Source of the DNA: a virus
Direction: 5' to 3' (one strand)
Virus record (IMG/VR): IMGVR_UViG_3300034375_003406
Location: 1 to 26,846 of that record
Length of the DNA: 26,846 bases
The notes beneath the pieces were generated by a model. That model made no database searches and was not told where the DNA came from. It saw nothing but the letters and a program-made list of their open reading frames with translations. Made by a program: the position numbers and the translations under genes. Positions 1 to 26,846 of the stretch are shown in pieces. Position 1 is the first letter of the stretch; every line of letters starts with the position of its first letter.

Positions 1-1
1 A

Positions 2-1549
2 CTTTATGGCAATGGTGCTATCGGTGTTGGTTGGGTAATAGCTTTTACTGAAAAAGATAGGTTTGGTGGAGATGCAGATTTTGCTATGTCTATGCGTATG
101 ACCTTCCCCACAGTATTGGCTATGTTTAATAATGAAAGCAATGATTATCCACCAACTACAGGAACGGTTATTTTAGGGGAAAACATACAAGGCATAAAAG
201 CTAATGGGGTAAGACAAAATATACCTATGTTTCAAACATCAGCATCACAAGGGGTAGCTTCTGCACCTACTGAAGTTGATAATTTAGTACGACAAATACC
301 TTTGCTTATGCAAACACCTGACGGATGGGTGGCTTCTTTTGGAACTGAGGTGCTAAAAGCATTAGCGCAGCAAAAGACTTACATTATAAAAGGCAGTGAA
401 AACGGCATAGAAGAAATATCTGTTAGGGGAATACCCCCTACAAAATTAGATAAGTTCGGCAGACAATGGATTAGTTGGGTAGATACGCCACAAACAACAC
501 TGCAAGAAATGGATGTTGAAGGCAAGTTTGTTTTTGTTGGTGTGACTGCTAAAGGTGTTATGCCACAGATAGCAACACCAGTTGGTCTTTTAGAGCCACA
601 TAAAATACAAGCTGCACTATCGGAATCAATATTGCTTGATAGCAGTTCTTATGTACCAAACTGGAATTTAACAGGAGAATTAGGTATTTTTTTGGTTTTA
701 GGCGCACTGACATGGCTTCTATTGAACGCTTTGGGTATAACATGGGGTTTAGTATTAACCAGTTTATTGCATTTATCTGTAGCTTATGGTGGTTACTGGA
801 TAATAAATAAGGGTATTTTGCTTGATGTTACATGGTCTTTAATCTCAGGATTTATTATTGCATCAACCGCTTTCTATTTAAGGTTTAGAGAGCAATACAA
901 ACTTAGACAACAAATCAAGAAACAATTTGAACATTACCTAGACCCAAGACAGGTCAAACAATTGCAAAAGAATCCTGATCTTTTGAAACTCGGTGGAGAG
1001 AAAAGAACCTGCACATTTTTGTTTACTGATCTAAGAGGTTTTACCGCATTGTCTGAATCTGTAACGCCTGAAAAAGTTACTTACATTATGAATAAAGTTT
1101 TGACAGCACAACAAATAGCCGTTCAAAAACATGGGGGCATGGTTGATAAGTATATAGGGGATGCAATGATGGCAATATTCAACGCTCCTTTGGACTTAAA
1201 AAATCACAGCATGGTTGCTGTAGCTTGTGCATTAGACATACTGCAAAATATCAAAGACCTTAATGAAGAATTAATATCAGAGGGTTTGCCAAGTATTGCT
1301 ATTGGTATAGGTATTAATAGTGGCGAAGCCATCATAGGCAACATGGGAAGTGAAAATAGATTTGATTACACAGCTATAGGTGATGCTGTGAACACAGCAG
1401 CTAGATTGGAAAGTGCTACAAAAGAAAGAGAAGTTGATTTGCTTATAGGGGAGCAAACAGAAGTTTACTGTGGTTTTTATTTAGAGCCTTTAGAACCTAT
1501 AATGGTTAAAGGTAAAGCAAAACCATTAAATATATTTACATGGAAATAA
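2..1549 (+). CDS. CHASE2-domain membrane class III nucleotide cyclase (5' end outside window)
   Basis: The frame is open from base 2, so the true start lies upstream; the first internal ATG is at 86. Counting from that Met, residues up to about 188 look like the C-terminal part of an extracytoplasmic CHASE2 sensor, including a segment VFVGVTAKG followed by IATPVG. Three hydrophobic helices follow (about 199-217, 220-241, 246-264), then a class III cyclase domain (about 300-487). Its key residues are present: metal-binding D315 (FTDLRGF) and D359 (IGDAMMAIF), substrate-selecting K355 and D433 (TAIGD), and transition-state N436 and R440 (NTAARLE). By family rules K plus D favours ATP, so cAMP is the likely product. 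The last codons overlap the next gene by 10 nt and the lysis genes follow directly, so the gene belongs to the phage operon. The signal sensed and the purpose of the product are unknown. The domain call is firm; the role is open. Confidence 0.9.
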   Translation, partial: LYGNGAIGVGWVIAFTEKDRFGGDADFAMSMRMTFPTVLAMFNNESNDYPPTTGTVILGENIQGIKANGVRQNIPMFQTSASQGVASAPTEVDNLVRQIPLLMQTPDGWVASFGTEVLKALAQQKTYIIKGSENGIEEISVRGIPPTKLDKFGRQWISWVDTPQTTLQEMDVEGKFVFVGVTAKGVMPQIATPVGLLEPHKIQAALSESILLDSSSYVPNWNLTGELGIFLVLGALTWLLLNALGITWGLVLTSLLHLSVAYGGYWIINKGILLDVTWSLISGFIIASTAFYLRFREQYKLRQQIKKQFEHYLDPRQVKQLQKNPDLLKLGGEKRTCTFLFTDLRGFTALSESVTPEKVTYIMNKVLTAQQIAVQKHGGMVDKYIGDAMMAIFNAPLDLKNHSMVAVACALDILQNIKDLNEELISEGLPSIAIGIGINSGEAIIGNMGSENRFDYTAIGDAVNTAARLESATKEREVDLLIGEQTEVYCGFYLEPLEPIMVKGKAKPLNIFTWK

Positions 1550-1764
1550 AAAAATTCATTCGTTGGTTTATAAGTTTATTTCAACAACGCTATCAAGTAA
1601 GAGTCTCTTTTAACAAAGAATATGGTGATGCAGACGACAAGGTTTATGTATGCAAAAAAATTCTTGTGCAAAAAGAAAACCATCTTAAATTTCGCAATTT
1701 AGACAATAAAGTTATAGAGTATAGAAGTGCAGGTGGACTAAATTACATTATTGAGGATATGTAA
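1540..1764 (+). CDS. Small hypothetical protein between cyclase and spanins
   Basis: This is a 74-aa protein that I do not recognise. The N-terminus carries a short amphipathic, basic stretch (KKFIRWFISLFQQR) that could lie on a membrane. The rest is polar and looks like a small beta-rich fold ending NYIIEDM. The ATG sits inside the 3' end of the cyclase gene (10 nt overlap), and the stop overlaps the next start as TAATG, which indicates translational coupling on both sides. Location suggests either an accessory to the cyclase or a gene of the lysis cassette. No function is claimed. Confidence 0.75.
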   Translation: MEIKKFIRWFISLFQQRYQVRVSFNKEYGDADDKVYVCKKILVQKENHLKFRNLDNKVIEYRSAGGLNYIIEDM

Positions 1765-2159
1765 TGCAACAGATTCTAGTTGGAATTATTATTATGCTAG
1801 GTTTAGCTACTTACTATTTCTATAGTCAAAATCAAATACTTACAGCCAACAATGCAGCGTTAGAGGGCGCAGTTGCAACACAAGAAGAAGCCATAGCATC
1901 CATACAAGCTGACTTTGAATTGCAAACACAACAACTGCAAGACCTGACAGTCAAAAGCCAAGCTGCACAAAAAGAATTGAATAGATATACACAGTTTATA
2001 CAAAACTACGAGTTAGCATCTAAGATACTTGCTGACCCAGTAGAAATGGAGAGGAAAATAAATAATGGTACAAAGCATATCATGGAAAACATTGAGCAAA
2101 TCAGCAGTGATGTTGACGGTCTTGATGATGGCTTACAGTTGCAGCCTACTTCCGACTAG
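1764..2159 (+). CDS. i-spanin (Rz-like) inner-membrane lysis protein
   Basis: This 131-aa protein has one N-terminal transmembrane helix (about residues 4-22) without a cleavage site. A long Gln/Ala/Glu-rich segment (about 25-95) with coiled-coil character follows, then a short polar tail. This is the plan of inner-membrane spanin subunits, which pair through the periplasm with an outer-membrane lipoprotein to fuse the two membranes at the end of lysis. The next ORF starts inside this gene in another frame and encodes a lipoprotein, which is the classic Rz/Rz1 layout. The start overlaps the previous stop (TAATG). The assignment rests on topology and context, since spanin sequences diverge strongly. 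Confidence 0.8.
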   Translation: MQQILVGIIIMLGLATYYFYSQNQILTANNAALEGAVATQEEAIASIQADFELQTQQLQDLTVKSQAAQKELNRYTQFIQNYELASKILADPVEMERKINNGTKHIMENIEQISSDVDGLDDGLQLQPTSD

Positions 2160-2454
2160 AGAAATACAGGTAAGCGCCAAACCTATTGAAAGAAAGATAG
2201 TTCAACCTGTCATGCCTAGAGAAATTGACCTAAGGGAATTGCAGTGGATGACTGTTACGCCTGATAACTGGGAAGATCAATTGGCAAGAATAGAGCAACA
2301 AGAAGGTGAGTTAGTGTTCCTTGCTATGACGATTCCTGACTATGAAGTCATGGCATACAATATGCAAGAGATCAAAAGATACATTACAGAACTAAAGGAT
2401 GTAGTTGTTTACTACCGAAAAGTAACAACTGAAAACCTTTCAATAGAAGAATAA
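2065..2454 (+). CDS. o-spanin (Rz1-like) outer-membrane lipoprotein, nested start
   Basis: This 129-aa protein starts 95 nt before the end of the i-spanin gene, in a different frame. The N-terminus is a lipoprotein signal: a short basic part, a hydrophobic core (VMLTVLMMA) and a lipobox-like AYSC, with Ser at +2, which favours outer-membrane sorting. A purine-rich site (GAGAGGAAAA) precedes the ATG. The mature chain of about 105 residues is larger than classical Rz1 and not especially proline-rich, so it is an extended o-spanin. It should complete the spanin complex with the preceding gene. Confidence is high from the lipobox and the nested layout together. Confidence 0.8.
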   Translation: MVQSISWKTLSKSAVMLTVLMMAYSCSLLPTREIQVSAKPIERKIVQPVMPREIDLRELQWMTVTPDNWEDQLARIEQQEGELVFLAMTIPDYEVMAYNMQEIKRYITELKDVVVYYRKVTTENLSIEE

Positions 2455-2490
2455 ATCTGATAGCCTTAAATTTTCATATAGGAGAATAAT

Positions 2491-2652
2491 ATGGGAATGA
2501 TAGGAGAATGGATAGGAATAATCACAGGAGTAGTATGTTTAGCATCTATTATCTGTGCATTAACTCCGACTCCGAAAGATGATGCAATGATCGGAAAGTT
2601 CTATAAATTTTTAGAACTTATGGCATTGAACATTGGAAAAGCTAAACAGTAA
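2491..2652 (+). CDS. Holin-like small membrane protein
   Basis: A 53-aa ORF with a good ribosome binding site (GGAG, 6 nt before the ATG). It has one hydrophobic helix (about residues 4-24), then the motif TPTPKDD and a tail ending LALNIGKAKQ. Short proteins with one membrane helix followed by TPTPKDD and LALNIGKAK recur in marine phage lysis regions, where they are usually annotated as holin-like. It lies between the spanins and the endolysin, the usual place for a holin. One helix only, so if it is a holin it is of the small single-span kind. Function is inferred from position and motif. Confidence 0.7.
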   Translation: MGMIGEWIGIITGVVCLASIICALTPTPKDDAMIGKFYKFLELMALNIGKAKQ

Positions 2653-2659
2653 AAACCAA

Positions 2660-2680
2660 AGGTGCAGAAGCACCTATTTA
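2660..2680 (+). terminator. Short hairpin after the holin-like gene
   Basis: A perfect 6-bp stem (AGGTGC / GCACCT) with an AGAA loop, followed by ATTTAATTT, lies between the holin-like stop and the nuclease start. The T-tract is weak, so it could be a leaky terminator, an RNA-processing site or a translational control element for the next gene, whose ATG lacks a clear Shine-Dalgarno site. Confidence 0.35.
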
Positions 2681-2684
2681 ATTT

Positions 2685-3080
2685 ATGGCAAATACAGTTA
2701 CACCATTCGTTTATAACGCAATCTTAGAAAGGGTCGTAGATGGCGACACCGTTGATGTTACTCTTGACTTGGGCTTCTCTGTCCATCTAAAAAAACAACG
2801 CTGCAGGTTGGCAGGCATAGATACGCCTGAGTCAAGAACTCGCAACCTAGAAGAAAAAGCATTAGGTTTAAAAGCAAAAGAAAGACTAAAAGAACTATGC
2901 GTGGGGTCATTTAAAATACAATCATTAGGAAAAGGTAAATATGGCAGAATACTTGCAATCCCTTATACGGAAGATGGTCAAGACATTTGTCAAATGCTTA
3001 TCAAAGAAGGTCACGCAGTTGAATACTGGGGTGGAACTAAAAAAGCAAAAGTCAGAGATGACGGAACTTGGGGTGAATAA
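2685..3080 (+). CDS. Staphylococcal nuclease-like (SNase) thermonuclease
   Basis: A 131-aa single-domain protein of the TNase/SNc family, which cleaves DNA and RNA with calcium. The family hallmarks are visible: RVVDGDTVDV near the N-terminus (Asp ligands), CRLAGIDTPESR carrying the catalytic Arg and Glu, and KYGRILA carrying the second catalytic Arg. Length fits a bare SNase OB-fold. No signal peptide is seen, so it should be cytoplasmic unless released by lysis. It sits between the holin-like gene and the endolysin, and so is probably expressed late. It may degrade host nucleic acid or reduce viscosity at lysis; that role is inference. No strong ribosome binding site precedes the ATG. Confidence 0.92.
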   Translation: MANTVTPFVYNAILERVVDGDTVDVTLDLGFSVHLKKQRCRLAGIDTPESRTRNLEEKALGLKAKERLKELCVGSFKIQSLGKGKYGRILAIPYTEDGQDICQMLIKEGHAVEYWGGTKKAKVRDDGTWGE

Positions 3081-3081
3081 T

Positions 3082-3525
3082 ATGCATATATCAGATGAAG
3101 GAATTTCATTAGTTAAAAAGTTTGAAGGCTGTAAGTTAGAAGCATATCAATGTGCTGCAGGTGTTTGGACTATAGGCTATGGCTCAACGCATGGTGTACA
3201 GAAAGGAGATGTTTGGTCGCAAGAAAAAGCAGAAGTTATGCTTATTGACGAACTAGAAGAATACGGCAAGTATGTAGAAGAATTAGTAACTCTACCTCTC
3301 AATCAATGTCAATTTGATGCTCTTGCTTCATGGACATTTAACTTAGGACCAAGCAACTTGCAGAGCAGCACAATGCTTAAGGTTTTAAATTCAGGCGATT
3401 ATGAGGGTGTTCCAAATCAAATAAAGAGATGGAATAAAGTTAGCGGTCAGGTAAATGATGGTTTGATTCGTAGACGAGAAGCAGAAGCATTGTTATTTGA
3501 GGGTAAGCATTGGGAACATATCTAG
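3082..3525 (+). CDS. Endolysin, GH24 lysozyme (E-C-T type)
   Basis: This 147-aa muramidase hydrolyses peptidoglycan at lysis. The catalytic signature is clear: KKFEG with the Glu, eight residues to Cys in AYQCAAG, then five to Thr in WTIGYGS, giving the E-8-C-5-T triad of P21-like endolysins rather than the T4 Asp version. The C-terminal half has FDALASWTFNLG and NDGLIRRREAE, both usual in the family. I chose ATG 3082 because it directly follows the nuclease stop with GGGGTG upstream and puts the catalytic Glu near the N-terminus. An in-frame extension to 2941 only reads over the nuclease gene. There is no SAR or signal sequence, so it needs a holin. Confidence 0.93.
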   Translation: MHISDEGISLVKKFEGCKLEAYQCAAGVWTIGYGSTHGVQKGDVWSQEKAEVMLIDELEEYGKYVEELVTLPLNQCQFDALASWTFNLGPSNLQSSTMLKVLNSGDYEGVPNQIKRWNKVSGQVNDGLIRRREAEALLFEGKHWEHI

Positions 3526-3741
3526 ATGGCTCTAAGCAAGACACAGAACAAAAGGCTTGGGGTGATACTAAGTGTTATGTTCAAAGAAGAAACGCCACAG
3601 GAGCTACTACAGGATGTCATACGGCATGGTTTCGTAGAGAAAGTTGATAATACTTTTCAACTCACAGATAAAGGCATTGATGAAAAAAACCGACTTTGCA
3701 CCCTTAGTGGACTTAATATCAAGTATTCAAGCGAAAAATAA
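3526..3741 (+). CDS. Hypothetical protein, possible winged-helix
   Basis: A 71-aa protein beginning immediately after the endolysin stop (no gap), so likely translated by reinitiation. It is not recognised. The order of elements (a helix, ETPQELLQDVIRHGF, then FQLTDKG) resembles a small winged-helix fold, but this is weak. Its stop lies one base from the tail end of the leftward oxygenase gene, so it closes the rightward lysis operon. Confidence 0.6.
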   Translation: MALSKTQNKRLGVILSVMFKEETPQELLQDVIRHGFVEKVDNTFQLTDKGIDEKNRLCTLSGLNIKYSSEK

Positions 3742-3742
3742 T

Positions 3743-4299
3743 CTAAATCCAGTCAGCACCTTCGTACCATCCAACAAGGCTGAATCTCTCGCCCTTAGTT
3801 ACCTTAGTGACTCTGTGATAAAGAAAAGAAGGAAACACTAGGATTGTTCCTTTTTCTCTTAGCTTCTTTTGATCTAGTTTGCCTATATCTTTACTAACTC
3901 AAAGTCTCCACCGACATAATCAATACTGTCTGATAGTTGAACTGTAATGCTTAACTTACGCTGTGAACTATTATCGTAGATGTTTGAATCCATGTGATAG
4001 TCATAGAAGTCACCCTTGCCATACTTAGCTATTTGAAACTCAAAGTATCTATTTAATTGCACACCAAAGCATTCACGATTTGCCATAGTTATATAAGGCT
4101 CAATAATTCTATTAAGATATATCCCATGTTTAGAATCAAAACTACAAGGCAGAACATTAGATGATCTTACGGACTTATCAATATTAGCTACATTTCCTAC
4201 CTTTGCTTCTTTGGTTTTGCCTTCAAGGTATAAAGACTTAATTGCTTCACAATATTCTTCACTGAGTTCTGCTTGCCATGAATAGCAGTAGGTGTTCAT
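3743..4299 (-). pseudogene. 2OG-Fe(II) oxygenase (PKHD/P4H type) split by a -1 frameshift
   Basis: The upstream part (4299 down to the TAG at 3883-3885, 138 aa) gives the N-terminal half of a prolyl-4-hydroxylase-like dioxygenase. It includes the first iron ligands in YHMDS (H102, D104) and ends at YVGGDFELVK. The rest of the fold is intact in the -1 frame, ending at the TAG at 3743-3745. It has KGTILVFPSFLYHRV with the distal His ligand, then KGERFSLVGWYEG with the Arg that binds 2-oxoglutarate. The shift must lie in about 3886-3900; one extra base there restores a 185-aa protein of normal family length. No canonical slippery heptamer is visible, so a point deletion or an assembly error is likelier than programmed frameshifting. 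If intact, it would hydroxylate a protein or small substrate. It is the last gene of the leftward operon. Confidence 0.85.
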
Positions 4300-4383
4300 T
4301 AAGTTCGTGCTCTAAATAAATACAAAAGGTTTCTAATAGTTTGTTTAGGTAAATGTTGAAGATGCTTCGGTATTTTTACTCCC

Positions 4384-4575
4384 CTAACTATCACTTTTTA
4401 TTCTCCACATTTTTATTGATTTATAAATAACCAAAGACAAGCTTATGCCCAACAAAAAAGCAGGTAGAAGTATTTGCCATTGCACACTTTCAACAAATAG
4501 GTAATCCAACCAATACTCTAAACCATGTTCTTGCCAATATTCTATATTCCAAAATGTTTCTCTAAATATAAACAT
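4384..4575 (-). CDS. Small membrane protein
   Basis: A 63-aa peptide with one clear transmembrane helix (about residues 33-53, LLPAFLLGISLSLVIYKS) between an aromatic N-terminal part and a basic C-terminus (KMWRIKSDS). The ATG directly abuts the stop of the upstream 36-aa gene, whose 3' end contains the GAGG ribosome binding site. Family unknown. It is the last of the micro-genes before the oxygenase. Confidence 0.65.
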   Translation of the reverse strand: MFIFRETFWNIEYWQEHGLEYWLDYLFVESVQWQILLPAFLLGISLSLVIYKSIKMWRIKSDS

Positions 4576-4686
4576 TTACATTTCCTCGTCTATATCAGAC
4601 TTGCTGAAAGCATATGCAGGTAAAACTATACAAAGTAGTAAACCTATTGCTCTCGCTAGTTCAAATATTATTAATTCAATAGTCAT
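4576..4686 (-). CDS. 36-aa hydrophobic micro-protein
   Basis: Reads from ATG 4686 to TAA 4576. After ten residues comes a hydrophobic stretch (IGLLLCIVLPAYAF), then an acidic tail (SDIDEEM). This could be a membrane anchor or a signal-peptide-like segment with an AYA site. The start lies inside the end of the upstream 47-aa gene and the stop directly abuts the next ATG. GGGGTAAAG precedes the start. Function unknown. It is supported by overlap coupling and the ribosome binding site, not by homology. Confidence 0.55.
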   Translation of the reverse strand: MTIELIIFELARAIGLLLCIVLPAYAFSKSDIDEEM

Positions 4687-4819
4687 TATCTTTACCCCAC
4701 TTACAGTTAATTATGTCCTCTAACTCATTAGCCGTATTTTCATTAATTATAAAATCAATAATAATCCAAGCCATCATCCATATTGCTACTGGCAATATAA
4801 TCCAAAATAAATAATTCAT
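4676..4819 (-). CDS. 47-aa membrane micro-protein
   Basis: Reads from ATG 4819 to TGA 4676. One strongly hydrophobic helix, rich in Trp and Met (about residues 3-24), is followed by a soluble acidic tail of about 20 residues (NELEDIINCK and onward). A strong ribosome binding site (AAGGGGGAA) lies in the end of the upstream gene, whose TGA overlaps this start. The 3' end overlaps the next gene by 11 nt. Family unknown. Confidence 0.6.
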   Translation of the reverse strand: MNYLFWIILPVAIWMMAWIIIDFIINENTANELEDIINCKWGKDNDY

Positions 4820-4914
4820 AGTTCCCCCTTAATCCATAAAATCATTTGTAAAAATATAGCACAAGCACCATATAGTGCTAAAAATCCTATTACTAAATAT
4901 ATAAATGCTTCCAT
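4816..4914 (-). CDS. 32-aa single-helix micro-protein
   Basis: Reads from ATG 4914 to TGA 4816. Almost the whole peptide is one transmembrane helix (FIYLVIGFLALYGACAIFLQ). Its start overlaps the TAA of the upstream 61-aa gene (TAATG) and its stop overlaps the next ATG (ATGA). The double overlap and the ribosome binding site of the next gene within its last codons argue that it is translated. Function unknown. Confidence 0.55.
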   Translation of the reverse strand: MEAFIYLVIGFLALYGACAIFLQMILWIKGEL

Positions 4915-5099
4915 TAGTGTAATACCCTCTCTCTACAGCCATTCTTCATAAATTCTTGAAGATCATGCCAATCTTTTAAGGTTAAAATATCTGCTACTTC
5001 GTGAATAGGCATACTCATAAAGTCTGTTTGATATTTAATAGATAACTTAGCCACCTTGCGTTCCAAGGGTGACATATCTTTGAACTCATTATCTGACAT
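4914..5099 (-). CDS. Small hypothetical soluble protein
   Basis: A 61-aa charged, probably helical protein with no membrane segment. It has a central MSPLERKVAKLS and a C-terminal LTLKDWHDLQEFM. Its start lies within the end of the 58-aa gene upstream (overlap of 11 nt) and its stop overlaps the next start. I recognise no family. It is the only clearly soluble member in the run of five overlapping micro-genes that begins here. Confidence 0.65.
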   Translation of the reverse strand: MSDNEFKDMSPLERKVAKLSIKYQTDFMSMPIHEVADILTLKDWHDLQEFMKNGCRERVLH

Positions 5100-5265
5100 T
5101 TTCTACCTCTCTAGATTTATAAGAAGCAGTTTGACCAGTAGACCATATTTGATCTACTCGTTTTTCTGCATCTGATTTTTTATTGTAAGTTGCTATTTTT
5201 TTATGCTCTCCATATCTTCCGATATGTGCAAAATACTGGTAGACGTCATAAACAATAGTTTTCAT
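5089..5265 (-). CDS. 58-aa hypothetical protein
   Basis: Reads from ATG 5265 to TAA 5089. It begins MKTIVYDVYQYF, then a basic, polar stretch (HKKIATYNKKSDAEKRVDQI) that looks like a small alpha/beta unit. The ATG overlaps the TGA of the 103-aa gene (ATGA), and the 3' end overlaps the 61-aa gene by 11 nt. It could bind nucleic acid or a protein partner, but nothing specific can be said. Confidence 0.65.
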   Translation of the reverse strand: MKTIVYDVYQYFAHIGRYGEHKKIATYNKKSDAEKRVDQIWSTGQTASYKSREVENVR

Positions 5266-5573
5266 GCTTGTACCTCATTATATATAAAACCACTTAGGTT
5301 AAAATTATCTATAACAACTGTGTCACCCCATGTTTCATAAATTTTTTCTCCATGTCTGCCGTTACCCATGGGTACTAAGAAATAAAATTTATCATTTATA
5401 AGGTCATGTAAAACATCACCACTAGATGTGCTTCTTTTACCCTCAGGATGCCAAGATTCATCTATGTTTTGTGTTTGTGCAAATGCTTCGGATAAACTTT
5501 CCGTATGTATACAAGCAACTCTTGTATATGGTAGTTCGTTGTTGCCTTTAATTGAATGGTATATATCAAACAT
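5262..5573 (-). CDS. Hypothetical protein
   Basis: A 103-aa soluble protein. The central part contains ESLSEAFAQTQNIDESW, and the second half has KFYFLVPMGNGRHGEKIYETWGD, a beta-rich pattern. I do not recognise the family. It starts directly after the TAA of the 74-aa gene and ends overlapping the 58-aa gene, so it is the second cistron of the leftward operon driven from about 5850. Confidence 0.7.
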   Translation of the reverse strand: MFDIYHSIKGNNELPYTRVACIHTESLSEAFAQTQNIDESWHPEGKRSTSSGDVLHDLINDKFYFLVPMGNGRHGEKIYETWGDTVVIDNFNLSGFIYNEVQA

Positions 5574-5798
5574 TTATACCACCATGAATCCTTGACCACA
5601 CAATGCAGGTATTGCATGTGAGCCTAATTTATCTATTGCCCATTGTAATTGAAATATAGCTGTTACCCTTGTGCTGTTAGGTATGCCAACTATTATTGGT
5701 TTAGCTATATCAAATCCTAATTTAACTAATGCTTTTTCACAATTTTGTGTAGTAGCGTAAGTTCTTAGGTTATTGTTATTTTCTAGTATGTTTATCAT
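5574..5798 (-). CDS. Hypothetical protein, first gene of leftward operon
   Basis: A 74-aa protein, the promoter-proximal cistron of the operon. AAGGATAAAATG gives a clear ribosome binding site. It has a polar N-terminus (INILENNNN) and then hydrophobic patches (KPIIVGIPNSTRVTAIFQLQ). Family unknown. The leader before it (TTAATTAAACAAGGATAAA) is nearly the same as those in front of the leftward genes at 19297 and 20551. Confidence 0.7.
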   Translation of the reverse strand: MINILENNNNLRTYATTQNCEKALVKLGFDIAKPIIVGIPNSTRVTAIFQLQWAIDKLGSHAIPALCGQGFMVV

Positions 5799-5828
5799 TT
5801 TATCCTTGTTTAATTAATTTATAGGTAC

Positions 5829-5875
5829 ATCATACCAAATGGTGGACAAAAGTAAACCTTTTTTGGAATAATATT
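5829..5875 (-). promoter_or_regulatory. Leftward promoter with conserved upstream box (copy a)
   Basis: Read on the minus strand: box AATATTATTCC plus A6 plus GG, then -35 TTTACT (5851-5856), a 16-bp spacer and -10 TATGAT (5829-5834). The same box with TTTAC recurs before three other leftward operons. It abuts the stop of the HNH gene (5876) and drives the 74-aa gene and those downstream. Confidence 0.75.
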
Positions 5876-6220
5876 TTAAAAAGGTAAATCGTTATCATCC
5901 ACACTTTCTTGCATACTTCTTTGTTCCCAAAGTTTTTTTGCCCAATCTTTACCAAAGCTTGCAGGAAGTCCAAAGTGTGTAAAAAATTTATATTCATCAC
6001 CAAACTTGGTGTGTAACATAGCATGGTGGTGATAGCATAAAGGTATTGCATTTTTATCATTAGCTTTTAAAGACATACCTCTAACGCCGTCATATGGTTT
6101 TAAAAGATGATGTGCTTGCACTTCTCTGCTGTGTGAATAATAACCTGCTTTACATAAAAGGCATGGCAAAGTCCTTATCCATTCAAGATACTTTCTATCT
6201 TTAAAAGTTTTTTGTGGCAA
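5876..6220 (-). CDS. HNH-type nuclease-like protein with SSB-like C-terminal tail
   Basis: A 114-aa protein with a zinc/HNH pattern: CLLC near residue 20, then QAHHLLK, NAIPLCYHHHAMLH and an aromatic tail region, as in DUF968/HNH phage nucleases. It would cut or nick DNA, perhaps at recombination junctions. No ATG lies before the CLLC motif. The start must be the TTG at 6218-6220, directly after the in-frame TAA of the upstream gene, and no clear ribosome binding site is seen. The last residues, VDDNDLPF, closely resemble the acidic tip of single-stranded DNA-binding proteins (DDDIPF type), which is unexpected in a nuclease. It is last in the recombination operon. Confidence 0.75.
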   Translation of the reverse strand: MPQKTFKDRKYLEWIRTLPCLLCKAGYYSHSREVQAHHLLKPYDGVRGMSLKANDKNAIPLCYHHHAMLHTKFGDEYKFFTHFGLPASFGKDWAKKLWEQRSMQESVDDNDLPF

Positions 6221-6592
6221 TTAAAAAGGTACTTTAGCTTTTACAGATTCCTGTGTTGTGCCTTGGTCATTGACTTCTTGAAAACCAATGCTTGTAAATG
6301 GAACTCCATCTTTGCTTTCTTTAGCCCAACAACCAAGTTTATACACAGTTTCATCAATGGTAACTTTGCCACCCATGTCGGGTGTTTTATCGCTTTGTTT
6401 ATCAGTATTAAGATGCAACAAACCTGTAGACATCATAAACTCATACTTAGGCTCACCTTGTGCATTAAAACTTTTTACAATAGCACCATATTTTTTTTCG
6501 CCATTTATAACAAAGCTACCTTTTCTTTCTATGGTTGCATCATTTTCATGCCATAAGTAACCTTTCTTCTCATCATCATACTGTCTATCCAT
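6221..6592 (-). CDS. DUF736-like small phage protein
   Basis: A 123-aa protein. The central part (KYEFMMSTGLLHLN, then SDKTPD and KLGCWAKESKDGVPF) resembles the DUF736 pattern of a short beta-barrel with a Lys-Ser-Asp-x-Pro-Asp motif. The biochemical role of that family is not known to me. It overlaps the upstream winged-helix-like gene by 8 nt, with GGAGT as ribosome binding site. It is followed without a gap by the HNH gene in the same frame. The chain ends KVPF, so it shares a terminal PF with its neighbour. In a recombination operon, a single-strand DNA-binding role is possible but unproven. Confidence 0.6.
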   Translation of the reverse strand: MDRQYDDEKKGYLWHENDATIERKGSFVINGEKKYGAIVKSFNAQGEPKYEFMMSTGLLHLNTDKQSDKTPDMGGKVTIDETVYKLGCWAKESKDGVPFTSIGFQEVNDQGTTQESVKAKVPF

Positions 6593-6851
6593 TTTTTACT
6601 CCTATTAATTTATATTCAAACCCTTTGCCATTTAATTGTTTTCTTTTCTCTATAACCTCACCAAATTTAGCTAGTTTATATTTTACCCTTGCAGGCTCTT
6701 TTCTAAGATTTCTTATGGCAGCCGAAATGGACGGCTCACCATAAAAAACATCTGACTTTTCTTTTATTACTTTTTGTAAATCCCAAAAAGTCCACCATTC
6801 TTCATTACGCATACATAAAAATACGCAATCATCTAATGTTAATTTAGGCAT
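6585..6851 (-). CDS. Winged-helix-like DNA-binding protein
   Basis: An 88-aa protein with the order expected of a winged helix: helix (TLDDCVFLCM), turn and helix (FWDLQKVIKEK), recognition-like helix (SISAAIRNLRKEP), then a wing (GKGFEYKLIG). Family not identified. It overlaps the annealing-protein gene upstream by 8 nt and the DUF736-like gene downstream by 8 nt, so it belongs to the recombination operon. It could be a loader or regulator acting with the annealing protein. Confidence 0.6.
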   Translation of the reverse strand: MPKLTLDDCVFLCMRNEEWWTFWDLQKVIKEKSDVFYGEPSISAAIRNLRKEPARVKYKLAKFGEVIEKRKQLNGKGFEYKLIGVKNG

Positions 6852-7521
6852 ACATTTCTACCATAGTGTCATAAGATTGTTTTAATGAAACATCTTTAGA
6901 TTCTATAGATAAATAGGCTCTTTCTATTTCACTAGAGTTTAATGTAAATAACTCTTTTCTTTTTTCATCATTAAGTAAAGCCATTTGCACTCTTATAGAT
7001 TGAATATAATCTACAGGTGTAGTATCCATAGAAATTTCATCATCATCTATTCTTTTTAATAAAAAACCTTTTACTTTATTTGGTTCAGTTTTTTTTACTA
7101 TTTTTTTAGGTGCAGATGGTTTGCTATTTATTGCATTATCTACTTCAAATGCACTTGCATATTCACCACCACCAAGACCACATGAAGCCAAGGCACGACC
7201 TATGGCACTTGTACAACAGTTTTCTAGGGCAGATGTTTTGTTAATATAACCCTCTGCTCTAAATTCTTCTGCAAAGTCTTTACCAATTGTGTACCAACCA
7301 GTTTCTTCTGCATTACAAATCTCTATCTGTGCTTCTACCACAACCCTTTCTAGGTCATGATGTATTATATTGGTAATTACACCTACCTTTGAACCTAAAT
7401 GCTTTCTAAGGACTTGTAAGCGTTTGTCTACTGTAGTGTAAAACTTACCCTTTATCTGTACTTTATCTTCATTTGATAGGTTTGCTATTTCATTTATTGC
7501 GTCAATTAATTTATCACTCAT
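6844..7521 (-). CDS. Single-strand DNA annealing protein, Rad52/Erf-like
   Basis: A 225-aa protein. The N-terminal 130 residues match a common phage recombinase pattern: GKFYTTVDKRLQVLRKHLG, then VVEAQIEI, GYINKTSALENC, TSAIGRALASCGLGGGEYAS and FEVDNAI. The run TSAIGRALA resembles the Rad52/Sak segment before the last core helix. The C-terminal 90 residues are variable and charged. It would anneal complementary single strands during phage recombination and genome repair. I chose the ATG at 7519-7521 because GGAG sits 7 nt upstream and it overlaps the upstream TGA as ATGA; the longer frame to 7578 only reads over the nuclease gene. The neighbouring RecB-like nuclease supports an exonuclease-annealase pair. 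Confidence 0.7.
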   Translation of the reverse strand: MSDKLIDAINEIANLSNEDKVQIKGKFYTTVDKRLQVLRKHLGSKVGVITNIIHHDLERVVVEAQIEICNAEETGWYTIGKDFAEEFRAEGYINKTSALENCCTSAIGRALASCGLGGGEYASAFEVDNAINSKPSAPKKIVKKTEPNKVKGFLLKRIDDDEISMDTTPVDYIQSIRVQMALLNDEKRKELFTLNSSEIERAYLSIESKDVSLKQSYDTMVEMYA

Positions 7522-8306
7522 TCTATTCTCCATAGTTTTTTTGCAGCATCTTGATCTACTGGATTTGACCATCGCCAATCGTCAAAGTCAGGGTAGAACA
7601 AACTTGCTACTTGGTTTATATCATCTGAATAAGAAAGAACATTCATCATAGATAATGCAGCCTTTCTCAGTTCAATGACTCTTTTTCTTACATCTGTAAT
7701 TTCTATAGATACAACTTCGGCTTTCGTCTTGGTCACATGTATAAAATCAGCATAAGGTATGCTTTCTTCTGCAAAGGCATAGAGACTTAACTGACGACAG
7801 ATGGTTGATGGCACTTTAGACATAAGGCGACCAGTGGTCTTTATATCTCTAGTAATACCATCATATTGAAGATCAATATACCCAATGACTGGCACAGGTA
7901 TATCTTCAAATTCTACTTCAATTCTTTTTTGGCATTCTTGGGGTTTACCAAGTTTTGCATAAAACGGTATAGCAACTTCTAAATATCTTTGTAAATTATT
8001 TCTTTCTTTATCTACAGCATCTATGTCGTAGTCATGAGTTGCATTGTGATATTCATACAAAGAATCATAATCATATTCAGAGTTTGTAATTGATCTGTGT
8101 AATTTCTTTTCTATAGATAAATCATTTTCAAAAGATTTGCATATAGCATCATCTATAACAGTACCACGCCACATGGCAGGATTTGGTATACCTCTATGAC
8201 CACTAACCTTGAGAATCCAAGATGCAGGATTAGTTATAAATTGATTTATGGCACTAGCAGATAAGTGTTCTATACCATGTACTTTAAATGGGTTGTTATT
8301 TTTCAT
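7518..8306 (-). CDS. PDDEXK exonuclease, RecB/Cas4-like
   Basis: A 262-aa nuclease. HLSASAINQF at the N-terminus is the usual opening of RecB-family phage exonucleases. The catalytic core is visible as RGTVIDDAI (about 47-55), VIGYIDLQYDG with D145, TRDIKTTGR with D154 and K156, and RQLSLYAFA with Q172 and Y176. It should degrade DNA ends to give single strands for the annealing protein encoded next, with a 4-nt overlap. No iron-sulphur cysteine cluster is evident. It overlaps the 106-aa gene upstream as ATGA. Confidence 0.85.
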   Translation of the reverse strand: MKNNNPFKVHGIEHLSASAINQFITNPASWILKVSGHRGIPNPAMWRGTVIDDAICKSFENDLSIEKKLHRSITNSEYDYDSLYEYHNATHDYDIDAVDKERNNLQRYLEVAIPFYAKLGKPQECQKRIEVEFEDIPVPVIGYIDLQYDGITRDIKTTGRLMSKVPSTICRQLSLYAFAEESIPYADFIHVTKTKAEVVSIEITDVRKRVIELRKAALSMMNVLSYSDDINQVASLFYPDFDDWRWSNPVDQDAAKKLWRIE

Positions 8307-8623
8307 AATCCGTAAGCCTGTTTAGATACATAACCTTGATTGTTTCTAGTTACAATTTTTGTATCTATACCTGTTTGGTTTTCTAGTTTGCCAATAACTT
8401 TAGCTATCTCAAATTTAATAGTTTTAATAAGCAGTTCAGACTCTAAATCGCTTATTACAAATCCCTCTGCATCTTTAAGAACTTGTCTTGCTACGCTATC
8501 CATAATGTTTAAACCACCAAAACATTTTTTGTATACTTGATCTTCTAAGTCAACAATAGATGACAAGATCAACAGTTTTGCTAGATGGTTAATATTTTTT
8601 ATTTCTTGGTTTTGATATTTCAT
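8303..8623 (-). CDS. Hypothetical protein, first gene of recombination operon
   Basis: A 106-aa, mostly helical protein (LAKLLILSSIVDLEDQVYKK, then LESELLIKTIKFEIAKVIGK). I do not recognise the family. It is promoter-proximal in the leftward recombination operon and its TGA overlaps the nuclease start. It has a weak AAAGGTAATAAAATG ribosome binding site. It may assist the exonuclease or annealing protein, judged by position only. Confidence 0.65.
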   Translation of the reverse strand: MKYQNQEIKNINHLAKLLILSSIVDLEDQVYKKCFGGLNIMDSVARQVLKDAEGFVISDLESELLIKTIKFEIAKVIGKLENQTGIDTKIVTRNNQGYVSKQAYGL

Positions 8624-8675
8624 TTTATTACCTTTAATTTATTACCTTTTGGGGTAGTGTTTATTTAATATAGTC

Positions 8676-8704
8676 AGTATAATTCATTTATGGAATAATT
8701 AGAA
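8676..8704. promoter_or_regulatory. Overlapping divergent promoters between recombination operon and HTH gene
   Basis: On the + strand a perfect TATAAT (8678-8683) is followed after 8 nt by GGAATAATT, the same half-box seen after the terS -10. On the minus strand TATACT (8676-8681) pairs with TTCTAA (8699-8704) across 17 bp. The two -10 elements overlap, so the two directions should compete. No good -35 is visible for the rightward one. Confidence 0.5.
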
Positions 8705-8711
8705 CCTTTTT

Positions 8712-8918
8712 ATGAAATTAAAAAAATACTTAGAAAAAGAAAAACATACACAAATGTCTTTTATAGATCAGATAGAAATGGCTAAGGGTGTAAAAATACC
8801 ACAAGGCACATTTGCAAAATGGATAACTGGCTCTCGCATACCTAGAAAAAAAGAAATGCTAATACTGTTAGATATAACAGAAGGCAATGTACAGCCAAAT
8901 GATTTTTATATTGACTAA
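8712..8918 (+). CDS. Small HTH (Cro/CI-like) regulator
   Basis: A 68-aa helix-turn-helix protein. The helices are readable: LKKYLEKEKHTQMSFIDQIEM, then IPQGTFAKWITGSRIPRKKE with a recognition helix that resembles Cro/YdaS-type proteins, then EMLILLDITEG. At this size it is a bare DNA-binding domain. It is a candidate for the factor that binds the repeated boxes around the phage promoters. It has no evident Shine-Dalgarno site (ACCTTTTTATG). The stop overlaps the next start (TAATG), so it is the head of the rightward modification-type cassette. Confidence 0.75.
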   Translation: MKLKKYLEKEKHTQMSFIDQIEMAKGVKIPQGTFAKWITGSRIPRKKEMLILLDITEGNVQPNDFYID

Positions 8919-9316
8919 TGAAAAAAGGCTTCACTTGTGGCGCTTTTGATTTATTGCATGCAGGACACATAGTTATGCTTATGGAAGCAAAAGAAAATTG
9001 TGATTATCTTATTGTAGGATTGCAAACAGATCCATCTTTAGATAGAAAAGAAAAAAACAAACCAGTACAGTCTATTTATGAAAGATACACACAATTAAAT
9101 GCCATAAAATATATAGATGAAATATTGCCATACGATACTGAAAAAAGTTTATTGGATTTATTAGAAGCCACTGAAATAGATATAAGGTTTGTAGGCGATG
9201 ATTATGCTGATAAAAAATTTACAGGTCATGGTTTGCATGAAACTTATTACACTAGTAGAAAACATAGTTTCTCTACAACAACTCTAAGGGAAAGGATAAA
9301 AAATGTTAGAAATTAA
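8918..9316 (+). CDS. Cytidylyltransferase-like nucleotidyltransferase
   Basis: A 132-aa enzyme of the HxGH nucleotidyltransferase superfamily. CGAFDLLHAGH (H14, H17) binds the nucleotide, and SFSTTTLRER (about 118-126) corresponds to the ISTT/SSTxxR signature. Length and motifs are close to glycerol-3-phosphate cytidylyltransferase (TagD-like), which makes CDP-glycerol. Other substrates (choline or ethanolamine phosphate, sugar phosphates) cannot be excluded. It is coupled to the HTH gene upstream (TAATG) and overlaps the ParB-domain gene by 14 nt. Next to a glycosyltransferase-like gene it may supply an activated donor; this link is inference. Confidence 0.85.
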   Translation: MKKGFTCGAFDLLHAGHIVMLMEAKENCDYLIVGLQTDPSLDRKEKNKPVQSIYERYTQLNAIKYIDEILPYDTEKSLLDLLEATEIDIRFVGDDYADKKFTGHGLHETYYTSRKHSFSTTTLRERIKNVRN

Positions 9317-9920
9317 AAATCAAAAAATAAAAAATATAAAAAAACACGAAAACAACCCAAGAAAACATACTGACAAGCAAATAAACCAAATAAGCAAATC
9401 TATACAAGAATTTGGTTTTACAAATCCAATTTTAATAGACGAAAACAAAACAATTATTGCAGGTCATGGTAGATATATGGCAGCCAAAAAATTAAGTTTA
9501 GAAGAAATACCAACAATAACTTTAAAAAATTTAACTGATGAACAGATAAAGGCTTTAATGATTGCTGATAACAAATTAGGCATGAACAGTACATGGGATG
9601 AAGATTTGTTATGGAAACAAATAGAAGAACTTAATAACGGTACCTTTGATATAGAGTTACTAGGTTTTGATAAAGAACAAATAATACCTTTTGTACAAGA
9701 CGAAGCACTAATTAATGATGTCTTGGCAGAGTGGGAAGGCATGCCTGAATTTGTATCTGAAGATAAAACCGCATATAGAAGTGTAATCGTGCATTTTGAA
9801 AATGAAGATGATGTTGTGGCATTTCAAATGAAACTTGAACAAAGTTTTAGTGAGAAAGCAAAATATATTTGGTACCCACATAAAGAAAATATGGATACAG
9901 AAAGCAAAAGATATGAGTAA
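9303..9920 (+). CDS. ParB-like nuclease-domain protein without methyltransferase
   Basis: A 205-aa protein. Residues 1-95 form a ParB/sulfiredoxin-like domain: ENNPRKHTDKQI, then FTNPILID and IIAGHGRYMAAKKL with the GHGR motif, followed by LTDEQIKALMIADNKL. In many phages this domain is the N-terminal half of a DNA methyltransferase, but here no SAM-binding or DPPY/NPPY motif follows. Instead residues 157-194 carry a short beta-alpha unit (SVIVHFENEDDVVAFQMKL, then AKYIWYPHKE). A clear AAGGA ribosome binding site lies before the ATG. The 3' end overlaps the glycosyltransferase gene by 8 nt. It may recognise or nick DNA for the neighbouring modification-type enzymes; role unproven. Confidence 0.8.
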   Translation: MLEIKNQKIKNIKKHENNPRKHTDKQINQISKSIQEFGFTNPILIDENKTIIAGHGRYMAAKKLSLEEIPTITLKNLTDEQIKALMIADNKLGMNSTWDEDLLWKQIEELNNGTFDIELLGFDKEQIIPFVQDEALINDVLAEWEGMPEFVSEDKTAYRSVIVHFENEDDVVAFQMKLEQSFSEKAKYIWYPHKENMDTESKRYE

Positions 9921-10788
9921 TCCTTATTATCCACTTTTTATACCATCTAAAGGCAGAGCAGATACTAGATATACAGCAAAATATTTAGACTATATGAAAG
10001 TGCCATATAGATTGGTAATAGAGCCACAAGAATATAAAGAATATTTATCAGAAGTAGGTGATAAGAAAAAATTGTTGGTTCTTGATATGTCATATAAAGA
10101 AAAGTACGAGTTATGTGACGATCTAGGTTTAAGCAAGTCAACTGGACCAGGACCAGCAAGAAATTTTGCATGGGATGTTTCTATAGCAGAGGGTTATAAA
10201 TATCATTGGGTAATGGATGACAATATAAGAAGTTTTAGACGCTTAAATTACAATGAAAAAGTAAAGGTAACAAACGGCAGCATCTTTGCTGCAATGGAAG
10301 AATTTGCACAACGCTATACAAATCTTGGTATGTGTGGACCTAATTACACTTTTTTTGCACCTGCAACACAGAAACGACCACCTTTTGTTATGAATACAAG
10401 AATATACTCATGCAATTTAATAAAGAACGACATACCTTTTAGGTGGAGAGGTAGATATAACGAAGATACAATTTTATCTTTAGATATTTTAACGGCAGGA
10501 ATGTGTACAGTGCAATTTAATGCATTCTTGCAAGAAAAAATTACTACACAAGTAGTAAGAGGTGGCAACTCTGCCGAGTTTTACGACAATGAAGGTACTT
10601 TAGCAAAATCTAAAATGCAGGTTAAGGTTTACCCTGACTATTCAAGAATTGTAAAAAAATACGGCAGAATACATCATTATGTAGATTACAACCCATTTAA
10701 AAAAAACAGGCTTATTAGAAAAGAAGATGTTGTAATACCAAAAAAATCACTGCATGAAATGAAATTAAAAATTTCTAAATCTAGCTAA
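9913..10788 (+). CDS. TET-associated glycosyltransferase-like (TAGT) protein
   Basis: A 291-aa protein that reads like the TAGT/GREB-type glycosyltransferases: YPLFIPSKGRADTRYTAKYL at the start, LVIEPQEYKEYL, then GPGPARNFAWD (about 78-88) and YHWVMDDNIRSFRRL (about 97-111), where DDN is the likely metal and nucleotide-sugar site. Known relatives lie near TET/JBP dioxygenases in phages and are proposed to add sugars to hydroxylated bases. I chose ATG 9913 because it precedes the conserved core and gives the 8-nt overlap; an in-frame extension to 9835 reads over the ParB gene. No TET/JBP gene is in the window. It converges with the primase-helicase gene, overlapping it by 8 nt. Confidence 0.82.
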   Translation: MSNPYYPLFIPSKGRADTRYTAKYLDYMKVPYRLVIEPQEYKEYLSEVGDKKKLLVLDMSYKEKYELCDDLGLSKSTGPGPARNFAWDVSIAEGYKYHWVMDDNIRSFRRLNYNEKVKVTNGSIFAAMEEFAQRYTNLGMCGPNYTFFAPATQKRPPFVMNTRIYSCNLIKNDIPFRWRGRYNEDTILSLDILTAGMCTVQFNAFLQEKITTQVVRGGNSAEFYDNEGTLAKSKMQVKVYPDYSRIVKKYGRIHHYVDYNPFKKNRLIRKEDVVIPKKSLHEMKLKISKSS

Positions 10789-12499
10789 TATTAAAATTAT
10801 CTATGTATGCAGTTTCCCAATCATCATCAACATTATGGTATTTAACAAAACACCTTTGATCTGTATCGTATTTAAACTTTGCTTCGCCTATTTTTCCATA
10901 TAGGTCTTGTTCTCGTATTTTTCTTGTTATTACATTGGTTGAATTGTCGTCAAAGTCTCTATGTACTGTGAGAACTGCATCTGCTTGATTATGCCAATGT
11001 GCAGCACCACTGATGTCATATGCCGTAGGTGGTAAATAACTGCCATCATTTGTTTTAGGTAGTTTTGTAGGGTGTGCTATAACCCAACATACAACCTCAT
11101 AAATTCTAGTAAACCTTTTACACAAAGAAATAAAATCACGAATATGCTCATCTTCTCTTTGATTGCCTTGTCTTACTGCTGAAACTTCGTTAAAAGGGTC
11201 AATAACCAAACCATTAATACCATGTTTATATATTGCAGATTTAGCAATAGAAAGTATTAAATCAATAGAGGGTATTGCATCTTTAGTTTCTATAAAGTAA
11301 AAATGCTTGTGTATAAAATCTAAGGCTTTGTTTAACTCTGCTTTGGTCATTCTATTCTTTAGACCTTCATCAAAAGGTTTTTTAAGATACATTTGCACCA
11401 ATCTTCTTATATGCATTGACGTACTATGTTCAGGTGAAAACATTGCAAAAGACCAACCATGTGTTTCTGCAAGTTTTAATAATATTTGATCTGTAAATAC
11501 AGACTTACCATGATTTGGTATTCCTGTAATAACATGAAAAGTACCTGTCATAACTTTGTATATATCGTCTAAGCCATCCATACCTATCTCTGTAGGTCTT
11601 TCGTAATTACCCTCATATAAATCATTAAGTTGTTTTGTGTAGTCGTTAGCTGTGTATAAACCTTCAATTGGATAAGGCGTGGCATTTTCTATGACCTCTC
11701 TAAGTTTCATAGCCCCATGTTTAATTAATACATCATTAGCATCTTTGCAATTGTCGGGTGGTGTAACAAACCAACATATATCTTTACCAAATCTATGTAG
11801 CAATTCCTTATGTAAGGCTCTGCCACTGCTGTCATTATCAGTAAATAAAATAATCTTGGTAGCAACTAAGTTGCAATTTTCTAATGCTTTAAATCTAGCA
11901 TCTTGCTTGTCAAACTTTGCTTCTTTTGGTGCGCCATTTGGTAAAGTAGTCGCATTGTCAAAACCACATTCACCTAATGCTAAAACATCAAACTCACCCT
12001 CAGTAAAAATTATTGTTTTCTCGTTACAAATTTTGTCGTAGTTATAAAGAATGGATTTTGCATTAGCAGATTGCCTAAATTGTTTATCTCTTGTTCTGTA
12101 TTTTAGATTTGTTAGTTGTCCGTTTTCATCAAAATATTGAAAAACACACCATTCGTTTTCTTGCACTACATTAAATCTTTCGCATGTAGATTTACTAATA
12201 CCTCTTTCTTTCATGTAGTCATAAAAGCTATCTGATGGTTTCTTGGCTACTGTAGGTGGCTTTGGTTGAATATAATTAGGTTTCTTATAAGGTTGATATA
12301 AAGAACCAGTACTGCTACCACCAGTCCATTCACAATGGTGGCACTTCCATAGAACAGTTCCATTGTCTATGGTTACAGATAAAGGATTATCCCTTGGATT
12401 ATGTGGTGGTTGACATTGTGGACATTTGGTTTTTTGATTTCCGTCTTGTTGGTGTTTTAAATTTATATTATTTTCAATTAATGTTTTATCTATGGTCAT
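10781..12499 (-). CDS. Replicative primase-helicase (T7 gp4 / Twinkle-like)
   Basis: A 572-aa bifunctional replication enzyme. The zinc-ribbon is at the N-terminus (C26, C29, C53, C56 in CPQC and CHHC). A TOPRIM primase core follows (IIFTEGEFDVLALG with E167, and ILFTDNDSSGRALH with D221 and D223). The second half is a RecA-like hexameric helicase with Walker A in GIPNHGKS (326-333) and a Walker B-like GLVIDPFNE. It should prime and unwind at the phage fork. AGGA precedes the ATG, just after the replication protein gene. No DNA polymerase is in the window, so one lies outside it or the host's is used. The 3' end overlaps the convergent glycosyltransferase gene. Confidence 0.95.
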   Translation of the reverse strand: MTIDKTLIENNINLKHQQDGNQKTKCPQCQPPHNPRDNPLSVTIDNGTVLWKCHHCEWTGGSSTGSLYQPYKKPNYIQPKPPTVAKKPSDSFYDYMKERGISKSTCERFNVVQENEWCVFQYFDENGQLTNLKYRTRDKQFRQSANAKSILYNYDKICNEKTIIFTEGEFDVLALGECGFDNATTLPNGAPKEAKFDKQDARFKALENCNLVATKIILFTDNDSSGRALHKELLHRFGKDICWFVTPPDNCKDANDVLIKHGAMKLREVIENATPYPIEGLYTANDYTKQLNDLYEGNYERPTEIGMDGLDDIYKVMTGTFHVITGIPNHGKSVFTDQILLKLAETHGWSFAMFSPEHSTSMHIRRLVQMYLKKPFDEGLKNRMTKAELNKALDFIHKHFYFIETKDAIPSIDLILSIAKSAIYKHGINGLVIDPFNEVSAVRQGNQREDEHIRDFISLCKRFTRIYEVVCWVIAHPTKLPKTNDGSYLPPTAYDISGAAHWHNQADAVLTVHRDFDDNSTNVITRKIREQDLYGKIGEAKFKYDTDQRCFVKYHNVDDDWETAYIDNFNIS

Positions 12500-12503
12500 A
12501 TTA

Positions 12504-13130
12504 TTATCCTGCTAAATTATTAAGGGTACTATTCTTAATGGTTTTTTCTAAAAAGTCTAAATATCGTTGTTGGTTTAACCATGTAGTTGCATGAGGTATA
12601 AATCTCTCCTCTGTGGTTAAGTTTTCTTGTGCAAATACTTTGGTTGCATAAATAATCTTTGAATAATGTTTTTCATCATATTTTGCAAAAGATACACTAG
12701 CTTGATACTTTCCAACCTTTCTTGGATAGTGTTTCCAAAACAACTCAAATTCGTGTATATATTCTTTAGTATCTTCTTTAGTATTGGTGGTAACTGGTGA
12801 CCCCTGCCCCTTATCTTTCATTACACTAGGGGTATGGTCATCAACAACCATAGGGTTATTATCTAGGGTTAAATGGTAACGATTAGAAGTATGACCACCA
12901 TTCTCTAATTTTCTATGTTCTACCTTAAGATAGCCTAGCTGTTCAAATTCTTTTATTGCATTTTGTATTGTTTTAGTTGTATTTAAACCAATAAGTTTTG
13001 CAATATGTTTATAAGATGGATAACAAGTACCCTTTTCGTCTGCATAGTTACCTAAGATAACTAATATTAATTTCTTGGTTGGCGATAAGCCATTAACTTT
13101 AAGTGCTTTGTTTAAGCATTCTATTGACAT
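12504..13130 (-). CDS. Winged-helix replication initiation-like protein
   Basis: A 208-aa protein. Residues about 10-85 form a winged helix (SPTKKLILVILGNYAD, YPSYKHIAKLIGL, IQNAIKEFEQLGYLKVEHRK), as in phage replication O-like and DnaD-like proteins. A polar linker follows. The C-terminal domain has FELFWKHYPRKVGKYQA and RFIPHATTWLNQQRYLD, a common tail of phage replication proteins that contacts the helicase or loader. CAGGAG lies before the ATG. The primase-helicase gene is next, which fits a role in origin recognition or helicase loading. Confidence 0.82.
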   Translation of the reverse strand: MSIECLNKALKVNGLSPTKKLILVILGNYADEKGTCYPSYKHIAKLIGLNTTKTIQNAIKEFEQLGYLKVEHRKLENGGHTSNRYHLTLDNNPMVVDDHTPSVMKDKGQGSPVTTNTKEDTKEYIHEFELFWKHYPRKVGKYQASVSFAKYDEKHYSKIIYATKVFAQENLTTEERFIPHATTWLNQQRYLDFLEKTIKNSTLNNLAG

Positions 13131-13142
13131 ATATAACTCCTG

Positions 13143-13421
13143 TTAAAATAATGTTGTTTGTAACGGCACAACGCCTTGCTCTGCACCGTTTTCTTTATAA
13201 AACCATTCTATAATTTCTTCTTGTGTAAAATCTTTATCTGTATATACAAACTCTGATCTATAACCAGTTTTTGTTAATGGTATTGGCGTGTCATTTTCTA
13301 CATGAAACTCAATATGATCCATACGACTATCTAAAGTTGTAAAATACTTAGGAGTATAAACAACCGATACTTCTAATGACATAAATGTAAAAGTAAATTC
13401 TACATCTCTGTTATATTTCAT
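13143..13421 (-). CDS. Hypothetical protein
   Basis: A 92-aa, beta-rich protein of unknown family. The N-terminal half (VEFTFTFMSLEVSVVYTPKY) looks like paired strands. The C-terminal part has DFTQEEIIEWFYKENG, a helix with acidic residues. Its start overlaps the TAA of the 71-aa gene by 4 nt. It is part of the leftward replication operon, promoter-distal to the DUF3846-like gene. Confidence 0.7.
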   Translation of the reverse strand: MKYNRDVEFTFTFMSLEVSVVYTPKYFTTLDSRMDHIEFHVENDTPIPLTKTGYRSEFVYTDKDFTQEEIIEWFYKENGAEQGVVPLQTTLF

Positions 13422-13633
13422 AAAGACAATTTATCTTGATCTACAAGATCACGAAGTTCGTCAGTTTTAAAATTCATATATTCTTCAAAGATCGGTATTA
13501 AATTATCTTTATCACTAAATGGACTTAATGCTATAGATGTTTTTAATTCTGATCTTATTGCAAGGAATTCCCAAACAAGCCGTTCATCAATATTGGCTTC
13601 AATATCTTCTAATATTTCTTTTGTTAAATGCAT
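13418..13633 (-). CDS. Small hypothetical acidic protein
   Basis: A 71-aa acidic, helical protein (EILEDIEANIDERLVWEFLA, then YMNFKTDELRDLVDQDK). AGGAAAATATAATG gives a good ribosome binding site. It lies just downstream of the intrinsic terminator at 13652-13670, so it is reached by read-through or has a start site of its own that I cannot see. Family unknown. Confidence 0.68.
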   Translation of the reverse strand: MHLTKEILEDIEANIDERLVWEFLAIRSELKTSIALSPFSDKDNLIPIFEEYMNFKTDELRDLVDQDKLSL

Positions 13634-13645
13634 TATATTTTCCTA

Positions 13646-13670
13646 TAAAAAAGGGGGCATATAACCCCCT
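13646..13670 (-). terminator. Intrinsic terminator after DUF3846-like gene
   Basis: On the minus strand a 6-bp G/C stem (AGGGGG / CCCCCT) with a short loop is followed by a run of Ts. It ends the transcript of the first gene of the leftward replication operon, presumably with partial read-through to the replication genes. Confidence 0.75.
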
Positions 13671-13675
13671 GTTAA

Positions 13676-14041
13676 TTAATTTAATGGTATGAACTTCATA
13701 AAGGGTTCTTCTCTATGACCTTCAGGCAACCACTCTAACTTTTCTGCAACTTGTTCTATAGTTAACATACAGTCAGTAGTACCACCATCATCTGTTTCGT
13801 TAGCGAGTATTGATCTACCACAATAGTTTTCTGCACCCAGTTTAAAGTACATGTTGTCTTTAAGTAGACCTTCATCATCTACATACATAATGACACCACC
13901 ACCAAGAGGAACTATATCAAAACAACTACATTGCATTGCTTTGTAATAATCATCTAAATTAGATTCACCAATATCTATGTAAGATAGGCTTTGATCGTAA
14001 GGGTCAATTAGTATTACTTGGATTTTATTTTCTTCTTTCAT
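13676..14041 (-). CDS. DUF3846-like protein
   Basis: A 121-aa protein with the DUF3846 pattern: an N-terminal strand with DPYDQSLSYIDI, a central CSCFDIVPLGGGVIMYVDDEG, then GRSILANETDDGGTTDC and an ending LTIEQVAEKLEWLP. Proteins of this family are common early genes of phages and plasmids and have no known activity. It is the first gene behind the leftward promoter at about 14080-14125 and is followed by an intrinsic terminator, so it may be the most abundant transcript of the block. Confidence 0.72.
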   Translation of the reverse strand: MKEENKIQVILIDPYDQSLSYIDIGESNLDDYYKAMQCSCFDIVPLGGGVIMYVDDEGLLKDNMYFKLGAENYCGRSILANETDDGGTTDCMLTIEQVAEKLEWLPEGHREEPFMKFIPLN

Positions 14042-14079
14042 TTTACCTGCTCTGTGAGCGTTTAGTTAATATAGGTTAC

Positions 14080-14125
14080 ATAGTATATTGTCCATACAAT
14101 AAGTAAACCTTTTTTGGAATAATAT
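14080..14125 (-). promoter_or_regulatory. Leftward promoter with conserved upstream box (copy c)
   Basis: On the minus strand: box TATTATTCC plus A6 plus GG, -35 TTTACT (14102-14107), a 16-bp spacer and a weaker -10 TACTAT (14080-14085). The leader then has ATTAACTAAAC, a variant of the TTAATTAAAC seen in the other copies. It drives the DUF3846-like gene and the replication operon. Confidence 0.65.
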
Positions 14126-14153
14126 ATGTATTAATTATGTAATACCCTTTGCA

Positions 14154-14175
14154 TATAATCTTTTTTGGAATATTA
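14154..14175 (+). promoter_or_regulatory. terS promoter -10 with overlapping box copy
   Basis: A perfect TATAAT (14154-14159) is followed immediately by CTTTTTTGGAATATTATG, a second copy of the box found upstream of the leftward promoters. The best -35 at 17 bp spacing (TTAATT, 14131-14136) is poor, which suggests an activator or a phage-modified polymerase. The box would cover the region around +1, a typical repressor position. Confidence 0.5.
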
Positions 14176-14197
14176 TGTGTGTAATTAATGGTAAATA

Positions 14198-14761
14198 ATG
14201 AACAGTAAAACTAAAACATCTAAACTTACAGACACTTTAAAACTTAAAATAAGAAATGAGTTTGTTCAAGGTATTGATGAAAACTCAGAAAGAGTCTTGT
14301 TTACTTTAGATGAATTAATTAAAAAATATAAAGTTGCACAAAGCACGATATATAGAATTGCAAGAACAGAACAATGGAAAGTGCAACGCGATCAATTCCA
14401 ACAAGAGTACACAGAAAAACTTGATAGAGATAGAATCAAAGCAAGAGCAAAAGAGTCAATTAAATTTGATGATAATTCAATTAATCTTGCAAAAGCCTTA
14501 TACAGCACAGTAGGTCAAGTAATACAAAATAATAATTTAGCAATACAACAAGGCAAAAAAGGATTGCCACCATCACAAATTAATTCACTTGCTAATGCAG
14601 CAGTTACTGCACAACGCTTAGCAAAACTTGCTCTTGGAGAAGCTACACATAATATAGATGCCACAGTCAACGAAAACACAGACGCATTCAGAAGAGCTAT
14701 GGAACTGCTTGACACAGTTGAAGAACAACGCAGAAGCCAAGGCGATAGAACTACGCACTAA
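14198..14761 (+). CDS. terS: Terminase small subunit
   Basis: A 187-aa protein directly before the large terminase gene. The N-terminal part has a helix-turn-helix (FTLDELIKKYKVAQSTIYRI, then ARTEQWKVQRDQF), as expected for packaging-site recognition. The middle is a long helical oligomerisation-like region (INLAKALYSTVGQVIQNN), and the end is charged (EQRRSQGDRTTH). It would recognise phage DNA and hand it to the motor. Its 3' end overlaps the large-subunit frame by 104 nt. The ribosome binding site is weak. A divergent promoter region of 156 nt separates it from the replication operon. Confidence 0.85.
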   Translation: MNSKTKTSKLTDTLKLKIRNEFVQGIDENSERVLFTLDELIKKYKVAQSTIYRIARTEQWKVQRDQFQQEYTEKLDRDRIKARAKESIKFDDNSINLAKALYSTVGQVIQNNNLAIQQGKKGLPPSQINSLANAAVTAQRLAKLALGEATHNIDATVNENTDAFRRAMELLDTVEEQRRSQGDRTTH

Positions 14762-15968
14762 TTGGCTAGAAACGGCTAGGGATAAACAGTTACAACCTGC
14801 GTATAAACATTACATATGGCTTATATTAGCAGGTCGTGGTTGGGGTAAGACTAGAACTGGTGCACAAGACATTGCTTTATATGCGCTAAGAAATCCAAAT
14901 ACCATATCGGCAGTCGTTGCACCAACTTCAGGTGATCTCAGGAGAGTATGTTTTGGTGGTCCAAGTGGTTTAGTCTCTATAATACCTAAAGAGTGTCTTT
15001 CAGTTACAAAAGACATGAAAGGGTACTCATCAAGTATAAGTGAAATACGCTTACATAACGGCTCAAAGATTGTAGGTTATGCAGCATCTGAGCCTGAGCG
15101 ATTAAGAGGTCCACAGTTTCATAGGGCATGGTGTGATGAGGTTGCAGCATGGCGATACCCAGAAGCCTTTGATCAACTTATGTTTGGTTTAAGACTAGGC
15201 AAAAATCCACAGTGCCTTATCACTACCACGCCAAAGCCTACAAAAATTATAAGAGACTTAGTTGCAAGGGAAGATGTGGCAGTTACCACTGGTAATACTT
15301 TTGAAAATGAAGATAACCTAGCTGAAAGCGCACTTGCTATGCTTAGAGATAAATATGAAGGTACTACACTAGGTAGACAAGAATTATATGCTGAAATAAT
15401 AGAAAATTTAGAAGGTGCTTTATGGACTAGTGCACTAATAGATGAAGCTAGACTACATGAAGATACGGAAAAAGAATTAAAACAAATTATTGTAGCAATT
15501 GACCCTGCCGTAACTAGCAATGAAGATTCAGACGAAACAGGAATTGTGGTAGTTGGCAAAGACCTTAATAATGAGTATTATGTACTTGAAGATGTTTCAG
15601 GCAAATATTCACCTGACGCATGGGCAAAAAAAGCCATTAATTGTTATTATGACTGGAGCGCTGATCGTATAGTTGCAGAAACAAACAATGGTGGAGATTT
15701 GGTGGAGAGACTATTAAGAGGAATGGATTTAAACATTCCTTATAGGTCTGTAAGAGCAACAAGAGGCAAGCTAATAAGAGCAGAGCCAATTGCAGCACTT
15801 TACGAGCAAAGGCGTGTTCATCACATTGGATATTTTCCTGAATTAGAATCACAAATGTGTAGCTATTTAGGAGAAACAAAACCAAGCCCTGACAGATTAG
15901 ATGCTTTAGTTTGGGGTATAACCGAATTAAGTAGATCAAAGGGTGACGTAAATTGGAGAATAAGCTAA
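14658..15968 (+). CDS. terL: Terminase large subunit (packaging ATPase-nuclease)
   Basis: A 436-aa packaging motor. The ATPase has Walker A LAGRGWGKT (57-65), a coupling-type segment VAPTSGDLRR, and Walker B RAWCDEVAAW with D160-E161. The nuclease domain has IVAIDPAVTSNEDSDETG with D282, then VAETNNGGDLVERLL and a late SPDRLDALVWG with the last Asp. This is the HK97/P22-like order. ATG 14658 is the only ATG before the Walker A, giving a long overlap with terS; a TTG further in is possible. The stop overlaps the portal start (TAATG). Confidence 0.95.
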   Translation: MPQSTKTQTHSEELWNCLTQLKNNAEAKAIELRTNWLETARDKQLQPAYKHYIWLILAGRGWGKTRTGAQDIALYALRNPNTISAVVAPTSGDLRRVCFGGPSGLVSIIPKECLSVTKDMKGYSSSISEIRLHNGSKIVGYAASEPERLRGPQFHRAWCDEVAAWRYPEAFDQLMFGLRLGKNPQCLITTTPKPTKIIRDLVAREDVAVTTGNTFENEDNLAESALAMLRDKYEGTTLGRQELYAEIIENLEGALWTSALIDEARLHEDTEKELKQIIVAIDPAVTSNEDSDETGIVVVGKDLNNEYYVLEDVSGKYSPDAWAKKAINCYYDWSADRIVAETNNGGDLVERLLRGMDLNIPYRSVRATRGKLIRAEPIAALYEQRRVHHIGYFPELESQMCSYLGETKPSPDRLDALVWGITELSRSKGDVNWRIS

Positions 15969-18028
15969 TGGCAGAACAAACATTTCTACAAAGATTGTTT
16001 AACAGCAAACCTGTTGAGCAAAAAAATTCAAACATGATGGGTTACTTTGGTGTTGGCACTGAAGAAGCAAAGACCTATAAATACCAAGACTTAGCAAAAG
16101 AAGGCTATCTTAAAAACGCGATTGTTTATAGATGCGTGAATGAGATAAGCAAAGGTGCAAGTGCTGTGCCTTTTATGCTTAAGGCAGGTGATCAAATCAT
16201 AGAAGAACATCCCTTGATTGATCTTCTTATGCGACCTAACCCACTGCAATCCTACAGTGAGTTCTTTAACAGTCTGTTTGGATATGTGTTGTTAAGTGGT
16301 AACGCTTACATTCTTAAGACTGGTAGCGACATGGGCGCACCAAAAGAACTGCATCAATTAAGACCTGATCGCATAAACATAAAAGGCAGTGGTAAGCCTA
16401 TACCTGAAAAATATGAATACATGGTGAATGGTAGAGTTGCTCACACATATCTTATAGATCAAGAAAACGGCTTTAGCGAACTAAAACACGTCAAGCTATG
16501 GCATCCGCTAGATGATTACTATGGTCTAAGTCCGTTAAGTGCAGCAGCAGTTGAGGTAGATCAATTTAACATGGCTAGCAAGCACAATGTCAATCTTTTA
16601 CAAAATGGTGCAAGACCAAGTGGTGCAGTTGTTTTCAAACCACAAGATGATGCAGGCTTTGCAGTCAATTTAACAGAATCACAGAGACAACAATTACTCA
16701 CAGACTTAAATAACAGATTTAGTGGTGCAGGTAATGCAGGCAGACCTATGTTATTAGAGGGAGACTTTGATTGGAAAGAAATGGGTCTGAGTCCTAAAGA
16801 CATGGATTTTGCAACCTTAAAACACATGAGTGCAACAGACATTGCTCTATGCTTTGGTGTACCTAGCCAGTTAGTAGGTGTTCCTGACAGTCAAACCTAT
16901 TCTAATGTTGCAGAAGCAAGACTTGCTCTGTATGAAGAAACAATTATTCCACACTTAAGAAAGATCGCATCAGACCTTAACGAGTGGTTAGTTCCATTGT
17001 TTGATGATCGTCTCACATTAGAGTTTGACATTGATGCTATTCCTGCATTGTCAGAGAGAGTTAAAAGAGTATACGAAAATGTTACCTCTGCTGTAAGAGA
17101 AGGAATCATGACTAGGAATGAAGCAAGAGAACAGCTTGGATTAGAGCCGTTAGATGGAGCAGATGATCTATATATATCAGCTAACTTATTTCCTCTTGGT
17201 GATGAAGGCGTGGAAAAACCTGCAAATCCAGTTAATGAAAATGATTTAGAAGATTATGATGACGAAGAAACTGATAAAGAAATATTAGAACTCTTAGAAG
17301 AAGAAAAAGCATTATCAGATATAAATACAGTTCCTAACAATTCTATGGCAGAAGAAGCAGCAAGAGGTCTGCAATGGCGAAAAAAGTATAAAAGAGGTGG
17401 TACTGCTGTTGGTGTAGCAAGAGCAAACCAACTCATGAATAAGGAAAGGCTATCTATTTCTACAGTCAAAAGAATGTACAGTTTTTTTTCTAGGCATGAA
17501 GTAGATAAACAAGCAGAAGGTTTTAGTCAAGGCGAAAAAGGCTACCCTAGTGCTGGTAGAATTGCATGGGCTTTATGGGGTGGTGATGCAGGTTTCTCTT
17601 GGTCAAAAAAAGTAAGAAATCAAATAGAACGAGAAGAATCTAAAGAGTACGAACTTGAGGAACATATTGGTTTTGTTGAAGATGAAAAAGCACTTAGCGA
17701 AACAGTTAGAAATGGCTTAAAAGAAAAAGTTAAAGAGCATAATGAAAAATATGGCGATAGCAAAACTAAGAAAGTTACACTGGGTATGCTTACGCAAGTA
17801 TTTCGTAGAGGTGTAGGTGCTTATAATACTAATCCATCAAGCGTAAGACCAAGTGTACGCAGACAAGGTGGTGCTGATCGTTGGGCATATGCTAGGGTTA
17901 ATTCTTTTTTAAGAGCATTATCAAGCGGCAAATTTAAAGGTGGTAAACACGATACTGACCTTTTTCCTGATGGACACCCACTAAAATCTAAAGGACCTAC
18001 AGATAGTCAAGGCAGACCGAAAAAGTGA
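15968..18028 (+). CDS. HK97-type portal protein with long C-terminal extension
   Basis: A 686-aa protein. Residues up to about 420 are a portal of the HK97 family: NAIVYRCVNEISKGASAVPF, LWHPLDDYYGLSPLSAAAVE, then LCFGVPSQLVG. It forms the dodecameric ring for DNA entry. Two further segments follow an acidic linker: one at about 460-550 (GLQWRKKYKRGGTAVGVARA, STVKRMYSFFSRHEVD, YPSAGRIAWALWGGDAG) and one at about 590-675 (TLGMLTQVFRRGVGAYNTNP, ADRWAYARVNSFLRALSSGK). Both resemble DUF5824-like phage modules of unknown role. I chose ATG 15968 for its GGAG 8 nt upstream and its TAATG overlap. The GTG of the next gene overlaps the stop. Confidence 0.92.
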   Translation: MAEQTFLQRLFNSKPVEQKNSNMMGYFGVGTEEAKTYKYQDLAKEGYLKNAIVYRCVNEISKGASAVPFMLKAGDQIIEEHPLIDLLMRPNPLQSYSEFFNSLFGYVLLSGNAYILKTGSDMGAPKELHQLRPDRINIKGSGKPIPEKYEYMVNGRVAHTYLIDQENGFSELKHVKLWHPLDDYYGLSPLSAAAVEVDQFNMASKHNVNLLQNGARPSGAVVFKPQDDAGFAVNLTESQRQQLLTDLNNRFSGAGNAGRPMLLEGDFDWKEMGLSPKDMDFATLKHMSATDIALCFGVPSQLVGVPDSQTYSNVAEARLALYEETIIPHLRKIASDLNEWLVPLFDDRLTLEFDIDAIPALSERVKRVYENVTSAVREGIMTRNEAREQLGLEPLDGADDLYISANLFPLGDEGVEKPANPVNENDLEDYDDEETDKEILELLEEEKALSDINTVPNNSMAEEAARGLQWRKKYKRGGTAVGVARANQLMNKERLSISTVKRMYSFFSRHEVDKQAEGFSQGEKGYPSAGRIAWALWGGDAGFSWSKKVRNQIEREESKEYELEEHIGFVEDEKALSETVRNGLKEKVKEHNEKYGDSKTKKVTLGMLTQVFRRGVGAYNTNPSSVRPSVRRQGGADRWAYARVNSFLRALSSGKFKGGKHDTDLFPDGHPLKSKGPTDSQGRPKK

Positions 18029-18837
18029 GAACAGCCACTAAAAGAATAAATACTTTTAGACAGGGCAGAATTAATACACGCTTAGAGTCAAGAAAACAAT
18101 TAGTTCTTAGAAATAATTTAGAAAAAAGATTTTATAGAAACTTAAATACATTATTTAGAAAGTTTTTAAATACACATTTACATCTATACAGTCAGTATGG
18201 AATATATGAAATACAAATTGCACAACAATCTCTTAATGAGGATTTTTTTCCACTAATGCTTGCGCATTACAAAAGAGTTTTTAAGGCGATATACAGAAGT
18301 AATGAAGAAAAGTACGAATATTTAAGAAAAGCTGATGAGGCATTTGTATTTGGTAGAAGTACAGATTTTGAGTTAGTTGTTAATCAATACTTTGCCAATA
18401 GGCAATTAATCTTAGCAGGCATTACAGAGCGCATGGCTACAAGAATAAGCAACTTAATAGAACAAGGCAGAGCAGATAATTTAACTTTGCCACAAATAGC
18501 TAAATTAGTATCAAGTAAATTTTTACCAGTAAGCAGAAGCCGTGCTGCACTTATAGCAAGAACAGAAACACATAATGCCGCATCTTTTGCAAACCATTCT
18601 TACCACGCAACAGTTGAGAAAGACTTGGGGATAAAAATGTTAAAAAAATGGGTAGCTACCAACGATGCTAGAACAAGATCAGCACATTCTGCAGCCAGTG
18701 GACAAACTGTGGATATGTCAGAAGATTTTATTGTTGGTGGAGTTCCTATGAGTTTTGCAGGCGATAGCAGAGGTGGTGCAAAAAATGTTATTAATTGTAG
18801 ATGCGTAATAGTTTACGCAGATGAAAGAGACCTTTAA
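18025..18837 (+). CDS. MuF-like head morphogenesis protein
   Basis: A 270-aa minor head protein. The C-terminal domain is the Mu gpF-type fold: ALIARTETHNAASFANHSYH, KWVATNDARTRSAHSAASGQ, FIVGGVPMSFAGDSRGG and NVINCRCVIVYAD. Such proteins sit near the portal in procapsids and may be injected with the DNA. The N-terminal 150 residues are basic and helical. It starts with GTG at 18025, overlapping the portal TGA as GTGA. Its stop overlaps the end of a leftward gene, so the rightward head operon pauses here for the leftward island. Confidence 0.88.
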   Translation: MRTATKRINTFRQGRINTRLESRKQLVLRNNLEKRFYRNLNTLFRKFLNTHLHLYSQYGIYEIQIAQQSLNEDFFPLMLAHYKRVFKAIYRSNEEKYEYLRKADEAFVFGRSTDFELVVNQYFANRQLILAGITERMATRISNLIEQGRADNLTLPQIAKLVSSKFLPVSRSRAALIARTETHNAASFANHSYHATVEKDLGIKMLKKWVATNDARTRSAHSAASGQTVDMSEDFIVGGVPMSFAGDSRGGAKNVINCRCVIVYADERDL

Positions 18838-19037
18838 TCAATAATATATTCTTGTGTTGAGTTGTGATCTATATATGTAATACGACCACTGTATGGTACC
18901 CAACCAATATGGTGATTTAAAGCATCTCGCATTAACCAACCACGCATTCTTTCTGTAGACTTAGACTTACATGGTACTTTGTCAAAAGAACTTGGTGCTT
19001 CGTTAATGTATCTTTCTAGGGCTTCTGTAAATTTCAT
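18834..19037 (-). CDS. Small hypothetical protein, end of leftward island
   Basis: A 67-aa protein of unknown family (FTEALERYINEAPSSFDK, RMRGWLMRDALNHHIGW, ending STQEYIID). I chose ATG 19037, which has AAGGGGTAGC upstream, over the TTG at 19055. Its 3' end overlaps the stop of the MuF-like gene on the other strand by 4 nt. It is the last gene of the island. Confidence 0.65.
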   Translation of the reverse strand: MKFTEALERYINEAPSSFDKVPCKSKSTERMRGWLMRDALNHHIGWVPYSGRITYIDHNSTQEYIID

Positions 19038-19048
19038 AATGCTACCCC

Positions 19049-19297
19049 TTACCAAGTTTGATTAAAAAAGTTAGTAGGCAAATTTTCTGCTATTAAGTCT
19101 GCTACAACTTGCCACTCCTTTTGCGATAATGTATCGCTATCTATGTTAAATCTTTGACATACATCTGCAACATCGTAGTACCATTTAAAGCACTCTGCAT
19201 CTGCATAAAGACAGTGTTCTTTAACTACAGCCAAAAGGGTTTCTTGATTTAAACCTGCAATGGTTTTTGAGTTGGTTGGGTTATTTAAGTTTTTCAT
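19049..19297 (-). CDS. Hypothetical protein behind leftward promoter copy d
   Basis: An 82-aa protein, mostly helical (QETLLAVVKEHCLYADAECF, then LSQKEWQVVADLIAENL). Family unknown. It is the first gene after the promoter at 19327-19374. Its leader and first codons (ATGAAAAACTTAA) are nearly the same as those of the gene at 20551, so promoter, leader and start look duplicated. AAAGGAT gives a good ribosome binding site. Confidence 0.7.
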   Translation of the reverse strand: MKNLNNPTNSKTIAGLNQETLLAVVKEHCLYADAECFKWYYDVADVCQRFNIDSDTLSQKEWQVVADLIAENLPTNFFNQTW

Positions 19298-19326
19298 TTT
19301 ATCCTTTGTTTAATTAATATGAGTAC

Positions 19327-19374
19327 ATCATACTAGGTTAATTAATAGATGTAAACCCTTTTTGGAATATTATT
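19327..19374 (-). promoter_or_regulatory. Leftward promoter with conserved upstream box (copy d)
   Basis: On the minus strand: box AATAATATTCC plus A5 plus GGG, -35 TTTACA (19350-19355), a 17-bp spacer and -10 TATGAT (19327-19332), then the TTAATTAAACAAAGGAT leader. It is the best sigma70-like member of the four copies and drives the 82-aa and 67-aa genes. Confidence 0.78.
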
Positions 19375-19673
19375 TAGTGTGTATTTAATATTTTTGCATA
19401 AACAAAGTTCCTAATTGTCACCAATTCATCTTCGTTTATATCTTTAATGCTTCTAACTATATAAATTGATTTACCATGCCAATACCAACCAGTTTCTTGA
19501 TCTTCATAAATATCATCTGTAGTAATAGTTTGGTTTAGAAACTTGCTTAATATAAGGCGATCAGAAACATTATCATCAGCATTTTCTTCTAAAATATAAT
19601 AATCACTAGGGCAATAAGCATAATGCTCTGAGTTAGTATCACCAGTCATTTGTTCTATTGTTATCCATTTCAT
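19374..19673 (-). CDS. Hypothetical protein
   Basis: A 99-aa acidic protein (EQMTGDTNSEHYAYCPSDYY, ETGWYWHGKSIYIVRSI, ending FVYAKILNTH). Family not recognised. Its start overlaps the stop of the 55-aa gene as ATGA, and its stop abuts the box of promoter copy d. Part of the island inside the head genes; a phage-host interaction role would be a guess. Confidence 0.7.
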   Translation of the reverse strand: MKWITIEQMTGDTNSEHYAYCPSDYYILEENADDNVSDRLILSKFLNQTITTDDIYEDQETGWYWHGKSIYIVRSIKDINEDELVTIRNFVYAKILNTH

Positions 19674-19837
19674 TTTTCTTGACCTGTATTTGTTTTAAGA
19701 ATTTTATCTAACGCTGTCATTAAAGGCGTATCTTCAGATAGCATATTATGGTTACCATCTTCTATTTCTTTGTTGGCTTTTTCAAATATGCACATCTGTA
19801 ATGCTATTACTTCTTGGTTGGTTAAATTAATATTCAT
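19670..19837 (-). CDS. 55-aa hypothetical protein
   Basis: Reads from ATG 19837 to TGA 19670. It has one amphipathic helix (LTNQEVIALQMCIFEKANKE), then a polar segment and a second helix (TPLMTALDKILKTN). The small helical, soluble form would fit a protein-binding peptide. The TGA overlaps the next start as ATGA, and the ATG lies 4 nt past the upstream stop. Function unknown. Confidence 0.65.
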   Translation of the reverse strand: MNINLTNQEVIALQMCIFEKANKEIEDGNHNMLSEDTPLMTALDKILKTNTGQEK

Positions 19838-19841
19838 AAAA

Positions 19842-20228
19842 TTATATTGTGTAATTACCTTGCTCGGTCGTGTAGTTTACTGTTACGCCATGTCTAAAAT
19901 TAAACTCACCTTTAATTATTTTATTCATTTCCATCCAACCGCCACCATCTGTACCATCTAAGTACATTTTTTTGACTAATTGATAATGAGTATGTCCATA
20001 TTTTTCGGCAATGTCTAAACACTCTTTAGAGCGTTTGTAGTCGTGAGTTCTCATACCATCGGCAAATCTTGGGTAAAAATCACAACCTTTGCCTAATATA
20101 AATTCACCATCTACCTCTGTACCACCATACATAAAATAACTTATTAAAAATGTACCTTGAGTGTATTTGCGCATACCAAAACTGTTAAATTCGGTTTCTA
20201 CTTTTTTATTTATTAATTCTTTATTCAT
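19842..20228 (-). CDS. Hypothetical protein
   Basis: A 128-aa protein. The first half has GTFLISYFMYGGTEVDGEFI, and the second half has RSKECLDIAEKYGHTHYQLV and DGTDGGGWMEMNKIIKGEFN. I recognise no family. AAGGAAAATAAAATG is its ribosome binding site. It follows the terminator hairpin at 20246-20271, so it is transcribed by read-through from promoter copy e or from an unseen start. Confidence 0.7.
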   Translation of the reverse strand: MNKELINKKVETEFNSFGMRKYTQGTFLISYFMYGGTEVDGEFILGKGCDFYPRFADGMRTHDYKRSKECLDIAEKYGHTHYQLVKKMYLDGTDGGGWMEMNKIIKGEFNFRHGVTVNYTTEQGNYTI

Positions 20229-20240
20229 TTTATTTTCCTT

Positions 20241-20271
20241 TAAAAAAAAGGTAGCTGTTAAGCTACCTTTT
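20241..20271 (-). terminator. Intrinsic terminator overlapping a stop codon
   Basis: A near-perfect 11-bp inverted repeat (AAAAGGTAGCT, GTTA loop, AGCTACCTTTT) with a T-run on the minus strand. The last codons and the TAA of the 97-aa gene form the hairpin itself. It works on the minus strand and may also stop the other direction. Confidence 0.8.
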
Positions 20272-20551
20272 GAGAGTTATGTTCTATTACTCTGATGATG
20301 TCTTTAGAATCAAAAACAGTAAAGAGTTTTCTTACCATTTCTTTTTCGCCAGTCTCTTTGTTTTCTTGTTCTTTATAGAAGCAAAGAGTTGTACCAAGAC
20401 CTTTAAGACCTTTAAGCATATCGCCTGTTACTTCAAAGTGTTTCATGGCTTGCTTAAAAGTGCAAAGTGAATCATCTTCTGTGTAACCTGCTTCTGCAAG
20501 TATGTCTAAGTTTCCACCTGAGTAGTAGTTGTTGGTTATTAAGTTTTTCAT
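20258..20551 (-). CDS. Hypothetical protein, first gene of leftward island
   Basis: A 97-aa protein (NYYSGGNLDILAEAGYTEDD, FKQAMKHFEVTGDMLKGLKG, then a strand-rich TTLCFYKEQENKETGEKEM). Family unknown. It sits behind promoter copy e and ends within an intrinsic terminator, so it may be made as a short, abundant early transcript. CGGAGAT precedes the ATG. Its first codons match those of the 82-aa gene at 19297. Confidence 0.72.
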   Translation of the reverse strand: MKNLITNNYYSGGNLDILAEAGYTEDDSLCTFKQAMKHFEVTGDMLKGLKGLGTTLCFYKEQENKETGEKEMVRKLFTVFDSKDIIRVIEHNSQKVA

Positions 20552-20580
20552 TTTATCTCCGTTTAATTAATATAAGAGTC

Positions 20581-20628
20581 ATATTAAAGTGATTTGGACA
20601 AATGTAAACCCTTTTTGGAATATTATTT
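20581..20628 (-). promoter_or_regulatory. Leftward promoter with conserved upstream box (copy e)
   Basis: On the minus strand: box AATAATATTCC plus A5 plus GGG, -35 TTTACA (20603-20608), a 16-bp spacer, -10 TAATAT (20581-20586), then TTAATTAAACGGAGAT. It lies in the gap between the leftward island and the rightward protease gene. Confidence 0.72.
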
Positions 20629-20689
20629 ATATTTATTTATTTAATCTATATCTTGTGCTTATCCAACCCTTTATGTACTATATGTGGAT

Positions 20690-21625
20690 ATGCCTATTCC
20701 AAAACCTAATAGTTCTGAAAACAGGCAAGACTTTTTAAAAAGATGTATGGGAGATGACACTATGACGAGTGAATATACCGATTCCGACCAACGCCTAGCT
20801 GTCTGTACTAATCAGTACGATTCTAATAAAGAAGATTCTATAGAGAATGATGAAAAGCACATAAGAGCAGTAGAAGAAACTGATGATTCTTATATCATTG
20901 AGTTTGGCAAATCTAAGCCTAACTCAGAAGAAACTGTTGATGAGATGAACTCTGAGAAAGAAGTAGAGAAAGAATCTATTGAAATTAAATCAAGCATTAA
21001 AGCTTATCATGACGAAGATGAAGATAAAAACTATGGCACATTTGAAGGCTATGGTTCTGTCTTTGGTAATAAAGACTTAGGTAATGATGTTATTGAAGCA
21101 GGTGCATTCGCCAAATCATTAAAGAAAAGAAAACCACAGAATGTAAAACTCTTATATCAACACAAGTCAGATATGCCTATCGGTGTTTTTGATGAGATTA
21201 GAGAAGATGAACACGGTCTTGTGGTCAAAGGTAGGCTGGCTCTTAAAACACAAGCAGGAGCAGAAGCCTACGAATTATTAAAAATGGGTGCATTAGATGG
21301 TCTATCAATAGGCTTTAGAGTAAACCCAAAAGAAGTTTCATATGATAAGCGTGGTAATAAACGCATTATCAAAGAAGTAGATTTAATGGAAGTGTCCCTA
21401 GTAACTTTCCCGATGAATCCGCAGGCAACTGTCAGATCGGTAAAAGGTGAACAGTACTCCATTAGGGAATGGGAGAATGGACTGCGTGATGCATTCAACT
21501 TATCTCGTTCAGAAGCAAAAGTTGCTGCAAAGGCAGTAACTAAGTGTTTTGATCAACGAGAGGTTGATGAAAGTGCAGAACTGGTAGATGCCATAAAAGA
21601 ACTAACTTTAACCTTAAAAACTTAA
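20690..21625 (+). CDS. Prohead protease (HK97/U35 type) with N-terminal extension
   Basis: A 311-aa protein. Residues about 100-270 form the capsid maturation serine protease: FEGYGSVFGNKDLGNDVIEA, LLYQHKSDMPIG with the catalytic His, GALDGLSIGFRV with the catalytic Ser, and VSLVTFPMNPQA. It would trim the scaffold-like part of the capsid protein. The N-terminal 100 residues are an added part: MPIPKPNSSENRQDF with CMGDD and QRLAVC, a small phage motif, then an acidic linker. I chose ATG 20690, which gives the family-typical MPIPKP start, over the GTG at 20684. The ribosome binding site is weak. The major capsid gene follows 12 nt later. Confidence 0.9.
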   Translation: MPIPKPNSSENRQDFLKRCMGDDTMTSEYTDSDQRLAVCTNQYDSNKEDSIENDEKHIRAVEETDDSYIIEFGKSKPNSEETVDEMNSEKEVEKESIEIKSSIKAYHDEDEDKNYGTFEGYGSVFGNKDLGNDVIEAGAFAKSLKKRKPQNVKLLYQHKSDMPIGVFDEIREDEHGLVVKGRLALKTQAGAEAYELLKMGALDGLSIGFRVNPKEVSYDKRGNKRIIKEVDLMEVSLVTFPMNPQATVRSVKGEQYSIREWENGLRDAFNLSRSEAKVAAKAVTKCFDQREVDESAELVDAIKELTLTLKT

Positions 21626-21637
21626 TAGGAGTAAATT

Positions 21638-22849
21638 ATGTCGGAAGATATAAAGAACGCTATTCAAGACTTAGGTCAAACTTTCAACGAATTTAAGAAA
21701 GTTAATGACGAAAGACTTGAACAAATTGAGAAAGGCGAGAGTTCAGCATATAACGAAGAAAAACTTTCTAAAATAGAAGCCAAATTGGATTCTTACGAGG
21801 AAATGAATCAGAAGTTAACAATTGCTGAGCAAAACGCTGAACAAATCAAGGAGCAAGTTTCCAAGATTGAGACTATGGTCACTAGACCTGACTCAGGCTT
21901 TGAATCTAAGCAAGTTGATGAGTATCTCAATGCTTTTGATAGATATTGCAGGAAAGGACTTGATGGTCTGCAACCTGATGAAAAGAAAGCATTAACTGTC
22001 AGCAATGACTCAACAGGCGGATATTTAGCACCACCTGAGTATGTGAGAGAATTGTTAAAAACAATTACTGAAATCTCACCTATCAGAAGTATTGCTAGAG
22101 TTCGTTCCACAGGTGCTAGAAGCATCCAAATCCCAAAAAGAGATGGACAATTCGCAGCACAGTGGGTTTCTGAAAGTGGTACTAGAAGTGAAACTACTGG
22201 ATATACAGTCGGTTTAGAAGAACTACCTGCACACGAAATGTATGCATTGGTAGATATCTCTGAGCAAGACTTAGAAGATACAGTGTTTGACTTGGAAGCA
22301 GAAATGCAATCAGAGTTTGCAGAGCAATTTGCAAAAGCTGAAGGAACTGCATTTGTTTCAGGTAACGCAGTAGGCAAGCCACAAGGATTTATGGACGCAA
22401 CTATTACTGAAGTAAATTCAGGAAGTGCTGCTGCTGTAACAGGTGATGGACTCATTTCATTGGTACACAACATTAAGTCTGACTACACAAGAAATGGTAC
22501 TTTTGTTTTCAATAGAGCTACTTTAGCCTCTATCAGAAAGCTGAAAGATACTGCTGGTCAGTATGTGTTCCAACCTGGGATGATGCTCGGTGGCAATATG
22601 GTTAACACCATACTTGGACACCCATATGTTGAAGCTACTGATATGCCAAGTGAAGGTTCTAATACCTATCCAGTTGCATTCGGTGATTTCAGAAGGGCTT
22701 ATATGATCGTTGATAGAGTAAATCTAGCTGTATTACGCGACCCATTCACACAAGCTACAACTGGTAATGTAAGATACATTGCTAGAAAGCGTGTTGGTGG
22801 TCAAGTAATTCAGTCAGAAGCTATCAATAAACTTAAATGTTCAGCTTAA
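21638..22849 (+). CDS. Major capsid protein, HK97 fold
   Basis: A 403-aa protein. The first 100 residues are a coiled-coil delta-like domain (DERLEQIEKG, LDSYEEMNQKLTIAEQNAEQ), which the protease should remove. The shell-forming part begins near STGGYLAPPEYVRELLKTI and includes ISPIRSIARVRSTGARSIQI, FAAQWVSESGTRSETT and VDISEQDLEDTVFDLEAEM, all usual in HK97-type capsids. It assembles the icosahedral head. AGGAG lies before the ATG. The next gene begins after AAGGAG in an 11-nt gap. Confidence 0.95.
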   Translation: MSEDIKNAIQDLGQTFNEFKKVNDERLEQIEKGESSAYNEEKLSKIEAKLDSYEEMNQKLTIAEQNAEQIKEQVSKIETMVTRPDSGFESKQVDEYLNAFDRYCRKGLDGLQPDEKKALTVSNDSTGGYLAPPEYVRELLKTITEISPIRSIARVRSTGARSIQIPKRDGQFAAQWVSESGTRSETTGYTVGLEELPAHEMYALVDISEQDLEDTVFDLEAEMQSEFAEQFAKAEGTAFVSGNAVGKPQGFMDATITEVNSGSAAAVTGDGLISLVHNIKSDYTRNGTFVFNRATLASIRKLKDTAGQYVFQPGMMLGGNMVNTILGHPYVEATDMPSEGSNTYPVAFGDFRRAYMIVDRVNLAVLRDPFTQATTGNVRYIARKRVGGQVIQSEAINKLKCSA

Positions 22850-22859
22850 GGAGTAAACT

Positions 22860-23321
22860 ATGCAAGATTTAACACATAATATTGTCGTAAGTAACTCAAT
22901 TATCAATGCCGTTAAAACTGCTGGTGCTAATGGCACAGGAGTTGACTTAAAAGGCTTTGAAGAAGCTACAGCCATAGTAGATGTTGGTGCAGAAGGAGAT
23001 ACTCTTTCAGGCTCAGTCTACTTTGAAATATCATTAGAGCATTCTGATGACGATTCAACTTACACTGATTGTGTACAGGCTGATATCATCAACGGAACTA
23101 TTGCTGCAGGTGGTATTTGGTTGAAACTGGACGGAACCACAGATGGTGACCCAGGCACAACTGGTGGCAATTGGCAGATTGGGTATGTAGGTGGCAAACG
23201 CTATTTGAGATTGGTACTAGCTAAAACTGGAACTCACTCAACTGGTACACCTATCGCAGGCGTTATTGTAAAGAGCAGACCTCGTAATGCTCCTACAACT
23301 AATGTTGTACACAACGCTTAA
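22860..23321 (+). CDS. Capsid decoration-like structural protein
   Basis: A 153-aa protein, beta-rich, with the pattern of a conserved phage structural family placed after the capsid gene: VDLKGFEEATAIVDVG, FEISLEHSDDDSTYTDCVQA, YVGGKRYLRLVLAKTG and an ending IVKSRPRNAPTTN. It may decorate the capsid or act at the head-tail joint; the position favours decoration. A strong ribosome binding site (AAGGAG) suggests high output. A GC-rich hairpin follows its stop. Confidence 0.75.
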   Translation: MQDLTHNIVVSNSIINAVKTAGANGTGVDLKGFEEATAIVDVGAEGDTLSGSVYFEISLEHSDDDSTYTDCVQADIINGTIAAGGIWLKLDGTTDGDPGTTGGNWQIGYVGGKRYLRLVLAKTGTHSTGTPIAGVIVKSRPRNAPTTNVVHNA

Positions 23322-23333
23322 TTGAGCAAACTT

Positions 23334-23359
23334 TGGGGGGATTAATTCCCCCCATCTTT
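23334..23359 (+). terminator. GC-rich hairpin after the decoration-like gene
   Basis: A stem of about 7 bp (TGGGGGG / CCCCCCA) with an ATTAATT loop, followed by TCTTT. The T-tract is short, so it is probably a partial terminator that lets capsid and decoration genes be made in excess over the tail genes. Confidence 0.6.
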
Positions 23360-23372
23360 ACAGGTAGAAACT

Positions 23373-23738
23373 ATGTCAAGAACATTTAAAGTAATCGTTC
23401 CAAAACCAGCTTCAAGCAATGAGAAAGGAACTGAGGTTAGGCTTTACAAAGCTAACGAAATCATACATTCAGAAGGTCAATGGCAGGATGATGTCATGGA
23501 AGCATTTATTGCTAATGGTTGGGCAATGGAAGTTAAGGTTGATTCAGCAGAACAAACCATACAGGTAGAAGCGGAAGTTAAAGAAGTCAAACGAGCTAGA
23601 AACGATAAAGGTCAATTACAAGCAGACGACCCTAGCACTCCTGATGTGAATGAAGCATGGGAAGGTGGTAAAGCACCTAAAAAAACAACTGCAAAGAAAA
23701 AAACTACCAAGAAAACAACAAAGAAAGCATCTAGCTAA
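23373..23738 (+). CDS. Small structural-region protein with Lys-rich tail
   Basis: A 121-aa protein. The first 70 residues look like a compact alpha/beta unit (FKVIVPKPASSNEKGTEVRL, VMEAFIANGWAMEV). A motif RNDKGQLQADDPSTPDVNEA and a Lys/Thr-rich tail (KKTTAKKKTTKKTTKKAS) follow. The DDPSTPDVNEAW motif recurs in phage proteins placed between capsid and tail genes. The basic tail may bind DNA in the head. Function not established. Confidence 0.72.
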   Translation: MSRTFKVIVPKPASSNEKGTEVRLYKANEIIHSEGQWQDDVMEAFIANGWAMEVKVDSAEQTIQVEAEVKEVKRARNDKGQLQADDPSTPDVNEAWEGGKAPKKTTAKKKTTKKTTKKASS

Positions 23739-23809
23739 ATTCTTTGTTATAGTTAAACGAGCAGATGCTTACAGAATGGTAGATACCATGCAATTTATAG
23801 GAAGTTTTA

Positions 23810-24160
23810 ATGAGTGCAGGTTATCATCATTTCATCATAGAGCAGGGCGCAACATTTGGTCAGACCCTAACTCTTAAAGATTCATCAGATGCAGTTATAA
23901 ATTTAACTGGTTTTTCAGGCGCAATGCAGTTAAGAGAAAATCCTGATGCATCATCCGCAGTATTAGAAATAACAACAGCCAACACTCGCATGACTATGGG
24001 CGGTATTGCAGGAACTATCACGCTAGAAGTCAGCGCTACAGACACAGCAGCTTTGACTGCATCAGACGGTGTGTTTGATTTAGAGATCACCAGTGGAGCA
24101 GGTGTTGTATCAAGGCTTATAGAGGGTACTTACAGCATACGCAGGAACATAACTAGATGA
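23810..24160 (+). CDS. Small structural-type protein upstream of tail fibre
   Basis: A 116-aa, beta-rich protein: HFIIEQGATFGQTLTLKDSS, VINLTGFSGAMQLRENPD, DGVFDLEITSGAGVVSRLIE and an ending GTYSIRRNITR. This pattern, an Ig- or fibre-attachment-like unit, is common just before long fibre genes in phages. AGGAAG precedes the ATG. Its TGA overlaps the fibre start as ATGA, so the two are coupled and it may join the fibre to the particle or help it fold. Confidence 0.75.
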   Translation: MSAGYHHFIIEQGATFGQTLTLKDSSDAVINLTGFSGAMQLRENPDASSAVLEITTANTRMTMGGIAGTITLEVSATDTAALTASDGVFDLEITSGAGVVSRLIEGTYSIRRNITR

Positions 24161-26846
24161 GTGCCGTAGATTCCATAACAATAACCAATACAGATCAAAC
24201 CAATCAGATTGAGGTTACCTCTACTGACGGAATTACTGTTACCACTGTAGGCACACAGGGTCTAGCAGGACCAAGTGCAATTATGAGTCGTGGTTTAGAT
24301 CAAACCACAGCAACATCAAGCAACAACGGTGCATTGCTCGTATACGATCATGGTAATGAGAAATGGACTGCTTCAAATACAACTGCAGCACAATCTCTAA
24401 CACAGTTAATCTATAACTTGCAGTTAGGAGGTAGTGGCTCTACTGTTACAACCATCCTTGACGAAGATAACATGGCTTCTAATAGTGCAACTGCTTTAGC
24501 TACACAGCAAAGCATCAAAGCCTATGTAGACAGTGAATTAACAGCAGCAGACTTAGATTTAACAGACGGAGATGGTAATAACCTTTCTATTGACCTTGAT
24601 TCACAGGTTTTAGGTCTTATTGGTGGAGATGGTATTGATTCTACTATCAGCAGTACAAACTTTACTTTTGATTTAGACTCAACAGTTGCTAGATTAACTT
24701 CAGCACAAACATTAACAAACAAAACTTTAACAAGTCCAGTTCTTAACGGCACACTTTCAGGAACAGCTTTTCTTGATGAGGATAACTTTAGTTCTAATAG
24801 TGCCGTAGCAGTAGCATCACAACAATCTATTAAAGCTTATGTAGATGCTGCAATCACAGCTGAAGATTTAGACATCACAGACGGAACTGAGATAGGTTCT
24901 ATAGATTTAGACTCTGAAACCATGGGTATTCTCGGTGGCACAGGGCTTACTTCTAACCTAAGTGGTAATAACTTTACCCTTGCTATAGATAGTACCATAG
25001 CAACGCTTACAGGAACGCAGACACTAACAAATAAGACACTTACTGAACCAATTATTGCAACAATAAGCAATACAGGAACAATTACTCTGCCAACATCAAC
25101 AGATACATTGGTTGGTCGTGCTACAACAGACACACTTACAAACAAAACATTAACCGCACCGAAACTTAACGGTTCTACACCTATTATTGCTACTGGAACA
25201 GAGGTTAATGTACTTGACGGAGACACCTCAGCATCAGCAGTAGTTATAGTAGACGAAGATCAAATCATTGTTAATGATAATGGAACAATGAAACAGGTTG
25301 CTGTTACTAGGTTAGATAACTATGTATCAGGAACAACAAAGACACTTACAAACAAAACATTAACAGCACCAGTAATTAATAGTGGTGTAATAAATACAGG
25401 ATTATCAGGCACAGCTTTCTTAGACGAAGATGATATGTCATCTAACTCTGCTACAAAGGTTGCTTCACAGCAATCTATCAAAGCTTATGTTGATTCACAG
25501 GTAACAGCACAAGACTTAGATATAACTGATGGCACAACAACCATAGCCATTGATCTTGATTCAGAAACACTCTCTTTATTAGGTAGCACAGGTATAGATG
25601 CAACAGCTAGTGGCAATGGAGTTACATTTGCCATAGACAGTACAGTTGCAACATTGGCTGATGCTCAAACTTTTACAAATAAAACCATAGACCTTGATAA
25701 CAACACTTTATCTAACATAGAAGTAGATAATTTTAAATCAGGGGTACTTGATACAGACCTAAACAGTGTTGCAGCTACAGATACTACTATTGCATCAGCC
25801 AAAGCTATTAAAACTTATGTTGATGCCAACATTACAGCACAAGACCTAGATATTACAGACGGTTCTACAACTATTGCGATAGACCTTGATTCTGAAACAT
25901 TGTCTTTGCTTGGTGGTACAGGAGTTACAGCCACAGCTTCAGGCAATGGCGTAACCTTTGCAATAGGTCAATCAGTAGGCACAGGTGATGATGTTGTATT
26001 TAACCAAGTAACAAGTGATTTAGTTGGTAATTCAAGCACAGCAACAGCATTAGAGACAGCTAGAGCAATAGCACTATCAGGGGATGTTGTTGGTACTGCA
26101 AACTTTGATGGTACAGCAGGCATATCAATTTCCACAACGATACAAGCTAACAGCGTTGCATTAGGAACAGATACTACTGGTTCTTATGTTTCAAGCTTAG
26201 TTGCAGGAACAGGTATCACATTAGCAAACAATAGTGGTGAAACAGCTACACCTACCATATCAATTGGTCAAGCAGTTGGTACTACTGATGATGTTGAGTT
26301 CGGAACAGTTACAGCAAGTTTAACTGGCAATGCTTCAACGGCTACTGCTTTAGCAACTGGTCGTACAATCGCCCTAGCAGGTGATGTCGTGGCTTCAGGC
26401 GTTAGTTTTGATGGAACAGGTAACATAAGCCTAACCACAACAATTCAACCAAATAGCGTGGCTCTCGCAACAGACACTACTGGTAATTATGTATCAGGAA
26501 TTAGTGGAACAGCTAATGAAATAGAAGTAACAGGTTCAGGCAGCGAAGATGCAACAGTAACAATTGGATTACCTGACAATGTAACGATATCAGGTAATTT
26601 GACTGTTAACGGAACAACCACCACAACAGATACTAATGAACTTCATGTTACAGACCCATTAATTAAATTAGCAAAAGACAATACAGCTAATTCATTGGAT
26701 ATAGGTTTTTACGGTCAATACAGAGCATCAGGTTCTACCAATCAGTTTACAGGCTTATTTAGAGATCAAAACGACAGTGGCAAATACAAACTCTTTGAAT
26801 TATTAGAGGTAGAGCCAACAACCACAGTCAATACAAGTGGTACTGG
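24157..26846 (+). CDS. Repeat-rich tail fibre protein (3' end outside window)
   Basis: The frame is open for 896 codons from ATG 24157 to the right edge. The sequence is rich in Thr, Ser, Gly and Ala, with short TLTNKTLT motifs. It contains four copies of a roughly 58-residue unit (LDEDN, SIKAYVD, DLDITDG and IDLDSETL cores) and two copies of a roughly 78-residue unit (DDVVFNQVTSDLVGNSSTAT type). Near the edge, NLTVNGTTTTTDTNELH, DPLIKLAKDN and DIGFYGQYRASG mark a module common in marine phage fibres. It should be the adhesin or a long fibre that sets host range; the receptor-binding end lies outside the window. Confidence 0.85.
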   Translation, partial: MSAVDSITITNTDQTNQIEVTSTDGITVTTVGTQGLAGPSAIMSRGLDQTTATSSNNGALLVYDHGNEKWTASNTTAAQSLTQLIYNLQLGGSGSTVTTILDEDNMASNSATALATQQSIKAYVDSELTAADLDLTDGDGNNLSIDLDSQVLGLIGGDGIDSTISSTNFTFDLDSTVARLTSAQTLTNKTLTSPVLNGTLSGTAFLDEDNFSSNSAVAVASQQSIKAYVDAAITAEDLDITDGTEIGSIDLDSETMGILGGTGLTSNLSGNNFTLAIDSTIATLTGTQTLTNKTLTEPIIATISNTGTITLPTSTDTLVGRATTDTLTNKTLTAPKLNGSTPIIATGTEVNVLDGDTSASAVVIVDEDQIIVNDNGTMKQVAVTRLDNYVSGTTKTLTNKTLTAPVINSGVINTGLSGTAFLDEDDMSSNSATKVASQQSIKAYVDSQVTAQDLDITDGTTTIAIDLDSETLSLLGSTGIDATASGNGVTFAIDSTVATLADAQTFTNKTIDLDNNTLSNIEVDNFKSGVLDTDLNSVAATDTTIASAKAIKTYVDANITAQDLDITDGSTTIAIDLDSETLSLLGGTGVTATASGNGVTFAIGQSVGTGDDVVFNQVTSDLVGNSSTATALETARAIALSGDVVGTANFDGTAGISISTTIQANSVALGTDTTGSYVSSLVAGTGITLANNSGETATPTISIGQAVGTTDDVEFGTVTASLTGNASTATALATGRTIALAGDVVASGVSFDGTGNISLTTTIQPNSVALATDTTGNYVSGISGTANEIEVTGSGSEDATVTIGLPDNVTISGNLTVNGTTTTTDTNELHVTDPLIKLAKDNTANSLDIGFYGQYRASGSTNQFTGLFRDQNDSGKYKLFELLEVEPTTTVNTSGT
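24457..25923 (+). repeat. Four copies of a 58-residue coding repeat in the tail fibre
   Basis: The copies are at about 24457-24633, 24772-24945, 25420-25593 and 25747-25923. Each reads LDEDN (or LDTDL in the last), then SIKAYVD (KAIKTYVD in the last), DLDITDG (DLDLTDG in the first) and a SIDLDSE-like end. Copies 3 and 4 are closest in their second halves, and the spacers differ. Confidence 0.8.
25963..26499 (+). repeat. Two copies of a 78-residue coding repeat in the tail fibre
   Basis: The copies are at about 25963-26196 and 26263-26499. Both run from IGQ(S/A)VGT through GN(S/A)STATAL and IAL(S/A)GDVV to NSVAL(G/A)TDTTG. They are diverged at many positions but keep nearly the same length, which fits a trimeric beta-solenoid-like fibre shaft. 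Confidence 0.8.

Follow-up and report, generated by a model that had tools for sequence, protein, structure and literature searches.

Curli genes have been described in several marine phages. The csgF and csgG genes were found in pelagimyophages in 2020 (PMC7029224), and a phage curli/T8SS cassette that also includes FecR and adenylate cyclase genes was reported in 2022 from pelagiphage podo- and myoviruses, where it is ocean-wide and expressed (PMC9599517). For phage Melnitz, a role of the curli pore in lysis was proposed, and no clumping was observed in the infections (PMC9004378). Curli cassettes are common in ocean phages. Among bacteria, the signals of the Sinorhizobium meliloti CHASE2 cyclases arrive through the outer-membrane protein NsrA, CyaD1 deprived of its CHASE2 domain is constitutive, and the FecR-domain protein SMc02177 is dispensable for the perception of the plant signal (PMC7529298, PMC5498481). 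Likewise, a FecR-CHASE2-kinase operon of Burkholderia has been tied to biofilm (PMC5192318).

The stretch of DNA analysed here, which we call the window, is the whole 26,846 nucleotides of the IMG/VR virus record IMGVR_UViG_3300034375_003406. It starts within a cyclase gene that is followed by small genes and lysis genes:

2 to 1549, + strand, CHASE2-TM-class III nucleotide cyclase, open at the 5' end (last 515 of 590 amino acids)
1540 to 1764, + strand, ORF of 74 amino acids, overlapping the cyclase stop and found directly after FecR in the relative L198
1764 to 2159, + strand, Rz-like inner-membrane spanin (phrog_739, 8.4e-9)
2065 to 2454, + strand, Rz1-like outer-membrane spanin, overlapping the inner-membrane spanin (phrog_812, 1.4e-11)
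2491 to 2652, + strand, small protein of 53 amino acids, possible holin (phrog_9685, a PHROG of unknown function, 1.1e-9)
2685 to 3080, + strand, SNase-like nuclease (PF00565, 1.6e-13)
3082 to 3525, + strand, phage lysozyme, i.e. the endolysin (PF00959, 4.9e-46)

The ORF at 2-1549 has Pfam matches to CHASE2 (5.8e-14) and Guanylate_cyc (1.5e-20), and the window lacks the 75 amino acids from the 5' part of the gene, comprising TM1 and the beginning of CHASE2. These are present in the IMG/VR contig L003, which is 99.983% identical to window positions 1-11545 across 11,546 bases and continues leftward; this rules out a junction to host or chimeric DNA at base 1, as do contigs L002 and L004. Extension to the left, which the original prediction had proposed as a check, yielded a complete gene with curli genes upstream. 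The genes of L003 in this region are:

upstream of the small TM pair, + strand, lambda J-like tail protein, then two small proteins
6219 to 6754, + strand, two paralogous small TM proteins (unknown PHROG 18771)
6834 to 7307, + strand, CsgF (Pfam, 6.6e-18)
7252 to 8088, + strand, CsgG (Pfam, 8.7e-48)
8057 to 8755, + strand, curlin-like repeat protein (motif and profile)
8670 to 9779, + strand, FecR-domain protein (Pfam FecR, 4.7e-11)
9776 to 11548, + strand, full-length cyclase of 590 amino acids (CHASE2 3.2e-25, Guanylate_cyc 1.9e-20)

The csgF, csgG, curlin and FecR genes are adjacent and co-directional (L003 6834-9779), and the FecR stop overlaps the cyclase start in an ATGA. Because Pfam makes no call on the curlin-like protein, we identified it by its I-x-Q-x-G-x-x-N-type repeats, with 4 copies versus 0.13 in shuffled sequences, and by its profile linkage to the annotated curlins of HTVC008M and Melnitz.

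The cyclase is not new as a phage gene, since the cassette is published and both HTVC008M and Melnitz have it; the cassette is of a known kind, here in a siphovirus-like phage, with a siphophage-homologous major capsid protein, a Mu F-like protein and a J-like tail protein. The terminase and capsid relatives of this phage point to several different host directions. The order csgF-csgG-curlin-FecR-(curlin)-cyclase, after one or two small genes, is shared with the pelagiphage cassette (PMC9599517), whereas here the head and tail genes are of siphovirus type, there is a single curlin and the lysis genes are directly downstream. At the position of the published 'histidine kinase' there are here proteins of 80-115 amino acids, in a comparison with the published description only, and HisKA/HATPase kinase models found no match in these proteins preceding csgF. 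HTVC008M (SAR11) and Melnitz (OM43) contain the same cassette, in which the cyclase shares 33% identity with the window query along 97% of that query, but they are myoviruses with a second curlin and a cyclase without adjoining lysis genes. The second curlin of HTVC008M (L082 6391-7716) combines a PA14 domain (2.7e-6) with curlin repeats, and could possibly be a sugar-binding adhesin on the fibre; such PA14-tipped second curlins were found in 7 loci only, and not in the window phage. In the cyclase of Melnitz (L083 7725-9776), Ser replaces the transition-state Asn and an Asp occupies the second substrate-specifying position, so that this enzyme is possibly impaired.

A single chain unites the CHASE2 domain, TM helices and the class III catalytic domain, and the AlphaFold topology (mean pLDDT 89) comprises TM1, a periplasmic CHASE2, TM2-4 and the cyclase. 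The protein has the metal Asp residues D418 and D462, the substrate Lys K458 and the transition-state residues N539 and R543, all five invariant across 76 full-length phage homologues; at position 532, 73 of these homologues have Thr and the other three have Ser. Pfam matches, residue alignment and predicted topology thus agree with the original prediction of a CHASE2-TM-class III cyclase with intact key catalytic residues. The cyclase is under purifying selection, with dN/dS values of ca. 0.06-0.17 in the usable comparisons of the CHASE2 and catalytic domains among relatives. The combination of Lys and Thr is the residue pattern of class IIIb adenylate cyclases, and adenylate cyclases, CyaB among them, are the nearest proteins with a solved structure. 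Judging from these residues, the protein is probably an active enzyme, Lys458 and Thr532 would fit an ATP-using class IIIb cyclase, and cAMP is its predicted product.

We found relatives of the cyclase in at least 599 IMG/VR stretches, and curli genes were present in the cyclase-anchored loci with sufficient upstream DNA. Against the bias of cyclase-anchored sampling, we scanned phage loci using CsgG as the anchor. A small TM gene and csgF were upstream of CsgG in all 143 phage loci with sufficient DNA, and curlin and FecR were downstream in each of the 60 with at least 7 kb on that side; the cyclase was found in 52 of these 60, and the eight without it retained FecR. In the close relative L198, whose CsgG is 97% identical, FecR abuts the 74-aa ORF and the lysis genes, and therefore the cyclase alone is missing there. 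From this linkage and from L198, it follows that the cyclase is an accessory of the curli cassette, of which it is the last gene, and that it is linked to curli and not to lysis. One or two paralogous small TM proteins precede csgF in the 143 phage loci, and none were found in three bacterial loci described below; such proteins might be how phages in particular have adapted the curli system. We also observed phage-type curli cassettes inside bacterial genome bins (contigs L084, L086, L089, L091 and L185, from Pelagibacter, Maricaulis and Flavobacteriaceae MAGs and a SAR11-family genome), which represent either binning artefacts or infected cells.

The three bacterial loci contain csgF, csgG, curlin, FecR and CHASE2 cyclase genes in the same order and without lysis genes, and the phage cassette therefore looks like a bacterial-type operon. 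Two of them are in Caulobacteraceae MAGs (L087 and L093) and the third is in a 705-kb Hyphomonas contig (L088); in the two that were examined closely, L087 and L088, the cassette stands among ordinary chromosomal genes. Their catalytic residues are intact, as in the window phage, although they are found on bacterial contigs (MAGs), lack the small TM pair and have a cyclase with a longer C-terminus. The cyclase tree separates the curli-linked phage and bacterial cyclases from other CHASE2 cyclases with a branch support of 99%, and the CsgG tree shows the same split (support 93%); in the former, the phages and the three bacterial loci form a trichotomy compatible with either direction of transfer. 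The arrangement is rare in bacteria. Canonical curli operons were rejected as the source of the FecR-cyclase genes, because neither gene was near any of 35 other CsgF loci, nearly all from Caulobacterales and a few of them truncated. The FecR-CHASE2 pair appears to be wider than curli cassettes, as we found FecR near CHASE2 genes in 21 out of 40 sampled Pseudomonadota loci, using a profile iterated over these same loci.

The model of the FecR protein consists of an N-terminal helix resembling a signal peptide, a beta domain (residues 29-190), a disordered acidic linker of about 90 residues (ca. 207-294) and a small C-terminal beta domain. Foldseek searches with this model retrieved FecR/PupR cell-surface-signalling domains and also the cell-surface-anchoring domain 5ix9 (62 columns, 1.1 A, E = 0.03), and giant adhesin-like ORFs of the three genomes checked have a FecR-type domain close to their N-terminus. 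These features suggest that this FecR might not be an iron regulator but a secreted periplasmic anchor of surface structures. A curlin-like repeat at its C-terminus was not accepted, with an hhalign probability of only 30%, and remains a hint.

On balance, we consider it probable that the CHASE2 cyclase is a periplasmic sensor of curli assembly that acts via FecR, forming the receptor end of a bacterial-type curli operon. CsgG and CsgF would export curlin onto the infected cell, and the secreted FecR would anchor or plug the fibre near CsgG from the periplasmic side. If the FecR beta domain touches the CHASE2 domain, the cyclase would thereby report the assembly state or the tension of the fibre, presumably with cAMP as its output, and the displayed fibres could lead to cell aggregation or to the exclusion of competing phages, as proposed by others. 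The gene order, catalytic residues, purifying selection, predicted topology and curli linkage provide the basis for this model. By analogy, the S. meliloti and Burkholderia precedents would support signalling from FecR to CHASE2. In S. meliloti, CyaD1, CyaD2 and CyaK are likewise CHASE2 receptor cyclases with outer-membrane signal input and a nearby FecR-domain gene, smc02177; unlike the system proposed here, they sense a plant protein and act through the CRP-type regulator Clr, and no curli linkage is described for them in the corresponding papers (PMC7529298, PMC5498481). Against the sensor model are the dispensability of SMc02177, the retention of FecR without cyclase in 8/60 cassettes and the Melnitz infections without clumping. 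The occurrence of FecR and cyclase in bacterial curli operons, with FecR as a possible fibre anchor, makes this a testable signalling chain.

The gene order of the window had first suggested that the cyclase belongs to a lysis operon and might sense the periplasm, setting the moment of lysis jointly with the spanins and endolysin encoded after it. The cyclase does overlap the 74-aa ORF and precede spanins, SNase and lysozyme here and in near relatives; the holin-like gene is a possible holin only, its sole match being to a PHROG of unknown function, and the 74-aa ORF has no Pfam or PHROG match. However, the conserved neighbours of the cyclase are csgF, csgG, curlin and FecR. Lysis genes within 3 kb after the cyclase were found in only 15 of 50 CsgG-anchored phage loci, so this linkage is not a conserved trait among other phages, and HTVC008M carries an opposite-strand tail gene at that place. 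The position upstream of the lysis genes is a trait of this phage group, and the inner-membrane spanin is a lineage-specific neighbour outside the curli cassette. Even with the lysis role proposed for the Melnitz curli pore (PMC9004378), we set lysis timing aside as very unlikely because of these linkage statistics and the natural absence of the cyclase in L198, which keeps the lysis genes; the lysis interpretation is thus largely displaced. The clean absence from 8/60 cassettes, including that of L198, would also fit a cyclase that arrived as a passenger of the operon and does little by itself in phages. This we regard as improbable, given the low dN/dS, the invariant catalytic residues and the retention of the cyclase in 87% of the cassettes and across sipho-, myo- and podovirus-type phages.

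The remaining alternatives concern the reader of the cyclic nucleotide. Phage cAMP could act through a host CRP-family regulator and reprogramme metabolism or surface genes, as in the earlier suggestion of an altered host metabolism; the class IIIb fit of Lys458 and Thr532 and the action of the S. meliloti CHASE2 cyclases through Clr make this possible for CRP-bearing hosts. Among 79 SAR11-family genomes of unstated completeness, from the group that hosts related phages, a cNMP-binding domain was found in four, a Crp-type HTH over the cut-off in one, in a 246-aa protein that we read as FNR-like, and a class III cyclase over the cut-off in two, both on contigs bearing the phage-type cassette. 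CRP-type receptors and native class III cyclases are thus nearly absent from SAR11-family genomes; their scarcity speaks against cAMP simply acting through CRP in this group and directs attention to the reader of the cyclic nucleotide during infection. CRP is therefore an unlikely target of cAMP in SAR11-type hosts, which may or may not include that of the window phage, and we judge the CRP route as a whole to be unlikely. A phage-encoded cAMP receptor was also discarded, because a search of 11 phage records, some of which are fragmentary, found no cNMP-binding domain (PF00027). This same result counts against the suggested block on other phages, in which a Pycsar-like cyclic nucleotide would switch on an effector against competitors. 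PADLOC PycC models do find the catalytic domain (best 3.4e-29), a match that reflects the class III fold common to both, but PADLOC matched none of the neighbours tested and Pycsar, as known, has neither CHASE2 nor curli linkage, which makes this reading extremely improbable. Returning to the assembly sensor, phages might bring it complete (pore, fibre, FecR and cyclase) into hosts without class III cyclases or CRP-type receptors; if so, the messenger would need an undescribed receptor or would have to be detected by other cells or by other phages, an extension that we consider doubtful.

Other genes of the window deserve mention. An ORF at 3883-4299 (- strand) is 2OG-Fe(II) oxygenase-like (2.3e-5, slightly short of the Pfam cut-off), and has 138 amino acids versus 185 in its L198 homologue. 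A cytidylyltransferase-like protein (8918-9316, + strand, 1.1e-16) is encoded beside a ParB-like gene and, after the latter, a TET-associated glycosyltransferase (TAGT; 9835-10788, + strand, 2.2e-38); this glycosyltransferase hints at base modification of the phage DNA.
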